Part shown: positions 1 to 64,000 of the stretch, one piece after another | Position numbering within the stretch: the first letter of the stretch is position 1 | How the letters are laid out: each line of letters opens with the position of its first letter | Origin: Fictibacillus solisalsi | Lineage (GTDB): Bacteria > Bacillota > Bacilli > Bacillales > Fictibacillaceae | DNA: 64,000 nucleotides | Reading direction: 5' to 3' | Assembly (NCBI RefSeq): GCF_900103485.1 | Contig: NZ_FNHW01000001.1 | Coordinates: 593,418-657,417, forward strand | Program-made: the position numbers and the translations under genes | Notes under the pieces: model-generated | Told to the model about the DNA's origin: nothing | Databases searched by the model: none | What the model saw: only the letters and a program-made list of their open reading frames with translations

Positions 1-1206
1 CTCCTGGCCTGGCTGCTCGGTGGACTTATCACTCTGGCAGGAGGCCTGACCATTGCTGAAGTAGCCACGCAGATCCCAAAGACAGGCGGACTGTATGTTT
101 ATTTAGAAGAGGTGTATGGAAAGATTTGGGGCTATCTGAGCGGCTGGATGCAAACTGTGATTTACGGTCCCGCCATCATAGGAGGTCTTGGTCTATATTT
201 TGGCTCTTTGCTTGCCCACTTGTTTGGATGGAACGAAAAAACAGGACCGTGGATAGGTATTATTACGGTTGTTTTTCTAGCTGTGGTCAACAGCTTTGGC
301 ACTAAGTATGGTGGCATTGTACAAAACATAGCAACGATCGGAAAATTGCTCCCGATCGTGTTAATCGTTGTGTTTGGCATTTGGAAAGGTAATGAACATG
401 TTCTGAATGCAGGCAGCGGCTTTACTGGAGAAATCAGTATGGGAGCTGCCATTCTGGCAACATTGTTTGCTTATGATGGCTGGCTGATGGTTGGGTTTGT
501 GGCAGGAGAAATGAAAAATCCTGCTAAAATACTGCCCAAAGCGATCATTGGCGGGATTCTGTTTGTAACAGTGGCTTATCTGCTGGTAAATGTAGCAATG
601 CTCCATGTACTTCCGGCAAGCCGTATTGTGGAATTGGGGGAAAATTCAGCTGGAACCGCGGCTTCCATATTGTTCGGAGAAATAGGCGGAAAATTGATTG
701 CCGTCGGTATCGCTGTTTCCATCTTTGGTTGTTTGAACGGAAAGATATTAACGTTCCCCCGTGTAACCTATGCGATGGCGCTTCGCAAACAGCTGCCGGC
801 GTCCCGTTTCTTTGCTTCTGTTTCTGAAAAGTTTGGAACACCGATTCCGGCAACCGGGCTGCAGGTTGTGTTAGCCGTTGTCCTCATGCTCGTATCAAAC
901 CCGGATTATCTGTCTGCCATGGCTATATTTGCTATTTATATCTTTTATATTTTTGCATTTTATGCTTTGTTTGTTTTAAGGAAACGAAACAAAGGGAAAA
1001 AAAGATCGTACAGTGTACCCCTGTTTCCAATCATTCCGGGGTTTGCCATCATCGGTGCCAGCTATATTGTGATTGCTACGATTATTGACAGTCCTGCTGA
1101 CAGCCTCACGGCGATTGCTGTCACACTGGCCGGATTGCCCTTGTACTGGTACCTTAACAAAAGAAACCAGACGGAACACGAACCGCAACTGCAAAAGAAA
1201 GCGTAG
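1..1206 (+). CDS. APC-family amino-acid permease, SteT-like (5' end missing)
   Basis: The reading frame is open from base 1, so the gene starts upstream of the window; about 400 C-terminal residues are visible. They form a chain of hydrophobic helices typical of an APC-superfamily transporter. The motif AEVATQIPKTGG near the left edge is characteristic of the L-type and serine/threonine exchanger branch, including B. subtilis SteT (YkbA). The protein ends in a charged tail after the last helix and is followed at once by an intrinsic terminator. Inferred role: uptake or exchange of small neutral amino acids across the cytoplasmic membrane. Substrate is not determinable from the sequence. Confidence 0.85.
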   Translation, partial: LLAWLLGGLITLAGGLTIAEVATQIPKTGGLYVYLEEVYGKIWGYLSGWMQTVIYGPAIIGGLGLYFGSLLAHLFGWNEKTGPWIGIITVVFLAVVNSFGTKYGGIVQNIATIGKLLPIVLIVVFGIWKGNEHVLNAGSGFTGEISMGAAILATLFAYDGWLMVGFVAGEMKNPAKILPKAIIGGILFVTVAYLLVNVAMLHVLPASRIVELGENSAGTAASILFGEIGGKLIAVGIAVSIFGCLNGKILTFPRVTYAMALRKQLPASRFFASVSEKFGTPIPATGLQVVLAVVLMLVSNPDYLSAMAIFAIYIFYIFAFYALFVLRKRNKGKKRSYSVPLFPIIPGFAIIGASYIVIATIIDSPADSLTAIAVTLAGLPLYWYLNKRNQTEHEPQLQKKA

Positions 1207-1217
1207 TATATTCCCGT

Positions 1218-1250
1218 AAAAAGCTCTGCTGATTTTCAGCAGAGCTTTTT
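1218..1250 (+). terminator. Intrinsic terminator of the permease gene
   Basis: AAGCTCTGCTGA pairs with TCAGCAGAGCTT across a short T-rich loop and is followed by a T run, 12 bases after the permease stop codon. Confidence 0.85.
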
Positions 1251-1386
1251 CATTAGGTGCCAAAATTGAAACAGTCAACCAGCAAAAAAAACCGAAAATA
1301 TTAAAGTGTACTGACCCTTTTTTGGCTAATCTCTCTGTAATATACGTTCAACGATTTGCGAAAGAAAAACAATCCAGCAGAAAGTT

Positions 1387-1415
1387 AAAAGAACCTGCCA
1401 TTGGCAGGTTCTTTT
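1387..1415 (-). terminator. Intrinsic terminator of the SEC-C gene
   Basis: GAACCTGCCA/TGGCAGGTTC is a 10-bp stem with almost no loop, flanked by A and T runs on both sides. It touches the stop codon of the minus-strand SEC-C gene. Confidence 0.75.
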
Positions 1416-2355
1416 ATTGAATAATCGTTTTCAACTGACGATATTTAGCGGAAAGACTGGATGCTGAAATATCGTAAGAAGCAGCTGTTTCCGCCTGTGA
1501 TGCGCCTTGTTCTAAAAGATGCTTGCTGACATAATAATGCAGTGCTGCAGCGAAAAGCTGTTCTTTTCGAATGGTCAGCTTTTGACTGTTGTTCCATTGA
1601 ACCCAAAGGGGAAGCGCCTTTTCATAAATTTCAGAAGAAGCGGTATTTTTCAGCAGAGCTAATACGGAATCATTGACCGGATCAGCAGGCTCGTTGGACA
1701 AAAGAATATGAAGAACATGGGGGAAATCGTCCTTCATTGTCAATTGTTCTGAATGCAGGATCTGCAGTTTCTTTGACAAATTGGAAGGAGAAACAGGAAT
1801 TTTTGCATAATCAATGTAAAATTCACAATGTTCTCCTGTAACGATCAGTGAACCTGCAAGAAGTGACTGCACTTCAGGAAGGGATTCGGAATGGATTTCA
1901 ACCGTATATTCCTGATCCGTGAAGTAATCTTTGAGCTTATATACGTTCCGGTTTAACTGTTCCTGAACGGTATACAGTGAAGGGGTGGTGTTCTGCCATT
2001 TTTTCACTACTTCGTATACCTGATGCTCTTCTTTTTCTTTTTGTTCCATAAGGTACAGCTCTACAGGTGTTTTGCCATTCCGAACCGATGAATGAAAAAT
2101 GAGCCAGCATACCATCAAGTTCGCGTATGTTTCCACCTGCTCCTTATCAACATTAAATTGCTGGATAAAATTCCGTGTTTGTTTTCCCATGTCTTCATGA
2201 AAGTTGTCAAAAGCAAACTTTGCCAGCCCTTCCAGGTGACGGCTGATTTCAACCATTTGTTTCATTTTTGTTGTGGTCAGCGATCGCTGACAGCAATGTT
2301 TATATTTTTTCCCGCTTCCACACGGACAAGGATCGTTTCGTCTTACTTTACTCAT
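1414..2355 (-). CDS. SEC-C motif (zinc-binding) protein
   Basis: A 313-residue cytoplasmic protein whose first 25 residues hold the SEC-C signature RNDPCPCGSGKKYKHCC, the zinc-binding C-x-C-x8-C-C motif found at the end of SecA and in YecA-like proteins. Here the motif is N-terminal, which marks the family of stand-alone SEC-C proteins rather than a SecA paralogue. The remaining 290 residues are mostly helical with no recognisable catalytic motif; a short helix-turn-helix-like segment occurs close to the C-terminus. A GGAGGG ribosome binding site lies just upstream of the ATG. It is a monocistronic unit. Function is unknown; a ribosome- or nucleic-acid-associated role is only an inference from the motif. 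Confidence 0.75.
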   Translation of the reverse strand: MSKVRRNDPCPCGSGKKYKHCCQRSLTTTKMKQMVEISRHLEGLAKFAFDNFHEDMGKQTRNFIQQFNVDKEQVETYANLMVCWLIFHSSVRNGKTPVELYLMEQKEKEEHQVYEVVKKWQNTTPSLYTVQEQLNRNVYKLKDYFTDQEYTVEIHSESLPEVQSLLAGSLIVTGEHCEFYIDYAKIPVSPSNLSKKLQILHSEQLTMKDDFPHVLHILLSNEPADPVNDSVLALLKNTASSEIYEKALPLWVQWNNSQKLTIRKEQLFAAALHYYVSKHLLEQGASQAETAASYDISASSLSAKYRQLKTIIQ

Positions 2356-2469
2356 GTTTCCCTCCGTACATACTGCTCGTGTTGTAAATAATCACCTTGT
2401 AAATACTAGCATAAACGCGTGATAATGCAACTTATTGCACTGCAGCACAACCGGGAAAGGGCAAAAAAA

Positions 2470-2500
2470 AAGAAATCAAACCAAAAAGGTTTGATTTCTT
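2470..2500 (-). terminator. Intrinsic terminator of the IDEAL gene
   Basis: AAGAAATCAAACC pairs with GGTTTGATTTCTT around an AAAAA loop; the A run to the left gives the U tract on the minus strand. It overlaps the stop codon of the minus-strand gene. Confidence 0.85.
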
Positions 2501-2729
2501 ATCCAAGGAAGCGAAGGTACTCATCGGTCAATTCCATAAACCTTGCTTCATCTCGTTTCTCAAGGGCTTCATCTATTTGTTCTTTATAACGTTTAATTTG
2601 ATAGGCGTGCAAGGACTCATCAAGGATCATCTGAGCAACCATATTAAAAGCGAACGGTTCATTTTTCTTCTGAAGTTTGTATTTCACAAGATCGTTCATA
2701 TCTTTATTATACGACGTATTATCTTTCAT
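2499..2729 (-). CDS. IDEAL domain protein
   Basis: A 76-residue protein with the short helical IDEAL domain in its C-terminal half: ILDESLHAYQIKRYKEQIDE followed by ALEKRDEARFMELTDEY. This domain occurs in Bacillales proteins such as YpiB and ComK-related partners and is thought to mediate protein contacts. The N-terminal 30 residues are charged and probably flexible. An AAGGAGG site precedes the ATG by 8 bases. It is a single-gene unit with its own terminator. The specific partner is unknown. Confidence 0.7.
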   Translation of the reverse strand: MKDNTSYNKDMNDLVKYKLQKKNEPFAFNMVAQMILDESLHAYQIKRYKEQIDEALEKRDEARFMELTDEYLRFLG

Positions 2730-2856
2730 GCTCTATTCCTCCTTGAATATTTTTGCAATAGCTTGTGTGATTAAAGCTAATGCTTTAGTGGGTTTTTACT
2801 AGTATACTTATCCCAAGAGATAATAGCAACTATTTAATTCTGAAAATTTAGATTTA

Positions 2857-3099
2857 TTATTGTTGATTTTCCAGATTTAAATCAGCCAGCACCTCATCCA
2901 CGGAATGGAAAGTCTTACTTTCCAGCTGTTCACCGCCTTCCATGTCAAAAACTCGCAATTCATAAACTTCTTCTGTCGGGATATATTTGACTTCGACTGG
3001 ATTGGTATAATTCTTTGAGAAGGTTTCTTCTGACTGAGCATGACTGTATACATCTTCTGGGTTGTTTTTTAAATTTTGCAGCTTCTCTCTTATATTCAT
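2857..3099 (-). CDS. Small acidic protein of unknown function
   Basis: An 80-residue, strongly acidic protein preceded by a good GGAGGGAG ribosome binding site. The N-terminal third is charged and helical; the middle reads like two beta strands (VEVKYIP, VYELRVFDMEGG) and the end is acidic. There are no cysteines and no membrane segment. I do not recognise the family. Ribosome binding site and codon use support a real gene. Confidence 0.6.
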   Translation of the reverse strand: MNIREKLQNLKNNPEDVYSHAQSEETFSKNYTNPVEVKYIPTEEVYELRVFDMEGGEQLESKTFHSVDEVLADLNLENQQ

Positions 3100-3207
3100 A
3101 ATTTCTCTCCCTCCAGAGTATCAATCGGGTGTTGTATAAAATATGCCCGTAACGTGCTCTTTTTAAACTCCGTTCATTAACTTTTCGACATATTTCATTT
3201 TTCGGAT

Positions 3208-3236
3208 TTGACGCTTTTATTGATGTCAGCTACGAT
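3208..3236 (+). promoter_or_regulatory. Candidate sigma-A promoter of the thi operon
   Basis: TTGACG and TACGAT are separated by exactly 17 bases and lie about 30 bases upstream of the TPP aptamer. Confidence 0.65.
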
Positions 3237-3263
3237 AGAGAATAATTAGTATTTATATGAACA

Positions 3264-3351
3264 ACCACTAGGGGAGCTTGTGAAAGCTGAGAAAAGAGTG
3301 AACTTTGACCCTTTGAACCTGATACGGATCATACCGTCGTAGGGAAGTGGC
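3264..3351 (+). ncRNA. TPP riboswitch (THI element)
   Basis: The conserved blocks are present in order: ACTAGGGGAGC, GCTGAGA, ACCCTTTGAACCTGATACGG, and CGTAGGGAAGTGG. P1 is formed by CCACT (3265-3269) and AGTGG (3346-3350). The 3' P1 arm continues into GTGGCTTAAAC (3347-3357), which can pair instead with GTTTAAGCCGC (3379-3389), the 5' arm of the downstream terminator. TPP binding should therefore fix P1, block the antiterminator and stop transcription before thiD. Confidence 0.95.
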
Positions 3352-3382
3352 TTAAACGAACGACCAGTTAAAAATGATGTTT

Positions 3383-3412
3383 AAGCCGCCTTCTTTTTGA
3401 GGGCGGCTTTTT
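3383..3412 (+). terminator. Riboswitch-controlled terminator ahead of thiD
   Basis: AAGCCGCCTTC (3383-3393) pairs with GAGGGCGGCTT (3399-3409), followed by a T run. The 5' arm overlaps the antiterminator segment, giving a mutually exclusive switch. Confidence 0.9.
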
Positions 3413-3446
3413 ATACGAAGTCAAAAAAAAGAAGGAGTTTTCTATA

Positions 3447-4253
3447 ATGTCCAACACACCAAAAGCATTAACCATAGCAGGATCGGATTCAGGGGGAGGA
3501 GCGGGCATACAGGCGGACCTGAAAACTTTTCAGGAATTAGGCGCATATGGTATGTCGGTCATTACAGCCGTCACTGCCCAAAATACGAAAGGCGTCCAAA
3601 ATATTCATGCCATACCGGTTGAAATGGTGGCAGATCAGTTGAAAAGTATTGCAGACGACCTGCGGCCAGAATCGCTGAAGACAGGCATGCTTTTCAGTGC
3701 CGAAATTATTGAGGCGGTATCCTCACATATTGAGGAATATCAATGGACAAATGTGGTGGTTGATCCAGTGATGATTGCCAAGGGAGGGTCAGAACTGCTT
3801 AAGAAGGATGCAATAGAAGCTCTAAAGAAACACCTTCTTCCCCTCGCTGATATCCTCACTCCAAACATCCCTGAAGCCGAGCAATTGACTGGAAGAAAGA
3901 TTGAGAACAAACAGGACAGAGAAGACGCAGCAAAATTTCTTCATGGTCTCGGAGCAAAGAAAATTGTCATTAAGGGCGGCCATCTTCCCAATGAAAATGA
4001 ACCGGTGGATTTATATTATGACGGGGAACGAATGATTGAGTTTGAAGGAAAACGCATAATCACAACACAAACCCATGGAACAGGCTGTACATTTGCTGCT
4101 GCGATAACAGCGGAGCTTGCTGTTGGAAAATCTCCGATTGAAGCGGTGGAAACCGCCAAAACCTTTATACAGGAGGCGATCAGCGCCCCCCTTCATCTCG
4201 GAAGCGGCCATGGACCGACCAACCACTGGGCATACAGGAGGAAATACCAATGA
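3447..4253 (+). CDS. thiD: Hydroxymethylpyrimidine/phosphomethylpyrimidine kinase ThiD
   Basis: A 268-residue ribokinase-fold enzyme that phosphorylates HMP and HMP-P in thiamine biosynthesis and salvage. The N-terminus has the ThiD signature [18 protein letters not shown], followed by [14 protein letters not shown], the LKTGML segment, and the C-terminal anion-hole motif [12 protein letters not shown] with the catalytic aspartate replaced by the cysteine usual for ThiD. A GAAGGAG site precedes the ATG. It is first in the riboswitch-controlled operon and overlaps thiM by four bases (ATGA), which implies translational coupling. Confidence 0.95.
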
Positions 4254-5068
4254 CAAAATTACCACATCTTTTAAAAGAAATTCGATTGAAGAAACCACTC
4301 ATTCATCATATAACCAATCAGGTAACGATGAATTTTCTGGCCAATGGAATTCTCGCTGCCGGAGGAAGCCCGATGATGGCCCATCACTATGAAGAAGCAG
4401 CAGAAGCAGTAATGGCTGCTGACGCTCTTATATTAAATATCGGAACGGTTGAGCCAGACCTGGTGAAAGGAATGATTCTCGCCGGAAAAAAGGCGAAAGC
4501 CAATGGTATACCGGTTGTTCTTGATCCGGTCGGGGCAGGATTGTCCTTATTAAGAAAAACGGCTGTTGCAGATATTATGGATGAAGTTTCTCCAAATGTA
4601 ATTTGCGGTAATGCAGCAGAAATCGCATTTTTAAGTGGAGAAAAATGGAGCGGGAAAGGGGTAGACGGGAGTCTTGCAGAGGACAGCTCGGAACTGGCCC
4701 GCTATGTGGCCAACCGGTTGAATTGCATCGTCGCCATTACGGGGAAAGAGGATATCATGAGTGACGGGTCAGAAACGATGATCATAAGAGGAGGGCATGA
4801 AATGCTTTCCTATGTGACAGGGACGGGTTGCTTTTCCACCTCTCTGATTGGATTGTTCCTTGCAAAGTCAGTAACGGCTGATTTGACTACATTGGAACGG
4901 GTGGCAGCATCGCTTACTTACCTGGGCCTTTGTGCAGAACGGGCGGTTTCCGCCGCGCGCGGGCCAGGAAGCTTTCAAACGGCATTCTTGGATGAGCTAT
5001 ATCTTCTAAATGCTGAAGAACTGGATGAGGCTGGAAGATGGGAAACTGTGCTTGGAGGGAACAACTAA
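4250..5068 (+). CDS. thiM: Hydroxyethylthiazole kinase ThiM
   Basis: A 272-residue ribokinase-like enzyme that phosphorylates the thiazole alcohol HET for thiamine salvage. Recognisable segments are PLIHHITNQVTMNF at the N-terminus, LDPVGAG near residue 90, NAAEIAFL near 123 and GTGCFSTSLIG around 190. Length is normal for the family. It starts in the ATGA overlap with thiD and its stop codon shares one base with the thiE start (TAATG). With thiD and thiE it forms the branch that joins salvaged HMP and HET into thiamine phosphate. Confidence 0.95.
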   Translation: MTKLPHLLKEIRLKKPLIHHITNQVTMNFLANGILAAGGSPMMAHHYEEAAEAVMAADALILNIGTVEPDLVKGMILAGKKAKANGIPVVLDPVGAGLSLLRKTAVADIMDEVSPNVICGNAAEIAFLSGEKWSGKGVDGSLAEDSSELARYVANRLNCIVAITGKEDIMSDGSETMIIRGGHEMLSYVTGTGCFSTSLIGLFLAKSVTADLTTLERVAASLTYLGLCAERAVSAARGPGSFQTAFLDELYLLNAEELDEAGRWETVLGGNN

Positions 5069-5748
5069 TGGATAAGGCCGTTCTAAAAGAAAAAATGAAG
5101 GTATACTTTATTATGGGAAGCACCAATTGTTCAACAGATGCCAAAGAAGTTCTCGAGCAGGCACTGATCGGTGGAGCTACACTTTTCCAATTCCGTGAAA
5201 AAGGGGAGGGCTGTCTGGATGGAAAAAGCCGGGCAGAACTTGCCATGGCTTTACAGAATGTCTGCCGCCGGTACAATGTTCCATTTATCATTAACGATGA
5301 CATCAAGTTAATGAAGAAGTTGAACGCAGACGGACTGCATGTGGGCCAGGAAGACGGAGACCTCGAGGAAATCCGTAAAGCTTTTCCGGGAAAACTATTG
5401 GGTGTTTCGGTCCACAATCTGAATGAAGCCCGGCATGCCCTTGAAATTGGGGCCGATTACCTCGGAGTCGGGCCTGTTTATCCTACAGGAACAAAAACAG
5501 ATACGCGGCCGGTAATGGGGTATTCAGTGATTCGTGAATTGCGGGACAATGGAATAGATGCGCCAATCGTCGGTATTGGCGGTATCCATGCGGACAACGC
5601 ATCAGGAGTCGTTCAGTCAGGTGCAGATGGAGTGGCAGTTATTACTGCCATCAGCAACCATCAGGAACCGGCGGCAGCTGCAAGTGAACTTCTAAAAGCG
5701 GTAGAAAAAGCCAAACAGAATCACTCTTCAAACAAATTTATCAAATAG
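5068..5748 (+). CDS. thiE: Thiamine-phosphate synthase ThiE
   Basis: A 226-residue TIM-barrel enzyme that condenses HMP-PP with thiazole phosphate. Motifs: LFQFREKG near the N-terminus, PFIINDDIKLMKKLNADGLHVGQEDG split across the active site, GVSVHNLNEA, YLGVGPVYPTGTKTD, and the phosphate-binding GIGGIHADN. I chose the ATG at 5068 because GGAGGG lies 7 bases upstream inside the end of thiM; an in-frame ATG 30 bases earlier has no ribosome binding site. Last gene of the thi operon proper. Confidence 0.95.
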   Translation: MDKAVLKEKMKVYFIMGSTNCSTDAKEVLEQALIGGATLFQFREKGEGCLDGKSRAELAMALQNVCRRYNVPFIINDDIKLMKKLNADGLHVGQEDGDLEEIRKAFPGKLLGVSVHNLNEARHALEIGADYLGVGPVYPTGTKTDTRPVMGYSVIRELRDNGIDAPIVGIGGIHADNASGVVQSGADGVAVITAISNHQEPAAAASELLKAVEKAKQNHSSNKFIK

Positions 5749-5812
5749 GAAGGGCACTGTTTCCATGCGTGTTCCGTACAATGAATGGACGTTGCATGAA
5801 AGAGGTGTCTCT

Positions 5813-6055
5813 ATGAAAAAAAGGAGCAAAGCTTGGTCATATGCCGAGATGGTGCTTTTACTGTTGAGCTTTTTAAGTGCACTCTGGAACGGGATTTATG
5901 TAAACAGCCCTTCCGTCCTTTTTGCCATCCTCGCAGTAGTTTTCTTGTTCAGGGCAGTGGAACGGTATTATTTTAAGCTGAAATTGGAATTCTATTTTAA
6001 TTCAGGCATGGTGCTGGTTTTTATTATTTTGGCGGCTTTGCCGTTCATCAATTGA
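5813..6055 (+). CDS. Small membrane protein
   Basis: About 80 residues with a basic N-terminus (MKKRSKAW) and two or three hydrophobic stretches: MVLLLLSFLSALW, VLFAILAVVFLF and a C-terminal GMVLVFIILAAL. I prefer the ATG at 5813, with AGAGGTG just upstream, over an in-frame ATG at 5765 that would add 16 polar residues. It follows thiE by about 65 bases and may be read from the thi transcript. No family recognised. Confidence 0.5.
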   Translation: MKKRSKAWSYAEMVLLLLSFLSALWNGIYVNSPSVLFAILAVVFLFRAVERYYFKLKLEFYFNSGMVLVFIILAALPFIN

Positions 6056-6083
6056 CAGAAGCCTTTCGCTTCTGTTTTTTTTT
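6054..6083 (+). terminator. Intrinsic terminator
   Basis: ACAGAAGC/GCTTCTGT stem with a four-base loop and a long T run, starting at the stop codon of the small membrane protein; it closes the thi transcript. Confidence 0.85.
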
Positions 6084-6101
6084 GTTTAAAACTTGAAAGG
6101 T

Positions 6102-6141
6102 TTGACAAAAATAAGCCTAACGTAATAAAATAATTTTACGT
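6102..6141 (+). promoter_or_regulatory. Promoter with overlapping palindromic operator
   Basis: TTGACA (6102-6107) and TAAAAT (6126-6131) are 18 bases apart. An imperfect palindrome (6120-6141; ACGTAA...TTACGT outer arms, 8 of 11 pairs matching) covers the -10. It lies 30 bases upstream of the ArsR-like regulator, so autoregulation is the simplest reading. Confidence 0.55.
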
Positions 6142-6170
6142 AATACATTTACTTTAAGTGAGGTGAAGCT

Positions 6171-6773
6171 GTGAACCAGAAGGCTCAGATTAAGGAAACG
6201 TATTTGATCACACTGCCCGAGCAAGCTGCAGCCCTTTTGCATCCCATCCGTTCGGAGATTGTGGCCGCCTTGAAAGTCCCTGCTTCAGCCACGGAAATTG
6301 CCAAAGCGCTTAACGAAACACCGCAAAAAATAAATTACCATTTAAAAGCGCTTGAAAAAGTAGAGCTGGTGCAAAAAGTGGGCACAAGGAATGTCAGAAA
6401 TTTGGTAGAAGTACTATATCAGGCAGTGGCAAAAACCCTGGTTTTGTCTGAATCACTTGGCCTTTCGCCGGAAACTTCGCAAAAATTACAGGATCAGCAA
6501 GCCCTTGCTCATGTATTATCATTGACTGAAGCCATAAAAAAAGATGCCCTGCAACTCATGGAACAAGCGGAAGAAACGCAAATTCCAAGCGCCGTTCTTC
6601 AGGCTGCCGTCAATTTATGCGGAGAAGATCAGCGGAATGAATTTATGAACGAATATTTCTCACTGCTTCATCAGTTAATTGAAAAGTATCAATCAGGAGA
6701 AAAGGAAAACGGCGAGGAGTACCAGGTGTCTATTGCTATTTATCCAAAACCTGAAGGAGGAAAACAGGGATGA
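6171..6773 (+). CDS. ArsR-like winged-helix regulator
   Basis: A 200-residue protein starting at GTG after GAGGTGAA. Residues 20-75 form an ArsR-type winged helix: LLHPIRSEIVAALK, SATEIAKALNETPQKINYHL (recognition helix) and KALEKVELVQKVG. The C-terminal 110 residues are helical, without metal-binding cysteines, and could be a dimerisation or sensing domain. The start lies downstream of a promoter overlapped by a palindrome. It is translationally coupled to the next small gene (ATGA overlap) and lies upstream of a clpP paralogue in the same direction. It probably controls this operon; the signal is unknown. Confidence 0.75.
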   Translation: MNQKAQIKETYLITLPEQAAALLHPIRSEIVAALKVPASATEIAKALNETPQKINYHLKALEKVELVQKVGTRNVRNLVEVLYQAVAKTLVLSESLGLSPETSQKLQDQQALAHVLSLTEAIKKDALQLMEQAEETQIPSAVLQAAVNLCGEDQRNEFMNEYFSLLHQLIEKYQSGEKENGEEYQVSIAIYPKPEGGKQG

Positions 6774-7021
6774 GCAAAGTGAAGAAGCAGCCCTCTCTTG
6801 TATGGGAAAAGAACGGGAAAAAAAAGCTGCAGGATGAAAAAGTGATTAACCTTTATGAAAGAAAAAATGAGCAAGATGAAAAGTCCAGGGAAGAGCTGCG
6901 AACGGAAATCATGATTGAAACAGAAGGTAAAAAGCCATCAAAGGTGGTTTATGTCACGTCCGGGTTTGGAAAAATTGCTGCCGGCAGCACGGGATCTTCA
7001 CCGTACTGCATGGCATCGTAA
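6770..7021 (+). CDS. Unknown 83-residue charged protein between regulator and ClpP
   Basis: A very charged, lysine- and glutamate-rich N-terminal half that is probably disordered or helical, then a short hydrophobic beta-like segment (KVVYVTSGFGKIAAGS) and a C-terminus ending SSPYCMAS. The ATG overlaps the regulator stop by four bases, and the stop is 22 bases before the clpP start, so it belongs to a three-gene operon. I do not recognise the family. The position suggests a ClpP substrate, adaptor or partner of the regulator, but nothing in the sequence proves this. Confidence 0.6.
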   Translation: MSKVKKQPSLVWEKNGKKKLQDEKVINLYERKNEQDEKSREELRTEIMIETEGKKPSKVVYVTSGFGKIAAGSTGSSPYCMAS

Positions 7022-7045
7022 GAAACGTACAGGAGGAAAATGATC

Positions 7046-7627
7046 ATGAACTTAGTTCCAATGGTTGTTGAGACCACAAACAGAGGCGAACGCTCGTATG
7101 ATATTTATTCGAGGCTTTTAAAAGACAGAATTGTGATTATTGGAAGTCCGATTGATGACAATGTTGCCAATTCGGTCGTTGCGCAGCTTCTATTCCTGGC
7201 AGCTGAAGATCCTGATAAAGATATTTCTATCTATATTAATTCTCCTGGGGGATCTGTTACTGCGGGTTTGGCAATTTATGACACGATGCAATTTATTAAA
7301 CCGGATGTGTCCACGATTTGTATCGGGATGGCGGCATCCATGGGTGCCATCCTGCTGATCGCCGGAGCAGAAGGAAAACGGTATGCGTTGCCAAATGCAG
7401 AAGTCATGATTCACCAGCCGCTGGGCGGGACAGAAGGCCAGGCGGCAGACATGATTATCCATGCAAAACGAATTATTCAAACGCGGGAGATTTTAAATAA
7501 AATTATCTCCGACCGCTCAGGTCAGCCGGTAGAACGGGTTGAAAAGGATACGGACCGGGACTTCTTTATGACAGCCCAGCAAGCTCTGGACTACGGCATT
7601 ATTAACAAAGTAATTGAAAAACTATAG
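7046..7627 (+). CDS. clpP: ATP-dependent Clp protease proteolytic subunit (ClpP paralogue)
   Basis: A 193-residue serine protease subunit. The catalytic triad is visible: Ser in GMAASMGA, His in MIHQPLGG, Asp in KDTDRDFF. The N-terminus [20 protein letters not shown] is the usual ClpP start and processing region. AGGAGG at 7031-7036 fits the ATG at 7046 (9 bases) better than the ATG at 7040 (3 bases). It is co-oriented and probably cotranscribed with an ArsR-like regulator and an 83-residue unknown, which is not the usual setting of the housekeeping clpP; substitutions such as ILLIAGAEG also suggest a second copy. It would assemble as a tetradecamer with a Clp ATPase. Confidence 0.9.
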
Positions 7628-7635
7628 GCGTAAAA

Positions 7636-7660
7636 GAAAGAGCTCATGAGCTCTTTTTTT
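7636..7660 (+). terminator. Intrinsic terminator of clpP operon
   Basis: AAGAGCTCATGAGCTCTT palindrome followed by a T run, 9 bases after the clpP stop. Confidence 0.8.
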
Positions 7661-7740
7661 TATTTCCCTGGCAGGAATCGATCTTTCCAAAGAGAAAAGA
7701 ATAGAGCTGTCCATTATTAAATGACAAGGAGAAAGAATGA

Positions 7741-9264
7741 ATGGTAAACCAACAAAGCAACAAGAAGTTTGTCGTCGCTGGCCTTCTGCTGGGAATTTTG
7801 ATGTCAGCCATGGATAACACCATTGTGGCTACGGCGATAGGAACCATTGTTGCGGAATTAGGGGATTTTGAGAAATTTATCTGGGTCACTTCCGCTTACA
7901 TGATTGCTTCTGTGGCAAGCATGCTGATTTTTGGTAAGCTGTCTGATATGTATGGCAGGAAAAAGTTTTATATTACCGGACTGGCCCTTTTTATTCTGGG
8001 ATCTGTTCTTTGTGGAATGGCAGAAACCATGACACAATTGAGTTTGTACCGGGCGATTCAGGGAGTGGGAGGCGGCGCGCTGATGCCGATAGCCTTCACC
8101 ATTATTTTTGATATTTTTCCTGTAGAACAGCGCGGGAAAATGACGGGGCTGTTTGGAGCGGTCTTTGGCATGTCCAGTGTTTTTGGTCCGCTTCTTGGTG
8201 CGTATTTAACAGATTATTTGGACTGGCGCTGGATTTTCTATGTAAATTTGCCGCTGGGCCTTCTATCCCTCTTTTTCATCATCAGGTTCTATTTTGAATC
8301 TCTGGAACACCGTAAGCAAAAAATTGATTATCTTGGTGCGGTTTTGCTCGTTGCCTCGCTTGTCAGTCTGATGTTTGCATTGGAATTTGGCGGAAAGGAG
8401 TATGCCTGGGGTTCGGCACTTATTCTTTCATTGTTGGCGGGGTTTGCCGTTCTTTTCGTTCTGTTTATTCAGGCTGAACGCCGGGCGGCAGATCCTATTG
8501 TTTCCCTGGCCCATTTTAAAAAGAGGCTCTTTCTCTCCAGCCAGGCGATCGCTTTCTTTTATGGTTCAGTGTTTATTTTGGCAACGATGTATATTCCCAT
8601 TTATATTCAGGGAGTTTTTGGCGGTTCAGCGACGAATGCGGGTCTGATCTTGATGCCCATGATGATCGGGGTTGTTGTGGGAAGCCAGACCGGCGGACGA
8701 ACGGTGATCCGCTCTTCCTATCGGAAAGTTATGATGTTCTCGGGTGTTATTTTTCTGATTGGCGTTTATTTGCTCAGTACGATGGATGCGGGCACTTCAA
8801 GAATGCTGGTTACGCTGTATATGGTGCTTGCCGGAATTGGAGTGGGCTTCTCCTTTCCTGTGCTCAGCATGGCTTCGGTTCATAAGTTGAACGCCAGACA
8901 GAGGGGGTCCGCCAATTCCCAGAATGCATTTTTTCGACTCATCGGCATGACGCTGGGCATCACGATTTTCGGAACCATTCAAAACAATTTGTTAAGTGAT
9001 CGGCTGAAGGATGCCCTGCCTCAATTTGGTCAGTTTCAAAAGTCAGTGGACTCAAGGGCGCTATTGCAGCCGGAAGTGCGGAAACAGATCCCGCCGGAGG
9101 TTTTGGACAAGTTGACGGATATTTTGGCAAACTCTATTGCCGACACGTTTGGTTATTCGCTGATTTGTGTTTTCTTTGCGCTGCTGTTTATCGTTTTTAT
9201 GGGGCAGGCCCGCGTCAAGGAATCGGATGAATCAATGAGTAAAGGAAAAGTATCAGAGGGGTAA
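7741..9264 (+). CDS. bmr3: MFS drug exporter, DHA2 (14-helix) family, Bmr3-like
   Basis: A 507-residue proton-coupled exporter. The N-terminus has motif D1 MDNTIVATAIGTI in helix 1, motif A GKLSDMYGRKK in loop 2-3, YRAIQGVGGGALMPIA in helix 4 and motif C GAVFGMSSVFGPLLGAY in helix 5, followed by WRWIFYVNLPLG, all features of the 14-helix DHA2 branch. Sequence around these motifs closely resembles B. subtilis Bmr3 as I remember it. AAGGAG precedes the ATG. It stands alone between terminators. The likely role is efflux of hydrophobic drugs; the substrate spectrum cannot be read from the sequence, and orthology to Bmr3 is an inference. Confidence 0.85.
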   Translation: MVNQQSNKKFVVAGLLLGILMSAMDNTIVATAIGTIVAELGDFEKFIWVTSAYMIASVASMLIFGKLSDMYGRKKFYITGLALFILGSVLCGMAETMTQLSLYRAIQGVGGGALMPIAFTIIFDIFPVEQRGKMTGLFGAVFGMSSVFGPLLGAYLTDYLDWRWIFYVNLPLGLLSLFFIIRFYFESLEHRKQKIDYLGAVLLVASLVSLMFALEFGGKEYAWGSALILSLLAGFAVLFVLFIQAERRAADPIVSLAHFKKRLFLSSQAIAFFYGSVFILATMYIPIYIQGVFGGSATNAGLILMPMMIGVVVGSQTGGRTVIRSSYRKVMMFSGVIFLIGVYLLSTMDAGTSRMLVTLYMVLAGIGVGFSFPVLSMASVHKLNARQRGSANSQNAFFRLIGMTLGITIFGTIQNNLLSDRLKDALPQFGQFQKSVDSRALLQPEVRKQIPPEVLDKLTDILANSIADTFGYSLICVFFALLFIVFMGQARVKESDESMSKGKVSEG

Positions 9265-9280
9265 CCTCTGATACTTTTTT
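9248..9280 (+). terminator. Intrinsic terminator
   Basis: AAGTATCAGAGG pairs with CCTCTGATACTT, then a T run; the stop codon of the MFS gene lies in the loop. Confidence 0.85.
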
Positions 9281-9351
9281 TACTGTTAAAAAGCGGTGAA
9301 CCATGCTAACCTTTTACAATATAAATAGTTTACAGAAAGAAGGAAGAAAGA

Positions 9352-10584
9352 ATGGCAATGGCTTCCGTAAAAAAAGAAGCTCCCACAACGGAAACGATTT
9401 ACAAGGTTTTATTTGCGATTAGTTTTGTCCATTTACTGAATGATGCGATGCAATCAGTGATCCCAGCCATTTTTCCGATACTGGAAAAGTCGATGAATCT
9501 GTCGTTTGCACAGCTCGGATGGATCGCGTTTACCCTAAATATGACCTCATCCATTATGCAGCCCGTTGTCGGGTGGTACACCGATAAAAAAACATCACCT
9601 TTTTTGCTTCCGCTTGGCATGGCTTGCAGTCTGGCTGGTATGGTGGGCATCGCTATTTCCAGCCATTTTTCATACATTCTGCTCTCCGTTGTTTTTATCG
9701 GACTTGGTTCTGCAGTATTTCACCCGGAGGGCTCACGAGTGGCCTACATGGCAGCAGGACAACGGAGGGGGCTTGCCCAATCCATTTATCAGGTTGGAGG
9801 GAATACCGGCCAATCGCTGGCACCGGTTATGACCGCTCTGGTTTTTGTACCTTTTGGCCAATTTGGTGCCATCTGGTTTACGCTCGTCGCTGCCTTGGCG
9901 ATCGCAGTGCTCATTTTTGTATCAGGCTGGTACCGTTCAAGGCTGGGTGATTTTCCTCGTATTGTCAACAAAAAGAGGAAAAAGGAGGCGAACTCCAAAC
10001 GAAAGAATCACATTACGTTTGCTGTGTGCCTACTTGTTTTTCTTGTCTTCGCACGTTCGTGGTATGTATCGGGTATTTCGAATTTCTACCAGTTTTATTT
10101 GATTAAAAACTATCATCTTTCCATTTCGCATGCGCAGTATTACATCTTCGTCTTTTTGGCTGCAGGTGTGGCGGGTACGTTTTTTGGAGGTCCCCTTGCC
10201 GATCGTTTCGGAAAACGGAACATGATTTTCTGGTCCATGCTAGGTTCTGCACCTCTTGCCATGCTGCTTCCGCATGTTAGTCTGGTTTGGGTTTATCCGA
10301 TTTTTTTGCTGCTTGGGTTTATCATCATGACCAGTTTTTCAGTGACCGTCGTTTACGCCCAGGAGCTTCTCCCTGGTCGTATCGGAATGGTTTCGGGTCT
10401 CATTGTAGGGCTTGCTTTTGGGATGGGAGCGCTGGGCTCTGTGATTTTGGGGAATTTAGCGGACTTGTACAGCGTACGTTTTATTATGCTGCTGGTCAGT
10501 TTCTTGCCATTTGCAGGAGTATTGACGTTTCTCTTGCCAAGCGATCAAACGGTGAAGGCATGGGAGATGGAACAAACCAGGTAA
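9352..10584 (+). CDS. MFS transporter, fosmidomycin-resistance (Fsr) type
   Basis: A 410-residue 12-helix transporter. Helix 1 reads FAISFVHLLNDAMQSVIPAI, a hallmark of the Fsr group (FVHLLND), followed by PVVGWYTDKKTSP, GLGSAVFHPEGSRVAYMAAG and QSIYQVGGNTGQSLAPVM in helices 4-5. A basic loop (VNKKRKKEANSKRK) separates the two halves, and FFGGPLADRFGKRN is motif A of the second half. A GAAGGAAG site precedes the ATG. Probably an exporter; closest known type in B. subtilis is YfnC-like. Terminated by a long perfect hairpin shared with the convergent neighbour. Confidence 0.85.
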   Translation: MAMASVKKEAPTTETIYKVLFAISFVHLLNDAMQSVIPAIFPILEKSMNLSFAQLGWIAFTLNMTSSIMQPVVGWYTDKKTSPFLLPLGMACSLAGMVGIAISSHFSYILLSVVFIGLGSAVFHPEGSRVAYMAAGQRRGLAQSIYQVGGNTGQSLAPVMTALVFVPFGQFGAIWFTLVAALAIAVLIFVSGWYRSRLGDFPRIVNKKRKKEANSKRKNHITFAVCLLVFLVFARSWYVSGISNFYQFYLIKNYHLSISHAQYYIFVFLAAGVAGTFFGGPLADRFGKRNMIFWSMLGSAPLAMLLPHVSLVWVYPIFLLLGFIIMTSFSVTVVYAQELLPGRIGMVSGLIVGLAFGMGALGSVILGNLADLYSVRFIMLLVSFLPFAGVLTFLLPSDQTVKAWEMEQTR

Positions 10585-10585
10585 C

Positions 10586-10628
10586 ACGTGAAGAGCCGGC
10601 GCCATATAGCGCCGGCTCTTCACGTTTA
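10586..10628. terminator. Bidirectional terminator, 17-bp perfect stem
   Basis: A perfect 17-bp inverted repeat (10586-10602 with 10609-10625, core AAGAGCCGGCGC) around the loop CATATA, lying between the convergent Fsr-type MFS gene and the minus-strand small gene. Few T residues follow on either side, but the stem is very GC-rich. Confidence 0.7.
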
Positions 10629-10853
10629 TCGGTTTCCTTCTGGAGGATTAAGCTTCTTTTCGGAAGAAGAGGTACTTTTCGTTTCTTCCTTGTTCCGTTC
10701 TTCCGCATTTTCATCCTTTATGTCTTCAAGAGGGAGATCATCGGTTGGCATGACGAGCTGATCACGTTCCAGCTGTTTTTCCTGGTTCTTTTCAAAGGCA
10801 TTATTTCTGTCATTCCGGTTCAGCAGTTCTTTTTGCTTTTTATCATTATCCAT
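10626..10853 (-). CDS. Small charged hydrophilic protein
   Basis: 75 residues, almost entirely polar (MDNDKKQKELLNRNDRNN...EKKLNPPEGNR), acidic in the middle, without predicted helices in membranes; probably disordered. The start at 10853 is chosen because AAAGGAGAG lies 8 bases upstream; a longer in-frame extension has no ribosome binding site. It converges on the Fsr-type MFS gene. Similar low-complexity small proteins are common in Bacillales, sometimes spore-linked, but I cannot assign a family. Confidence 0.55.
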   Translation of the reverse strand: MDNDKKQKELLNRNDRNNAFEKNQEKQLERDQLVMPTDDLPLEDIKDENAEERNKEETKSTSSSEKKLNPPEGNR

Positions 10854-10931
10854 ATGAAATCTCTCCTTTTTTTGTATGTACTGTAGTAATAGCCTTTCCG
10901 TAATTTTTAAAACCTTTTTTATTTTTAGCAA

Positions 10932-11010
10932 TTGACAAAAACACAATGTCCATTAAAATATAGGTAAACGTTTACATCGATTGTTCTTTGGAAATTACGT
11001 AAACGTTTAC
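10932..11010 (+). promoter_or_regulatory. Promoter with two LacI-family operators (or cre sites)
   Basis: TTGACA (10932-10937) and TAAAAT (10954-10959) form a promoter with a 16-base spacer. Two copies of the perfect palindrome GTAAACGTTTAC lie just downstream at 10964-10975 and 10999-11010, 35 bp centre to centre. The form fits LacI-family binding sites. The first copy also matches the CcpA cre pattern at 13 of 14 positions, so catabolite repression is possible. No LacI gene lies in this window. Confidence 0.75.
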
Positions 11011-11057
11011 CCTTTTGAAAGAACAGGATTTCTACATAAATTAAAGGAGTGTAACCA

Positions 11058-11777
11058 ATGAAGGTAACCATTTGGAACGAGAACCGCCATGAAAAAAAGA
11101 ATCCGGCAGTACGCGAGGTGTACCCGGATGGAATTCATGGAGCCATTCAGCAATTTTTAGAAAATGAAGGAATTCAGGCAGGAACCGCTACACTGGATGA
11201 AGAAGGGCATGGCTTGAGTGAGGAAGTACTGGACAATACCGATGTTCTTATCTGGTGGGGCCATATCGCCCATAATGAAGTATCGGATGAAGTGGTGGAG
11301 CGGGTCCACCAAAGAGTGCTTAATGGTATGGGACTCGTTGTCCTTCATTCCGGGCACTTCTCTAAGATTTTCAAAAAATTAATGGGTACCTCTTGTGACC
11401 TCAAATGGCGTGAAGCAGATGAAAAGGAACGCCTTTGGGTCGTTGATCCTTCTCATCCGATTGCTGCCAATATCGGACAATATATCGAACTGCCAAAAGA
11501 AGAGATGTACGGGGAACATTTTGACATTCCAGCTCCAGATGAACTCGTATTTGTAAGCTGGTTTGAAGGCGGGGAAGTGTTCCGCAGCGGGTGCACATAC
11601 AAGCGTGGCCAAGGTAAAATCTTTTATTTCCGACCAGGGCATGAAACCTATCCGACCTATCACAATAAAGAAATTCAGCAGGTTATTGTCAATGCCGTTC
11701 AGTGGGCAATGCCTACAGCTAGTGAAAAACCAGTTTACGGAAATGCCAAACCGCTTGAAGCTATTGGCGTAAAATAA
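11058..11777 (+). CDS. ThuA-like protein (trehalose-utilisation family)
   Basis: A 239-residue class I glutamine-amidotransferase-fold protein. The sequence [12 protein letters not shown]...[39 protein letters not shown] and [15 protein letters not shown] is typical of ThuA, first described in rhizobial trehalose catabolism. AAAGGAG precedes the ATG. It is first in a four-gene operon with two oxidoreductases and an isomerase, whose members overlap. Known family context: 3-keto-sugar metabolism of disaccharides or cyclitols. Inferred role: handling of an oxidised sugar intermediate. Exact reaction of ThuA is not established. Confidence 0.85.
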
Positions 11778-11800
11778 TTACACAAGGAGTGAACGAAGTA

Positions 11801-12838
11801 ATGATTAAAGTAGGAGTTATTGGATGTGGCAGTATTGCCCAGCATCGACACTTGCCAGAGTACCAGCAAAACCAAGAGACAGAAATCGCCGCTGTATGCG
11901 ATATCAATCAGGTCCGCGCCGATCAAATCGCCAAGGAATATGGAGCAACAGCCTATTATTCCTATGAGGAGCTCTTAAATGACCCGGAAATTGAAGCGGT
12001 CAGCGTATGCACTCCCAATTACCTGCATGCACCGATTGCCATTGCCGCCCTGAACAGTGGCAAGCATGTATTATGTGAAAAGCCGATGGCCACCTCTCTT
12101 GAAGAAGCAGAGCAAATGATTCTGGCCAGCGAAAAGAACGGCAAAAAATTAATGATCGCCCACAATCAGCGTTTTGTACGCTCACATGAAAAGGCGCGTG
12201 AGATCATACAAAAAGGTGAGCTAGGGAAGATATACAGCTTCAGAACCGCGTTCGGCCATCCAGGACCAGAAACATGGAGTGCCGATGGAACCAACAGCTG
12301 GTTCTTTAAAAAAGAACAAGCCTTTATTGGAGCTATGGGAGACCTTGGCGTTCATAAAACGGATTTGCTCCGATTTCTTTTAGGAGAAGAAATCGAAGAA
12401 GTTGCTGCTTTTGTGGAAACGTCTTCAAAAGAAAATGCTACGGTGGATGATACGGCCGTTTGTGTTTTAAAAACAGAAAGCGGAGTCATTGGCACACTTG
12501 CCGCAAGCTGGTCCTATGTTGCCAAAGAAGATAATTCTACGATCATTTACGGCGAAAAAGGGATTCTCCGCATGGAAGAAAGTCCTGAATATTCATTGGT
12601 TGCACAGTACAAGGATGGTTCTGTGGTTAATTACTCACTGGGCCAAATTCAGACCAACGACTCCGGAGGCCAAAATGATTCCAGGGTCATCGCCAAATTT
12701 GCAGAATGCATTTTAAATGATGAGATGCCAGCTGTTTCCGGGGAAGAGGGTAAACGCTCACTTGCGGTAATTATTGCTGCATTAAAAGCCAGCGAAACGA
12801 AGAAGAATGTTAGCCTTGCCAACGGAGTACTTGCATGA
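11801..12838 (+). CDS. GFO/IDH/MocA-family NAD(P)-dependent sugar dehydrogenase (1)
   Basis: 345 residues. The N-terminal Rossmann fold starts with VGVIGCGSIAQHRHLPEY; the family motif VLCEKPMATSLEEAEQM supplies the catalytic EKP lysine, and GDLGVHKTDLLRFLLG holds the active-site histidine of the C-terminal domain. The ATG at 11801 has AAGGAG 11 bases upstream; a GTG at 11789 would sit on the ribosome binding site. The gene overlaps the next dehydrogenase by ATGA. In this operon it probably oxidises a sugar or polyol hydroxyl, with the second paralogue acting on the same or the next intermediate. Confidence 0.9.
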   Translation: MIKVGVIGCGSIAQHRHLPEYQQNQETEIAAVCDINQVRADQIAKEYGATAYYSYEELLNDPEIEAVSVCTPNYLHAPIAIAALNSGKHVLCEKPMATSLEEAEQMILASEKNGKKLMIAHNQRFVRSHEKAREIIQKGELGKIYSFRTAFGHPGPETWSADGTNSWFFKKEQAFIGAMGDLGVHKTDLLRFLLGEEIEEVAAFVETSSKENATVDDTAVCVLKTESGVIGTLAASWSYVAKEDNSTIIYGEKGILRMEESPEYSLVAQYKDGSVVNYSLGQIQTNDSGGQNDSRVIAKFAECILNDEMPAVSGEEGKRSLAVIIAALKASETKKNVSLANGVLA

Positions 12839-13899
12839 ATATGTTGAAAATCGGTTTTATCGGAGTCGGTGGGATTGCAGAATCGCGGCATATCCCAGCC
12901 GTACGCAAATTGGCCGAGAAAGCAGTCATCACAGGTGTGAGTGATGTTAATCATCATCGTGCCCAACAGATTGCAGAAACGTATAATATCCCGGGAGTTT
13001 ATGAAAATTATCACGACCTTCTGGAAAACGTGGATGCTGTATTTATTTCAACGCCGAATAAATTTCACGCAGAAATCTCGGTGGCGGCACTTCAGGCAGG
13101 TGTGCATGTTTTTTGTGAAAAGCCGATGGCGCTCTCCACCAAGGAATGTGATGAGATGATAAAAGCTGCCGAGGAGTCCGGTAAAGTACTGTCTATTGGC
13201 TATCATTACCGCTTCATGAAAAATGCACAGGCAGCGAAGAAAGTTATGCTGGAAGGCGAAATTGGCGAGCCGCTCGTCATTAGGGCACAGGGCTTGAGGC
13301 GTCGAAAGGTTCCCGGCTGGGGTGTTTTTACAAACAAAGAATTGCAGGGTGGCGGCAGCTTAATTGATTATGGGTGTCATCTCCTGGATTTAGCACTCTG
13401 GCTGATGGGTGATTCAGTGCCGGTGGAAGTAATGGGCTCCCAGTACAATCTGCTTAGCCGTACACCTAAACAAGTGAACTTGTGGGGAGATTTCGATCAT
13501 AGCACCTTTGAGGTGGATGATCATGTAACAGGCTATGTCCGATTTGAAAATGGGGCTTCTCTGTTATTGGAAACCTCTTGGTCTGCCAACATCAAAGAAG
13601 ACCTGGAGAATGTGAGCATTTCCGGAGAAAAAGGCGGTCTTGATGTCTTTCCTTTTCACTTGAATCAAGCCAAACATGGCCTATTGCTGAATTCGGAAGC
13701 CGCTTTTATCCCGGGAGATGATAATCCGGGAAATCCGCAGGCTGAGAACTTCGTGGACTGCTGTCTCGGACTGGCGGAGCAGGTCGTAAAGCCTGAAGAA
13801 GCAAGAAGAGTGTCAATGCTGATTGAAGCCATTTATGAAAGCAGTTTAACTGGAAGCAGTGTGAAATTAAATGAGCGAAAGGAAGTGGAGAGTCAATGA
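12835..13899 (+). CDS. GFO/IDH/MocA-family NAD(P)-dependent sugar dehydrogenase (2)
   Basis: 354 residues, paralogous to the preceding gene. Rossmann motif IGFIGVGGIAESRHIPAV, VFCEKPMALSTKECDEM with the EKP lysine, and GGGSLIDYGCHLLDLALWLM with the catalytic histidine. The segment AQGLRRRKVPGWGVFTNKE is a feature of family members acting on larger glycosides. The start overlaps the upstream stop (ATGA), though an in-frame ATG six bases later is also possible. It is coupled to the isomerase gene by another ATGA overlap. Confidence 0.9.
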   Translation: MNMLKIGFIGVGGIAESRHIPAVRKLAEKAVITGVSDVNHHRAQQIAETYNIPGVYENYHDLLENVDAVFISTPNKFHAEISVAALQAGVHVFCEKPMALSTKECDEMIKAAEESGKVLSIGYHYRFMKNAQAAKKVMLEGEIGEPLVIRAQGLRRRKVPGWGVFTNKELQGGGSLIDYGCHLLDLALWLMGDSVPVEVMGSQYNLLSRTPKQVNLWGDFDHSTFEVDDHVTGYVRFENGASLLLETSWSANIKEDLENVSISGEKGGLDVFPFHLNQAKHGLLLNSEAAFIPGDDNPGNPQAENFVDCCLGLAEQVVKPEEARRVSMLIEAIYESSLTGSSVKLNERKEVESQ

Positions 13900-14864
13900 A
13901 GTTAGGAGTATTTACGGTATTGTTTTCTGAAATGTCCTTTGAACAGATGCTCGATCATGTGAAAAAAGAGGGAGTAAAAGCAGTGGAAATTGGAACGGGG
14001 AATTACCCGGGAAACGCTCACTGCAAGGTGGACGAACTTTTGGACAGTGAAGAAAAAAGAAAAGATTTCCTTCACCAGGTAGAATCAAGGGGTTTGATGA
14101 TCAGCGCCTTAAGCTGCCATGGAAATCCTCTATCCCCAGATGAGGAATTTGCCCGTGTTTCCCACGAGACATTTGTTAAAACAGTAGATTTGGCCAGTCT
14201 TCTCGGAATTCCGGTTGTGAACTGCTTTTCGGGTGTGCCTGGGGACCATGAAGGGGCTAAGTACCCTAACTGGCCGGTCACCCCTTGGCCAAACGAATAT
14301 GGTGATGTCCTGAAATGGCAGTGGGAAGAAAAATTAATTCCTTATTGGCGGGAATGGGGACTATATGCTAAAGACAAGAACGTGAAAATTGGCCTGGAAT
14401 TGCATGGCGGTTTCCTGGTACATACACCGTATACGCTTTTGAAATTGCGTGAAGAAACATGTGATGCCATCGGTGCCAATCTTGATCCAAGCCATTTATG
14501 GTGGCAAGGAATTGATCCTGTTGCAGCAATTAAAATTCTCGGCAAAGCGGATGCGATCCACCACTTCCATGCCAAGGATACGTATATTGACCAAGATAAT
14601 GTGAACATGTATGGATTGACAGATATGCAGCCATATGGTGAAGTCAGGTCACGAGCCTGGAGTTTCCGTTCTGTAGGCTGCGGGCATAGTGTCCAGGAAT
14701 GGTCCGACATGATCAGCGCGTTACGAACCTATGGCTACGATTATGTGGTTAGCATTGAGCATGAGGATCCGCTCATGAGCATCAATGAAGGGTTTGCCCG
14801 TGCAGTGAAGAATCTGAATGACGTAATAATTGAAGAGACGCCTGCAGAAATGTGGTGGGTATAA
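13896..14864 (+). CDS. Xylose-isomerase-like sugar isomerase/epimerase (AP endonuclease 2 fold)
   Basis: 322 residues of a TIM barrel: KLGVFTVLFSEMSFEQMLDH, GVKAVEIGTGNYPG, then metal-ligand candidates Glu in IGLELHGGFLVHTP, Asp/His in GANLDPSHLWWQGID, His in AIHHFHAKDTYID and Glu in YVVSIEHEDP. Such enzymes act as epimerases, isomerases or metal-dependent beta-eliminases on keto-sugars. It is the last gene of the thuA operon and ends at a terminator. The combination with two dehydrogenases suggests oxidation, then cleavage or epimerisation, of a glycoside. The substrate is unknown. Confidence 0.85.
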   Translation: MKLGVFTVLFSEMSFEQMLDHVKKEGVKAVEIGTGNYPGNAHCKVDELLDSEEKRKDFLHQVESRGLMISALSCHGNPLSPDEEFARVSHETFVKTVDLASLLGIPVVNCFSGVPGDHEGAKYPNWPVTPWPNEYGDVLKWQWEEKLIPYWREWGLYAKDKNVKIGLELHGGFLVHTPYTLLKLREETCDAIGANLDPSHLWWQGIDPVAAIKILGKADAIHHFHAKDTYIDQDNVNMYGLTDMQPYGEVRSRAWSFRSVGCGHSVQEWSDMISALRTYGYDYVVSIEHEDPLMSINEGFARAVKNLNDVIIEETPAEMWWV

Positions 14865-14865
14865 A

Positions 14866-14903
14866 ATAAAAGAAACGAGCCTTTTGAGGCTCGTTTCTTT
14901 TAT
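14866..14903. terminator. Bidirectional intrinsic terminator
   Basis: AAGAAACGAGCC pairs with GGCTCGTTTCTT around TTTTGA... with A and T runs on both sides; shared by the thuA operon and the convergent YtxH gene. Confidence 0.85.
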
Positions 14904-15310
14904 TCGCCAAGAGTGGTTTTGGATGCTTCCGGAGAAGGGGGAAGCCCAGGCTCTGATTTAACAGTAGGCGTAGTATCATTTTTCTTGTTTTTCATGGAGC
15001 TTACTTTTTCTTTCGCCTGTGATGTTACCTGGGTTGCTTTATCCTTTACCGACTCCATCATATTTGATGCTTTCTCTTTACCGGCCATTGTTCCGAGCTG
15101 CGTTTGAAGTTTGGCTTCATCTTTCATTCGCATGGTCTTTTCTTTTAGATTCGAAGTTTGGCTGGATATGCCAGCACGCATTTCTTTGCCGGATTTTGGT
15201 GTTAATAAAAGAGCAGTTGCGGCTCCTACTAAGCCCCCAACAAGAACACCTGTGGTAAATCCGGATTTTTCTTTGCTGTTATTAGTTGTAGTTGTGTATT
15301 CATTGTTCAT
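14900..15310 (-). CDS. YtxH-domain protein
   Basis: 136 residues. A short polar N-terminus is followed by the glycine-rich membrane anchor GFTTGVLVGGLVGAATALLL and the motif TPKSGKEMR, which together define the YtxH family (general-stress proteins sometimes mislabelled gas-vesicle proteins). The rest is a long lysine/glutamate helix (KEKTMRMKDEAK...) and a disordered tail. The ATG at 15310 has AAGGAGGAG 9 bases upstream; a start seven codons earlier would place that site inside the gene. Probably an envelope-associated stress protein. Confidence 0.8.
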   Translation of the reverse strand: MNNEYTTTTNNSKEKSGFTTGVLVGGLVGAATALLLTPKSGKEMRAGISSQTSNLKEKTMRMKDEAKLQTQLGTMAGKEKASNMMESVKDKATQVTSQAKEKVSSMKNKKNDTTPTVKSEPGLPPSPEASKTTLGE

Positions 15311-15386
15311 TGTCGAACTCCTCCTTTTCATAGTTTTTCTATACCCGGCATGAAATGATGATAAACCTTAAAGCATAACAAGAAAA

Positions 15387-15425
15387 AGGACCATAATACC
15401 TCTCGCATAATGCGGGCATATGGTC
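15387..15425 (-). terminator. Terminator-like hairpin after ydjO
   Basis: AGGACCATA and TATGGTCCT form the outer stem, with a second inner stem (TCGCAT/ATGCGG region). The A run to the left gives a U tract on the minus strand. Confidence 0.6.
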
Positions 15426-15434
15426 CTCATCTCT

Positions 15435-15620
15435 TTATTTCAGCTCTGGGAGCATGCGGATTTCCTGAGTCATTTTTGACTTGCAAATCGGGCAATCAGG
15501 TGTTTCTTGCAGCGAGTAATCAGCTCTCATCCAGCATGTGCACTCTTCATTTTCACATGCCCAAACTTTAGTTTCTACATCAGGAACTGGTTCGATTGGG
15601 TTTTTGGAAAAAAAGGCCAT
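15435..15620 (-). CDS. ydjO: Cold-inducible YdjO-family zinc-ribbon-like protein
   Basis: 61 residues with two cysteine pairs, WACENEECTCWMR and TPDCPICKSKM, the spacing seen in the YdjO family (B. subtilis YdjO is about 69 residues and cold-induced). The C-terminus EIRMLPEL also matches the family pattern. GGGGGAT precedes the ATG. It lies alone with its own hairpin. Presumably binds zinc; molecular role unknown. Confidence 0.8.
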   Translation of the reverse strand: MAFFSKNPIEPVPDVETKVWACENEECTCWMRADYSLQETPDCPICKSKMTQEIRMLPELK

Positions 15621-15689
15621 GGGTATCCCCCTTAAGTGTAATACTTACATTATACTCCTTTTTGGCGACTTTTATGAGTAAAATAACTT

Positions 15690-16658
15690 TCAAACTTTCA
15701 AAGCCGGTGTTATCCTTTCATAGATTTGAGCCATTTCGTCCGTTTTTGCACGCAAATAATCCACTAATTCAGAAGGGCTGACCACGTATGCATCAGCTCC
15801 GAACGCCCATATCCACTCGGCATAAAGGGGGAGAGCCTCCCGCGGAATAATGGCTTCAATTTGTCCTGAACGTTTGGAGGATAATTTGGTGTCTTTTCGT
15901 AAAACAGGGTGATTCAACGCTTTGTTTGCCCCGTTACTATTAAGATTCACATGCAGGTTGAGCTTCTCGAGCGGAGAAACAAGCTCATTCCATTGGCTGA
16001 CGGGGAGAGCCGTATTACCGGTTAAAGGGTGACATTCATTTTCGATTGCAGCAGTCTTTATGTTTTTGAGATTCAACAGATGAACCGTTTTGTCAGTGGG
16101 GTTATAACAGGGAGAATACCAGTTGTACCCGTTCTCAATAATCCCAATCGGTTGAAGGATGCTAATTCTGAGATCTCCTGACAATTCGTACTCAACAGTG
16201 ATTACACGCTGTTCTATGGCCGCCTGGAAGAACAGCGGCAGATGAACAGGAACCTGGTCAGAGAGTAGCATTTTGCCCTGCCACTTTTTCTCAATGTTGC
16301 TCAATTGTTTTATGCCGTCATCTGACAAAAAATTCATCAGTTTTTCTTTAACCGATTGAGCCTCCTTGCTGTATGGGAAAGAATCACTCACTCCCAGGCT
16401 TTGCAGCGCAAATAAAAAAGAGAGGGCTTCTGATTCGGAGAATCCGATTGGAGGAAGTATTTTCTCTCGCATCAGGGTGTAGCCGCCATGCGGACCGTAT
16501 TCGGATAAGATGGGGAGGCCCCGATCGATTAAATGCAGCAGGTCACGCTGGATGGTTCTTGGGGACACCTTAAATTCATCAGCCAGTTCCTTCAATGTAA
16601 ACTGTTTTTTTTGGTTAATAAATAATAATAGCTGTTCCAGCCTTTTTGCTTTCGCCAT
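15690..16658 (-). CDS. HTH/WYL-domain transcriptional regulator (YafY family)
   Basis: 322 residues. The N-terminal HTH_11 winged helix is clear: RLEQLLLFINQKKQFTLKEL, ADEFKVSPRTIQRDLLHLID and PHGGYTLM. The middle domain includes ITVEYELSGDLRISILQPIGI and YNWYSPCYN, where the WYL triad appears as a variant, and the C-terminal part has the usual IPREALPLYAEWIWAFGADA segment. YafY-type proteins bind nucleic-acid or nucleotide ligands through WYL and regulate their neighbourhood. The target here is unclear: neighbours are YdjO and sspL. Confidence 0.8.
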   Translation of the reverse strand: MAKAKRLEQLLLFINQKKQFTLKELADEFKVSPRTIQRDLLHLIDRGLPILSEYGPHGGYTLMREKILPPIGFSESEALSFLFALQSLGVSDSFPYSKEAQSVKEKLMNFLSDDGIKQLSNIEKKWQGKMLLSDQVPVHLPLFFQAAIEQRVITVEYELSGDLRISILQPIGIIENGYNWYSPCYNPTDKTVHLLNLKNIKTAAIENECHPLTGNTALPVSQWNELVSPLEKLNLHVNLNSNGANKALNHPVLRKDTKLSSKRSGQIEAIIPREALPLYAEWIWAFGADAYVVSPSELVDYLRAKTDEMAQIYERITPALKV

Positions 16659-16760
16659 TGCTTCGTCCTTTTATTCTGAAAGTAGTTGTTCTAGTATTTA
16701 TATCGTTCAGGACTTCAAATGTTTTACATTGCTTTTCATATTATTTTCCAGCACGGTGGA

Positions 16761-16799
16761 CAAAAAAAGCACGGTAGTATACGTGTGATACACCGTGCA
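16761..16799 (-). terminator. Intrinsic terminator of sspL
   Basis: GCACGGT (16769) and ACCGTGC (16793) enclose a partly paired loop; the A run to the left becomes the U tract on the minus strand. The 5' arm sequence GCACGGT also occurs once more at 16751. Confidence 0.65.
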
Positions 16800-16821
16800 T
16801 AAATGAAATCCTGAGCTGAAA

Positions 16822-16959
16822 TTAACGTTTCGTATTGCTCTTTTTTGCCCGGTTTTCAAGTTCGGTTTTCGGGTCTTGGGCGAATTCAGCATCCTCACTT
16901 GTTCCTTGTGGCGTAACTCCTGTTGCTGCCCGTCCTTTTCCGCTGCTTTTCTTTGTCAT
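16822..16959 (-). CDS. sspL: Small acid-soluble spore protein SspL
   Basis: A 45-residue ORF. It encodes MTKKSSGKGRAATGVTPQGT at the start and ends in DPKTELENRAKKSNTKR. This matches B. subtilis SspL, whose GGVTPQG and DPKTELEERAKKSNTKR segments I recall. A GGGAGGTGAT ribosome binding site sits 4 bases before the ATG, and a terminator follows. Minor SASP made in the forespore; exact function is unknown. The protein identifies the organism as a spore former. Confidence 0.9.
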   Translation of the reverse strand: MTKKSSGKGRAATGVTPQGTSEDAEFAQDPKTELENRAKKSNTKR

Positions 16960-17089
16960 ACGATCACCTCCCTTTTATTATCGTGGCCAACCCTAAAGGA
17001 ATCATTCGTTAAATTCAGGTTAAAGCTTAACCTTTTGTGGAATAACTAGTGGAGTAGGAAAGCTAAAGATTACAGAGGAAGTGATGTAA

Positions 17090-17986
17090 ATGGAAATCGG
17101 TCTAGTTGGTTTGGGAAAAATGGGTTTTAATATTGCCCAAAATATGCTTGATCACGATTTTAAAGTGATCGCTTTTGATACGAATAAGGAAACCGTTGAT
17201 AAAATATCCTCTCATGGTGCTACCGGAGCCCATTCTCTTGAAGATTTGACCAAAAGCTTCACCGGCCGCAGAGCAATCATCCTGCTTGTTCCTGCGGGCC
17301 CTGTTGTGGACAGTGTGATCGGGGAGATTGTTCCTTATCTTGATTCAGGGGATATCATTGTTGATGCAGGTAATTCAAAGTACAAGGATACACTGAGAAG
17401 GTATGAGGAACTGAAGGAAAAAGGAATTCACCTGGTGGATTGCGGAACGAGTGGCGGTACGGAAGGGGCACGTCACGGAGTTTGTGTCATGGTTGGTGGA
17501 GATGAAGAAGCCGTGGATTACATCGCTCCCCTTTATGAAAAAATTTCTATCGAAAACGGTTTTATGAAGACCGGGAAAGCAGGAAGCGGTCACTTCTTGA
17601 AAATGGTCCACAATGGTATTGAATATGGCATGATGCAGGCGATCGCTGAAGGGTTTGAGATCCTGGATAAAAGTGATTTTGACTATGATTATGAAGCGGT
17701 TGCAAAAGTATGGAATAATGGCTCGGTTATTCGTTCATGGCTCATGGAGCTTATGGAAAATGCATTTTCCAAGCAGCCGAAGCTTGAAGATATCCGGGGG
17801 GTCATGCATTCGTCAGGAGAAGGTATATGGACCATAGAAGCTGCGCTTGATTATCAGGCAACGGCTCCAGTCATTGCATTATCCCAATTTATGAGGTTCC
17901 GATCACTTGAGGACGATACTTTCCACGGGAAAGTAGTAGCAGCACTCCGAAATGAATTTGGCGGGCATGCTGTCGTCAAAAAGTAA
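17090..17986 (+). CDS. gnd: 6-phosphogluconate dehydrogenase, short (YqeC-type), decarboxylating
   Basis: 298 residues, shorter than the 470-residue classical Gnd. Rossmann start EIGLVGLGKMGFNIAQNM, GNSKYKDTLRR in place of the usual GNS motif, DCGTSGGTEGARHGVCVMVGG as substrate-binding signature, and KMVHNGIEYGMMQAIAEG with the catalytic lysine and asparagine. This is the YqeC/Gnd-like, often NAD-preferring form. Reaction: oxidative decarboxylation of 6-phosphogluconate to ribulose 5-phosphate. GGAAGTG precedes the ATG. Single-gene unit. Confidence 0.85.
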   Translation: MEIGLVGLGKMGFNIAQNMLDHDFKVIAFDTNKETVDKISSHGATGAHSLEDLTKSFTGRRAIILLVPAGPVVDSVIGEIVPYLDSGDIIVDAGNSKYKDTLRRYEELKEKGIHLVDCGTSGGTEGARHGVCVMVGGDEEAVDYIAPLYEKISIENGFMKTGKAGSGHFLKMVHNGIEYGMMQAIAEGFEILDKSDFDYDYEAVAKVWNNGSVIRSWLMELMENAFSKQPKLEDIRGVMHSSGEGIWTIEAALDYQATAPVIALSQFMRFRSLEDDTFHGKVVAALRNEFGGHAVVKK

Positions 17987-17991
17987 ATTGT

Positions 17992-18026
17992 AAAAAAACC
18001 TTTGCTTTATTGCAAAGGTTTTTTTC
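17992..18026 (+). terminator. Intrinsic terminator of gnd
   Basis: AAAAACCTTTGC pairs with GCAAAGGTTTTT around TTTAT, then more T residues. Confidence 0.9.
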
Positions 18027-18059
18027 ATATAATGTTATATAGGAGTGTGATATATAAGC

Positions 18060-18578
18060 ATGATAACAGAGAAATTTGTCAGAGAATCGAGAACGGTCAA
18101 ATCAAGTGTGGTGCTGCCCCCGGACACCAATAATCATGGTACATTATTCGGGGGGAAATTAATGGCCTATATTGACGATGTGGCAGCAATATCAGCCATC
18201 CGGCATGCAAGATGCAATGTGGTTACCGCATCAACAGATTCCGTGGATTTTCTTCATCCAATCAGGGTGGGGAATTCCGTATGCCTGGAATCCTTTGTCA
18301 CATGGACCCATAAAACATCTATGGAAGTATTTGTTAAAATCATTTCAGAAAACCTGTTTTCGGGAGAACGAAAAGTGTGCGCGGTTTCTTTTTTAACCTT
18401 TGTTGCGCTTGGGGAAGACGGCAAACCGACACCAGTTCCACGGGCTGTGCCGGAATCTGCGGAAGAAAAGTGGCTTCACCAGGGAGCTGGCGAACGTGCT
18501 GTTAACCGGAGGAAGAGAAGAGAGAACAGCAAAAGGCTAGCCGAGGAATTTGGCACTCAAAAACCGTGGGAGCAATAA
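18060..18578 (+). CDS. Acyl-CoA thioesterase, hotdog fold (YkhA-like)
   Basis: 172 residues of a single hotdog domain: VLPPDTNNHGTLFGGKLMAYIDDVA with the catalytic Asn-His and Asp/Glu residues, followed by VDFLHPIRVGNSVCLES and a basic C-terminal extension (NRRKRRENSKR). The layout is that of the YkhA/YciA acyl-CoA thioesterase family, which hydrolyses acyl-CoA to fatty acid and CoA. A weak AGGAGTG lies upstream of the ATG. Monocistronic. Confidence 0.85.
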   Translation: MITEKFVRESRTVKSSVVLPPDTNNHGTLFGGKLMAYIDDVAAISAIRHARCNVVTASTDSVDFLHPIRVGNSVCLESFVTWTHKTSMEVFVKIISENLFSGERKVCAVSFLTFVALGEDGKPTPVPRAVPESAEEKWLHQGAGERAVNRRKRRENSKRLAEEFGTQKPWEQ

Positions 18579-18651
18579 AAATATTTTTTCGAAGAGTGTC
18601 TTTTCTTTTTTAATTGGAGCTCATCGTGTTATAATGAAATTACCTTTTTCC

Positions 18652-18683
18652 AGCCAGGGATACAAGAACCCTGGCTATTTTTG
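18652..18683 (+). terminator. Intrinsic terminator after the thioesterase gene
   Basis: AGCCAGGG (18652-18659) pairs with CCCTGGCT (18669-18676), followed by ATTTTTG. It lies 75 bases after the stop. A TATAAT at 18630-18635 sits in between, but no good -35 accompanies it. Confidence 0.7.
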
Positions 18684-18688
18684 TGAAC

Positions 18689-18720
18689 AAAAAAGAGCGG
18701 GAGCTTGTCCCACTCTTTTA
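18689..18720 (-). terminator. Intrinsic terminator of the SASP gene
   Basis: AAAGAG-C-GGGA and TCCC-A-CTCTTT form a stem with one mismatch; the A run to the left is the U tract for the minus-strand gene. Confidence 0.75.
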
Positions 18721-18734
18721 TAGGAGAGTAAAGA

Positions 18735-18941
18735 TTAACGACGGAATCCGCCACCAAGTTGTTGTTCAGCCATTTGTACAAGACGCTTAGTGATCTCACC
18801 ACCAACTGATCCGTTAGCGCGAGAAGTAGTGTCTGCACCTAGTTGTACACCAAATTCAGAAGCGATTTCATACTTCATTTGGTCAAGAGCTTGTTGAGCT
18901 CCATTCACCAATAATTCGTTAGAGTTGTTGTTTCGTGCCAT
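18735..18941 (-). CDS. Alpha/beta-type small acid-soluble spore protein
   Basis: 68 residues. [20 protein letters not shown] begins the protein; the conserved core has the germination-protease site region [16 protein letters not shown] and the second family motif [16 protein letters not shown]. These bind and protect spore DNA and are degraded by GPR at germination. The start is the ATG at 18941 with GGAGGTGAT just upstream; a GTG three codons earlier overlaps that site. Own terminator. Confidence 0.95.
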
Positions 18942-19069
18942 ATGTATCACCTCCTTGTACTACTAGTTTGTATTACTACTTTGAAAATATGCATGGAAAT
19001 AATAAAATTTTTTCAGTCACCTTTTATAAAGGTTTTCGTATAGTATGTTATCCCCCTATACTTTATCAG

Positions 19070-19103
19070 GCGCCGTGATGACCTCCCACACGGCGCTTTA
19101 TTT
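19070..19103 (+). terminator. Terminator-like hairpin in the leader of the mifM-like unit
   Basis: GCGCCGTG (19070-19077) pairs with CACGGCGC (19089-19096), followed by TTTATTT. There is no plus-strand gene immediately upstream, so it may be an attenuator or a terminator for a short transcript from the TATAGT at 19039. Confidence 0.45.
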
Positions 19104-19161
19104 CTGTCGATTCTATGACACCTGCTCCTGTGCTATCTTTTTAGACGCTAAGGAGTTATAC

Positions 19162-19605
19162 TTGTATCAAAAGGGGGTGAGTCCAATCGAACCGATTCTT
19201 GAACTTTTGTGTGAAATGGATGTTATGCTGATTTCATTGGGTCTTACGCTGGCGGTGCTTGGCATCAGCAGGCACCTGATCATGCAGTGTCCTGATACGA
19301 TTAAGCGAAGCAGCCAGTTAAGAATTTCAGACACAGCCTGCACACGTAATCTTCAAAATACACCGAGCACTGTTCAAAACTTTTGTTTCATGAGAAACCG
19401 GATTGCTCTTAGGAAATACCGGAAAGAAGCACCGGATGATAATGACAGCCATTCCTTCTTGTCCTTTTTCATAGATGGAAAAACAACAAGGAGGAAATGC
19501 AATGATTCAAAAGAAACAACGATCAGGACTCGCACACGGATTAAAATTTTTAATTGCTATTTTGGGAATATGGGTGCTGGCGGGCTGCAGCCGAGCGCCG
19601 GTTAA
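19162..19605 (+). CDS. mifM: MifM-like translation-arrest leader peptide for yidC2
   Basis: An ORF directly ahead of, and out of frame with, a second yidC. The start is proposed at TTG 19162, with AAGGAG 6 bases upstream. Residues about 20-41 are one membrane segment (VMLISLGLTLAVLGI). Residues 78-95 read RNRIALRKYRKEAPDDND, which resembles the arrest segment of B. subtilis MifM as I recall it (IRKVFRMNSPVNDEED): basic patch, then proline, then an acidic run. The acidic run ends at 19446, and an SD-masking hairpin begins at 19450. The frame stays open to 19605, about 100 bases into yidC2. Known role: MifM stalls the ribosome when YidC activity is low. Assignment here is inference from synteny, topology and motif. 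Confidence 0.7.
   Translation: MYQKGVSPIEPILELLCEMDVMLISLGLTLAVLGISRHLIMQCPDTIKRSSQLRISDTACTRNLQNTPSTVQNFCFMRNRIALRKYRKEAPDDNDSHSFLSFFIDGKTTRRKCNDSKETTIRTRTRIKIFNCYFGNMGAGGLQPSAG
19450..19499 (+). promoter_or_regulatory. Hairpin sequestering the yidC2 Shine-Dalgarno
   Basis: CCTTCTTG (19454-19461) pairs with CAAGGAGG (19487-19494), and TTTTTC (19465-19470) pairs with GAAAAA (19478-19483), with a symmetric 3x3 internal loop between them. CATT/AATG may add four outer pairs. The 3' arm contains the yidC2 ribosome binding site AAGGAGG. A ribosome stalled at the leader's acidic run would melt the 5' arm. Confidence 0.75.
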
Positions 19606-20290
19606 TGCACAAAGCCACGGCGTATGGAGCCACTATTTTGTCTATCCATTCTCTGAAGTAATTCAGTTTGTGGCTACTTTTTTTAACGGAAATTATGGAC
19701 TGGCTATCATTTTTTTAACCATAATCATTCGCTGTCTGTTATTGCCCTTTACCATTTCGCAAACAAAAAATCAGCAAAAAATGAAAGAGCTTCAGCCGGA
19801 AATGAAGCGCATCCGCGAAAAATACAAGGGAAAAGACAAGGAAACACAAGTAAAAATGCAGCAGGAAGTTATGGCATTGTATCAAAAACATGGTGTAAAC
19901 CCGGTTTCGATGGGATGCTTGCCGCTGTTGATTCAGATGCCGATTCTTTTAGCTTTTTACTATGCGATCATTCGTACCAAAGAGATTGCCGCACATAATT
20001 TCCTTTGGTTTAATCTGGGTACACCCGATCCTACACACATCCTGCCGATTATCGCTGCCATTACAACCTTTATCCAATACAAAATTATCAACAGGCAGCT
20101 CGAACAGGCCAATCCGCAAATACAGATGATGGGCTATATTATGCCAATGATTATCGTATTCTCGGCATGGAAGCTATCTGCTGTACTGCCGCTGTACTGG
20201 ATTGTGGGTAACATTTTCATGACGGTCCAGAGCATTGTGTTGAACCGCAAACGGAAAAATATGCAAACTGCAGCGAATCCAAATTCCTAA
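19502..20290 (+). CDS. yidC: Membrane protein insertase YidC2 (YqjG/Oxa1 family)
   Basis: 262 residues. An N-terminal lipoprotein signal ends in LAGC (Cys29 lipidated). Five transmembrane segments follow, with the conserved TM2 region NYGLAIIFLTIIIRCLLLPF carrying the essential arginine, the basic coiled coil TKNQQKMKELQPEMKRIREK, and NPVSMGCLPLLIQMPILLAFY. This is the Gram-positive YidC form without a periplasmic domain. It inserts membrane proteins with or without Sec. The ATG at 19502 has AAGGAGG 7 bases upstream, hidden in the hairpin. The arrest leader upstream marks it as the inducible second copy (yidC2/yqjG). Confidence 0.92.
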   Translation: MIQKKQRSGLAHGLKFLIAILGIWVLAGCSRAPVNAQSHGVWSHYFVYPFSEVIQFVATFFNGNYGLAIIFLTIIIRCLLLPFTISQTKNQQKMKELQPEMKRIREKYKGKDKETQVKMQQEVMALYQKHGVNPVSMGCLPLLIQMPILLAFYYAIIRTKEIAAHNFLWFNLGTPDPTHILPIIAAITTFIQYKIINRQLEQANPQIQMMGYIMPMIIVFSAWKLSAVLPLYWIVGNIFMTVQSIVLNRKRKNMQTAANPNS

Positions 20291-20298
20291 TTGGTAAG

Positions 20299-20329
20299 AA
20301 CCCTTCGAACATCGGAGGGTTTTCTTTTT
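20299..20329 (+). terminator. Intrinsic terminator of yidC2
   Basis: AACCCTTCG pairs with CGGAGGGTT (one G-U), then TTCTTTTTG. Confidence 0.8.
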
Positions 20330-20398
20330 GGATTCAAGGAGTTGACAGACCGCTTATAAAAATTCATCATATAGGGAGAGAAATAAGGAGTGGTAGAG

Positions 20399-21178
20399 AT
20401 GAGAGATAAAATGGTGTTCTTTGATATTGACGGAACATTGATTGACGAAACCACCGGAAAGATTCCGGATTCTACAAAAGAAGCTCTTCATAAATTAAGG
20501 GCAAATGGCGTTCATACAGGAATTGCAACGGGACGCGCTCCTTTTATGTTCAAACATCTGCTGAAAGAATTGGAAATGGATTCGTTTATCAGCTTTAATG
20601 GTTCATATGTTGTTTTTGAAGGTGAAGTGATCTATAAAGCCAATCTGGATGTCGAGCGTTTGAAACACCTTGAGAAGCTTGCTGTAGAAGCGGGCCATCC
20701 TCTTGTTTTCCTGGATCATGCCAGTGCGACAACGAATCTCGAATATGCGGAAGTCGTTTATGAAAGCACGAAACACCTTCTGCCGGAATATCCTCAGTTT
20801 GATCAAACCTACTACCATAACAATGATGTGTATCAGGCTTTGTTGTTCTGTGACGAAGGTTTTGAGCAGCCTTATCGCAAGGGATACAAAGGGACCTTTG
20901 ATTTTATCCGCTGGCACCAGCATGCAATTGATGTTATGCCATATGGAGGATCGAAAGCTAAGGGAATTGAAGAGCTCCTGAAGCGTACCACCATTCATAG
21001 GGAAAACACCTTTTCCTTTGGTGATGCGTTAAATGACATCGAAATGCTTCAATCGTCCGGAATGGGGATTGCCATGGGCAACGGAAGGCCGGAAGCCAAA
21101 CGTGCGGCTAACTATGTAACTAAACCAGTTGGAGAAGATGGAATTTGGCATGGCTTAAAATATGCTGGTTTAATCTAA
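20399..21178 (+). CDS. Cof-type HAD-superfamily phosphatase
   Basis: 259 residues. HAD motif I is VFFDIDGTLID, motif II TGRAPFMF, motif III lysine lies in YGGSKAKGIEELL, and motif IV is FGDALNDIEML. The cap is the C2B type of the Cof family. These enzymes dephosphorylate small sugar phosphates, flavin or pyridoxal phosphate; substrate not deducible. The ATG at 20399 has AAGGAG about 9 bases upstream; a GTG nine bases earlier overlaps that site. Confidence 0.88.
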   Translation: MRDKMVFFDIDGTLIDETTGKIPDSTKEALHKLRANGVHTGIATGRAPFMFKHLLKELEMDSFISFNGSYVVFEGEVIYKANLDVERLKHLEKLAVEAGHPLVFLDHASATTNLEYAEVVYESTKHLLPEYPQFDQTYYHNNDVYQALLFCDEGFEQPYRKGYKGTFDFIRWHQHAIDVMPYGGSKAKGIEELLKRTTIHRENTFSFGDALNDIEMLQSSGMGIAMGNGRPEAKRAANYVTKPVGEDGIWHGLKYAGLI

Positions 21179-21183
21179 GATAA

Positions 21184-21221
21184 GTGGCGGGTATGCTTTT
21201 TGAGTATGCCCGCTTTTGTGT
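21184..21221 (+). terminator. Intrinsic terminator of the HAD gene
   Basis: GCGGGTAT pairs with ATGCCCGC around a T-rich loop, followed by TTTTG. Confidence 0.7.
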
Positions 21222-21309
21222 ATATAGAGGGGCGGCCAAAGCAAAACATTAGCTTTTTTCTTTTTTATTACATATAGTGTACTATTATATAGAAAAGAGG
21301 GATTTTAGG

Positions 21310-22185
21310 ATGAATGGAACAGGTCTTGTCCTCGAAGGCGGAGGTATGAGAGGCGTTTATACGGCGGGGGTCCTGGATTTCTTTATGGACAAGGAACTTT
21401 ATTTTCCTTATATCATTGGTGTTTCTGCCGGTGCTTGCAACGCCACTTCCTATATCTCCAGGCAAAGGGGAAGAAACCGGGTAGTGAACATTGATTTTGT
21501 GCGCCACCCGCAATATATATCCTATAAAAACTGGCTGCTCAGAGGAAAAGGTCTATTTGGGATGGATTTCATATTTGATGAAATTCCAAATATCCATGTA
21601 CCTTTTGATTTTAACAGTTTTAAAAAGGCGAAGGAACGGTTTGTAATCGGAACGACAAACAGTGAAACAGGAGAGCCTGTATATTTTGAAAAGGCCGACC
21701 ATGAGAAGGAAATACTTACAGTCCTTCGTGCATCAGCTTCTCTGCCTTTTATGGCTCCTGTGATTGAATATCAGGGAAAAAAGTTGCTTGATGGCGGTGT
21801 AGCCGATCCAGTGCCCATTCGGAAAGCCAGAAAAGATGGAAACCTGCGCAATGTAATTGTGTTGACCCAAAACGAAGGTTACCGAAAAAGCAAAACCAGG
21901 ATGGAGTGGCTGGCGAAGAGAATCTACAGCCGGCATCCTGGAATGGCTGAGGTATTGTTGAAACGCTATGTGCATTATAATGAGACGATGGACTACATTG
22001 AAGATCTTGAGAAGAAAAGCGAGGTATTTGTCATTCGTCCAAAAGAAAAGATGGAGGTTGGCCGAGCCGAGCGGAATCCGGTAAAACTAAATGCCCTTTA
22101 TGAGCGTGGCATTGAGGATGCTATGAATATGTACGATCAGCTTGAAGAATGGCTCTCCGAAAAAACAATCTCTAAATTATCATAA
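21310..22185 (+). CDS. Patatin-like phospholipase
   Basis: 291 residues. Glycine-rich oxyanion motif GLVLEGGGMRGVYTAGVLD, nucleophile elbow IGVSAGACN, and the catalytic Asp in LLDGGVADPVP together define the patatin Ser-Asp dyad. No signal peptide is present, so it acts in the cytoplasm on acyl esters or phospholipids. I chose the ATG at 21310 because the family motif begins a few residues later and AGAGGG lies upstream; an ATG 33 bases earlier has no ribosome binding site. Monocistronic. Confidence 0.88.
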   Translation: MNGTGLVLEGGGMRGVYTAGVLDFFMDKELYFPYIIGVSAGACNATSYISRQRGRNRVVNIDFVRHPQYISYKNWLLRGKGLFGMDFIFDEIPNIHVPFDFNSFKKAKERFVIGTTNSETGEPVYFEKADHEKEILTVLRASASLPFMAPVIEYQGKKLLDGGVADPVPIRKARKDGNLRNVIVLTQNEGYRKSKTRMEWLAKRIYSRHPGMAEVLLKRYVHYNETMDYIEDLEKKSEVFVIRPKEKMEVGRAERNPVKLNALYERGIEDAMNMYDQLEEWLSEKTISKLS

Positions 22186-22196
22186 GAAGAAAGAAG

Positions 22197-22226
22197 AAGC
22201 ACCGCTGCCCTTGCGGTGCTTTTTTA
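22197..22226. terminator. Bidirectional terminator
   Basis: AAGCACCGC pairs with GCGGTGCTT, with T run to the right and purine run to the left; it lies between convergent patatin and ABC genes. Confidence 0.8.
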
Positions 22227-23186
22227 ATAAAAGTTTTGTATAACTTCTTCAATGTCGGGCTCTTTCATTTGAATGTCCTTTGGGGTACCCCATTGGGATA
22301 TCTCCTGCAAAAGAGCTGGAGATGTGATTTTTGAGCGATCATACAGAATGGTTAACTCGGAGCCGTTCTGCTCTATTTTTTCAACTCCGCTGATATTCTT
22401 CGGGTTTACGTGTTCATCATACAGGACTTTTAGAATGCTTGGCAGACCAATATGGTTTTTCAGCTGTTCCAAGGAACCATCCAGTACGGTTTTCCCCTGA
22501 TTAATTACAATCACACGGCTGCATAACTGTTCAATATCATCCATGTCATGTGTGGTCAGAATAATGGTTTTTTGATGAGAAATGTTCATTTCTTTCAGGA
22601 ATTCCCGGATGTTTTTTTTGGCTACTACATCCAGGCCAATGGTCGGTTCATCCAAAAAGAGAACGGATGGATTGTGAATCATGGCCGCTGCGAGATCAGC
22701 GCGCATCCGCTGGCCAAGAGACAGCTTTCTGACAGGAGTTTCGAGAAACCGGCCGATTTCGAGGATGTCATCATACTGCTTCAAAAAGTGCCGGTAATCT
22801 TGTTCATCAATCTTGTACATCGCTTTCAGGATCTCAAACGAATCTTTAACCGGAAGGTCCCACCATAGCTGGGTTCGCTGTCCAAAAACGATCCCGATGT
22901 TCCGGGCAAGCTCTTTTCGTTCCTTTTGTGGGTCGATGCCTAGGACAGTGGCTGTTCCTGAACTCGGATGCAGAATTCCTGACAGCATCTTGATCGTTGT
23001 AGATTTGCCTGCCCCGTTCGGACCGATGTAACCTACAAATTCCCCCTCATCTATTTTGAAAGAAATGGAATCCACGGCATGCTTGATTTCATACTTTGCG
23101 GAAAATAAAGAACGCATACTGTTCAGGATTCCGGGTTTTGACGGATATATTTTAAAGCTTTTTGTAAGCTGTCGGGCTTCAATCAT
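22224..23186 (-). CDS. ABC exporter ATP-binding protein
   Basis: 320 residues. Walker A GPNGAGKSTTIKML, Q-loop region IGIVFGQRTQLWWDLPV (a hallmark of the family that partners PF06182-type permeases), signature LSLGQRMRADLA, Walker B SVLFLDEPTIGLD and H-loop ILTTHDMDD. The C-terminal 80 residues are an extra domain. First gene of a minus-strand operon with two different permeases, so the complex is probably a heterodimeric ABC-2 exporter. Substrate is unknown. GGAGGAG precedes the ATG. Confidence 0.88.
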   Translation of the reverse strand: MIEARQLTKSFKIYPSKPGILNSMRSLFSAKYEIKHAVDSISFKIDEGEFVGYIGPNGAGKSTTIKMLSGILHPSSGTATVLGIDPQKERKELARNIGIVFGQRTQLWWDLPVKDSFEILKAMYKIDEQDYRHFLKQYDDILEIGRFLETPVRKLSLGQRMRADLAAAMIHNPSVLFLDEPTIGLDVVAKKNIREFLKEMNISHQKTIILTTHDMDDIEQLCSRVIVINQGKTVLDGSLEQLKNHIGLPSILKVLYDEHVNPKNISGVEKIEQNGSELTILYDRSKITSPALLQEISQWGTPKDIQMKEPDIEEVIQNFY

Positions 23187-23203
23187 CTAAGAGCTCCTCC
23201 TTT

Positions 23204-23986
23204 TTATGTTCCGGTACTATGATAAAATCGGATCCCAAAATTCCAAAAGGCTGATGCCAAATAAAAAAATAAAAGTGCCACAAGAACGGGCAGCAGCAGG
23301 TAATAGATGCTTCCGCCTTTGTTCAGTAAAAACAACATGGGAACATAATTGATAAAAGCCACGGGAATGACGGTGAAAAAAATAAATTTCAGCCAGCCGG
23401 GATAAATGTTCATCGGATAATTGGCCGCATTAAAGGGGGCGTACAAGGTGAACGTTTGAAAATCCTTGATCCGCTGCGTCCAAAATGCGATGGTTGCCGT
23501 TACTAAAGCGAGTGAAAACGAGATTATCCAACCGCATACCAATATGACAGGAAGATAAATGAGCAGCATCGTAATAGAATGCGTGTGGCTGATGTGGTAC
23601 AGCGAAAGAGCGATGATGATCATTCCTTGCAGGGCGCCTCCAATTCTTGAAAGGTCAAGGTTTTTTGAAAGCAGCAGGACAAGGGGGGATACCGGCCGAA
23701 TCAGCAGACTGTCAAATTCCCCTTCAATCATATACTTTTCAAACTCATGAATTTCAGGAGCTACGGTTCGGTACAGGGAAAGGGAGACAGAAGAAATGCC
23801 GTAGAGAATGCCCACCTCATACAGATTCCAGCCTTTGACTTCATTGAAACGGTTTAATATAGCAGCAAGCATCAAAAAATCAATCATCATTACGATCCCG
23901 TAGGAGACCATGGAAAAAACAAAGTTCATCTTGTACTGCATGCGGGAGCGTATGCTGGCACTCACAAGTTTTATGTATAGCTTCAA
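23204..23986 (-). CDS. ABC-2 family permease (PF06182-like), subunit 1
   Basis: 260 residues with six hydrophobic segments. Conserved features are LYIKLVSASIRSRMQYKMNF at the start, IEGEFDSLLIRPVSPLVLLL (an E-FD-LLIRP motif typical of this permease family) and PMNIYPGWLKFIFFTVIPVAF. Start codon is TTG at 23986 with GGGGGG 9 bases upstream. It follows the second permease by three bases and is followed by the ATPase gene, so all three genes are cotranscribed in the order permease 2, permease 1, ATPase. Confidence 0.82.
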   Translation of the reverse strand: MKLYIKLVSASIRSRMQYKMNFVFSMVSYGIVMMIDFLMLAAILNRFNEVKGWNLYEVGILYGISSVSLSLYRTVAPEIHEFEKYMIEGEFDSLLIRPVSPLVLLLSKNLDLSRIGGALQGMIIIALSLYHISHTHSITMLLIYLPVILVCGWIISFSLALVTATIAFWTQRIKDFQTFTLYAPFNAANYPMNIYPGWLKFIFFTVIPVAFINYVPMLFLLNKGGSIYYLLLPVLVALLFFYLASAFWNFGIRFYHSTGT

Positions 23987-23989
23987 TTT

Positions 23990-24775
23990 TCATCCCCCCT
24001 GGATTTCAACCTTCTGCCGTGCTGCAGCAGTAATCCCATGATTTGCAAAAAGAAGAACCAACAGCCATCCGGTTTGCAAAATCAGTACCGAATGATCCGC
24101 TTTTTCCAGAAAAATAAGAACCGGGTAGTATACGACACCGGCAAAAGGGAGCCACTTTGCCAGTTGGGACAAAAATTCAGGCAGAAACGTAAGCGGAACC
24201 ATTTGTCCTCCAAGAGAGAACATTAAGGTGAGAATAATAAAATGAGCCCATGACCATGATATTTCTGTGGTCCAGCAAGAGCTGATGCCGATCAAATAAA
24301 AGATATTTAGTGAAATGCCGATGGCGAGAAGAAGGGAAAGCAGACTGTAAACAAGTGTGGTCCAGTGGGAGGGTACATAAAAACCAACAGTCAGTGAGAA
24401 AATCAGTCCAATGGGGAGGCTTCTGAATAAGGCATTGTAGGCGATTCTGCCACCCTCCTGGGAAACGACATAAAAATAGTAGCTGACCGGCCGTGCAAGT
24501 TCTATCGATATGGCGCCGTTCCGGACACCGAGCTGGATTCCCAGCCCTGCAGTCAAAAAAACAGTCATCCACAAGATGCATTGACTGGCACCCATATAAT
24601 ACGTCATGTCCAATATGCTGTACGGGCTTTTTTGCTCTTTGCCCGTCAGGACCCCGGTCCAAATGGCTATATACACGAAGCCAAAGATCGCCGATGCAGC
24701 ATTGTTGATCAAGTGCGAAAGCCGATATTGCATATTGATGGCAAAACTTTTGCGAAAAAGATGCCAATAAACCAT
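23990..24775 (-). CDS. ABC-2 family permease (PF06182-like), subunit 2
   Basis: 261 residues, six hydrophobic segments, similar in design to subunit 1: WHLFRKSFAINMQYRLSHLI at the start, GAISIELARPVSYYFYVV (the E-L-RP motif) and GGQMVPLTFLPEFLSQLAKW LPF near the C-terminus. First gene of the three-gene exporter operon in transcription order; AAAGGAGGC precedes the ATG. Together with subunit 1 it should form the membrane channel. Confidence 0.82.
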   Translation of the reverse strand: MVYWHLFRKSFAINMQYRLSHLINNAASAIFGFVYIAIWTGVLTGKEQKSPYSILDMTYYMGASQCILWMTVFLTAGLGIQLGVRNGAISIELARPVSYYFYVVSQEGGRIAYNALFRSLPIGLIFSLTVGFYVPSHWTTLVYSLLSLLLAIGISLNIFYLIGISSCWTTEISWSWAHFIILTLMFSLGGQMVPLTFLPEFLSQLAKWLPFAGVVYYPVLIFLEKADHSVLILQTGWLLVLLFANHGITAAARQKVEIQGG

Positions 24776-24985
24776 CCGCTGCCTCCTTTTTACAAGGTTT
24801 TTACAAACAGGATTATTAATATAGCAAATTATATGAATCGAATCAATAAGCTGAATATTACGTCGGATAAAAATTTTTTAGAAAGAAATTCCTATGAAAA
24901 ACTTGGAATTACTATTAATATTTAGTAATCTATGAGTGGAAGCTTTTGTAATATTATTGTAATAATATCCTTGGAGGACAGATGG

Positions 24986-27046
24986 ATGGAGACACAAACC
25001 AAAAAGAAAAAGAATCATCTCCCTTTTCGGCTTAATATCTTATTCATTGCAGTTTTTTTACTTTTTTCAATCTTGATTCTTCGTCTTGGCGTACTTCAAA
25101 TTGTTAATGGTGAGGAAAAGAGGCAGGAATCAGATGCTATTAAAAAGGAAGAAGCAAAGAAAGAGGCGCCTCGCGGGAAAATACTGGACAGGTATCAGCG
25201 TGTTGTTGTGGATAACAAGCCCTACTTCACACTGACCTATACCAAAACGAGCAGCACGAAGCCCGAGGATACCTATAGGGTGGCGAAATGGCTCTCACAG
25301 CACATAAAAGTCGATATCAAAAAAATCCCGGAACGGGACAAAAAGGACTTTTTTATCGTAAAGAACGGGGTTGCAGAACTGCTGAAGGAAAGGCTAACTT
25401 CAGCTGAAATCAAAAAACTGAACAATGAAAAAGAGTATAAGGTGCTGGTTGAGCGAATTACCAAGGAGGATTTACATACACTTACCAAAAAAGATCTGGA
25501 AATACTTGCGATCAAACGGGAAATGGACGCTGGGTATGCCTACTCTGCTTCTCCAGTAAAGAAGAACCTGACCGATCGGGAAATTTCAATCATTTCCGAG
25601 AATCTGAACCAGCTGCCGGGCATTGATATCATGCCGGATGCCGACAGAACCTATCCGTTTGGCGATTCGCTGAAAACGATTTTTGGACGTGTGAAACAGA
25701 TGCCTAAAGAGCAGCAAGAATATTTCGGTGCCATGAATTATGACCGGACAGACCAGGTTGGCGTGAGCGGGCTTGAAGCTCAATATCAGGAAACCTTGAG
25801 AGGGACAAAAGAAAGAAGTATTTATCTTACCAATCCCAAAACAGGAAAAACGCTTGGTGAACCAAAAATCATTCCAGGCAAACGCGGAAAAGATCTGGTA
25901 TTGACCATCGATATGGATCTGCAGGAAAAGATGGAAAAAATTCTGGAAGAAGAAATAAGGAAAGGCAGGGCTGACCGCGGAAATGAAATGATGAAGTCTG
26001 CCTACATCGTTATGATGAACCCGAAAACGGGGGAAGTCTATTCGATTGCCGGGAAAAAGATGGACAAGGATGGAGCATTTGTGAATGATTCGTACGGTGC
26101 CTTGTTCGATGCCTATGAAATGGGTTCAGCCGTCAAGGGTGCAACCGTGTTGACTGGACTTCATAAAGGGGTGATTCATCCCGGGGAATACATCTATGAT
26201 GCGCCTTTGAAATTTGGATCATTGACGAAAAAGTCGCATGCGAATATGGGAAGCATCAATGACTTAACCGCTTTGAAGCGATCATCCAATGTCTATATGT
26301 ACAACATTGTCATGCGCCTCGGAAAATTCAGTTACAGTTCGAAAAGCTTTTATGGTGACAACCGTTATCTTGGGTTTGATGTGATGCGCTATTATTTCAG
26401 CCAATTCGGTCTGGGAGTCAAGACAGGCATTGATTTTCCAAACGAATCTACAGGATATAATGGCGGCTACACCGACCAGCTCGGTAATATGATTGATATG
26501 GGGATCGGTCAGTTTGATACATATACCCCGATCCAGATGGTGCAATATGTATCCACGATTGCGAATGGCGGGTACCGCGTACAGCCAAGGCTTGTTAAGG
26601 AGATTCGTGAGCCTCAAACGGAAAATCATATGGAAGGAAAGCTCGTTAAACGGTTTGAATCAAATGTCCTGAATGAACTGGACATGGATAAAAGCTATAT
26701 CGAAAGGGTGCAGGAGGGATTCTGGGAGGTTTACCATTCGCCTGGAGGCACTGCAACAAAGTACTTTGGTAATAATCCGAAGTACCATAATCCTGCGGGT
26801 AAAACAGGTACCGCACAGGTGAAGAAATATGACAGCAACGGGAATTTTATCGCAGATAAGGATAATTTGACGCTCGTCGGCTATGCGCCGTTCGATAATC
26901 CGGAAATTGCCTATGCGATAATTGTTCCAGACGCATCTCCCTACAGCGGCACACAGGCGGTCAATAAGCACATTGGCCAGCGCGCCCTTGAAACCTATTG
27001 GGAGCTCAAAGAAAAAACAAAGAACACGGAGAAAAACAGCGATTAA
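24986..27046 (+). CDS. pbpA: Class B penicillin-binding protein (PbpA/PbpH-like transpeptidase)
   Basis: 686 residues. A single N-terminal membrane anchor (NILFIAVFLLFSILILRLGV) is followed by the dimerisation domain with PRGKILDRYQR, and a transpeptidase domain with all three motifs: SxxK as YEMGSAVKGATVLTG, SxN as KRSSNVYMYN, KTG as AGKTGTAQVKK. This order and length fit the B. subtilis PbpA/PbpH (PBP2a) elongation-specific enzymes that cross-link lateral wall peptidoglycan. The ATG at 24986 is chosen because GGAGG lies 8 bases upstream; the frame is open 18 codons earlier without a site. Assigning PbpA rather than PbpH is not certain. Confidence 0.85.
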   Translation: METQTKKKKNHLPFRLNILFIAVFLLFSILILRLGVLQIVNGEEKRQESDAIKKEEAKKEAPRGKILDRYQRVVVDNKPYFTLTYTKTSSTKPEDTYRVAKWLSQHIKVDIKKIPERDKKDFFIVKNGVAELLKERLTSAEIKKLNNEKEYKVLVERITKEDLHTLTKKDLEILAIKREMDAGYAYSASPVKKNLTDREISIISENLNQLPGIDIMPDADRTYPFGDSLKTIFGRVKQMPKEQQEYFGAMNYDRTDQVGVSGLEAQYQETLRGTKERSIYLTNPKTGKTLGEPKIIPGKRGKDLVLTIDMDLQEKMEKILEEEIRKGRADRGNEMMKSAYIVMMNPKTGEVYSIAGKKMDKDGAFVNDSYGALFDAYEMGSAVKGATVLTGLHKGVIHPGEYIYDAPLKFGSLTKKSHANMGSINDLTALKRSSNVYMYNIVMRLGKFSYSSKSFYGDNRYLGFDVMRYYFSQFGLGVKTGIDFPNESTGYNGGYTDQLGNMIDMGIGQFDTYTPIQMVQYVSTIANGGYRVQPRLVKEIREPQTENHMEGKLVKRFESNVLNELDMDKSYIERVQEGFWEVYHSPGGTATKYFGNNPKYHNPAGKTGTAQVKKYDSNGNFIADKDNLTLVGYAPFDNPEIAYAIIVPDASPYSGTQAVNKHIGQRALETYWELKEKTKNTEKNSD

Positions 27047-27056
27047 TAACAAAAAG

Positions 27057-27084
27057 AAGCACTGGGCAATCGCTCAGTGCTTTA
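27057..27084 (+). terminator. Intrinsic terminator of the PBP gene
   Basis: AAGCACTGGGC pairs with GCTCAGTGCTT (one G-U) around AATC, then TTT. Confidence 0.75.
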
Positions 27085-27138
27085 AAAATGGGTTTTGGGT
27101 TTTTGGAAAAAGATTTGCGTTAATCGTAGTTCATTAAT

Positions 27139-27171
27139 GCACAAGGAAAAGATCTGCATCTTTTCCTTGTT
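27139..27171 (-). terminator. Intrinsic terminator of the minus-strand yjcZ gene
   Basis: ACAAGGAAAAGAT pairs with ATCTTTTCCTTGT around CTGC, immediately downstream of the minus-strand yjcZ stop. The U tract is poor on this strand. Confidence 0.55.
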
Positions 27172-27177
27172 CGTTTG

Positions 27178-27270
27178 TTAGCAGAACGCACATGCACAGC
27201 CAACGATGATAAGAAGCACGAACAGTACCACGATCAAGGCGAAACCACTGCCACCTACTGCGAATCCCAT
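27178..27270 (-). CDS. yjcZ: YjcZ-family sporulation peptide (copy 1)
   Basis: A 30-residue ORF: MGFAVGGSGF followed by ALIVVLFVLLIIVGCACAFC. Glycine-rich start plus one membrane helix and a cysteine end is the YjcZ/YrvJ-like family known from Bacillus sporulation. AAAGGAGGT lies 7 bases before the ATG. A CATA-type mother-cell -10 lies upstream at 27311-27319. It is nearly identical in its last 20 residues to copy 2 on the opposite strand. Confidence 0.85.
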   Translation of the reverse strand: MGFAVGGSGFALIVVLFVLLIIVGCACAFC

Positions 27271-27310
27271 AGTATTTACCTCCTTTTTAGAAACTCCAAC
27301 ATTTCCCTAA

Positions 27311-27319
27311 CAGTATATG
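27311..27319 (-). promoter_or_regulatory. Candidate sigma-E/sigma-K -10 element for yjcZ copy 1
   Basis: On the minus strand CATATACTG resembles the CATAnnnTA -10 of mother-cell sigma factors. The -35 is not convincing. Confidence 0.3.
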
Positions 27320-27426
27320 GAGTCTTGTCATTTATGTATGGACAAATGCGGATAACGATCAAAAAAAGGGCGAGTTTTGTTTTTAAAAAATAGACTCTTG
27401 CACCGTTTCACAGAGCACGACCGCTT

Positions 27427-27435
27427 CATATGTTA
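27427..27435 (+). promoter_or_regulatory. Candidate sigma-K/sigma-E -10 element for yjcZ copy 2
   Basis: CATATGTTA fits CATAnnnTA exactly, 42 bases upstream of the ATG, with a CAC about 15 bases further upstream as a possible sigma-K -35. Confidence 0.35.
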
Positions 27436-27477
27436 TGGATGTAGATCATTAAATATCTCGAAAGAGGAGGCAACAAA

Positions 27478-27573
27478 ATGTCATTTGGACACGGATGCGG
27501 AAGTGGATTCGCTCTTATTGTGGTGTTGTTCATTTTGTTAATAATCATAGGTTGTGCATGCGCGTTTTGCTAA
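27478..27573 (+). CDS. yjcZ: YjcZ-family sporulation peptide (copy 2)
   Basis: A 31-residue ORF: MSFGHGCGSGF followed by ALIVVLFILLIIIGCACAFC, a single membrane helix of the YjcZ family. AGAGGAGG lies 8 bases before the ATG. It is divergent from copy 1, 207 bases apart, and differs from it mainly in the first ten residues. Terminated by a strong hairpin. Confidence 0.85.
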   Translation: MSFGHGCGSGFALIVVLFILLIIIGCACAFC

Positions 27574-27595
27574 GCCCTAATCAGGCATAAGTCGA

Positions 27596-27634
27596 AAAGA
27601 CCACTCAGATTACTGGATCTGAGTGGTCTTTTTT
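27596..27634 (+). terminator. Intrinsic terminator of yjcZ copy 2
   Basis: AAAAGACCACTCAGAT pairs with ATCTGAGTGGTCTTTT around TACTGG, then TT. Confidence 0.9.
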
Positions 27635-27690
27635 GGGGATTTCCTGTACAGTATATATAGGTATGACAAGCACGCAAAAGGAGAGTTCAC

Positions 27691-28233
27691 ATGCAAAAAT
27701 ACATATGGCTGCTGGCCGCAATTTTCTTTTTCTCAACCGCTTCCAGTGTCTCTGCACACACCGGCCTGGAATCCTCTGATCCGAAAGAGGGCGCTGTAGT
27801 CAAAGAAGATCTTAATAAGATCACGTTAACGTTTGAAACTAAAATCGAAAATTTAAGCACCATGAAAGTAACTAGAGATGGAAAACCGGTAGATATTAAA
27901 ACAACTGTGAACGACAGGGTTTTGATGGGCACTTCACCGGATTCTTTTGAAAACGGAAAGTATAACGTGGACTATAAAATCATTGGTGCTGATGGGCATG
28001 TGATTGAAAAGGGATTTTCTTTTACCGTAGACCAACCAGAAGAGAAGAAAGAAGCGAAAAAACAACCCGAAAAAAGCACTGAAAAAGCACCGGTAACCAA
28101 ACAAAAGGAACAATCAGAACAAAAAGCAGAGAAAGCAGAAAGCAAAACCACTTCATCTGCCCCGGTATTTATCGTTATTGTCGTCATTGTCATTGCCATT
28201 GTGGTATGGCTACTTAAAAGAAAAAAGAAGTAG
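27691..28233 (+). CDS. CopC-domain membrane-anchored protein
   Basis: 180 residues. Signal peptide (MQKYIWLLAAIFFFSTAS...SAHT) whose mature N-terminus begins with His, then a CopC beta-barrel: HTGLESSDPKEGAVVKEDLN, ITLTFETKIENLSTMKV and YNVDYKIIGADGHVIEKGFSF. A long Lys/Glu linker leads to a C-terminal membrane helix (PVFIVIVVIVIAIVVWLL) and basic tail. CopC domains bind copper through the mature N-terminal histidine; here the domain is tethered outside the membrane. There is no CopD in this window, so transport is not established. AAAGGAGAG precedes the ATG. Confidence 0.85.
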   Translation: MQKYIWLLAAIFFFSTASSVSAHTGLESSDPKEGAVVKEDLNKITLTFETKIENLSTMKVTRDGKPVDIKTTVNDRVLMGTSPDSFENGKYNVDYKIIGADGHVIEKGFSFTVDQPEEKKEAKKQPEKSTEKAPVTKQKEQSEQKAEKAESKTTSSAPVFIVIVVIVIAIVVWLLKRKKK

Positions 28234-28255
28234 AATCGCGAAGAGGGGATAAGAT

Positions 28256-28774
28256 ATGAGTGTTGAAGAACATAAAAAAGAATCACCTTCCTCTGTAAGC
28301 TGCAAAGTGATTACAGTGAGTGACACAAGGACAGCGGAAACCGATAAAAGCGGCATCTTAATAAAAGATCAGCTCGTTCAAAATGGACACAAAGTTTCGC
28401 AGTATGCGATTGTAAAAGATGAAGTGGACGAAATTCGGTCCGCTGTTCTTGAAGGCTGCTTAGCAGAAGACGTTGAGGTCATTCTGATCAACGGGGGAAC
28501 TGGAATTGCCAAACGGGATGTAACCATTGAAACGCTGGGACCTCTGTTTACAAAGGAAATACCCGGATATGGAGAATTGTTTCGCATGCTGAGTTATACA
28601 GAAGACATTGGTTCTGCGGCAATTATGAGCAGAGCCGTTGCTGGGGTCATTGATTCCACCGCTGTTTTTGCAATGCCTGGATCATCGGGCGCGGTATCTT
28701 TGGCTATGAAAAAACTCATCCTTCCTGAAATCGGACATGTTCGCAGAGAAATCAATAAAGATTTACCTAAGTAA
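28256..28774 (+). CDS. moaB: Molybdenum cofactor biosynthesis protein MoaB
   Basis: 172 residues of the MogA/MoaB fold: CKVITVSDTRTAETDKSG, LINGGTGIAKRDVTIETL with the substrate-binding TGGTG-like loop (here NGGTG), PGYGELFRMLSYTEDIGSAA and FAMPGSSGAVSLAM. It adenylylates molybdopterin in Moco synthesis. GAGGGGAT precedes the ATG. Other moa genes are absent from this window. It follows the CopC gene by 22 bases and may share its transcript. Confidence 0.9.
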   Translation: MSVEEHKKESPSSVSCKVITVSDTRTAETDKSGILIKDQLVQNGHKVSQYAIVKDEVDEIRSAVLEGCLAEDVEVILINGGTGIAKRDVTIETLGPLFTKEIPGYGELFRMLSYTEDIGSAAIMSRAVAGVIDSTAVFAMPGSSGAVSLAMKKLILPEIGHVRREINKDLPK

Positions 28775-28917
28775 CAGATCCTCTCCTTGTTCCGCCTATC
28801 TCATGTCATAAATGGGTACAGCTGCCAATAAATTAGTTATGCGTGACAGACGCTGAAACTTTTTTTATGGCAGCTACGTATACTATGTTATGAAAACGCT
28901 TTATCGGGAGGTTTCAG

Positions 28918-29091
28918 ATGGGCGGGATATTGCGGAAAGCGATTGAAGAAAGAAAAAAATATTTGATTCAGATGCTTAAAAAGGCCGGGATCAGCAAGGA
29001 GCTGGAATCGCCATTAACCGAACTTGAAGAAGAGTATAAAAGCTGGCTCCATCAACAGGGGACCGTCATAGAACCAGGCAAAAAAGTTTAA
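28918..29091 (+). CDS. FbpA-like Fur-regulated basic protein
   Basis: A 57-residue ORF. The N-terminal half is ILRKAIEERKKYLIQMLKKAG, cut here to its key LRKAIEERKKYLI motif, then LTELEEEYKSW. Both segments match the short FbpA family (LRKAV..K..YLI..L, LSELE.EY) known from the iron-sparing response of B. subtilis. GGGAGG lies 7 bases upstream of the ATG. I did not find a convincing Fur box upstream, so iron control here is unproven. Confidence 0.7.
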   Translation: MGGILRKAIEERKKYLIQMLKKAGISKELESPLTELEEEYKSWLHQQGTVIEPGKKV

Positions 29092-29224
29092 TACGTTCTC
29101 AGTGTGGGAATAAAAGTAAAGCATAAGAGGCCTTCTCAGGGCTTTTTTTGTGTGAAAGAAGATCATGCTTTTTGCTATAGTATATAATGAACAACTGCAA
29201 TTAAGGGTTAAAGGAGATCACAGC

Positions 29225-29638
29225 ATGAACATCGCTTTTTATCTATTGCCTAAAGATGAGGTAAAATTTTTGAATCCTGAATCGACCATTAGGCAGGCTT
29301 TAGAAAAGCTTTCGTATCACAAATATACGTCTGTTCCTCTTGTTTCAGAGGATGGACAATATGTAGGGACCTTAACAGAGGGGGATTTGCTTTGGAAACT
29401 GAAAGAGGCCTTTGACCTTGGTTTCCATGATGTCGTGAAAACAAAGTTAAAGGATGTACCACAGCGGGTGAATAATATTTCGGTTTCTATTAATTCGAAT
29501 ATGGAGGATTTAATCACGCTCGCAACCGACCAAAATTTTATACCTGTAACGGATGATGACGGCCATTTCATTGGTATTATCCGGCGGAGAGATATTATAA
29601 AATATTGTGCACGTGCCATCTGGGATAACAATAATTAA
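29225..29638 (+). CDS. CBS-domain pair protein
   Basis: 137 residues comprising two CBS motifs: residues about 1-65 (YHKYTSVPLVSEDGQYVGTL then TEGDLL) and 75-130 (NFIPVTDDDGHFIGIIRRRD). It is a stand-alone Bateman module, probably binding adenine nucleotides, similar in size to B. subtilis YkuL. AAAGGAGAT precedes the ATG at 29225. Function is unknown beyond ligand binding. Confidence 0.8.
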   Translation: MNIAFYLLPKDEVKFLNPESTIRQALEKLSYHKYTSVPLVSEDGQYVGTLTEGDLLWKLKEAFDLGFHDVVKTKLKDVPQRVNNISVSINSNMEDLITLATDQNFIPVTDDDGHFIGIIRRRDIIKYCARAIWDNNN

Positions 29639-29655
29639 AGAAAAGGTATTGACAA

Positions 29656-29703
29656 TTACTATATTTAGTGTGAAAGTAAGGTGTGAGGAACTAAATATAG
29701 TAT
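29656..29703 (+). promoter_or_regulatory. Two NrdR-box-like sites upstream of the RNR operon
   Basis: ACTATATTTAGT (29658-29669) and its exact reverse complement ACTAAATATAGT (29690-29701) are 32 bp apart, about three helical turns. Both fit the NrdR pattern CwAtATaTwg with one substitution each. A TTGACA at 29649-29654 may be the -35 of the promoter. Repression of ribonucleotide reductase by NrdR is the known role of such paired boxes. Confidence 0.7.
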
Positions 29704-29707
29704 TTAT

Positions 29708-29890
29708 GAAACAACAGGTGTCTGTTAAAGACTTAATAGGGAATCCGGTGCAATTCCGGAGCTGTCCCCGCAACTGTCATGTGGACGAAACGGAGATCCA
29801 CTGTGTAAAGAACGCGCACAAAGCTGTGGCTTTTACATGGGAAGGTCCGGAGTAGGATGAAGCAGTAGCCAGTAGACCTGCCTTTTGTTT
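29708..29890 (+). ncRNA. Cobalamin (B12) riboswitch
   Basis: The aptamer blocks are in order: AGGTGTC, TTAATAGGGAATCCGGTGCA, GCTGTCCCCGCAACTGT, GGGAAGG, GGATGAAGCAGTAGCCAG and the B12 box AGTAGACCTGCC. A terminator follows at 29974-30005. With adenosylcobalamin bound, expression of the downstream B12-independent reductase should be turned off. Confidence 0.95.
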
Positions 29891-29973
29891 CACGGTTTTG
29901 ATTCTTCGGGGAGTGAGAAACAAAAACGGCACCAATCTGCTTTTTTGTTTTTTACATACTACGTGTCGTTTTT

Positions 29974-30005
29974 GGGCTCATCCAATGGATGAGCCTTTTA
30001 TTTTT
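29974..30005 (+). terminator. Terminator of the B12 riboswitch expression platform
   Basis: GGCTCATCC (29975-29983) pairs with GGATGAGCC (29987-29995) around AAT, followed by TTTTATTTTTG, 26 bases before the reductase start. Confidence 0.85.
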
Positions 30006-30030
30006 GTTTGAAAAGAGAGGAGAGCTGTAA

Positions 30031-32298
30031 ATGGCTACAGATATTTCAAGAGTCCAGCAGGTAATTGGTGAACTCCAGGAGATTATAGAGGAATTTCCCC
30101 AGTTGAGGAAGAGAGAAGAATACATAGAAAAAGTCTCCTATTTTGTCCATCAGGAGGATTCCACACAAAAAATGCTGAACATGGGGGTTCTTTATGCCCT
30201 TGAGAATATTTCGATGGAAGAGCCGGACTGGACCTTTGTCGCAGCAAGAATACACTTGAAAAAGTTGTATCGGGAGGCAGCAAAGAACAGAAACAATGAA
30301 ACGGGACAACCTTATGGTTCACTGTATGAACTGATTGAGCAGTTGACTGGGATGGGGATTTACGACAGGAGCCTTCTGCGAACGTATTCCAACGCCGAAA
30401 TCAAAGAGCTTGAGAGCGTAATTGATTCGGATCAGGATCATAAGTTTACCTACATCGGCATTCGGACCCTGGCAGACCGTTATTTGGCCCAATCACATGA
30501 GGGCAGTGTATATGAGCTTCCTCAGGAGCGGTTCATGATCGTTGCGATGACACTGCTCTCCAGGGAGCCGAAAGAAAAGCGCCTGAGCCTGGTTAAAGAA
30601 GCGTACTGGGCGATGTCGAACCTTTACATGACCGTTGCCACACCGACTTTAGCGAACGCAGGAAAGAGCTATGGACAGCTGTCCAGCTGCTTCATTGATA
30701 CGATGGAGGATAGCCTGAGGGGAATCTATGATTCTACAACCGATGCAGCCACTCTTTCCAAAGGGGGCGGGGGAATTGCCGTATATCTCGGTAAAATCAG
30801 AAGCCTAGGTTCCGAGATTAAAGGATTCAAAGGAAATTCCTCAGGAATCATCCCATGGGCAAAATTGCTGAACCAGACCGCCGTCAGCGTAGACCAGCTA
30901 GGCCAGCGAAAGGGAGCGATTGCCATTTACTATAATGTGTTTGGCAAGGATTTGTTTTCATTCCTTGATGCCAAGCTGAACAATGGGGACGAACGACAAC
31001 GGGTGCATGATTTGTTTCTCGGCCTTTGCATCCCGGATTTGTTTATGGAAAAAACAGAAGCCCGGGATGACTGGTATCTGTTTGATCCCTACATGGTTAA
31101 AAAGATAATGGGCTATGAACTGGATGACTATTATGATGAAGTGCCTGGAGAAGGAAGCTTCCGGCAAAAGTACGAGGAATGTGTCCGCGCTGCAGATCAG
31201 GGATATTTTGGTGAAAAGGGGTCCGGCGGCTATGATGTTGTGCCGGCAATCGAGATTTTCAAACGCATTATGAGAAGCCAGCTCGAAACAGGTGTGCCTT
31301 ACATGTTCTACCGGGACACGGTGAATCGTGCCAATCCAAATAAGCACGAAGGGATGATTTACTGCAGCAATCTGTGTACCGAAATTGCGCAAAACGGGTC
31401 AGCCACAACCGTGGAAGAAGAGATTACCGAGGATGGAAAGATTATGATCACCAAACGGCCCGGTGATTATGTAACTTGTAACTTAAGCTCCATTTCTCTT
31501 GCCAGGGCTGTAAAGGCGGATGTACTTGAACGCCTGGTTCCGATTCAGGTGCGAATGCTCGATAATGTGATTGATCTGAACGAAAACCGCATTGAAGTCA
31601 AGCAGGCGGTACTGACCAATCAAAAGTACCGGGCAATCGGACTTGGAACATTTGGGCTTCACCATCTTCTGGCTCTTGAGGGCATACGCTGGGAGTCCGA
31701 GGAGGCTGTTCAATATAACGATGAGTTGTATGAAAAAATCAATTACCTGACCATCAAAGCCAGCAATGAATTAGCGAAAGAAAAGGGTTCCTATCCGGCT
31801 TTTAAAGAGTCTGATTGGGAGACCGGGACTTATTTTGAGCAAAGAGGCTACCAGTCTGAAAAATGGCTGAAGCTGAAGGAAGAGATTCAGACTTCTGGTA
31901 TTCGAAACGCATGGCTGCTGGCGGTTGCTCCGAATGCAACAACAAGCCTGATCGCAAACTCAACCGCTTCTGTGGATCCCATTTTCAAAAAAGAGTACTC
32001 AGAAGAAAAAAAGGATTTTAAAATTCCGGTTACTGCACCTGACCTGACACCCCAGACAAACTGGTATTATAAATCGGCGTATGAGGTGGACCAGCATTTC
32101 AGTATTAAACAAAATGCGGCAAGGCAAAAGCATGTGGACCAATCGATTTCCTTTAACTTTTATGTGAAGAGTACGATCAAGGCAAAAGAGCTGCTGGATC
32201 TTCATATGACCGCCTGGAAATCAGGACTGAAGACCACGTACTATACGCGGTCAACATCCGTTTCAGAACTTGAAGACTGTGAGAGCTGCTCAAGCTAG
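30031..32298 (+). CDS. nrdA: Aerobic ribonucleotide reductase, large (alpha) subunit
   Basis: 755 residues. Alpha-barrel motifs: TPTLANAGKSYGQLSSCFI with the first redox cysteine, SKGGGGIAVYLGKIR, the active-site region RANPNKHEGMIYCSNLCTEI containing the radical cysteine, YVTCNLSSISLARAV with the partner cysteine, and LLAVAPNATTSLIANSTASVDPIF. The C-terminus ends DCESCSS, the swinging C-x-x-C pair. It reduces ribonucleotides to deoxyribonucleotides with the beta subunit 10 bases downstream. It is longer than B. subtilis NrdE and no nrdI is adjacent, so I use nrdA, but the Ia/Ib subclass is uncertain. GAGAGGAGAG precedes the ATG. Confidence 0.92.
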   Translation: MATDISRVQQVIGELQEIIEEFPQLRKREEYIEKVSYFVHQEDSTQKMLNMGVLYALENISMEEPDWTFVAARIHLKKLYREAAKNRNNETGQPYGSLYELIEQLTGMGIYDRSLLRTYSNAEIKELESVIDSDQDHKFTYIGIRTLADRYLAQSHEGSVYELPQERFMIVAMTLLSREPKEKRLSLVKEAYWAMSNLYMTVATPTLANAGKSYGQLSSCFIDTMEDSLRGIYDSTTDAATLSKGGGGIAVYLGKIRSLGSEIKGFKGNSSGIIPWAKLLNQTAVSVDQLGQRKGAIAIYYNVFGKDLFSFLDAKLNNGDERQRVHDLFLGLCIPDLFMEKTEARDDWYLFDPYMVKKIMGYELDDYYDEVPGEGSFRQKYEECVRAADQGYFGEKGSGGYDVVPAIEIFKRIMRSQLETGVPYMFYRDTVNRANPNKHEGMIYCSNLCTEIAQNGSATTVEEEITEDGKIMITKRPGDYVTCNLSSISLARAVKADVLERLVPIQVRMLDNVIDLNENRIEVKQAVLTNQKYRAIGLGTFGLHHLLALEGIRWESEEAVQYNDELYEKINYLTIKASNELAKEKGSYPAFKESDWETGTYFEQRGYQSEKWLKLKEEIQTSGIRNAWLLAVAPNATTSLIANSTASVDPIFKKEYSEEKKDFKIPVTAPDLTPQTNWYYKSAYEVDQHFSIKQNAARQKHVDQSISFNFYVKSTIKAKELLDLHMTAWKSGLKTTYYTRSTSVSELEDCESCSS

Positions 32299-32308
32299 GA
32301 GGATAAGG

Positions 32309-33346
32309 ATGAATACATTAAGCAAACGAAAATTATACGATGTAACCGCCCCAAATGCATCAACGGGAATTCTGAATGGCAGAAGTTCAAACGTACTGAA
32401 CTGGGATGATGTCCGGTACAGTTGGGCTTATCCGATGTACAAGAATATGCTGGCCAATTTTTGGACCCCGTTTGAGATCAATATGTCCGGCGACGTGAAG
32501 CAATATCAGCAGCTTTCCGGCGAGGAGAAGGATACGTTTAACAAAATTATCGGGCTTTTGGCCTTTCTGGACAGCATTCAAACCGATTATTCTTCCAGGG
32601 CTGCCGGCTATCTCACCGATTCAAGCCTTTCGGCGCTGATGACAGTGCTTTCCTTCCAGGAGGTCGTCCATAACCAGTCCTATTCCTATGTGCTTTCAAG
32701 CCTTGTGAATAAGCAGAAGCAGGATGAAATCTTTGAGTACTGGAAGCATGATCAAATACTGCGGGAACGAAATGATTTTATAGCAGAGGGATATACACGG
32801 TTTTCGGAAAATCCGACACCGAGAACCTTTATGGAATCGATTGTCTATGATGTGGTCCTTGAAGGCTTGAATTTTTATACAGGCTTTGCCTTTTTTTACA
32901 ACCTGGCGCGAAACCAAAAAATGATGAGTACGAGCACGATGATTAATTATATTAACCGGGATGAACAGCTTCACGTCCGGCTGTTTTGCCAAATCTTTAA
33001 AGAATTGCTGAAAGAAATACCGGAATTGGACAATGAAGAAACAAAGCGTTTTGTACGGGAAACCTTTAAAAAGGGGGCAGAGCTGGAAATACAATGGGCC
33101 CGATACATCATCGGTGACCGCTTTGCCGGCCTCAACATGCCGGAGCTTGAAGCGTATATTAAATTTATGGCCAACAAAAGAGTGAATGAGCTCGGGGTAG
33201 AACGGCCGTTTCAGGGATTCAGGGAAAATCCGATGAAATGGATCAGAGCGTACGAGCATGTGGACAGCGGCAAGAGTGATTTTTTCGAACAAAAGTCCCG
33301 GCAATATACAAAAGTATCGGATGCAAACGGATTTGACGATCTTTAA
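32309..33346 (+). CDS. nrdB: Aerobic ribonucleotide reductase, small (beta) subunit
   Basis: 345 residues. Di-metal ligands are visible: Asp in LLAFLDSIQTDY, Glu and His in QEVVHNQSYSYV, Glu in VVLEGLNFYTGF, and Glu/His in NRDEQLHVRLF. The radical tyrosine is the Y four residues after the first ligand His (HNQSY), so this is a tyrosyl-radical enzyme. AGGAGGA lies 8 bases before the ATG at 32309; the frame is open 13 codons earlier inside nrdA, without a site. Cotranscribed with nrdA. Confidence 0.92.
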   Translation: MNTLSKRKLYDVTAPNASTGILNGRSSNVLNWDDVRYSWAYPMYKNMLANFWTPFEINMSGDVKQYQQLSGEEKDTFNKIIGLLAFLDSIQTDYSSRAAGYLTDSSLSALMTVLSFQEVVHNQSYSYVLSSLVNKQKQDEIFEYWKHDQILRERNDFIAEGYTRFSENPTPRTFMESIVYDVVLEGLNFYTGFAFFYNLARNQKMMSTSTMINYINRDEQLHVRLFCQIFKELLKEIPELDNEETKRFVRETFKKGAELEIQWARYIIGDRFAGLNMPELEAYIKFMANKRVNELGVERPFQGFRENPMKWIRAYEHVDSGKSDFFEQKSRQYTKVSDANGFDDL

Positions 33347-33407
33347 GCATGATTGATTATTGTTCTCCTGAAAGTAAACATGATAAACTGAATAACGGAG
33401 ATAATGA

Positions 33408-33444
33408 ACTCCTGCAGGGCTTCCTGCAGGAGTCTGTTTTGTTT
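33408..33444 (+). terminator. Intrinsic terminator between nrdB and crcB
   Basis: ACTCCTGCAGG (33408-33418) pairs with CCTGCAGGAGT (33423-33433) around GCTT, then CTGTTTTGTTT. It ends the reductase operon. Confidence 0.85.
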
Positions 33445-33476
33445 AATGAACGCCCATAAAGAAAGGACTGAAGCTT

Positions 33477-33872
33477 GTGCTTTTGTATATTTGGGTAGGG
33501 ATTGCCGGTATGGCCGGAGCGCTTTTGCGCTATGGACTGGGCCTTGCGGTGAGTGAGAGCTGGGGAGGAGGACTTCCGCTTGCTACCTTCCTGACCAACA
33601 TGGCCGGATCATTTGCGCTTGGCTATCTAACGTTCTGGCTCGGGAGACGCCCATCCGCCCATCCGTATACATCCATGGTCGTTGGTACGGGTCTGATCGG
33701 TTCGTTTACTACGTTTTCCACCTTTAGTGTAGAAAACATTCAGCTCTTCCAAACCGGCCAGACCGCTACGGCTCTTCTATACATCTTGCTCAGCTTAATC
33801 GGAGGACTTTTCATGTCGTGGGCAGGTTTTCGTTTAGGAAGCGGAGTCGCCAAAGGAGGGGCAGCATCGTGA
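33477..33872 (+). CDS. crcB: Fluoride channel CrcB/Fluc subunit 1
   Basis: 131 residues with four membrane helices. Fluc motifs: GIAGMAGALLRYGLG with the conserved Arg, TFLTNMAGSFALGYL with the channel Asn, GTGLIGSFTTFSTFSVE with the phenylalanine box and central FSTF. Starts at GTG. It overlaps the second crcB by four bases (GTGA). Pairs of crcB genes in Firmicutes form heterodimeric fluoride exporters. Confidence 0.92.
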   Translation: MLLYIWVGIAGMAGALLRYGLGLAVSESWGGGLPLATFLTNMAGSFALGYLTFWLGRRPSAHPYTSMVVGTGLIGSFTTFSTFSVENIQLFQTGQTATALLYILLSLIGGLFMSWAGFRLGSGVAKGGAAS

Positions 33873-34225
33873 ACCACATGTTGCTTGTGGCTGCGGGGGG
33901 ATTTTTTGGCGCGGTGTTCCGTTTCGGAATTGGCCAATGGGTTATAAAACAAACGTCTACTGCATTTCCTTTGGCAACGTTGTTTGTGAACATTACAGGT
34001 TCTTTTTTGCTTGGTTGGATTACGGCGATGGAACCTTCTGATTCTATCAGACTGTTTTTTGGAATAGGATTTATGGGGGCATTTACGACGTTCTCAACAC
34101 TTAAGCTGGAGAGCATTCAATTTTATCGAAAAAAACAATGGGACGTGCTGATTCTATATTTGGCACTGAGTTACTTCGTCGGTATACTGGCTGCATTGGC
34201 CGGGTTCGTGCTGGGCATCCGGTAA
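33869..34225 (+). CDS. crcB: Fluoride channel CrcB/Fluc subunit 2
   Basis: 118 residues, four helices: LLVAAGGFFGAVFRFGIGQW, ATLFVNITGSFLLGWI and GFMGAFTTFSTLKLE carry the same Arg, Asn and FTTFST elements as subunit 1. The GTG at 33869 overlaps the first gene's stop and has AAAGGAGGGG 8 bases upstream; a longer frame starts inside crcB1 without support. Should form an antiparallel heterodimer with subunit 1. Confidence 0.92.
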   Translation: MNHMLLVAAGGFFGAVFRFGIGQWVIKQTSTAFPLATLFVNITGSFLLGWITAMEPSDSIRLFFGIGFMGAFTTFSTLKLESIQFYRKKQWDVLILYLALSYFVGILAALAGFVLGIR

Positions 34226-34267
34226 TACCGGACAAGCTATTATCAATACAGAGAGTAGGGAAACGCA

Positions 34268-34858
34268 TTGAAAGAAATGGTACTGTCACTTTTGGAGTGG
34301 ATTGTGGGGCTTGGACATCTCGGAATTGCACTTGGTCTTATGGTAGAGGTTATTCCAAGCGAGTTGGTTTTGTCGTATGCGGGCTATCTCATTTCGCAGG
34401 GACATCTGAGTTTTGCCGGTTCAGTTATTGCCGGAACAATCGGGGGAACCATCGCCCAGTTGTTTTTATACTGGATGGGGTATTATGGCGGAAGACCCTT
34501 TTTGGAAAAGTACGGAAAGTATATTCTGATCAGTCAGAAACAGATTGATTTATCAGAAAGCTGGTTTGAGAAATATGGCAATGGTGTGATTTTCTTTGCC
34601 CGTTTCATTCCTGTTGTCCGGCATGCCATTTCAATTCCCGCAGGCATTGCAAAAATGTCATTTTCTAAATTTACGATCTATACCTTGCTGGCTATTATTC
34701 CTTGGTCGATCTTATTTATCTATCTGGGAAGCCAGCTTGGAAGCAACTGGGAAGACATTAAAACGATTGCCGCTCCATTTACGAGAGGGATTGCCATTGG
34801 CGCCATTGTCATTCTCTTCATTGTCATCATCTTTAAAGTGAGAAAAGGAAAAAAATAA
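34268..34858 (+). CDS. DedA-family membrane protein
   Basis: 196 residues with about five hydrophobic stretches. DedA motifs: GLMVEVIPSELVLSYAGYL (the E-x-x-P-S segment), GGTIAQLFLYWMGYYGGRPF, and ARFIPVVRHAISIPAGIAKM with the F-x-R-x3-P-x2-R signature. DedA proteins support lipid-carrier (undecaprenyl phosphate or phosphatidylethanolamine) translocation and proton-motive-force homeostasis. The start is TTG at 34268; an ATG nine bases later is possible. Confidence 0.85.
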   Translation: MKEMVLSLLEWIVGLGHLGIALGLMVEVIPSELVLSYAGYLISQGHLSFAGSVIAGTIGGTIAQLFLYWMGYYGGRPFLEKYGKYILISQKQIDLSESWFEKYGNGVIFFARFIPVVRHAISIPAGIAKMSFSKFTIYTLLAIIPWSILFIYLGSQLGSNWEDIKTIAAPFTRGIAIGAIVILFIVIIFKVRKGKK

Positions 34859-34871
34859 ATCTTACTGCTCG

Positions 34872-34903
34872 TAGAAGGGCCCTGTCTCAAGGGTCTTTTT
34901 CTA
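34872..34903 (+). terminator. Intrinsic terminator of the DedA gene
   Basis: AGGGCCCTTG-like stem (GGGCCCTGT with TCAAGGGTCT) followed by TTTTTC, 15 bases after the stop; pairing is imperfect. Confidence 0.6.
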
Positions 34904-34949
34904 TGTTTATGGTCATACATTTATCAAAAGAAGCGGGCGGGTGAGGAGA

Positions 34950-35132
34950 ATGGATGAGCTGGCGAGAAATAAAATAATCAATGAGGTGCTTATGAGAATG
35001 AGAGGGGAACAAGAAAAGGAGGAGGTGGCCAACTGTATTTCCAGAGCCATGAGGGAATGCGGATACAAACAAGAGAATATCCAGCGGGTGATTGAGCGGG
35101 TCCATAGTCAGTTCAACCGAAATAAAATGTAA
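34950..35132 (+). CDS. Small helical protein of unknown function
   Basis: About 60 residues, charged and helical: ELARNKIINEVLMRMRGEQE, then a central ANCISRAMRECGYKQENI and a basic end. No family recognised. The start is ambiguous: the ATG at 34950 lies too close to GTGAGGAG, while an in-frame GTG at 34941 is that site itself. Coding is likely from base composition and position between terminator and next gene. Confidence 0.45.
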   Translation: MDELARNKIINEVLMRMRGEQEKEEVANCISRAMRECGYKQENIQRVIERVHSQFNRNKM

Positions 35133-35210
35133 ACACGCGGACAGTATGCGTGTTTTTTTGTTACACTTATCGGAGGAATACATAAAAAATAAGGATGGAG
35201 CGGTGTAGCT

Positions 35211-36278
35211 ATGAATGAATCCATTACTTCACTTTGCGGCATTCGATATCCTATTGTGCAGGCTGGAATGGCCGGTGGCCCGGCAACGCCGGAGTTGGCA
35301 GCGGCGGTTTCCAATGCCGGCGGATTAGGTACGTTGGGAGCGGGTTATATGGCGCCCAACGAGGTAAAAGCCGCAATTAAGAGCATAAAGGAAATGACGG
35401 CCAAGCCCTTTGCCGTCAACCTTTTTCTGCCGGAGGAATTTACGTTTCAGAGAGATCAGACTGAAAAAATGGAAGCAACGCTTGAAGGATTTAAAGAAAG
35501 GCTGGGAATGGAGAAGTCATCCCGGTTTGCGGGATGGACGTCCCATTTTCAGGAGCAGTTGAATGTGGTAATTGAAGAGAAAGTACCAGTCATCAGTTTT
35601 ACATTCAATGCACCGAACAAAGAAGTAATCGACAGGCTGAAACAAGAAGGCGTGGTTACGATTGCGACTGCCACCACCGTGGAAGAGGCCGTCCGTCTCG
35701 AAGCGGCAGGCATCGATGCGATCTCGGCCCAGGGAAGTGAAGCAGGGGGCCATAGAGGAACATTTCTTGGAAGCGAAGAGCAGGCACTGATCGGCTCAAT
35801 GGTTTTGATTCCCTTGATTGCTGATGCGGTTTCTGTTCCGGTCATTGGTGCCGGGGGAATTATGGATGCGAGGGGTATGGCTGCCGCCTTTGCGCTTGGA
35901 GCAAGCGCTGTCCAGCTGGGTACTGCTTTTTTAACAGCAGAAGAAAGCGGAGCTCATCATCTGCATAAAGAAGCTGTGCTGGAATCGAAAGAAACGGACC
36001 TGAGGCTGACCAAAGCGTTTTCGGGCAAAATGGCAAGAGGTATTTCAAATAGTTTTATGGAAGAGATGAAAGCTGTTGACGACCTTCCTCCATATCCTAT
36101 TCAAAATGCATTGACTTCCGGACTTCGGAAAGCTGCTGCGAGCCAGGGAGAAAAAGGGTACATGTCCCTATGGGCAGGGCAGGGTGCCCCACTGGCTAAA
36201 AGAAGGCCAGCGAAGCAGCTAGTCGAGACCCTTATCGCTGATTATAACCGGATTGCAGACGGGCTTGTAAAACTTTAA
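35211..36278 (+). CDS. Nitronate monooxygenase (2-nitropropane dioxygenase family)
   Basis: 355-residue FMN-dependent TIM barrel. YPIVQAGMAGGPATPELAAA at the N-terminus, GGLGTLGAGYM, the substrate loop SAQGSEAGGHRGTF and phosphate-binding VIGAGGIMDARGMAAAFALG with AVQLGTAFL are all class motifs. It oxidises alkyl nitronates such as propionate-3-nitronate. Closest in B. subtilis is YrpB. Weak GGAGCGG upstream of the ATG. Monocistronic. Confidence 0.9.
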   Translation: MNESITSLCGIRYPIVQAGMAGGPATPELAAAVSNAGGLGTLGAGYMAPNEVKAAIKSIKEMTAKPFAVNLFLPEEFTFQRDQTEKMEATLEGFKERLGMEKSSRFAGWTSHFQEQLNVVIEEKVPVISFTFNAPNKEVIDRLKQEGVVTIATATTVEEAVRLEAAGIDAISAQGSEAGGHRGTFLGSEEQALIGSMVLIPLIADAVSVPVIGAGGIMDARGMAAAFALGASAVQLGTAFLTAEESGAHHLHKEAVLESKETDLRLTKAFSGKMARGISNSFMEEMKAVDDLPPYPIQNALTSGLRKAAASQGEKGYMSLWAGQGAPLAKRRPAKQLVETLIADYNRIADGLVKL

Positions 36279-36284
36279 ACCGGA

Positions 36285-36324
36285 AAAAAGCCGCAGCCCC
36301 TGGTCCTGGGCTTGCGGCCTTTAT
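36285..36324. terminator. Bidirectional terminator
   Basis: AAGCCGCAGCCC pairs with GGGCTTGCGGCCTT-type arm around TGGTCCT; A run left and T run right, between convergent genes. Confidence 0.75.
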
Positions 36325-36617
36325 CGTTTTACGGTTTTAAACAACTCCGTCGCGTTCTCTTTTAATTCCTTTGCAGATTCTCCTACACTTTTGATGCTTT
36401 GTGTTTTATTGTAGACATCGTATTTCAAATACTCGGTTTTTTCATTGAGCAGTGCGGTCTGGTTTGTCACGTCATTTACCTCCGCCTGCATCAGCTGAGT
36501 GGTACGGTTTAAGTTTTCAATGGTTGACTTGCTCGATTTCATCAGCTTAACAGCATAGACCCCAAGGAAGACCAATGCTGCGACAACAATTGCAATGCTA
36601 ATCCAGATGATGACCAA
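36321..36617 (-). CDS. DUF948-family membrane-anchored protein
   Basis: 98 residues. A single N-terminal membrane helix (VIIWISIAIVVAALVFLGVY) followed by a long coiled-coil helix with regular hydrophobic spacing, the plan of DUF948/YtxG proteins. The TTG at 36617 is the likely start, with AAGGAGGG 7 bases upstream; a longer frame to 36671 has no site. YtxG homologues are general-stress, envelope-associated proteins in Bacillus, here separated from the YtxH gene at 15 kb. Confidence 0.75.
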   Translation of the reverse strand: MVIIWISIAIVVAALVFLGVYAVKLMKSSKSTIENLNRTTQLMQAEVNDVTNQTALLNEKTEYLKYDVYNKTQSIKSVGESAKELKENATELFKTVKR

Positions 36618-36679
36618 AATATTGCCCTCCTTCAATCTCTTTATTCTTGTGATACCCATTATACTTATCATACAAACAA

Positions 36680-36717
36680 AAGCCGGCTGATATTCAAAAG
36701 ATCAGTCGGCTTTTTTT
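36680..36717 (-). terminator. Intrinsic terminator of the siderophore operon
   Basis: AGCCGGCTGA pairs with TCAGTCGGCT (one G-U); it overlaps the end of the fhuF-like gene, with an A-rich segment to the left supplying the U tract. Confidence 0.7.
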
Positions 36718-37481
36718 AATGGGCATGTATTGCAGCAAGTGCCACCGTCTGTCCGATAGTACAGGCAGCATGTTTTTCTCTGCTGAAATCGATGGTCTTC
36801 ATATCGGGCAGCCAATATGCTGAAAGGATTGGAAGTTGTTCCAAAGTGAAAGCCTTGTGCCTGTTTCACAAGAAATTGGTAGTCGTCTTCTAATCTTTCA
36901 TGGATTGCAGGAGGGTGGTTCTCGCCTTTCCACGTGTTGTATAACCAGGCCATATAAATTAAAGCATTCTCCCAAAGCATCGTTTTTGATGCTTTTGTGT
37001 TTGCTGCCAAGTAATCAAGCATAACCGATATGTTTTCGGCGAAAAGTGTTTCAACAACCGATGATCTCCAATTTTCCCGGTTTCCGACCATAGGCATCCC
37101 ATCACTGTTTTGAAGGGAAAAAGACGGCAGCCAGCTATGTTCTTTTTCGCCATCTTCCTCGTCAATGATCACCACATTTTCCAGACGGATATCAAATTGC
37201 TTATTCAGCATCGACATGGCATAAAGGGAAGAGGTGAGAATACAGAAAACATAGCGCTTAAAGAACATGGAGGCTATGACCCTTTGTTCTTTGGAGCCGA
37301 TTTTATCACCCACGGTTTCCATATAGGAAAGCATACGTTGCTTATTTAATAAGAGAGACGCTGGAAAGGCAGCCTTTTCCTTTGAAAAATGGAATTTAAA
37401 GCTGGAGCGTTTTTCAATATCAGTCTGTTCCAAGAGAGACCAGCCGTTAAGGTTAGGCATATTGTGCTGTGGGTAAGCCAT
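36702..37481 (-). CDS. FhuF-like ferric-siderophore reductase
   Basis: 259 residues. The C-terminus [19 protein letters not shown] holds the C-C-x10-C-x2-C arrangement that binds the 2Fe-2S cluster of FhuF-type reductases, and the body resembles the IucA/IucC-associated FhuF domain. It would release iron by reducing imported ferric siderophore in the cytoplasm. The ATG at 37481 is chosen from GGGGAG upstream; it overlaps the ATPase gene by 29 bases. Last gene of the minus-strand siderophore uptake operon, which fits the role. Confidence 0.8.
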
Positions 37482-38274
37482 TTCTCGCGATTCTCCCCTT
37501 TCCGTATGGAATGCACATTGGTGTGCCGAATAAAGGATCTTCAATAATTTTGCATGGCATATGAAAAACATCGGCAACGAGTTTTTCATTCATGATAGCT
37601 TCCGGACAACCTTGAGCTGCTACCGAATGATTCTGGATGGCCACCAGATGGTGGGCATACCTGCAGGCCAGGTTAAGATCGTGCAGGACCATTACAATGG
37701 TGCGTTTTTCCCTTGCATTCAGCTCAAAGAGCAGATCGAGTATTTCAATCTGGTGTGTCATGTCCAAATACGTAGTCGGTTCGTCGAGAAGGATGGTTTC
37801 CGTTCCCTGAGCAAGGGTCATGGCAATCCACGCACGCTGTCTTTGTCCCCCGGAGAGGGAATCAACACTTCTCTCCGCCAATTCAAGCATATTGGTCGCC
37901 GTCAGGGCCTGAGTAACCGCCTCTTCGTCTTTCTTAGACCATTGTTTCAACCAAGATTGGTATGGGTACCTTCCTTGTTTAACCAGCTGAAGAACAGTCA
38001 GTCCCTCCGGTGCCACCGGCCCCTGGGGTAAAATGGCCAGCTCTTTTGCCACGTCCTTTGTTGACCGTTTGGCGATGTCCTTCCCATTTAAAAGAATTGC
38101 TCCTTCTTCAGGTGCTAGAAGGCGCGCCATGGAACGCAATAGTGTCGACTTTCCACACCCGTTACTGCCGATTAAAACGGTGATTTCCCCTTTTGGTATC
38201 GAAAGATTCAGGTCTTGAATCACAGGTTTTTTTCCATAGGATAATGTTAAAGATTCGGTTTGCAGAATGGACAT
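37453..38274 (-). CDS. Iron-siderophore ABC transporter ATP-binding protein
   Basis: 273 residues of the FecE/FhuC family: Walker [17 protein letters not shown]-loop LAILPQGP, signature [11 protein letters not shown], Walker [14 protein letters not shown] and H-loop [14 protein letters not shown]. The [20 protein letters not shown] segment is typical of siderophore importers and resembles B. subtilis YusV/FpbP. AAGGAGCG precedes the ATG. In the operon permease-permease-ATPase-reductase. Confidence 0.9.
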
Positions 38275-38285
38275 GAAATCGCTCC

Positions 38286-39332
38286 TTAACCATGATTTTT
38301 AAATAGAAGGTAAATAAAATAGGGAGCACCGATGGCAGCGGTGAAAACTCCTGCTGGAACTTCCAGCGGTGAGAGAAGTGTTCTTCCTGCCAAATCAGCA
38401 AGCAATACGATAATGGCCCCAAGAAAAGCGGATACAGGAAGCAGAGCGCCGAAGGAAGAGCCAACCAGCCTTCTGGCGATATGCGGCGCGATCAAGCCAA
38501 CAAATCCAATGGCTCCGGTAAAAGCGACGGCCGAACCGGCCAGAGCTGTACTGATCAGCAGTAATAAAAGACGGTTCTTGTTCACTGAATGCCCGAGACT
38601 TGAGGACACATCATCACCCAGCTCCTGAACGTTCAATTTTCTTGCGGATGCAAGCAAAAGAGGTGTCAGGATAAGAAACCAGGGCAAGAGGCTGTATACA
38701 TCTTTCCAGTTCGTCGCATAAACCGTACCAGTGAGCCAGATCGTTGCCTGCGGAGCGGCATAAATGGGTCCGAGGACGATCATGAGTGTTGTAAGAGCCT
38801 GGGCTGCGGTCATCAGGCCCACACCAATCAAAATCAGCCTTACAGGTGATATTCCGCGTTTCCATGCAAGAAGGTAAATCAAGGCTCCCATAAGAAACGC
38901 TCCGGTTACAGCCGCAACAGGCAAATAACCGATGCTCACCGTCAAATTGTTGCTTTGGCTGCTGAAGACCGTTATAAAGGTAACGGCTGCAAAGCCTGCG
39001 CCGGATGTAATGCCAAGCATATCTGGCGAAGCAAGTGGATTTCGTATGATTCCCTGCAAAATGGCTCCTGACAGGGAAAGGGAAGCCCCTGCAATCACAG
39101 CAATTAGGATTCTGGGAAGCCTGAATTCATGTATAACAACATCGTTAATTCCGGCACCAGTCCCAGTCAGGGATTGTATGACTTCGAGAGGAGAGATGTA
39201 CAGCTCCCCGATCCCAATGCTTACCGACATGATGGCCATTGTCACAAGGACAAGAATCAGTGAAGTGAACAGGGCTTTTTTATCTATTAGAAACGAAAAT
39301 CTTCTGGACCTTGCTGTAATATACTTGCTCAT
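38286..39332 (-). CDS. Iron-siderophore ABC transporter permease (FecCD family), subunit 2
   Basis: 348 residues, about nine or ten helices. FecCD motifs: [47 protein letters not shown] (long motif, key residues QG-RNPLA-P-LG), and [15 protein letters not shown] near the end, where the EAA-like loop contacts the ATPase. Similar to YfhA/YfiZ of the schizokinen system. Start overlaps the upstream permease by four bases (ATGA). Confidence 0.9.
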
Positions 39333-40336
39333 TTAAATGATCCTTTTCGGGCGATATGAATAAAAAACGGCGTACCGATCAAAGCGGTCATTACACCAAC
39401 CGGAACTTCTTCCGGAAGTACGATGTATCGGGCACCAATGTCGGCAGTAATCAGCAGTATACCGCCAAATAAAGCGGAAAAGGGGATAACCCAACGATGG
39501 TCATTACCGACAAGATAACGGGCGAAATGAGGAACAACAATACCGATAAAACTAATTGGGCCCGCCACTGCGACGGATCCGCCGGCAAGCAGCACGATCA
39601 AGACACCAGCCAGAATCTTAAAGAGCAGTGTCCTCTGGCCAAGGCTTTTGGCAACATCTTCACCAAGTAAAAAGGTATTAAGCTGGCGGAACATCAGCAA
39701 GGAACCAATCCAGGCAGTCACAAGATAAGGAAGCACAGGATAAAGAAACTCCATTTTTCGGCCCTGTATTGATCCAGCCAGCCAGAAGAGTACTTCTTCC
39801 AGCGCTTTTTGATTCGCCACCAGCATTCCTTGTGTAAGAGAGGCAAACATCGCAGCGATAACCGCACCTGCCAGTGTCATTTTTATTGGGGTTAAACCGC
39901 TGCGCCCCGCAGAACCCAATATGTATACGGCCAAAGCCGAGACAGCAGCACCTAGAAATGCAATCCAGGTGAATTGCTGAAGAGAACTGATTTGAAAGAA
40001 TGAGACAGCCATAACGATAAAAAAACCTGCTCCCGCGTTCAATCCGAAAATATCGGTGGATGCGATTGGGTTCCGTGTCACCGCTTGCAGAAGCACACCG
40101 GCCAATGCGAGTGAAATCCCAACTGCCGCACCGATCAAAGCGCGGGGAAGACGGGCATTTCGTATAATAAGATGCTGATTGGACCCATTAAAATCAGTAA
40201 ATGCTGCAACAGCTGTTTTCCAGCTTGTGTCGGTATATCCGAATACAACACTAAGCGCCATACAGACAGCCAACATAAGGACTGCCAAAGCGAGAATGGC
40301 AATCTTCGCTTTTGATGATTGAATTACTCCGTTCAT
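39329..40336 (-). CDS. Iron-siderophore ABC transporter permease (FecCD family), subunit 1
   Basis: 335 residues, paralogous to subunit 2. Motifs: RNARLPRALIGAAVGISLAL, GVLLQAVTRNPIASTDIFGL and FIGIVVPHFARYLVG. First gene of the minus-strand operon; a Fur-box-like site lies 67 bases upstream at 40403-40417, shared with the divergent binding-protein gene. Ribosome binding site TGAGGTCC precedes the ATG. Confidence 0.9.
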   Translation of the reverse strand: MNGVIQSSKAKIAILALAVLMLAVCMALSVVFGYTDTSWKTAVAAFTDFNGSNQHLIIRNARLPRALIGAAVGISLALAGVLLQAVTRNPIASTDIFGLNAGAGFFIVMAVSFFQISSLQQFTWIAFLGAAVSALAVYILGSAGRSGLTPIKMTLAGAVIAAMFASLTQGMLVANQKALEEVLFWLAGSIQGRKMEFLYPVLPYLVTAWIGSLLMFRQLNTFLLGEDVAKSLGQRTLLFKILAGVLIVLLAGGSVAVAGPISFIGIVVPHFARYLVGNDHRWVIPFSALFGGILLITADIGARYIVLPEEVPVGVMTALIGTPFFIHIARKGSFK

Positions 40337-40402
40337 AAGGACCTCATAATTAGAAATTTACAATTATAGTTTAAAAAAGATAATGCTGTATGTCAATGAA
40401 TT

Positions 40403-40480
40403 TGAAAATCATTATCAATTACTGTTGACTTTTATTTTTACTTTCAGGTATGATTTGTCTGTAAATGAAATTCATTATCA
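40403..40480. promoter_or_regulatory. Divergent control region with two Fur boxes
   Basis: TGAAAATCATTATCA (40403-40417) matches the 7-1-7 Fur box TGATAATnATTATCA with one substitution; TGAAATTCATTATCA (40466-40480) matches with two. A plus-strand promoter TTGACT (40425-40430)/TATGAT (40449-40454) lies between them, so box 2 sits at about +5 and box 1 in a position to control the minus-strand operon. Confidence 0.85.
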
Positions 40481-40497
40481 ATTGGGGGAGAAAGAAT

Positions 40498-41451
40498 TTG
40501 AATACAGTAAAATCTACATATTCAAAATGGGGAATGATTATTGCCATTCTTTCGCTGATGCTTTTGGCAGCTTGCGGGGGGAATGGTGGAAAGGAATCAT
40601 CCGGAGAAGATTCAAAAGGGTATAGTGTTAAGCATGCAATGGGAACAACCGAGGTAAAGAGCGCAAAACGTGTTGTTGTTTTGACGAATGAAGGAACAGA
40701 AGCGGTGCTGGCAATGGGTATTAAACCTGTTGGTGCCGTTAAATCCTGGCTCGGTGATCCATGGTATGATCACATAAAAGATGATATGAAGGGTGTAGAG
40801 GTGGTTGGCGACGAAAGCCAGGTTAATCTGGAGAAGATCGCTTCCCTTAAACCAGATCTCATTATTGGAAATAAAATGAGACAAGAAAAAATTTATGACC
40901 AATTAAACAAAATTGCACCGACTGTTTTTTCAGAAGACCTGCGCGGTAACTGGAAGCATAATTTCGAATTATATTCCAAGGCTCTAAATAAAGAAAAAGA
41001 AGGAAACAAAGTAATCAGTGATTACGATCAACGCGTCAAACAAATCAGTGAAAAAGCGGGTGATAACCTGAACAAGGAAATTTCTATCGTCCGTTTCATG
41101 CCCGGGGTTTCCCGTATCTACCTAACCAATACATTTTCCGGTGTAATTCTTGATCAGCTCGGCTTTAAACGTCCAAAGGTGGAAAGTAAAGATGATTTCG
41201 TGGCAGAAGTAACGAAGGAACAAATCCCGCAAATGGATGGCGATGAATTGTTTTACTTTACTTACGAAGCAGGGGACGGAGGAGCGACCAAGCAGGAGAA
41301 AGAATGGACCAATGATCCCCTTTGGAAAAATCTCAATGCTGTGAAAAAGGGTAATGTTCACAAGGTTTCTGATGCCATCTGGAATACGGCTGGTGGTGTG
41401 AAAGCAGCCAACCTCATGCTTGATGACATTGAAAAATATTTGGTGAAATAA
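40498..41451 (+). CDS. Iron-siderophore ABC transporter substrate-binding lipoprotein
   Basis: 317 residues. Signal peptide WGMIIAILSLMLLAAC with lipobox LAAC, then a class III periplasmic-binding fold: AKRVVVLTNEGTEAVLAMGI, YDHIKDDMKGVEVVGDESQV, LKPDLIIGNKMRQEKIYDQL and DPLWKNLNAVKKGNVHKV. It resembles YfiY (schizokinen/arthrobactin binding). TTG at 40498 is the likely start, with GGGGGAG 7 bases upstream; an earlier ATG at 40465 overlaps the Fur box. Divergent from its permease operon and controlled by the same Fur boxes. Confidence 0.9.
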   Translation: MNTVKSTYSKWGMIIAILSLMLLAACGGNGGKESSGEDSKGYSVKHAMGTTEVKSAKRVVVLTNEGTEAVLAMGIKPVGAVKSWLGDPWYDHIKDDMKGVEVVGDESQVNLEKIASLKPDLIIGNKMRQEKIYDQLNKIAPTVFSEDLRGNWKHNFELYSKALNKEKEGNKVISDYDQRVKQISEKAGDNLNKEISIVRFMPGVSRIYLTNTFSGVILDQLGFKRPKVESKDDFVAEVTKEQIPQMDGDELFYFTYEAGDGGATKQEKEWTNDPLWKNLNAVKKGNVHKVSDAIWNTAGGVKAANLMLDDIEKYLVK

Positions 41452-41461
41452 GTAACAGATG

Positions 41462-41493
41462 AAGCTCGTGATGCCATATCACGGGCTTTTTTT
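41462..41493 (+). terminator. Intrinsic terminator of the binding-protein gene
   Basis: AGCTCGTGAT pairs with ATCACGGGCT (one G-U) around GCCAT, then a T run. Confidence 0.8.
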
Positions 41494-41589
41494 ATGTTCT
41501 GACAGCGCGTTCTGTGTAATAATTCACACGATGCTCCTGTTCAATCAGGAGGATTGCTATAATGGAACGCGTCAATTTCCGTACGAAAA

Positions 41590-41612
41590 AATATGGACGA
41601 CTTGTCCATATT
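41590..41612 (+). repeat. 9-bp inverted repeat upstream of ycgR
   Basis: AATATGGAC (41590-41598) and GTCCATATT (41604-41612) flank a five-base loop, 44 bases upstream of the ycgR start. It may be an operator or an RNA hairpin; no U tract follows. The AT-rich 200-base leader contains nothing else I recognise, in particular no clear Zur box. Confidence 0.5.
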
Positions 41613-41655
41613 GCCGTATAGTTACTGCAGTAGTTTATCATCCAGGAGGCAAGCT

Positions 41656-42543
41656 ATGCTCTTTTTATCATTGCCGCAATCTTTTTTGCAGATGAATACC
41701 ATTTTTATATCCATACTAATAGAAGCATTGCCCTTTGTGGTACTTGGGGTTTTTATTGCCGGTATCATCCAAATCTTTGTATCAGAGGAACTGGTGGCAA
41801 GAATCATGCCGAAAAATCCGGTTCTTGCCGTATTGTTCGCTTCTTTTCTTGGCGCCCTTTTCCCGGCGTGTGAATGCGGAATCGTGCCGATTGTAAGGCG
41901 TCTTGTTCAAAAAGGGGTGCCTATTTACGCCGGAGTTGCTTTTATGCTGACAGGTCCAATCATCAATCCTGTTGTTCTCTTTTCGACCTACGTTGCTTTT
42001 GGAAGCAACTGGTCCATGCCCTTATACCGTGCCGGCGGAGCTGCTGTAGTTTCCGTTGTAGTTGGTTTGATTCTCGCTTTCTTTTATAAGGGAGATGGAC
42101 TGAAGATTACAGCAGAACATCACCATCACACGCATAAAAAGCTTTCCATTAAACAAAAACTCGGAGAAACACTGAATCATGCGGTTGAAGAATTCTTCTC
42201 CATGGGGAAATACCTTGTGATCGGTTCACTGATTGCCGCAGCGGTCCAAACATATGTGAAAACCTCAACCCTTCTTGCCATTGGCCAGGGACAGGCTTCC
42301 TCGTCACTCGTTATGATGGGCCTTGCGTTTGTTTTATCTCTTTGTTCAGAGGCTGATGCGTTCATTGCGTCTTCCTTCAGAAGTACCTTTTCCACAGGAT
42401 CAATCGTTGCTTTTCTTGTATTCGGTCCGATGCTTGATATGAAAAATTTATTGATGATGCTCTCGGCATTTAAAACAAAGCTGGTGCTCATTACAGTTGT
42501 TTCACTGTCTGTTGTAGTATTTTTATATTCGTTGCTGTTCTAA
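41656..42543 (+). CDS. ycgR: YcgR/YraQ-family permease (DUF318)
   Basis: 295 residues and about eight helices. The conserved DUF318 core is SFLGALFPACECGIVPIVRR with the CECG motif, followed by GVPIYAGVAFMLTGPIINPV and LSLCSEADAFIASSF. A cytoplasmic loop is histidine-rich (AEHHHHTHKK), suggesting metal contact. AGGAGG lies 6 bases before the ATG at 41656. It is paired with the YcgQ-type gene 14 bases downstream, as in B. subtilis ycgRQ. Transport substrate is unproven. Confidence 0.85.
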   Translation: MLFLSLPQSFLQMNTIFISILIEALPFVVLGVFIAGIIQIFVSEELVARIMPKNPVLAVLFASFLGALFPACECGIVPIVRRLVQKGVPIYAGVAFMLTGPIINPVVLFSTYVAFGSNWSMPLYRAGGAAVVSVVVGLILAFFYKGDGLKITAEHHHHTHKKLSIKQKLGETLNHAVEEFFSMGKYLVIGSLIAAAVQTYVKTSTLLAIGQGQASSSLVMMGLAFVLSLCSEADAFIASSFRSTFSTGSIVAFLVFGPMLDMKNLLMMLSAFKTKLVLITVVSLSVVVFLYSLLF

Positions 42544-42557
42544 GGAGGTGTAGTGTT

Positions 42558-43400
42558 ATGATGCGGGGATGCCTGTTAATGGGATTTACTTTTTTGATTA
42601 TGCAGCTTCATGCGACCGGAAATATAAGTAAGTACATTAATATGAAATATTCGTATCTTTCATTCAGCGTTATGTTCGCACTGGCACTTTTGACCATCGT
42701 GCAATTTCGGAATGCCATGAAGGAAGACGAAGGGGGCCATAGCTGTGATCATTGCGACCATGATCATTCGGTTGAGGATACTTGGTATAAAAAATTGTTT
42801 GTGTATGCCGTTTTTGCTTTTCCGGTCATTACCGGTATCTTTCTTCCAGTCGCCACCATGGATTCAAATATTGTAAAAGCAAAGGGTTTTCATTTTCCGG
42901 TCAATCAGGAGTCCAAAGGGGATCCCTATGCACAAAATCAGTTTCTGCGTCCGGACACCAGTGTATATTATGGCCAGGATGCTTATGACAAGCTGATGAG
43001 GAAGGAAAAAAAGAAGTATTCGAAATATGATATCCTTGCCTTGAATGATACGAACTTTCTTAAAGGAATGGAAACCATCTATAACTATACGGGGGATTTT
43101 GAAGATAAAACCATCTCGTTTAAAGGTTTTGTGTACAATGATCCGGATACGAAAAAGAACCAGCTCTTTGTCTTTCGGTTTGGCATTATCCATTGTGTGG
43201 CTGATTCGGGCGTATTTGGAATGATGGTGGAGATGCCGGATGGCGTGAAGCTTAAAAATGATGACTGGATTACGGTAAAAGGCAAGATATCAGAGATCTA
43301 TTATCAGCCGTTTAAAACAAATATTCCGTATGTAAAGGTTCAATCATGGAAAAAAACTTCCGCTCCAAAAGAGCAATATGTATACCGGGGGAATAATTAA
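42558..43400 (+). CDS. ycgQ: YcgQ-family (TIGR03943) membrane protein
   Basis: 280 residues. Two N-terminal hydrophobic segments, then a Cys/His cluster (GGHSCDHCDHDHS), a third helix (FVYAVFAFPVITGIFLPVA), and a soluble C-terminal domain with FRFGIIHCVADSGVFGMMVE and DWITVKGKISEIYY, the end of TIGR03943 proteins. AAGGAGGTG precedes the ATG. It is cotranscribed with ycgR. The metal-like cluster suggests a zinc-related function, which is only an inference. Confidence 0.85.
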   Translation: MMRGCLLMGFTFLIMQLHATGNISKYINMKYSYLSFSVMFALALLTIVQFRNAMKEDEGGHSCDHCDHDHSVEDTWYKKLFVYAVFAFPVITGIFLPVATMDSNIVKAKGFHFPVNQESKGDPYAQNQFLRPDTSVYYGQDAYDKLMRKEKKKYSKYDILALNDTNFLKGMETIYNYTGDFEDKTISFKGFVYNDPDTKKNQLFVFRFGIIHCVADSGVFGMMVEMPDGVKLKNDDWITVKGKISEIYYQPFKTNIPYVKVQSWKKTSAPKEQYVYRGNN

Positions 43401-43430
43401 AGCAGATCCTATAGGGTCTGCTTTTTTGTT
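43400..43430 (+). terminator. Intrinsic terminator of ycgRQ
   Basis: AGCAGATCCT pairs with AGGGTCTGCT (one G-U), then TTTTTTG, just after the ycgQ stop. Confidence 0.8.
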
Positions 43431-43499
43431 TAGCAGGGACTTATGACAATGCATGTTTTTGTTGGAAGTGAAACATGATAAAAAGAAAAAGCGGGAGTG

Positions 43500-43814
43500 A
43501 TGATTCTGGAAAAGCAGCCGTATTATGTGAACGTGGAAACAGGAGAAGTTCATTCAGACAAAACGGTCTCCAGTTTTGAGTTTGAAATCGAAGCAACGAG
43601 TGAAGAGGTAAATCGTCTTACCAAATTATTCAGGGCATGTGATGAAGCTGCGAGGGGTACGTTTTGGCGATCTCATGTTCCTTACGTTCCTTATCACAAC
43701 GATCTGGACAATCACCGTTATGACCAGGCATTAAAAGACATTTACCAATTTATACATGATCACGGACAGCCATTAACACGGGAACATATAGAATCCATGA
43801 GAATTCTTGATTAA
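43500..43814 (+). CDS. Conserved-looking hypothetical protein
   Basis: 104 residues. The N-terminus (PYYVNVETGEVHSDKTVSS) reads as two beta strands; the rest is helical and polar, with an acidic/histidine cluster HVPYVPYHNDLDNHRY and a C-terminus PLTREHIESMRILD. No membrane segment. Start could be ATG 43500 or GTG 43497; GGGAG lies just upstream. I do not recognise a characterised family. Confidence 0.6.
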   Translation: MILEKQPYYVNVETGEVHSDKTVSSFEFEIEATSEEVNRLTKLFRACDEAARGTFWRSHVPYVPYHNDLDNHRYDQALKDIYQFIHDHGQPLTREHIESMRILD

Positions 43815-43818
43815 GGAA

Positions 43819-43852
43819 AAAAGCGGCTCTGTACGACAGAACCGCTTTTACT
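43819..43852 (+). terminator. Intrinsic terminator
   Basis: AAAGCGGCTCTGT pairs with ACAGAACCGCTTT (one mismatch) around ACG, then TTACTT. Confidence 0.7.
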
Positions 43853-43942
43853 TGACGTATAAAAGAAATAAGCTGCTTAAATGATTACGATAACAGCAAT
43901 TGAAATATGTTTAAAGAAGCAGCTGATTATTCATTCTTCGGA

Positions 43943-44584
43943 TCAAACGGCTACCGGTTCAAGCGAGAGCAGTTTTTCCTTAACCTGACTGAGGACCTTC
44001 TCGGCATCCTGTGGATCATGCACGTCGTATTTCGTGCTGTCTATAATCAAAACCGGCGTTTTCGTATAGTGTTTGATCCATTCCTGATACTTTCCGTGCA
44101 AGGTCTTATAATAGTCGAAAAGCTCAGGATGATTTTCAACCTGCTCATAGTCACGTCCGCGGTTTTTGATGCGGGATAAAGCGGTCGGAAGGTCACTGTC
44201 CAGATAGATTAAAAGATCAGGTCGCACGTCAGGTGATGGTGCACATTCCTGCATAAGCGTTTCAAGCAAGTCTTTATACGTTTCAAATTCCAGCTTGCTC
44301 ATATTTCCGGCTTCATGATTCAATTCGGCAAAAATCAGGTCTTCATAGAGACTGCGGTCAAGCACGTTGTCCTGTGCTTTAGATGCCTGCCGAATCGTTT
44401 TAAAACGGGTATTCAAAAAATAGATCTGCAGAGGGAATGCCCACCGCTTTGGATTCACATAATAATCAGGCAAAATGGGGTTGTCTCCCACACTTTCATA
44501 ATATATCTCACTTCCCAGCCCAGAGCTGATCAGCTCGGCAAAGGTAGTTTTGCCTGTTCCTATCATTCCTGCCATTAAAATCAC
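43943..44584 (-). CDS. Deoxynucleoside kinase (Dgk/Dck family)
   Basis: 213 residues. P-loop MAGMIGTGKTTFAELI, the substrate-binding Glu in YYESVGDNPILPDYY, the ERS-like motif VLDRSLYEDLIF and the LID region SRIKNRGRDYEQ are those of Gram-positive deoxyadenosine/deoxycytidine or deoxyguanosine kinases. It phosphorylates salvaged deoxynucleosides. Starts at GTG 44584 with GGGGGA upstream. Unlike B. subtilis, only one such gene is present rather than an adjacent dck-dgk pair. Confidence 0.85.
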   Translation of the reverse strand: MILMAGMIGTGKTTFAELISSGLGSEIYYESVGDNPILPDYYVNPKRWAFPLQIYFLNTRFKTIRQASKAQDNVLDRSLYEDLIFAELNHEAGNMSKLEFETYKDLLETLMQECAPSPDVRPDLLIYLDSDLPTALSRIKNRGRDYEQVENHPELFDYYKTLHGKYQEWIKHYTKTPVLIIDSTKYDVHDPQDAEKVLSQVKEKLLSLEPVAV

Positions 44585-44783
44585 TACAATTTTCCCCCTG
44601 TTTGATACTGTGTATATATGTATGTAATTATCTTTATCAATATATAGTGCTATATGGGCAAAGACCTTCTAAATATATCACTTTTACCTCAAGCTGAATA
44701 GTACATTTCTGTTGAGAGCTCTGCTATTATATGAATAAGGACAGGGTAATCCCTTTCCGATTATCGCGAGGAAGGTGTGTCAA

Positions 44784-45407
44784 ATGACTGTGAAACTTAA
44801 AGTATACTCTGATTTTACATGCCCATACTGCTATCTTGCGGAATCTGTGATTCAGAGCGCCGCGGAAGGCAAGGACGTTGAATTAGAGTGGGTTCCATTG
44901 GAACTGCACCCATTTCCTTCGCCAACAAAAGAATGGAAAGATGTGAAAGAAAGCTGGGAGTCTTCCGTTCTCCCCTATGCGAAAGAATTGGGGATCACGA
45001 TCAAGCATCCTGAAGCAACGTCCTTACCGTATACACATTTGGCCCTTCAAGGGTACATTTATGCAAAAGAACAAGGCAGAGCACAAGATTATGTAAAACG
45101 TGTTTTTACAGCTTTCTTTGAAGAAGGAAAGGATATCGGCTCTAAAGACATTCTGACAGAGATTGCAGAACAATCTGGACTCAATCAAGATTCATTTCGT
45201 TCTGTTTTGGATTCTGACGAGTATGATCGTAAATTGAACGAAATACGGGAAGAAATTAAAGCTGAAAATATTACCGCAGCTCCAACCATGGTCATCGGTG
45301 AGCGGAGGTTAAAAGGGCTTTATCCTCAGAAAGCGGTCGAAAAAGCTATTCGATGCGGAATCAGAGACGAAAAGATGCATTTTTGTGAAGGCGATGAGTG
45401 CTATTAA
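44784..45407 (+). CDS. DsbA-family (FrnE-like) oxidoreductase
   Basis: 207 residues. Thioredoxin fold with the active site SDFTCPYCYLAES (C-P-Y-C) near residue 13, a helical insertion, and the cis-proline region ITAAPTMVIGERRLKG. No signal peptide, so it is cytoplasmic, as in the FrnE group of polyketide- or stress-related thiol oxidoreductases. AGGAAGG precedes the ATG at 44784. C-terminus has two additional cysteines (RCGIRDEKMHFCEGDECY). Confidence 0.87.
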   Translation: MTVKLKVYSDFTCPYCYLAESVIQSAAEGKDVELEWVPLELHPFPSPTKEWKDVKESWESSVLPYAKELGITIKHPEATSLPYTHLALQGYIYAKEQGRAQDYVKRVFTAFFEEGKDIGSKDILTEIAEQSGLNQDSFRSVLDSDEYDRKLNEIREEIKAENITAAPTMVIGERRLKGLYPQKAVEKAIRCGIRDEKMHFCEGDECY

Positions 45408-45408
45408 A

Positions 45409-45453
45409 CGTAAAAAGAGCTTTGCAGGTATGGCCTGCGAAGCTCTTTTTTTT
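45409..45453 (+). terminator. Intrinsic terminator of the DsbA-like gene
   Basis: AAAGAGCTTTGCAGG pairs with CCTGCGAAGCTCTTT around TATGG, followed by a T run. Confidence 0.9.
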
Positions 45454-45550
45454 CATTCTACGATGAAAAAGGGGGTTGATAGGGATGAGTACAATATATC
45501 AAACCTGAAATAGAGAGACTTGATTATGTGATTTTTTTGATAAGCATCAA

Positions 45551-45690
45551 AGCCTTTGCTTTTTTGAAGAAGAAAAAAAAGCCCTTTGCTTTTTTGAAGA
45601 AGATAAAAAAGCCTAATGTTTTTTTGGAACATAAAAAAACCCTTTGCTTTTTTGAAAACATAAAAAAACCCTTCGCTTTTTTGAAAACAT
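45551..45690 (+). repeat. Tandem array of five 28-30 bp terminator-like units
   Basis: Five units share the core GCCCTTTGCTTTTTTGAA; their GCT-TTT motif begins at 45558, 45588, 45618, 45646 and 45675 (spacings 30, 30, 28, 29). Most junctions can fold as AAAAAAGC-CCTTT-GCTTTTTT, a small hairpin followed by T residues. Unit 3 (CCTAATGTTTTTTTGG) has drifted. The array runs directly into a 15-bp stem at 45684-45726. The 45454-45877 gap contains no gene I can support. Confidence 0.8.
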
Positions 45691-45726
45691 AAAAAAAGCC
45701 ATGGTCAGGGGCTTTTTTTATGTTCT
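45684..45726 (+). terminator. Strong hairpin ending the tandem array
   Basis: AACATAAAAAAAGCC (45686-45700) pairs with GGCTTTTTTTATGTT (45710-45724) around ATGGTCAGG. The stem is AT-rich and symmetric. Confidence 0.65.
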
Positions 45727-45877
45727 ATTTAAAAAAGGGGGGTTACACTCTATTAGACGTAGGATGCGCAAAAAGGTTTCACTATTTATAAGAGAAATTA
45801 AAGATAGGTAAGGAATGGAAGTCGTGATAAATTAAAAAGAGAGAGCAGTTAACAAATAGGGACATGGGGTATGATAA

Positions 45878-47116
45878 ATGAAGAATAAATTCTTTCGCCA
45901 TTGGCATCCAGTAGTAACTACGATTATTATGGGAACCTTTTTTTCAAGAGCGGCTTTTTTTATGACGATGCCTTTTTTGGCCATTTTCCTTCACAGGGAA
46001 AAAGGAATGGAGCCGGAGACCATCGGCTTGATTATTGGCATCAGCGCGCTGACCGGGACGTTTGGCGGTTTTATCGGTGGCTATTTATCCGACCGGATTG
46101 GACGCTTTCCAGTAATGATTATCGCCATCTTTATATGGAGTGCGGTCTTTGCCGGTTTTGCAGTGGCTGATACCGTTTGGAGCTTTTTCGTTTTGAACTC
46201 ATTAAACGGTCTGTGCCGGTCATGGTTTGAGCCGATTTCCAGAGCTTTGCTGGCAGATGTGACCACAAAGGAAAACCGGTTGAGTGTGTTCAATGCCCGT
46301 TATTTTGCGATTAATGCAGGGGCGGCTCTAGGCCCAGTTACGGGGACCTATCTTGGCAGTTCAAGCTCAATGACGACCTTTTATATTACGGCAGCTGTCT
46401 ATTTTCTATATGCCCTTGTGGTAATGCTATTAATGAAAAAATATAAAAACAGTCTCCAGCCACAGCTGGAAAAGAAACTAACATTAAAAATGGCGGCTTA
46501 TGTGATCAGCCGCGACAAAGTGCTGCTGTATTTCTTGCTCGGGAACATTGTGGTGCTCATGGCACAGGCACAAATGGATTCCACACTTGCACAATATATG
46601 GGAAGCTCTCCGTTATTTCACCATGGAGTCACGTTGTTTTCCTATCTTATTGTCACCAATGCTGTTACCGTTTTGGTACTTCAGTATCCCGTTACCAGCT
46701 ATGTGAAGAGATTTGACCCAATGTTTGCCCTGCGGATTGGAAGCGGAGCCTTTAGTCTGGCCCTTCTGGGATTCGGTCTTTCATCGAATTGGATATTCCT
46801 TGTTGTTTCCATGGTGATCTTAACTCTTGGGGAGATTATCGTATTCGTGGTCAGCGATGTTCTTCTGGATGATTTGGCTCCCGATCATATGCGTGGTTCC
46901 TATTTTGGGGCCATGTCGTTTCGCTCCATTGGTTTCAGCGCAGGACCCTGGATTGGGGGATTGCTGCTCAAGTCGTTCGGTTTTACACATGGATTCTATG
47001 TGTTTGGATGCCTGAGCCTACTCTCTCTTCTTGCGCTGCCCCTTTTTCAGATCGGGCAGAAAGTGAAAAACAAAGCTGTGGGCAGTGACAACCATTCTAC
47101 GTTTGAGACGACATAA
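45878..47116 (+). CDS. MFS transporter (MdtH-like, DHA1 type)
   Basis: 412 residues and 12 helices. Motif A GGYLSDRIGRFPVMI in loop 2-3, SLNGLCRSWFEPISRALLAD in helix 4, and FNARYFAINAGAALGPVTGT as motif C in helix 5. The C-terminal half has SDVLLDDLAPDHMRGSYFGA, typical of the MdtH/YfcJ-like drug exporters. The ATG at 45878 has a weak purine-rich site (ATGGGGTATGATAA). It starts 150 bases after the tandem hairpin array. Substrate unknown. Confidence 0.82.
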   Translation: MKNKFFRHWHPVVTTIIMGTFFSRAAFFMTMPFLAIFLHREKGMEPETIGLIIGISALTGTFGGFIGGYLSDRIGRFPVMIIAIFIWSAVFAGFAVADTVWSFFVLNSLNGLCRSWFEPISRALLADVTTKENRLSVFNARYFAINAGAALGPVTGTYLGSSSSMTTFYITAAVYFLYALVVMLLMKKYKNSLQPQLEKKLTLKMAAYVISRDKVLLYFLLGNIVVLMAQAQMDSTLAQYMGSSPLFHHGVTLFSYLIVTNAVTVLVLQYPVTSYVKRFDPMFALRIGSGAFSLALLGFGLSSNWIFLVVSMVILTLGEIIVFVVSDVLLDDLAPDHMRGSYFGAMSFRSIGFSAGPWIGGLLLKSFGFTHGFYVFGCLSLLSLLALPLFQIGQKVKNKAVGSDNHSTFETT

Positions 47117-47150
47117 AAAGAAGTGACCCTCATTGGGGTCACTTCACCTG
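47117..47150. terminator. Terminator between convergent genes
   Basis: AGAAGTGACCC pairs with GGGTCACTTC around TCATTG; it follows the MFS stop and overlaps the end of the minus-strand peptide gene. Confidence 0.75.
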
Positions 47151-47257
47151 TGTCGGTTTTTGATCCTTTTTATGACGTAAGGAAGGACTCTTCTTTTTCC
47201 TTCTCTAATTAGTAAGGCAACAACTGCACCTTTTATTCCGCTTTTTATACGAGACAT
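47144..47257 (-). CDS. Very basic 37-residue peptide
   Basis: A 37-residue ORF. The sequence starts MSRIKSGIKGAVVALLIREG and continues KRRVLPYVIKRIKNRHR, so it carries about 14 Lys/Arg and no acidic residue but one Glu, with one short hydrophobic stretch. AAAGGAGGG lies 5 bases before the ATG, an almost perfect site. The end overlaps the terminator stem. No family recognised; amphipathic, membrane- or nucleic-acid-associated peptide by composition only. Confidence 0.5.
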   Translation of the reverse strand: MSRIKSGIKGAVVALLIREGKRRVLPYVIKRIKNRHR

Positions 47258-47405
47258 GCGATCCCTCCTTTTGTATACTTCTTTACCCCTTATGGAAGAG
47301 TGAACAAACCTGCGACCAACTTTCTTTCAAACGTAGCCCGTTGCCTATACACAATGGACAGGAGGACATAGGATGTAGGGTAGTACACAAAAGGGAGATG
47401 AGACT

Positions 47406-47825
47406 TTGAATAGCAGACAGTTTCAGTTTCCGGGGAGCCAGGGAAGGCGGCAATTCCCGGGAAGCTTTCCACCAGGACCACATCATGGTCAGCAGCAGGG
47501 CCAGGGGGCCTTCCCGCCTGGACCGCCACCCGGTCTCGGCGGCCAGCAAGCAGGAAGCTTTCCACCAGGACCACCGCCGACTTTTGTACCGCAAGCATCG
47601 CCGTCATCACTGTCGGGGCAGGCGGGGACATTTGCTGTAGATCCTGGAGCAATACGGCCATGTTTGTTCCGGTATGTATTCATCTGGCTAAATAATGGTC
47701 ACGGATTTTGGGCATGGCTGACTTTTGCTGGCTTTCGCTCGATCGCAGGGTACCGGTGGAATGGTTTTAGATGGAATTACTTTGGCATGGATACAAACCG
47801 AATTTCATCCTTTGTCTGTACCTGA
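47406..47825 (+). CDS. Proline/glycine-rich protein with aromatic C-terminal domain
   Basis: 139 residues starting at TTG, 8 bases after AAAGGGAG. Residues 1-80 are low-complexity, with three GSFPPGP/GAFPPGP repeats rich in Pro, Gly, Gln. The last 60 residues form a different domain: RPCLFRYVFIWLNNGHGFWA, AGFRSIAGYRWNGFRWNYFG and DTNRISSFVCT, dense in Trp, Tyr, Phe and Arg, with two flanking cysteines. This C-terminal pattern occurs in Bacillus proteins with PG-rich starts, often listed as hypothetical transporters or surface proteins. Spore surface or coat location is a guess. Confidence 0.65.
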   Translation: MNSRQFQFPGSQGRRQFPGSFPPGPHHGQQQGQGAFPPGPPPGLGGQQAGSFPPGPPPTFVPQASPSSLSGQAGTFAVDPGAIRPCLFRYVFIWLNNGHGFWAWLTFAGFRSIAGYRWNGFRWNYFGMDTNRISSFVCT

Positions 47826-47852
47826 AAAAAGCCGTGAGAACGGCTTTTTTGT
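47825..47852 (+). terminator. Intrinsic terminator
   Basis: AAAAAAGCCGT pairs with ACGGCTTTTTT around GAGA, right after the Pro/Gly-rich protein's stop. Confidence 0.85.
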
Positions 47853-47854
47853 TG

Positions 47855-48088
47855 TTATAAAAGGAATAATTGCTCATTCATGACTGGCCAGCCTCCTGTG
47901 TCCTTTCTTTGCAGGTCGACAAAATCGTATGGTAATTCCAATTTAGGGATTGAATCTGCCGGTTCGATCGGGAAGGTGAAGCGCCGCATAAAAACATTGT
48001 TTCCCGGGAGGTGTATGATACAGCGGGTTTCACTGTACAGCGGTTCAATTCCACAAGTCCCGATATTTGAAATCTTGAAATTTGGCAC
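47855..48088 (-). CDS. Hypothetical 77-residue beta-rich protein, poorly started
   Basis: A minus-strand frame beginning at GTG 48088: VPNFKISNIGTCGIEPLYSE at the start, later FTFPIEPADSIPKLELPYDF. Codon use looks coding, but there is no ribosome binding site, and the frame is open for about 14 codons upstream (ending in ...HYFTIKIFP) without a better start. It may be a gene remnant. The overlapping plus-strand frame 47880-48113 looks less likely. Confidence 0.3.
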   Translation of the reverse strand: MPNFKISNIGTCGIEPLYSETRCIIHLPGNNVFMRRFTFPIEPADSIPKLELPYDFVDLQRKDTGGWPVMNEQLFLL

Positions 48089-48193
48089 AGGAAATATCTT
48101 AATAGTGAAATAGTGTGTCCACGTTTCTTACCTTTGCATAAGATGTTTATTACAATAAAAAAAGTTTCCCTGAGGAAAGAAAGGGCAAAGATA

Positions 48194-48337
48194 ATGAATT
48201 GGAGTCATTTTAACCCATTGAAAAGAGTGGAGAGCTATACTATATTTCTTCATCATCTGGGCTTGTTCAGTGAACAGGATAAGAATGAGATTTTAAAAAA
48301 AATCATGCATTTTAATCAAAGACAATCTGATAAATAA
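48194..48337 (+). CDS. Small helical protein of unknown function
   Basis: 47 residues, MNWSHFNPLKRVESYTIFLH followed by HLGLFSEQDKNEILKKIMHF and a polar end. AGAAAGGG lies about 10 bases before the ATG. The frame is open further upstream but without a site. Helical and soluble by composition. Low confidence; no family recognised. Confidence 0.35.
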   Translation: MNWSHFNPLKRVESYTIFLHHLGLFSEQDKNEILKKIMHFNQRQSDK

Positions 48338-48402
48338 AAAGACAAACACAGGAAAAGAGCGGAAGAATAAACTGTTAAAAAGTCATATGGGGGAGAGGCT
48401 TT

Positions 48403-48615
48403 ATGCTGAATTCCTGGTTATTCCACTTGTTGGCGTTCCTGGCCATAATTTGTTTTCTTGGCTTCTATTTCATTCCTGGTGCAAATTTTGGTTTTTACTT
48501 TATTTCTTTCGTGAGCGGTCTTCTGCTTATGATTCTTTGCTACAATGAAGTAAGGAAGGATTACGATGAATGTGCAAAGTTTGTCAAAAAAGAGAAGGGA
48601 AATGGAGAAATCTGA
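48403..48615 (+). CDS. Small membrane protein, two helices
   Basis: 70 residues. Two hydrophobic segments, LFHLLAFLAIICFLGFYFI and FGFYFISFVSGLLLMILCYN, then a charged cytoplasmic tail (EVRKDYDECAKFVKKEKGNG). GGGGGAGAGG precedes the ATG by 6 bases. It lies 40 bases before the histidine kinase and could be cotranscribed with it. No family recognised. Confidence 0.55.
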   Translation: MLNSWLFHLLAFLAIICFLGFYFIPGANFGFYFISFVSGLLLMILCYNEVRKDYDECAKFVKKEKGNGEI

Positions 48616-48655
48616 AGAAATATAACTAAATAGGACTGGAGGGAGGAATAGATAG

Positions 48656-49909
48656 ATGATAGAACATATGATCATTAATTTATTGGTCATCCTCGTTCCG
48701 CTTATTGCCTTGCAATTTGTATTGTTTGAAAAAAACTCCGATGTCAAATGGCCCAAGGCTTCATTTCTATTTAACATCATCAATGCAGGTGTCATCCTTG
48801 TCTGTATGAGTTTCCCTATTCCCTTTGCAGACGGTATTTTTTTCGACTTGCGCTATGTCCCGCTGACCATCAGTTTTTTGTATGGTGGAATTGTACCAGG
48901 ATGCATGACGGCAGCATTGCTCATCATTTACAGACTCTATCTTGGTGGGGAGGGTTCGGTGACTGCCGTCTTTTTTGCATTGGTGACCGGATGGGTGTTT
49001 TTTGCTCAGCATCAAACGTTTCACAGGCTTCCGATCCGGAAAAAACTTTTAAGAGTTTCATTCATTTTATTTGGAATTACGGTATCAAACCTGATCTTTC
49101 TTTATATTTATCTTTATCCGACTGGAGGGGTGAAATGGAATACGGCAAAAACAGCCGTCTATACCTTTTACCCAGTGCTGCAGGCAGGTGCGGCTATTGC
49201 TGTTGTCTCCTTGATTGAAAGGATCAGACACGCATTGAATCTTCAGCTACAGCAGTCAGAGATGCTTCATTCCGTCGGGCAGCTTGCCGCTTCAGTAACC
49301 CATGAGGTTCGAAATCCGATGGCGGTGGCAAGGGGCTTCATGCAAATTTTTCAAAAGGAAAAATACATACCGGAAGAAAAAAAGATATTTTTAAGTATGA
49401 TGATTGAAGAGATCGACAGGGCTCAAACTATTATTTCCGATTATTTATCACTTGTTAAAACGAATACGTCAAAGATCGATCGGCTGAATATAACCGAATT
49501 ACTGTCCTCTTTAAAGGGAGTGATGTATCCTTTTGCTTTATTAAAGGGCGTGGAGCTGGTGCAAAAAGGAGAAGAAGAGGTTCATGTTATCGGAGATCAG
49601 GGGAAATTAAAACAGATCTTAATGAATATTATAAAAAATGCAATCGAAGCTACACCTGAAGGCGGGGTAGTTACCATGTCCGCAGAAAAGGGTAACGGGG
49701 AGATTATTATACGTATATCGGATACTGGAGTTGGCATGGGCAGAGAACAGCTGCGAATGCTTGGCAACCCGTTCTTTTCGACAAAATCAACCGGGACTGG
49801 TTTAGGATTAATGGCCAGCTACCGCATGACGGCGGAAATGAACGGACGGATTGAGGCGGCCAGTGAAGTGGGTAATGGTACACATTTTAAAATTATTTTC
49901 CCCGCATAA
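48656..49909 (+). CDS. KinB-like sensor histidine kinase (5TM receptor type)
   Basis: 417 residues. Six hydrophobic segments (residues 5-195) of the 5TM-5TMR sensor type, then HisKA H-box LAASVTHEVRNPMAVARGFM with the phosphorylated His, N-box ILMNIIKNAIEA, G1 SDTGVGMG, F-box NPFFSTKSTG and G2 TGLGLMAS. This matches the KinB plan of sporulation phosphorelay kinases, which feed phosphate to Spo0F. No response regulator is adjacent, as expected for an orphan phosphorelay kinase; the lipoprotein KapB partner gene is not next to it. GGAGGAAT precedes the ATG. Confidence 0.85.
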   Translation: MIEHMIINLLVILVPLIALQFVLFEKNSDVKWPKASFLFNIINAGVILVCMSFPIPFADGIFFDLRYVPLTISFLYGGIVPGCMTAALLIIYRLYLGGEGSVTAVFFALVTGWVFFAQHQTFHRLPIRKKLLRVSFILFGITVSNLIFLYIYLYPTGGVKWNTAKTAVYTFYPVLQAGAAIAVVSLIERIRHALNLQLQQSEMLHSVGQLAASVTHEVRNPMAVARGFMQIFQKEKYIPEEKKIFLSMMIEEIDRAQTIISDYLSLVKTNTSKIDRLNITELLSSLKGVMYPFALLKGVELVQKGEEEVHVIGDQGKLKQILMNIIKNAIEATPEGGVVTMSAEKGNGEIIIRISDTGVGMGREQLRMLGNPFFSTKSTGTGLGLMASYRMTAEMNGRIEAASEVGNGTHFKIIFPA

Positions 49910-49919
49910 TTCTATATAA

Positions 49920-49953
49920 ATAAAAAAGGACCGGCGTGACGCAGGTCCTTTTA
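49920..49953 (+). terminator. Terminator between kinase and csp
   Basis: AAAAAGGACC pairs with GGTCCTTTT around a GC-rich loop; it can serve both the kinase and the convergent cold-shock gene. Confidence 0.75.
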
Positions 49954-49961
49954 TTTATGGG

Positions 49962-50162
49962 TTATCTTTTTACAACGTTAGCAGCTTGCGGTCCGCGAGC
50001 GCCATCGACAATTTCAAATTCAACTTCCTGGCCTTCTTCTAATGTTTTGAAGCCCTCGGATTGAATCGCAGAGAAGTGAACAAATACGTCATCTCCGCCC
50101 TCAACTTCAATAAAACCAAATCCTTTTTCTGCATTGAACCATTTTACCTTACCTGTTTGCAT
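49962..50162 (-). CDS. cspD: Cold-shock protein (CspB/CspD family)
   Basis: 66 residues of the five-strand OB fold. RNP1 is KGFGFIEVE and RNP2 is [20 protein letters not shown] starts the protein. It binds single-stranded RNA/DNA as a chaperone. The ATG at 50162 has TAGGAGGC 7 bases upstream; the frame is open 19 codons further without a site. Upstream lies an AT-rich, long untranslated region as usual for csp genes. Assigning cspD rather than cspB or cspC is not possible from context. Confidence 0.92.
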
Positions 50163-50365
50163 TCCTAGCCTCCTAAAACTTTGCACCCTGTGCCTTTTTA
50201 TTACCATAGAACCTTTCAAACATTTACTACAAAGATACTGAATATGTAATCAAAGTCTAAATGGTTGGAATTACTATATCATAGAAAAGTTGTAGGAGCA
50301 AGAAGTTTTATCAGAAAAATTAAAATATTTGCCCAGTCCGCCATTCAGGACAGGTCTTTATTTCA

Positions 50366-50411
50366 AATCATATACGATTTATAAAAAAATATGTTGAAAT
50401 CATATATGATT
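50366..50411 (+). promoter_or_regulatory. Two palindromic GntR-type operators
   Basis: AATCATATACGATT (50366-50379) and the perfect palindrome AATCATATATGATT (50398-50411) share one 14-bp pattern, 32 bp apart centre to centre, 19 bases upstream of the GntR start at 50430. Probable autoregulatory and cluster operator. Confidence 0.7.
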
Positions 50412-50429
50412 CTGAATTATCATAGTATT

Positions 50430-51107
50430 ATGAAAAATAATTCCAAAATTAGTAAGCAACAATACGCGTACAAAGTCATAAAATCAAGGATTCTCGATGG
50501 GCGTTATCCACCAGGATACAAAATTGTGATTGATCAGCTGGCGAGGGAGCTCCGAACAAGCGCCATCCCCGTACGGGAAGCCATTCGAAATCTTGAGGCA
50601 GATGGTCTGATTCATTTCAAACCATACAGTGGTGCGATTGTTACTCCATTTAACGAAAAAGAGTATTTGGAGACACTTTCCGTGCTAGCCGTGCTCGAAG
50701 GTTTTGCAACCGCCATTTCAGCACAGCATTTTCCTGCGGACAGGATTAATGAGCTTACCGAAATTAACGAACGGATGAAAGAAGCTCTCAATGATTTTGA
50801 TTTTCTGATGTTTGGCAATTGCAACAGGGAATTCCACAGTTTAACGTATCAATATTGCAATAATCACTTTTTGACCGAAAACATTAAATCCACCTGGAAT
50901 CGCCTGGACCGGGTGAGGAAGATGGGAGCAGCAACGAAACCGGCCCGTGCAAAAAAGTCGATTGAGGAACATGAAGTAATCATTGATATGCTGAGAGGCG
51001 CCAGATCCTTTGAAGAAATTGAAGCATATGTGCGAACGCATAAGCTGAACACCGTGCAGGCGTTCCTGGAAGAAAAGAACGACAGGGAGCTAAGAAATTA
51101 CACATAA
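50430..51107 (+). CDS. GntR-family (FadR/FCD) transcriptional regulator
   Basis: 225 residues. N-terminal winged helix: YKVIKSRILDGRYPPGYKIV, DQLARELRTSAIPVREAIRN and LEADGLIHFKPYSGAIVTPF; C-terminal helical FCD domain with metal-ligand candidates (Asp, His in NREFHSLTYQYCN, His in EEHEVIIDML). I use the ATG at 50430; an ATG at 50391 would lie inside the operator region. Neither has a good ribosome binding site. It is followed by the aromatic-degradation genes and probably represses them until an intermediate binds. Confidence 0.82.
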   Translation: MKNNSKISKQQYAYKVIKSRILDGRYPPGYKIVIDQLARELRTSAIPVREAIRNLEADGLIHFKPYSGAIVTPFNEKEYLETLSVLAVLEGFATAISAQHFPADRINELTEINERMKEALNDFDFLMFGNCNREFHSLTYQYCNNHFLTENIKSTWNRLDRVRKMGAATKPARAKKSIEEHEVIIDMLRGARSFEEIEAYVRTHKLNTVQAFLEEKNDRELRNYT

Positions 51108-51149
51108 AAGGGAAAAGCTGGATTGAATAAAGTCAAAGGAGAGATGAAG

Positions 51150-52082
51150 GTGAGTGTAAATCACTTTGAAGAAACAAAGCAAATGCTGAAGGGGTCGATT
51201 GCCCCTGTGATTACTCCTTTTACCGAGGATGACAGTGTGGATCTCGAAACCTTAAGAGAGCTGGTCAACTGGCATATTGACAGTGGCAGCCATGGAATCT
51301 CGGTTACGGGAACCACGGGGGAGCCAAGTTCTTTAACGCTGGAAGAACGGGAGCAGGTAATGGAAACGGCAATCTCTGCAGTTGCCGGAAGAGTGCCTTT
51401 TGTACCTGGTACAGGATCAACCAACCATCTGGAGACACTTCATTTAACAAAAGCCGCCCAAGAGATGGGTGCAGACGCCGCAATGGTCATCGTCCCTTAT
51501 TACAATAAACCGTCCCAGCACGCCTTGTTCAAGCATTTTAAAGCGGTGGCGGAGGCTGTGGACATTCCGCTTATTGTGTACAACATCCCGGGAAGAACAG
51601 GTGTTAATCTGGAAGCGAAAACACTGGCCCGGTTGAATGAAGATTGCCCGAATATTATCGGGGTAAAGGAATCCAATAAAGACTTTGAACATGTTAATCG
51701 TGTGCTATTAAACTGTGGAAGAGATTTTCTTCTTTTCTCCGGAATTGAGCTGCTCTGCTATCCGATGCTGGCCATTGGCGGCAAAGGCTATATCAGCGCA
51801 ACAGCTAATGTCCTTCCAGGGAAAGTGGCCGAGGTCTATAATGCCTGGGAAGCCGGGAACGTGGAGGAAGCCATGCAGCTGCATTATGAATTGATGCCAC
51901 TGAATGATGTTCTGTTCAGAGATACCAATCCGGCGCCGGTAAAAGCTGCCCTTGGCATGATGGGGAAAATTAAACCAAGGCTCAGGCTGCCGATGGATGT
52001 GCCATCACAGAGCATACAGGAAGAGATACGCACTGTATTAAACAGCTACGGACTGTTAAACCAAGTAGGGAGTGAATCGTAA
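51150..52082 (+). CDS. DapA-family class I aldolase/lyase
   Basis: 310 residues of the dihydrodipicolinate synthase/N-acetylneuraminate lyase family. GSIAPVITPFTED starts the barrel; TGTTGEPSSLTLEER gives the substrate carboxylate loop, VYNIPGRTGVN the catalytic Tyr and GVKESNKDFEHV the Schiff-base lysine. The GTG at 51150 has AAAGGAG 8 bases upstream, better than TTG 51123 or ATG 51144. In this cluster it probably cleaves or forms a pyruvate-type bond in a 4-hydroxyphenylacetate ring-fission product (a possible replacement for HpaI), rather than making lysine. It overlaps the next gene by TAATG. Confidence 0.85.
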   Translation: MSVNHFEETKQMLKGSIAPVITPFTEDDSVDLETLRELVNWHIDSGSHGISVTGTTGEPSSLTLEEREQVMETAISAVAGRVPFVPGTGSTNHLETLHLTKAAQEMGADAAMVIVPYYNKPSQHALFKHFKAVAEAVDIPLIVYNIPGRTGVNLEAKTLARLNEDCPNIIGVKESNKDFEHVNRVLLNCGRDFLLFSGIELLCYPMLAIGGKGYISATANVLPGKVAEVYNAWEAGNVEEAMQLHYELMPLNDVLFRDTNPAPVKAALGMMGKIKPRLRLPMDVPSQSIQEEIRTVLNSYGLLNQVGSES

Positions 52083-52873
52083 TGAAGCATGCACGCATAA
52101 TTTTTGAAGGGCGTGAACGAACGGCAATGGTTCAGGACGATCAGCTGTTGCTGAACTGTGGCCGCGTGATTGCCATGAACGATGCAAAGGCATGGCTGCC
52201 TCCATTTATGCCGAATAAAATGATCGGGTTGGCACTGAACTATGCGGATCACGCCGATGAACTCGGATTGGAAAAACCTGCTGAGCCGGTCCTTTTTATC
52301 AAGCCGAATAGTTCTTTGGTCGGCCACAAAGCTCCTGTTTACTATCCAGATGGAGCAACCTACATGCATTACGAAAATGAGTTGGCAGTGGTAATCGGCA
52401 AAGAGGGAAGAAACATTAAAGCAAATGATGCATTTAATTTTGTAAGCGGTTACACGATCGCGAATGATATAACCGTCCGTGACTTTGTCAACAACATGTA
52501 CCGTCCGCCGGTCCGTGCCAAAGGGCATGACACGTTTGGACCGCTTGGACCGTATTTTGTGGATGCGGAAGATATTCCTGATGTGAATAACCTGGAGCTG
52601 CGTACGTATGTCAACGGTGAATTGCGGCAGCAGGGAAACACAAGGGACTTGATTTACGGTATTGCCGAGCTTATTGAATTTATTTCTTCTTTTATGACGC
52701 TTGAGAAAAATGATGTGATCTGGACGGGGACACCGAAAGGCATCTCTCATGTTCATCCGGGGGACACGGTACGTCTGGAGATTGATTACCTAGGCAGTCT
52801 GGAAAACAAGATTCTTGATGGACGAAGCAGGAACACGCCGTCAGGAGGTGCGGTTCATGAACAGCAATCTTAA
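52082..52873 (+). CDS. hpaG: Fumarylacetoacetate-hydrolase-family enzyme (HpaG-like isomerase/decarboxylase)
   Basis: 263 residues. FAH-fold core: IGLALNYADHADELG, PVLFIKPNSSLVGHKAPV, HYENELAVVIGKEGRN with the metal-binding E-x-E, GYTIANDITVRDF, and VIWTGTPKGISHVHPGD. Members with this form decarboxylate 5-oxopent-3-ene-1,2,5-tricarboxylate and isomerise the product (HpaG). E. coli HpaG has two fused FAH domains; here only one is present, so a second half may lie elsewhere. Start shares a base with the upstream stop; overlaps hpaE by 17 bases. Confidence 0.83.
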   Translation: MKHARIIFEGRERTAMVQDDQLLLNCGRVIAMNDAKAWLPPFMPNKMIGLALNYADHADELGLEKPAEPVLFIKPNSSLVGHKAPVYYPDGATYMHYENELAVVIGKEGRNIKANDAFNFVSGYTIANDITVRDFVNNMYRPPVRAKGHDTFGPLGPYFVDAEDIPDVNNLELRTYVNGELRQQGNTRDLIYGIAELIEFISSFMTLEKNDVIWTGTPKGISHVHPGDTVRLEIDYLGSLENKILDGRSRNTPSGGAVHEQQS

Positions 52874-54371
52874 GAATCCGGTGCCGCATTATATTAATGG
52901 AGAGTTTGTTATGTCGTTATCCGGTGAGACATTTGCCAATATCAGTCCTTATTCCAATGAGGAATTAAATCAGGTCTCACAAGGGATGAAAGAAGATGTC
53001 AATGCAGCCGTTCTTGCAGCGAAAACAGCCTTTAAGAAGGGAGAATGGGGCACATTCAAACTTAATGAGAGACTGAAATACATCTATAAGATTGCAGATT
53101 TGATTGACCGTGATATTGACCAAGTGGCCAAACTGGAATCGCTGGATACGGGATTGCCTATCTCTCAGACAAAAAAAATGGTAGGAAGGGCTGCGGATAA
53201 TTTCAGGTTTTATGCGGAAATGGTTAAAAACCGGATGACGGGTGAGGCCTATCATGTTGACGATGAGTTCATTAATTACACTAGGCAAAAACCAGTAGGG
53301 GTTGCAGGCCTGATCACCCCATGGAATGCGCCTTTTATGCTGGAAACGTGGAAAGTTGCTCCTGCCTTGGCAACGGGGAATACTGTTGTGCTCAAGCCGG
53401 CGGAATGGTCCCCGCTTACCGCCCATAAATTGGGTGAAATCATCCATGAGGCCGGTCTTCCGCAAGGGGTCTTCAATATTGTACATGGTTTTGGGGAAGA
53501 GGCCGGAGCCGCATTGGTAGCTCATCCGGATGTGCAGCTCATTTCATTTACCGGTGAGACGAAAACAGGATCCGAGATTATGCGGAATGGAGCCGACTCT
53601 TTAAAGCGGTACTCAATGGAGCTCGGCGGCAAATCACCGATTATTGTTTTTGAAGATTGCGAGTTTGACCGCGCCCTGGATGCTTGTGTATGGGGGATCT
53701 TTTCATTTAATGGGGAGAGGTGTACCGCCAATTCCCGGCTCTTTGTCCATGAATCCATAAGTGAGAGGTTTATAGCAGCTCTCAAGGAACGGGTGGGAAA
53801 TATTATTGTGGGTGATCCGTCTCATGCGGATACAGAGGTCGGCCCGCTCATTCACAGAGATCATTTTGAAAACGTCAAACGATACTTAACCATCGCTTCT
53901 CAGGAAGGATGTGAAGTTTACAGCGGGCAGATTCCGGAGCATCTTTCCAACGGCAATTTTGTTCCACCCACCCTTTTATTGAATGTGAGAAACGACATGA
54001 AGGTGGCACAGGAAGAGATATTCGGCCCGGTTCTGACTGTTATGACGTTCCAAACGGAAGAAGAAGTCATTGAGCTTGCCAACGATGTTCAATATGGACT
54101 TGCGGGCTACGTGTGGACCAATGACATGAAAAGAGGCCACCGTGTAGCAGGAGCGGTGGAAGCGGGTATGTTGTGGGTGAATTCCCAAAATGTTCGTGAT
54201 CTCCGTATTCCATTTGGAGGTTCCAAAGCATCCGGGATCGGGAGAGAGGGCGGCCATTATGCCTTTGAATTTTACACGGAAATGAAGGTTGTCCATGTGG
54301 CCGTGGGAGATCATCACATTCAGCAGTTTGGCAAAAAGAACAAAGCATCTTCAATCCATACAAAGGCATGA
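52857..54371 (+). CDS. hpaE: 5-carboxymethyl-2-hydroxymuconate semialdehyde dehydrogenase (HpaE-like)
   Basis: 504 residues of the aldehyde dehydrogenase superfamily: NAPFMLETWKVAPALATGNT in the cofactor domain, VVLKPAEWSPLTAHKLGEI, the catalytic Glu in MELGGKSPIIVFEDC, the catalytic Cys in NGERCTANSRLFV, and PFGGSKASGIGREGG at the end. Context with hpaB and hpaD supports the NAD-dependent step after ring cleavage of homoprotocatechuate. AGGAGG (52843-52848) fixes the ATG at 52857. Confidence 0.88.
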   Translation: MNSNLKNPVPHYINGEFVMSLSGETFANISPYSNEELNQVSQGMKEDVNAAVLAAKTAFKKGEWGTFKLNERLKYIYKIADLIDRDIDQVAKLESLDTGLPISQTKKMVGRAADNFRFYAEMVKNRMTGEAYHVDDEFINYTRQKPVGVAGLITPWNAPFMLETWKVAPALATGNTVVLKPAEWSPLTAHKLGEIIHEAGLPQGVFNIVHGFGEEAGAALVAHPDVQLISFTGETKTGSEIMRNGADSLKRYSMELGGKSPIIVFEDCEFDRALDACVWGIFSFNGERCTANSRLFVHESISERFIAALKERVGNIIVGDPSHADTEVGPLIHRDHFENVKRYLTIASQEGCEVYSGQIPEHLSNGNFVPPTLLLNVRNDMKVAQEEIFGPVLTVMTFQTEEEVIELANDVQYGLAGYVWTNDMKRGHRVAGAVEAGMLWVNSQNVRDLRIPFGGSKASGIGREGGHYAFEFYTEMKVVHVAVGDHHIQQFGKKNKASSIHTKA

Positions 54372-54413
54372 AAACAGAAAGTCAGCAAACTATGATTAAA
54401 GGAGGGAACGACA

Positions 54414-55889
54414 TTGCCTGCACGCACGGGAGAACAATATATAAATGGTTTGAAAGCGGCAAACAACAATGTGTGGATTCATGGAAAACGGGTGAGCGAC
54501 GTAACCGAACATCCTGCTTTACGAAATGTTGTACGATCTATCGCGAACCTGTTCGATCTCCAGTATGAAAAAGAAGATAAAATGCTCTATACCTCGGATA
54601 CGACAGGGGAAAAGGTTGGCCTGTCTTTCATTGCACCAAAAACAAAGGATGATTTGATTGCACGGCGCGGGATGTTCACAGAATGGGCGCGGTATACCGG
54701 CGGAATGATGGGCAGAACACCCGATTACCTCAATACGAGTGTCATGGCGTTTGGAACCGCAGACTCTTTCTTCGCCCAGGGAGATCCCATGTTTGCGGAA
54801 AACGCCAGAAACTATTACCACTATTGCCGTGAAAATGATGTAAGTCTTACTCATACACTCATTCATCCACAAACCAACCGCTCGAAAAAGCAGTCCGAGC
54901 AAAAGGATCCCTACCTTTCTGCAAGAATCGTAGAAAAGAACAAGGATGGTATTGTCGTGAAGGGTGCCCGTCTGTTGGCCACGCTTGGCGGTGTGACGGA
55001 TGAAATTGTGGTATTTCCTTCTACTCTCAATAAAGCGGCTTCGGAAGATGATCCTTATGCCATGGCATTTGCCATTCCGAACAATACGGAAGGGTTGAAA
55101 TTCTTGTGCCGTGAATCCTTTGATCAGGGTCGGAATCAATGGGATCATCCATTAAGCTCGCGTTTCGAAGAAAGCGATGCCATCGTCGTTTTTGATAATG
55201 TCCTTGTTCCCTGGGAGCGCGTTTTCGTTGGGGGAAGTTCCGATATTTGCAACCGGACCTATGTGGAAACCAATGCAATTGTGCATATGGCCCATCAGGT
55301 GGTGGCAAAGAATACGGTCAAAACTGAATTTGTTCTCGGCATCATTCTCAATATTATGGACGCGATTGGCATAGATGTTTTTCCTCACGTAAAGGAAAAA
55401 GCTTCAGAAGTAATGCTGATCCTTGAAACGATGAGATCCCATATGTTCCGCGCCGAGCAAAATGCTTCTCTTGATGCCTACGGAAACATGACGCCGGACT
55501 TTGCACCGCTCAATGCGGCAAGAAACTGGTTCCCGAAAATGTATCAGCGTATGGTAGAGATCGTCCGTATCCTGGGAGCATCCGGCTTGATGGGAATTCC
55601 GACGGAAGCTGATTTTCAGGCAGATGATATCGGAGAACTTGTGCATCGATATACGCAGGGAGCAAATATCAATGGCTATGAGCGTGTCCAGCTTTTCCGT
55701 CTCGCCTGGGATGTGTGCATGAGCTCGTTCGGCGGCAGGCAGGCCCTTTATGAATATTATTTCTTTGGAGACCCGGCGAGAATGTCAAACATCTACTATG
55801 ATGGGTTCAACAAGGAACCATACAAAGAAATGGTTCAGGAGTTTCTGAACCGAGTGAAAACGTCTGACCACAATTATGCCGGGATTTAA
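54414..55889 (+). CDS. hpaB: 4-hydroxyphenylacetate 3-monooxygenase, oxygenase component
   Basis: 491 residues of the HpaB/PvcC family: GRTPDYLNTSVMAFGTADSF, HTLIHPQTNRSKKQSEQKDP, VIFPSTLNKAASEDDPYAMA-type FAD-side loop, and VLVPWERVFVGGSSDICN. It hydroxylates 4-hydroxyphenylacetate to 3,4-dihydroxyphenylacetate using reduced FAD from a partner reductase (HpaC). The start is TTG at 54414 with AAAGGAGGG 8 bases upstream. HpaC is not in the cluster. Confidence 0.92.
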   Translation: MPARTGEQYINGLKAANNNVWIHGKRVSDVTEHPALRNVVRSIANLFDLQYEKEDKMLYTSDTTGEKVGLSFIAPKTKDDLIARRGMFTEWARYTGGMMGRTPDYLNTSVMAFGTADSFFAQGDPMFAENARNYYHYCRENDVSLTHTLIHPQTNRSKKQSEQKDPYLSARIVEKNKDGIVVKGARLLATLGGVTDEIVVFPSTLNKAASEDDPYAMAFAIPNNTEGLKFLCRESFDQGRNQWDHPLSSRFEESDAIVVFDNVLVPWERVFVGGSSDICNRTYVETNAIVHMAHQVVAKNTVKTEFVLGIILNIMDAIGIDVFPHVKEKASEVMLILETMRSHMFRAEQNASLDAYGNMTPDFAPLNAARNWFPKMYQRMVEIVRILGASGLMGIPTEADFQADDIGELVHRYTQGANINGYERVQLFRLAWDVCMSSFGGRQALYEYYFFGDPARMSNIYYDGFNKEPYKEMVQEFLNRVKTSDHNYAGI

Positions 55890-55900
55890 GGAGGCGTGTC

Positions 55901-56884
55901 ATGGATTTTAATATTCTTCGTGTGGCCAGGGTGGTCATGAATGTTACGGATTTAAGTAACTCGCGTGATTTTTATGTCAACGCGCTTGGCTTTATTGAAA
56001 CAGAAAGTGATGACCAGCACATTTATTTAAGAGGATTGGAAGAACATTGCCATCATTGTCTCGTGTTAAAAAAAGCGGAGAAACCAGGTGTCCATTCCAT
56101 CGGGTACAAGGTTTGGCATGAGGATGACCTTGAGAAAGTTGAAAGACTTTTCAAAAAGAAGGCACTTTATACGGAATGGGAAGAAGCGGGTGCTCAGAAA
56201 GCCCTTGGCCGTACGCTCAAAGCGGCTGACCCGGACGGAATACCGTTGGAATTTTTTGCGAAAATGGAAACGGTGGAACGGTGCCTGCAGAAATATGATT
56301 TATATAAAGGTGCCAGGATGCAAAGGATCGATCATGTAAACTGCATGGTGCCTGATGTTGGGAAAACAGTGGCCTTTTACAATGATGAACTGGGATTCCG
56401 CTGTTCCGAATATACCGCGACTGCAGATGACAGTATTTGGGCCGCCTGGCTGCACAGAAAACCCTCCGTCCATGATGTTGCATTTATGAATGGAGAAGGA
56501 CCCCGGTTACATCACATTGGTTTTTGGCTGTCCGATCCGATGAGCCTGATCCATGCTTGCGATGTTCTGGCGAGTATGGGGCATGCGGATTGCATTGAGA
56601 GAGGACCAGGCCGCCATGGGCTTTCCAATGCCTTCTTCTTGTACATCCGGGACCCGGATGGGAATCGTATTGAGCTGTACAACGGTGATTATCTGACATG
56701 TGATCCCGATTTTGAGCCGGTGAAATGGGACATTAACGATCCGAGACGCCAGACCTTTTGGGGCCATAAAGCGCCAGACAGCTGGTTTTCGGAAGCCACT
56801 GAATTTATTGATTCCGTATCCGGGAAGCCAGTCGCCCAATCAAAAGCGGTTCTGGCACAGCAAAAACCTGATTTTGTCACATGA
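55901..56884 (+). CDS. hpaD: 3,4-dihydroxyphenylacetate 2,3-dioxygenase (HpaD, VOC fold)
   Basis: 327 residues of a type I extradiol dioxygenase with two VOC modules. The N-terminal domain begins RVARVVMNVTDLSNSRDFYV; the catalytic C-terminal domain has metal-ligand His in RIDHVNCMVPDVGKTVAF, His in PRLHHIGFWLSDP and Glu in NRIELYNGDY, plus His and Tyr candidates. It opens the homoprotocatechuate ring. GGAGGCG precedes the ATG 11 bases after hpaB. Class I (VOC) HpaD is the Gram-positive form. Confidence 0.9.
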   Translation: MDFNILRVARVVMNVTDLSNSRDFYVNALGFIETESDDQHIYLRGLEEHCHHCLVLKKAEKPGVHSIGYKVWHEDDLEKVERLFKKKALYTEWEEAGAQKALGRTLKAADPDGIPLEFFAKMETVERCLQKYDLYKGARMQRIDHVNCMVPDVGKTVAFYNDELGFRCSEYTATADDSIWAAWLHRKPSVHDVAFMNGEGPRLHHIGFWLSDPMSLIHACDVLASMGHADCIERGPGRHGLSNAFFLYIRDPDGNRIELYNGDYLTCDPDFEPVKWDINDPRRQTFWGHKAPDSWFSEATEFIDSVSGKPVAQSKAVLAQQKPDFVT

Positions 56885-56899
56885 TAAGGAGCAAATAAC

Positions 56900-57166
56900 A
56901 TGGCGAAAATGGACGTACCTGTACAACTCTCAAATGAGCTTTTTGAGTTTTTACAAGGGGAAAAACTCGTTCTGCTGGGAACGGTGGAAGCCGATTCAAA
57001 GGCCCCTGGTGTTTCGGCAATCTCCTGGGTAAAAAGCTGTGACGAAAAAAGAATCCGGTTTTCGGTGACAACCAATTCCAGAATCATTGCCAATATTAAA
57101 GCCAATCCCCAGGTCGTTTTAACAGTTGTAGGGCTTGAAAGCGTCTATTCCATTAAAGGTTTATAA
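56900..57166 (+). pseudogene. Truncated PNPOx-like flavin-binding protein
   Basis: Only the first 88 residues of a split-barrel flavin domain are present: LFEFLQGEKLVLLGTVEADS, SAISWVKSCDEKRIRFSVTT and VVLTVVGLESVYSIKG, after which a stop occurs. Relatives are about 140-150 residues and continue past this point. The next bases are a terminator, with no continuation in any frame. AAGGAGC precedes the ATG. Its position in the hpa cluster suggests a lost or shortened flavin reductase- or PNPOx-like partner. Confidence 0.6.
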
Positions 57167-57183
57167 GGCATTAATGGACCCAT

Positions 57184-57213
57184 AAAAAAACTCCCCATTT
57201 TGGGGAGTTTTTT
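57184..57213 (+). terminator. Intrinsic terminator of the hpa cluster
   Basis: AAAAAACTCCCC pairs with GGGGAGTTTTTT around ATTTT, then TG. Confidence 0.9.
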
Positions 57214-57382
57214 TGTGAGGACGACAAGGCTCTGCAGGTATGTGTTACTAGGACGAATGGCGTAAATATGATAAACTAGTTGAAAAGTCTGTCTAATTTT
57301 GGCGACATATAAAGAGAACCGCCATGGGATTAAAATAAGCTGAAATGGAAATTATGATGCTATATAGAAGGGAGACCGGGCT

Positions 57383-57985
57383 ATGAACTGGAGTGAGTGG
57401 AAATCGTATTTAACGCAAGAAAACATTCTGCACTTTTTAGAGCAATACCGGGATTTAGGTTTTTTGCCCGGTGTGCTTCTCCCCTTGTTGGAGGCGATCA
57501 TACCCGTATTGCCGCTTTTCATTATCGTAGCTGGTAATGCAGCAGCCTATGGGTTTTGGCTGGGGGCGCTATTATCGTGGCTGGGAGCGGTGCTCGGGTC
57601 ACTGGTCGTCTTTTTTCTTGTACGAAAATTCGGACAAAAACGATTCCTTCACTTTGTCACGAGGCATCATAAGATTGCGAAGCTGCTGGGCTGGATGGAA
57701 CGACATGGATTTGGAACCCTTTTTCTCATCTATTGTTTTCCGTTTACCCCTTCTGCCTTGATCAATGTGATAGCAGGGTTGTCAAGAGTTAATCAAAAGA
57801 CGTTCATGCTTGCGGTGACCCTTGGAAAATTGGTGATGATCGCAATTATATCTTTTATCGGCTATGACTTTTTGGATGTAATAAAAAATCCTTTAAAACT
57901 GGGACTTGCGGTATTTGGCATCCTTGTTCTCTGGCTTGGAGGCAAGGTCGTGGAATCAAGAATGAAACAAAGCCACCAGGCGTAA
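57383..57985 (+). CDS. TVP38/TMEM64-family membrane protein
   Basis: 200 residues, about five hydrophobic stretches: PGVLLPLLEAIIPVLPLFII, GALLSWLGAVLGSLVVFFLV, and the family signature FGTLFLIYCFPFTPSALINV in the re-entrant region, followed by LGKLVMIAIISFIGYD. These are DedA-superfamily (VTT domain) proteins, possible lipid scramblases. AAGGGAGA precedes the ATG. The 215-base gap upstream holds only AT-rich promoter-like sequence. Confidence 0.82.
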   Translation: MNWSEWKSYLTQENILHFLEQYRDLGFLPGVLLPLLEAIIPVLPLFIIVAGNAAAYGFWLGALLSWLGAVLGSLVVFFLVRKFGQKRFLHFVTRHHKIAKLLGWMERHGFGTLFLIYCFPFTPSALINVIAGLSRVNQKTFMLAVTLGKLVMIAIISFIGYDFLDVIKNPLKLGLAVFGILVLWLGGKVVESRMKQSHQA

Positions 57986-58019
57986 ATCAATCATTGATTT
58001 GCGCCTGGCGCTGTTTTTC
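57976..58019 (+). terminator. Intrinsic terminator of the TVP38 gene
   Basis: CCAGGCGTAAATCA pairs with TGATTTGCGCCTGG with small internal mismatch, then CGCTGTTTTTC. Confidence 0.75.
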
Positions 58020-58102
58020 AACATTCAATCAGGGGAACAAATGGAGAAACAAAGAATATAGTAAGTTAACCTACTTATAATGCAAGATGGAAAGGAAAAC
58101 AC

Positions 58103-58849
58103 ATGATTATTTATAAGTCAAAAAGAGAAATTGAAAAAATGAACGAGGCAGGAACCCTTTTGGCGGAGTGCCACAAGGAGATCAAAAAAATCATCAAACC
58201 TGGGATGTCAACGTTGGAAATCGATGCGTTTGTGGAACGGTTTTTAAAGAAGAATGGAGCAACTCCCGAGCAGAAGGGCTATCAGGGATATCCGTTCGCT
58301 ACATGTGCGTCTGTAAATGATGTCATTTGCCACGGTTTTCCGAATAAGAAAAAACTGAAGTCGGGAGATATCGTTACGATTGATATGGTTGTAAACCTGA
58401 ACGGTTGGCTTGCAGACTCGGCATGGTCATACACAGTGGGTGAAGTTTCAGAAAAAGCTCGGCATCTGTTGGAGGTTACAGAGAAATCCTTATACCTCGG
58501 TATTGAGCAGGCAGTGATCGGAAATCGGATCGGCGATATTTCACATGCGATTCAGCAATATGCTGAAAGTGAGGGGCTATCGGTAGTGCGTGAATTTATC
58601 GGCCACGGCATCGGCCGGTCAATGCACGAAGACCCTCAAGTCCCTCATGCTGGCCCGAAAGGAACCGGCCCAATGCTAAAAGAGGGCATGGTGCTGACGA
58701 TTGAACCGATGTTAAACACCGGTAAACGATATGTGAAAATTGATGAGGACGGCTGGACAGCAAGGACGTTTGACGGTTCTCTGTCCACACAATATGAGCA
58801 TACTCTGGCCATTACGAAGGATGGCCCGCTTATTTTGACGGCACAGTAA
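58103..58849 (+). CDS. map: Methionine aminopeptidase, type I
   Basis: 248 residues of the pita-bread fold. The five metal ligands are visible: Asp in VTIDMVVNLNGWLADSAW (two Asp), His in EFIGHGIGRSMHEDP, Glu in LTIEPML and Glu in STQYEHTLAI. It removes N-terminal Met from new proteins. The isolated location, not in the ribosomal spc operon, suggests the second copy (YflG/MapB type). GGAAAGG precedes the ATG. Confidence 0.92.
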   Translation: MIIYKSKREIEKMNEAGTLLAECHKEIKKIIKPGMSTLEIDAFVERFLKKNGATPEQKGYQGYPFATCASVNDVICHGFPNKKKLKSGDIVTIDMVVNLNGWLADSAWSYTVGEVSEKARHLLEVTEKSLYLGIEQAVIGNRIGDISHAIQQYAESEGLSVVREFIGHGIGRSMHEDPQVPHAGPKGTGPMLKEGMVLTIEPMLNTGKRYVKIDEDGWTARTFDGSLSTQYEHTLAITKDGPLILTAQ

Positions 58850-58977
58850 ATGAGCTCTTGCAAAGAAGCGGCTTTTGGGAGATGTCTTTGTATAATAGCC
58901 GCCATTTTGATTCAAATACCCGCTGAAATTTATCATTTACCCGCCAAAGCACCTGTTATATAAACCTAAAAACGGCA

Positions 58978-59021
58978 CAACAAAAGAGCCATGCGCAAGG
59001 GCGCCTGGCTCTTTTGTTACT
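58978..59021. terminator. Bidirectional terminator between map and folD
   Basis: AACAAAAGAGCCA pairs with TGGCTCTTTTGTT, with GCGC pairing in the inner loop; it serves both convergent genes. Confidence 0.85.
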
Positions 59022-59023
59022 TC

Positions 59024-59872
59024 TTATCGCTGATTTAGTTTCTTTTCGGCTGCATCAACGGTGTGCTTAAGCAGCATGGAGATGGTCACAGGACCGACTC
59101 CGCCTGGAACCGGGGTGATGGCACCTGCATTCTTTTCACATTCTTCATAATCTGCATCACCGATGTTACCGGGATTGTAGCCGGCATCCATGACGACGGC
59201 TCCTGGTTTAATCCAGTCGCCTTTAATAAAGTTCGGCTTACCAACGGCAGCGACAACAATATCTGCCTGCTTAACGATTTCCGGCAGGTTTTGTGTGCGG
59301 GAATGGCAGGTTGTTACGGTAGCGTTGCGGTTTAGCAGAAGCATGGAAACCGGTTTTCCGAGGATGGGGCTTCTCCCCACGACAACTGCGTGTTTTCCTT
59401 CAATCGGGACATCATAGTAATCCAAGATTGCCATAATGGCGGCAGGGGTGCAGGACGGATAGCTTCCAAAGCCGAATGATGTTTGTCCGAATCCCCAGCT
59501 TGTCACGCCATCCACGTCTTTTTCAATGTCAATCGCTTCAAAGGCTGCCCTCTCATCAATGTGTGAAGGCACCGGATGCTGAAGAAGTATTCCATGTACC
59601 GCTTCATCCTCATTAAGTTCATGAATGGTTTTTAACAGGTCTTCTGTTGTAATTTCGGCAGGAAGATGAATCCTTTTGGAAAGGATGCCCAGTTTTTCAC
59701 AGGCGTTACCTTTCATTCGTACGTATGTGGCCGAAGACGGATCATCGCCGACAAGAACTGTAGCCAGACAAGGGATAACGCCCCGGCTTGTCAGCTCTTC
59801 CACTCTTCCTTTCAATTGTTCCTTGATATCGGTTGCGACACGGGTGCCATTGAGTATTAGCTTGTTTTCCAC
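59024..59872 (-). CDS. folD: Bifunctional methylene-THF dehydrogenase/cyclohydrolase FolD
   Basis: 282 residues. Substrate site motifs: VLVGDDPSSATYVRMKGNAC with catalytic Tyr and downstream Lys, VHGILLQHPVPSHID, CTPAAIMAILDYYDVPIEGK, the NADP fold VVVGRSPILGKPVSMLLL and PVPGGVGPVTISMLLKH. GTG at 59872 is the start because AGGAGG lies 7 bases upstream; the frame is open 39 codons further into the riboswitch. Links one-carbon units to purine and thymidine synthesis, in line with the ZTP riboswitch upstream. Confidence 0.94.
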   Translation of the reverse strand: MENKLILNGTRVATDIKEQLKGRVEELTSRGVIPCLATVLVGDDPSSATYVRMKGNACEKLGILSKRIHLPAEITTEDLLKTIHELNEDEAVHGILLQHPVPSHIDERAAFEAIDIEKDVDGVTSWGFGQTSFGFGSYPSCTPAAIMAILDYYDVPIEGKHAVVVGRSPILGKPVSMLLLNRNATVTTCHSRTQNLPEIVKQADIVVAAVGKPNFIKGDWIKPGAVVMDAGYNPGNIGDADYEECEKNAGAITPVPGGVGPVTISMLLKHTVDAAEKKLNQR

Positions 59873-59892
59873 TCTATTTACCTCCTGAGAAT

Positions 59893-59932
59893 AGAAAAGA
59901 GGCAAGGAATAGATACACTGATCCCTTACCCC
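59893..59932 (-). terminator. Riboswitch-controlled terminator ahead of folD
   Basis: On the minus strand GGGGTAAGGGA (59922-59932) pairs along 11 positions, three of them G-U, with TTCCTTGCCTC (59899-59909), followed by TTTTC. Its 5' arm directly abuts the conserved 3' element of the ZTP aptamer. Confidence 0.75.
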
Positions 59933-60008
59933 TGCCCAGACGAACGGCTTTTTAGGTGATGCTTGCAGCTTCCTTGTGGTCAATTCCACACGCTCTCGTC
60001 AGTTGCTG
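59930..60008 (-). ncRNA. ZTP (pfl) riboswitch
   Basis: On the minus strand: CAGCAACTGACGAGAGCG, then GTGTGG...CCAC, AAGGAAGCTGCAAGCATCA and finally GCCGTTCGTCTGGGCA, the highly conserved 3' block of the pfl motif. The aptamer senses ZMP/ZTP, a signal of low 10-formyl-THF. Bound ligand should stabilise the 3' block and prevent the terminator, raising folD expression. Confidence 0.9.
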
Positions 60009-60028
60009 CTTTTCTTTATTCTGTTTAG

Positions 60029-60058
60029 ATTATACCCCAAGTTTTCTAAAAGATTCAA
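60029..60058 (-). promoter_or_regulatory. Candidate promoter of the folD leader
   Basis: On the minus strand TTGAAT and TATAAT are 18 bases apart, 20 bases before the riboswitch. Confidence 0.6.
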
Positions 60059-60147
60059 CCCTGCAAATCTTGATAAAATATCATGTTGCATTCGCAGTTT
60101 CTTGGAGATTCTTATATAATAGGAGCATTAATAAAGGGGGTGAATTC

Positions 60148-61506
60148 GTGTTCAAGGAAATGACGGAAAATCAGATATTGCTTTTTGTCATTAAAAGTTT
60201 GAAAGAACTGAGGAAAAAAGAGTTTCAGGAACTGATGGATGAACTCCATCCATATGATGTCGCGGAAGTCTATAAAACACTGCCGGAGAAGCACCGGCAT
60301 AAATTTCTCACCTTCCTGACGACGAGGCAGCTAGCCTCCCTTATTCAGGAGCTTGACAGCGATCTCCAAGTAGAAATTCTGCACAAATTGGGTATTGAGC
60401 GATCATCCCATATCATGAACGAAATGGAAAATGACGATCTGGCCGACCTTCTGAGCAACTTTTCGTTTGATGAAATCCAGGATTTTCTTGCATCCATGAG
60501 GGCGGATGAATCCCGGACGGTTCAATCTCTCATGCAATATCCCGCCGATAGCGCCGGCGGGATTATGACCAACCGCTTTGTTTGGATTCCGCAAATGTTT
60601 ACTGTACGGGATGCGGTTGACAAATTGAAAACTTTTGCGGGCTTTGCGGAGAATATTTATTACTTGTATGTCATTAACGAAGACAAGCAGCTTGCAGGGG
60701 TCGTATCCTATCGGGACCTTCTCCTTGCGGATATCAATGACAAAATTGAAGAAGTGATGTTCACCCGTGTCATTTCGGTTCCTGCCGACATGGACCAGGA
60801 GGAAGTGGCCAGGACCATTGAACGGTATGATTTCATCGCCATCCCTGTTGTTGATGAAAATGATGTGCTCTTAGGAATCGTAACAGTGGATGACGTACTT
60901 GACGTTTTAATCGAAGAAGCAAACGAAGACATCGAAAAGCTCTCCGCTTCCGGTAAATCAATCGATTTTAATACAAGTGCCTTTGTTGCGTCCTATAGGC
61001 GGCTGCCATGGCTGATTCTGCTGCTTTTTATTGGTATTATTTCCGGAAGCATTATTTCTGCCTTTGAGAGTACCCTTTCAAAAGTGGTTTCCCTTGCCTT
61101 TTTCATGCCGATGATTGCGGGGATGACGGGAAATACGGGCACACAATCGCTGGCTGTCGTTGTCCGCGGACTGGTTTCGAATGATGTTGATAAAAAAGTG
61201 GTGCTGCGTCTCATCCTGAGGGAACTGGGTGTGGGACTGATCATCGGCGCCACCTGTGGTATTCTCATTGCACTTGTCGCCTATTTTTGGCAGGGGAATG
61301 CCATACTGGGTTTGGTGGTTGGAAGCTCGTTGTTTTTGACCTTAATTATCGGAACGCTGGCAGGGACGCTGATTCCGCTCTTGTTGTACCGTTTCAATGT
61401 GGATCCGGCAGTGGCTTCCGGTCCGCTCATCACCACGCTTAATGATATTTTTTCGCTGCTCGTGTATTTTGGTACCGCATCAATTTTTATTTCACACTTA
61501 ATCTAA
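60148..61506 (+). CDS. mgtE: Magnesium transporter MgtE
   Basis: 452 residues. N-terminal MgtE_N helical domain (HPYDVAEVYKTLPEKHRHKF), twin CBS domains (about residues 140-260; ITNRFVWIPQMFTVRDAVDK-type segment, GIVTVDDVLDVLIEEA), then the five-helix pore with FFMPMIAGMTGNTGTQSLAV, the MgtE signature, and VDPAVASGPLITTLNDIFSL. It imports magnesium down the gradient and closes when cytosolic magnesium fills the CBS/N domains. GTG at 60148 with AAAGGGGGTGA upstream is preferred; ATG 60160 is possible. No M-box riboswitch is seen upstream. Confidence 0.93.
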   Translation: MFKEMTENQILLFVIKSLKELRKKEFQELMDELHPYDVAEVYKTLPEKHRHKFLTFLTTRQLASLIQELDSDLQVEILHKLGIERSSHIMNEMENDDLADLLSNFSFDEIQDFLASMRADESRTVQSLMQYPADSAGGIMTNRFVWIPQMFTVRDAVDKLKTFAGFAENIYYLYVINEDKQLAGVVSYRDLLLADINDKIEEVMFTRVISVPADMDQEEVARTIERYDFIAIPVVDENDVLLGIVTVDDVLDVLIEEANEDIEKLSASGKSIDFNTSAFVASYRRLPWLILLLFIGIISGSIISAFESTLSKVVSLAFFMPMIAGMTGNTGTQSLAVVVRGLVSNDVDKKVVLRLILRELGVGLIIGATCGILIALVAYFWQGNAILGLVVGSSLFLTLIIGTLAGTLIPLLLYRFNVDPAVASGPLITTLNDIFSLLVYFGTASIFISHLI

Positions 61507-61511
61507 AATAA

Positions 61512-61551
61512 CAAACAGCCGCCCAGTCTCTTATGCACTGGACGGCTGTTT
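61512..61551. terminator. Bidirectional terminator
   Basis: AAACAGCCGCCCAGT pairs with ACTGGACGGCTGTTT (one mismatch); between mgtE and the convergent small gene. Confidence 0.85.
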
Positions 61552-61554
61552 GCG

Positions 61555-61758
61555 TTACCGGGTTTCTGCCAGCCTGTCGACTTCTTCTTTCCATTCCACA
61601 ATTTTGTTGGAGAATTCACTGAACGGGACATCAAAAGGATAGGACTTGTTCAACAGAATTTTTTCTTCCTCCGAGAGCTTGGACATCGCTTCCTTTAATT
61701 CCATGCCGGTACGGGCAAAGAGCTGCAGTGCACGCTCCACATTGTTGAGCATTTCCAT
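61555..61758 (-). CDS. Small helical protein of unknown function
   Basis: 67 residues, fully helical in outlook: LNNVERALQLFARTGMELKE, SKLSEEEKILLNKSYPFDVP and a charged end. GGAGGCTG lies about 8 bases before the ATG. No membrane segment or cysteine. Family not recognised. Confidence 0.6.
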   Translation of the reverse strand: MEMLNNVERALQLFARTGMELKEAMSKLSEEEKILLNKSYPFDVPFSEFSNKIVEWKEEVDRLAETR

Positions 61759-61880
61759 TTTTTCAGCCTCCTCTGTTTGCTATACAAATTCCCCTGATAT
61801 TGGTAATCAAACATCTTTTTTACCAGTGAAAAGGATTTTAAAAGGACGGTGTCGTATAGGAGTTGGGAAGGAGGCGAGAC

Positions 61881-62470
61881 ATGATGAATCATTTATTACT
61901 GTACTGTCATCCATCCAATCACAGCTTCAATCATGCCTTGCTCGATGTGTATTCGGAAGAACTGGAGAAAAAGGGCCATTCAGTCATTGTAAGGAATCTG
62001 TATGACCTGGCTTTCAATCCGATCCTGACTGAAAGGGAATACGAGAATTCGCTGGAAGGCCAATATGAAGCGGATGTGCTTAACGAACAGAAGTATATTG
62101 CCTGGTGTGACTGCATCACCCTAATCTATCCGGTTTGGTGGGGGGGTATGCCTGCTTTGCTAAAGGGTTATATAGACCGGGTATTCACCTACGGTTTTGC
62201 ATATGAGCTGGACGGGGAAGACCCCATTCCGCGGCTAAAAGGCAAACAGCTATTGCGATTTGCACGACCGGTACCCCTTCTAAAATTTATGAGAAGAACG
62301 GGATGCATGAGGCAATGGACTTGGCGCGCAACCTTAGTATTTTTGAGTTTTGCGGTATACAGCCCATCCATTCTCTCTATTTTGGCAACGTAATATTAGC
62401 CGGTTATGAAAAAAGGCAGAGCATGCTAGAGGGAGTACGCCGCCTTGCCGCGTTAAACGAGAAGAAATAG
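61881..62470 (+). pseudogene. Frameshifted NAD(P)H quinone oxidoreductase (flavodoxin fold)
   Basis: The N-terminal 125 residues are an NQO1/MdaB-type flavin reductase: LLLYCHPSNHSFNHALLDVY, IYPVWWGGMPALLKGYIDRV and FTYGFAYELDG. At about 62256 (CTATTGCG|ATT) the frame changes: the current frame gives unrelated residues to 62393, while the +2 frame restores ICTTGTPSKIYEKNGMHEAM, IFEFCGIQPIHSLYFGNVIL and GVRRLAALNEKK, ending at 62468-62470. One base appears missing (or two added). AAGGAGG precedes the ATG. Probably inactive unless the frameshift is a sequencing error or is bypassed. Confidence 0.85.
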
Positions 62471-62518
62471 CAGGAGAGTACGCCGCCTTGCCGCGTTAAA
62501 CGAGAAGAAATAGCAGGA
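62433..62518 (+). repeat. Exact 43-bp tandem duplication
   Basis: The 43 bases from 62433 (GAGTACGCCGCCTTGCC...) are repeated exactly at 62476-62518, and a degenerate third copy starts at 62519 (GAGTATGCGAACTTGC). The first copy covers the last 12 codons and stop of the broken quinone reductase. Confidence 0.92.
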
Positions 62519-62591
62519 GAGTATGCGAACTTGCAACCGCAGTAATAAAGAGAGAAGATGCATTTGAAAACGATGAAGGAGAAGAAGGAAC

Positions 62592-63377
62592 ATGATTGTG
62601 AAGGCAGAAGATACTTTGAACGAGCAGATTATGGATTATCTCGATGAGGAAAAGGCAATGAATCTATTCATCATCGGTGATATTGAGAACTTTGGTTACG
62701 ATACGGATTTTCAGGATATCTGGGTGGATCTTGGGGAGAAAGGGGAGATACAGGGAATTTTGCTCCGGTACTTTGGAAACTATCTTCCCTACGCAAAAGA
62801 GGAGATCGATGCTGCTGGGTTTTCAGAGATTATAAAGGACGGCCCGCCGCTTGATATGCTTTCAGGAAAAAAGGAAATTGTTGATCAGTTCCAGCCAATT
62901 TTCTTGTTCACATCAAAAAAAGAATTGTATTTTGCCGAGCTTGAGGAAGGGACCTTCACCATGAAAGGTCTTAAGCGTGATGATATTACATACGCAACGG
63001 TTGATGATGTAGACGATATTATCGTGATGCATAGCTCAATCAAAGAATTTCAGAGGAGAGAATCGGCGAGAGAAAGTCTGATTCAGACACTGACCACACA
63101 AACCGGACGGACGTATTTTATTAAAAAAGATGGGAGGATGGCGGCTTCCGCGGCAACCACTGCAGAGAATTCCCGTTCGGCAATGATCGTGGGGGTTTGC
63201 ACCCATGTGGATTACAGGCAGCAAGGACTGGCGAGCCGCTGTACTGCTGTACTGTGCGAAGATGTGCTGAACGAAGGGAAAACCTTGTGCCTGTTCTATA
63301 ATAACCCAAGGGCTGGGTCCATTTATAAACGAATCGGTTTTAAGGATATCGGAATGTGGAGCATGTATTCCGAATAA
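62592..63377 (+). CDS. GNAT-family acetyltransferase
   Basis: 261 residues. The C-terminal GNAT domain shows VGVCTHVDYRQQGLASRCTA (acetyl-CoA pyrophosphate loop, Q-x-x-G-L-A) and LFYNNPRAGSIYKRIGFKDI (helix and strand of motif B). The N-terminal 120 residues are a separate domain typical of YjaB/YycN-like large GNATs. It transfers acetyl groups to an unidentified amine. GAAGGAG precedes the ATG. Confidence 0.85.
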   Translation: MIVKAEDTLNEQIMDYLDEEKAMNLFIIGDIENFGYDTDFQDIWVDLGEKGEIQGILLRYFGNYLPYAKEEIDAAGFSEIIKDGPPLDMLSGKKEIVDQFQPIFLFTSKKELYFAELEEGTFTMKGLKRDDITYATVDDVDDIIVMHSSIKEFQRRESARESLIQTLTTQTGRTYFIKKDGRMAASAATTAENSRSAMIVGVCTHVDYRQQGLASRCTAVLCEDVLNEGKTLCLFYNNPRAGSIYKRIGFKDIGMWSMYSE

Positions 63378-63390
63378 TCATCCGTTCTTA

Positions 63391-63432
63391 AAAAGGCAAA
63401 AACACTGGTGTATGTGTTTTTGCCTTTTTTTT
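63391..63432. terminator. Bidirectional terminator
   Basis: AAAAAGGCAAAAACAC pairs with GTGTTTTTGCCTTTTT around TGGTGTAT, between convergent genes. Confidence 0.9.
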
Positions 63433-63445
63433 GTGTGTATGCGGC

Positions 63446-63865
63446 CTATGACATTCGGTTTAAGTAGTCGATCATATTTTCCATTTCCAGATCTGAAAGG
63501 CCCGAAAATTTCTCTTTATAATAATCCCGGCGGATCGCTGACAGCTTTTCAGCAACTGCCTGGCCTTTTTCTGTAATCTTTACATAAACGATTCTTCTGT
63601 CGGTCAAGGATCGTTCTCTGGTTATTAAATCTTTCTTTATTAGACGGTCGGTTACCCCTGTAATATGGCTTGATGAAACCTTCATTTCACCCGCCAGCTC
63701 AGAGGCTGTAAGGTATTCTTTATCCTTTAATAGATTAAGGACGCCAAACTCATTGGCAGGCACATCATCTGAGAAAAGGTCGTTAATGTCTTTTCTGAAG
63801 GTCCGAAAAACAGTCAGGAAGCTATTCTCAAGTTCTGCGATCCTATTTGTGCGGTTATCATTCAT
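63446..63865 (-). CDS. MarR-family transcriptional regulator
   Basis: 139 residues. Winged helix: EFGVLNLLKDKEYLTASELA, GEMKVSSSHITGVTDRLIKK and wing RERSLTDRRIVYVKITEKGQ with the family DRR motif; helical ends form the dimer interface. The ATG at 63865 has AGGTGA close upstream; a GTG three codons earlier overlaps it. No neighbour in the window is an obvious target; the right side of the window ends 130 bases upstream, so a divergent partner may lie beyond. Confidence 0.88.
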   Translation of the reverse strand: MNDNRTNRIAELENSFLTVFRTFRKDINDLFSDDVPANEFGVLNLLKDKEYLTASELAGEMKVSSSHITGVTDRLIKKDLITRERSLTDRRIVYVKITEKGQAVAEKLSAIRRDYYKEKFSGLSDLEMENMIDYLNRMS

Positions 63866-64000
63866 AGCAATCACCTATTCTACATTTTAATAAGTATTAG
63901 TTATCGACACTCTCTACTTACATAGTATACTTTGCCTGCCAATTACTCAAACATTTATAGGTTTTTGACACAAAATCTCCTGATTTTTCGCTTTTTTTCT

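Follow-up and report, generated by a model that had tools for sequence, protein, structure and literature searches.

The 64,000-nt stretch of Fictibacillus solisalsi DNA analyzed here (the window) carries on its plus strand a gene for a second YidC insertase, yidC2 (19502–20290; ATG 19502–19504), the product of which matches PF02096 (E 2.9e-53) and is 98% identical to its F. enclensis counterpart. The yidC2 Shine-Dalgarno (SD) sequence AAGGAGG (19488–19494, plus strand) is kept in all 7 searched genomes of the genus. The F. solisalsi genome contains 2 YidC genes, and at the locus of the other copy an rnpA-like frame runs in the same direction, which is the SpoIIIJ setting. Within the family, 15 of 34 genomes (G007–G010, G014, G020, and G025–G033) yielded a single YidC match, and the second YidC appears to be missing from part of the Fictibacillaceae. 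Ahead of yidC2 lies the subject of this analysis, an open frame that a sequence-only reading had taken for a MifM-like leader started at TTG 19162; the frame indeed runs from 19162 to a stop at 19603–19605, and it would comprise 139 codons plus stop (19186–19605, plus strand) if started at the AUC codon discussed below, from which codons are numbered unless stated otherwise.

The leader frame is carried by 7 of 7 searched Fictibacillus genomes (L003–L009) and by all 10 family-mates read, which belong to another genus and have a related leader (e.g., ...RKETPDDKEGHVSSLFA). Hydropathy agrees with the single membrane segment claimed earlier, giving one hydrophobic segment at 19204–19260 (best 19-residue stretch, codons 7–25; Kyte-Doolittle mean 2.04), about 59 residues from an acidic patch (25 to 84). 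The basic-Pro-acidic stretch RNRIALRKYRKEAPDDND is likewise where it had been described, at residues 78–95 counting from TTG 19162, and the region RNRIALRKYRKEAPDDNDSH (19393–19452; codons 70–89), at which arrest may occur, aligns with other Bacillales leaders. Variable sites were counted by codon position in 6 genomes (L003–L008), L009 being too diverged for codon-by-codon comparison. Codons 10–35 have 6/0/18 such sites at positions 1/2/3, and codons 61–92 have 4/4/18; codons 36–60 vary freely (9/11/20), the third-position excess is gone in codons 93–104 (5/5/4), and in the overlap with yidC2 (codons 105–134; 15/6/6) the variation tracks the yidC2 codons. These counts indicate that selection acts on a peptide of about 92 codons. 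By this measure the leader is a real peptide gene, constrained to approximately codon 92 (19461).

The leader had no family match in NCBIfam, Pfam, or Rfam at the gathering threshold, and the whole 147-residue frame had none among PDB sequences at E values up to 10. Its relationships were assessed by profile comparison with leaders from across the order, obtained from 249 searched genomes, in which 120 regions were hand-picked, not randomly drawn, among the matches listed. Three regions were without a hit and 52 were dropped by a filter for rnpA-like motifs (SpoIIIJ context), leaving 65, from which L182 (rnpA context) and L140, L141, L175, L176, and L177 (no leader frame listed) were removed. 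The resulting 59 leaders (L069–L179) include several near-duplicates, which makes counts over them non-independent, and a script placed their leader and yidC starts, part of which were checked by eye. The comparison profile of 60 leaders comprised 58 of these (all except L174) plus L052 and L056; the family set excludes G013 and G024, in which the second YidC is diverged.

In hhalign, the 17 Fictibacillaceae leaders matched the 60 other leaders at 96.5%; the match spans 26 columns of the C-terminal part, surrounding the arrest region, and 50 column shuffles of the same comparison reached at most 1.3%. The other Bacillales leaders matched a fragment of B. subtilis MifM at 94.2% with all 60 leaders, a set not chosen for mutual likeness, and at 91.8% with an 11-member subset that was so chosen. 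The Fictibacillaceae profile compared with the MifM fragment directly gives 4.8% (1.2% in another run), and hence the link to B. subtilis MifM runs through intermediates. Linked in these 2 steps over its C-terminal part, the leader is, as judged from the profiles, probably a MifM homologue. Together with the anatomy, this homology supports the proposal of a MifM-like YidC sensor with a diverged arrest motif.

The position of the leader start required revision. An AAGGAG (19150–19155) does lie 6 nt 5′ of TTG 19162, as had been noted, but the TTG itself overlaps a –10-like element, TATACT (19157–19162, plus strand), and is missing from 4 of the 7 genus genomes: only L003–L005 have TTG at this position, in L006–L008 TGT TAA takes the place of the TTG TAT of the window, and L009 is without TTG there. 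The TATACT is found in all 7 genomes, 9–10 nt 5′ of the SD core GGRGG, and the family-mates have TATAAT near the same place (in L017, 8 nt 5′ of the SD core). Because a sigma-70 promoter scan of the plus strand found no promoter and no –35 element at the leader, the putative leader promoter is placed by the –10-like element alone. The overlap of TATACT with TTG 19162 means that this codon would precede the transcript 5′ end, which we infer to lie near 19168.

Downstream of the –10-like element, an extended SD, AAAGGGGGTGA (19170–19180, plus strand), pairs with the 3′ end of 16S rRNA with one G-U and is followed, 8 nt 3′ of its GGGGG, by ATC 19186–19188, the probable AUC start codon, which aligns with the ATG region of the family-mates. 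AUC starts are very rare. The SD score for this codon is 26 (24 in L009), as it is for the ATG site in 9 of the 10 family-mates, and the in-frame ATG, GTG, and TTG codons of the leader score at most 15. The motif containing the AUC and its context, GGRGGTGAGTCCNATCGAR, is shared by all 7 genus genomes and absent from the 27 other family genomes. Numbering from the AUC places Arg79 and Pro83 at their B. subtilis MifM numbers (Pro83 counted on the DNA here), and Arg79 is numbered so in the accessible portion of the printed account. The genome has 17 AAAGGRGGTGA sites, including that of the leader; 8 of them precede open frames of at least 70 codons with ATG or GTG 4–6 nt after the TGA (at +5 in 5 of the 8), and in the leader the ATC stands at +5 with a frame of 139 codons. 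At the remaining 8 of the 16 sites other than the leader, the positions checked had no frame as long as 70 codons; therefore, a string resembling an extended SD is by itself weak evidence for a start. What sequence can offer for a non-canonical start under an extended SD, namely the SD, its spacing, and a conserved codon, is present in all 7 genus genomes and points to initiation at the AUC.

The leader could also be a MifM homologue that starts at TTG 19162 or at GTG 19177–19179, both of them ordinary, in-frame start codons, the former with the AAGGAG mentioned above and an SD score of 15. We regard this as quite unlikely: the TTG is opposed by its overlap with the –10-like element and by its absence from 4 genomes, 3 of which have TGT TAA instead, whereas the GTG is part of the extended SD itself, with no spacing left, and its equivalent in the 10 family-mates is followed by TGA within 2 codons. 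The leader thus probably starts at AUC 19186, not at TTG 19162. L166 was the only one of the 59 order leaders in which a near-cognate codon scored at least 8 above the best canonical codon. This leader (= L201) belongs to a second genus (g18), for which the comparison among loci L201–L209 covers L201, L202, and L206; where the yidC2 leader would start, these have either ATC or ACG, together with an SD-like AAAGGCAGGTGA, and they lack an in-frame ATG at a suitable spacing. L166 and L202 were not counted as a second case of AUC-started leaders, the congener L206 having ACG.

Non-canonical starts of a similar kind are described in the accessible portions of reports on S. aureus cvfC1 (AUU), ccpN (AUA), and infC (AUA) and on Streptomyces sigR (GTC). 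In S. aureus, these starts lie under extended SDs and lower expression, with AUU and AUA directing initiation at about 10%–30% of the AUG level, and the GTC start of sigR is repressed by IF3; unlike the Fictibacillus leader, none of the four is an arrest leader. The S. aureus paper does not use the term AUC in its main text.

The claim of a two-part hairpin 3′ of the conserved stretch, with the yidC2 AAGGAGG in its 3′ arm, is borne out by structure prediction. The predicted hairpin (19448–19500, plus strand) consists of pairs 19448–19449/19499–19500, 19452–19462/19486–19496, and 19465–19470/19478–19483, and would bury the yidC2 SD just 3′ of the arrest region, as in MifM-type leaders. Against dinucleotide shuffles, it scored z –2.98 (101 nt) and –4.21 (63 nt), the same hairpin was present in a longer fold (19170–19520), and z ranged from –3.1 to –4.2 across 6 Fictibacillus sequences folded (all except L007). 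In 3 family-mates, a hairpin over the yidC2 SD was also predicted but outdid shuffles only slightly (z –1.5 to –1.9), with 7–13 of 200 shuffles folding equally well. Hairpins that outfold shuffles throughout the genus, in a leader without Rfam, Pfam, or NCBIfam match, could point to an RNA switch in which the hairpin controls yidC2 and the frame is incidental. This explanation appears highly improbable to us, given that it leaves the third-position pattern in codons 10–35 and 61–92 and the protein-level profile homology unaccounted for.

The leader and yidC2 overlap out of frame (19502–19605, plus strand). The earlier statement that the frame, unlike in B. subtilis, runs on into yidC2 is true, the window leader ending 101 nt past the ATG, but the feature is not unique, 10 of the 59 order leaders, from 8 families, overlapping as well (L137, L138, L143, L145, L150, L151, L155, L162, L171, and L179; L137 by a few bases only). 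In L003–L009, the stop lies 101, 86, 101, 101, 101, 101, and 77 nt inside yidC2; the leaders of L052 and L056 also pass the yidC start, and the other 48 order leaders (without L174) end 14–45 nt 5′ of it. Of the 10, L137, L138, L145, and L162 were also viewed individually. L174 had been a candidate overlapping leader and was rejected on inspection, its yidC start being misplaced.

The sequence-only reading had further suggested that ribosomes reading through the yidC2 start possibly add a second repressive layer. If such a layer had evolved, released ribosomes would sweep the yidC2 start and block initiation there, or would end too far away for re-initiation. All 7 genus genomes keep the overlap, it recurs in the 10 leaders of 8 families, and the 10 family-mates instead stop 27–32 nt before yidC2. 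However, synonymous recodings of YidC2 left the leader frame open to +77 in 70% of cases and to +101 in 55%, the tail carries no peptide constraint and its stop shifts between 77 and 101, and ribosomes sweeping the yidC2 start would be few if the AUC start is weak. Accordingly, the overlap was rejected as a sign of selection by the recoding simulation together with the codon-position counts, it does not serve as evidence for the second layer, and an evolved layer of this kind seems to us rather improbable. Among the 27 order leaders out of the yidC frame, 11 (L174 included) are open over –45 to +9, compared with 5 for the third frame, and there is thus no sign of selection against overlap either. 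The overlap is real and recurrent, but the sequence gives no indication that selection has favored it. As a separate observation, 32 of the 59 order leaders are in the yidC frame, against one-third expected (binomial p 0.0013, with leaders treated as independent); a leader that shares the yidC frame could overlap yidC only as a fusion with it.

Based on its anatomy, conservation, homology, and peptide constraint, we consider it likely that the leader is a MifM-type monitoring leader, AUC-started and controlling yidC2, with a putative promoter at the –10-like element. Translation would start weakly at the AUC codon, positioned by the 11-nt extended SD, and the leader membrane segment would be a substrate of YidC. 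Under YidC shortage, the nascent chain would stall the ribosome with the acidic patch (D84–D87) at the peptidyl-transferase center. A ribosome with codons 87–90 (19444–19455) in the P site would reach to about 19460–19471, and most or all of the 5′ arm (19452–19462) would therefore be covered and the SD (19488–19494) free. The same arrangement of stalled ribosome, hairpin 5′ arm, and free SD is described for B. subtilis MifM in the accessible portions of the literature. When YidC is plentiful, insertion would pull the chain, translation would resume, and the hairpin would re-form; released ribosomes would cross the yidC2 start out of frame and terminate 34 codons into yidC2. Our confidence in the whole is reduced because half (8 of 16) of the other extended-SD sites lack a long frame and because the family-mate hairpins fare weakly against shuffles. 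A possible, more tentative extension is that the gain of the Fictibacillus sensor is set by initiation, with an inefficient, IF3-policed, genus-wide AUC keeping leader ribosomes few and the escapers crossing the yidC2 start out of frame; were this true, yidC2 would be responsive not only to YidC activity but also to how translation initiation stands in the cell.

As far as the accessible portions of the reports on the B. subtilis MifM–YidC2 system extend (PMC6037786 and PMC4423224), the 2 leaders share a site before yidC2, an N-terminal membrane segment, an SD-masking hairpin, an acidic patch within codons 84–89, and a similar constrained length (92 versus 95 codons). The Fictibacillus leader differs in the absence of W-I and M-N, in having DDND for DEED, in its probable AUC start, and in having no stop near the arrest site, with the frame instead extending 101 nt into yidC2. 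The B. subtilis arrest motif, RIXXWIXXXXXMNXXXXDEED, is accordingly not found in the basic-Pro-acidic stretch, which shares with it only R-I and 3 acidic patch residues at another spacing, R-I standing 12 residues before the acidic patch versus 17 in the B. subtilis motif. The acidic patch residues of B. subtilis MifM are described as partly redundant, and the patch is kept in the leader as DDND.

The MifM class of Fujiwara et al. (2024) comprises, according to its main text, 572 proteins from 592 Firmicutes genomes, found by a search that used annotated upstream open reading frames (PMC10987492). The Fictibacillus leader would share most of the properties by which that text defines the class: it lies directly 5′ of a yidC gene on the same strand, hydropathy gives it an N-terminal localization signal followed by at least 30 residues, and residues 70–100 include a five-residue window with charge below –0.3 (D84 D85 N86 D87 S88, –3/5 by hand count). 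The published median distance from membrane segment to patch in MifM proteins, obtained with other predictors, is 54 residues, near the value of about 59 given above. CliM of Clostridia, which monitors YidC, is also similar in the accessible portion of its report (PMC13183943), being a leader before yidC with a membrane segment and a stem-loop over the yidC start. Other papers drawn on in part were PMC7897499, PMC13009471, PMC5472188, and PMC10303841. The word Fictibacillus is absent from the main text of the MifM-class screen, and among titles and abstract openings of mostly open literature we recognized no report of an AUC-started or overlapping arrest leader or of Fictibacillus in connection with YidC, and no description of an arrest leader with initiation-set gain.

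Most likely, then, the leader belongs to the known MifM-type sensor family, the new features being the probable AUC start and the run into yidC2. Since the published screen began from annotated upstream frames, an AUC-started leader without a stop before its target would easily be missed or mis-started, and the class may be larger than described. The Fictibacillus leader offers a natural test of whether an arrest switch is tuned by how often its leader is initiated and by ribosomes crossing the target start out of frame, and the 10 other overlapping leaders make this testable across families.

Several further elements were observed in the window. On the far side of the spacer from the leader, a minus-strand frame (18735–18950) encodes what we take to be an alpha/beta-type small acid-soluble spore protein. 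Between these divergent genes lies an inverted repeat, GCGCCGTG...CACGGCGC (19070–19096), on which the terminator scan made no call; it is kept in L003–L008, with the outer pair altered on both sides in L006–L008. The spacer also contains the string CGTATAGTAT(G/C/T)TTATCCCCCTATA, identical in 7 of 7 genus genomes except for one base and perhaps part of the promoter of the minus-strand frame. Elsewhere in the window, RNA elements at 3260–3362, 29699–29899, 49922–50307, and 59927–60016 are ordinary TPP and cobalamin riboswitches, a cspA-type thermoregulator, and a ZTP riboswitch.
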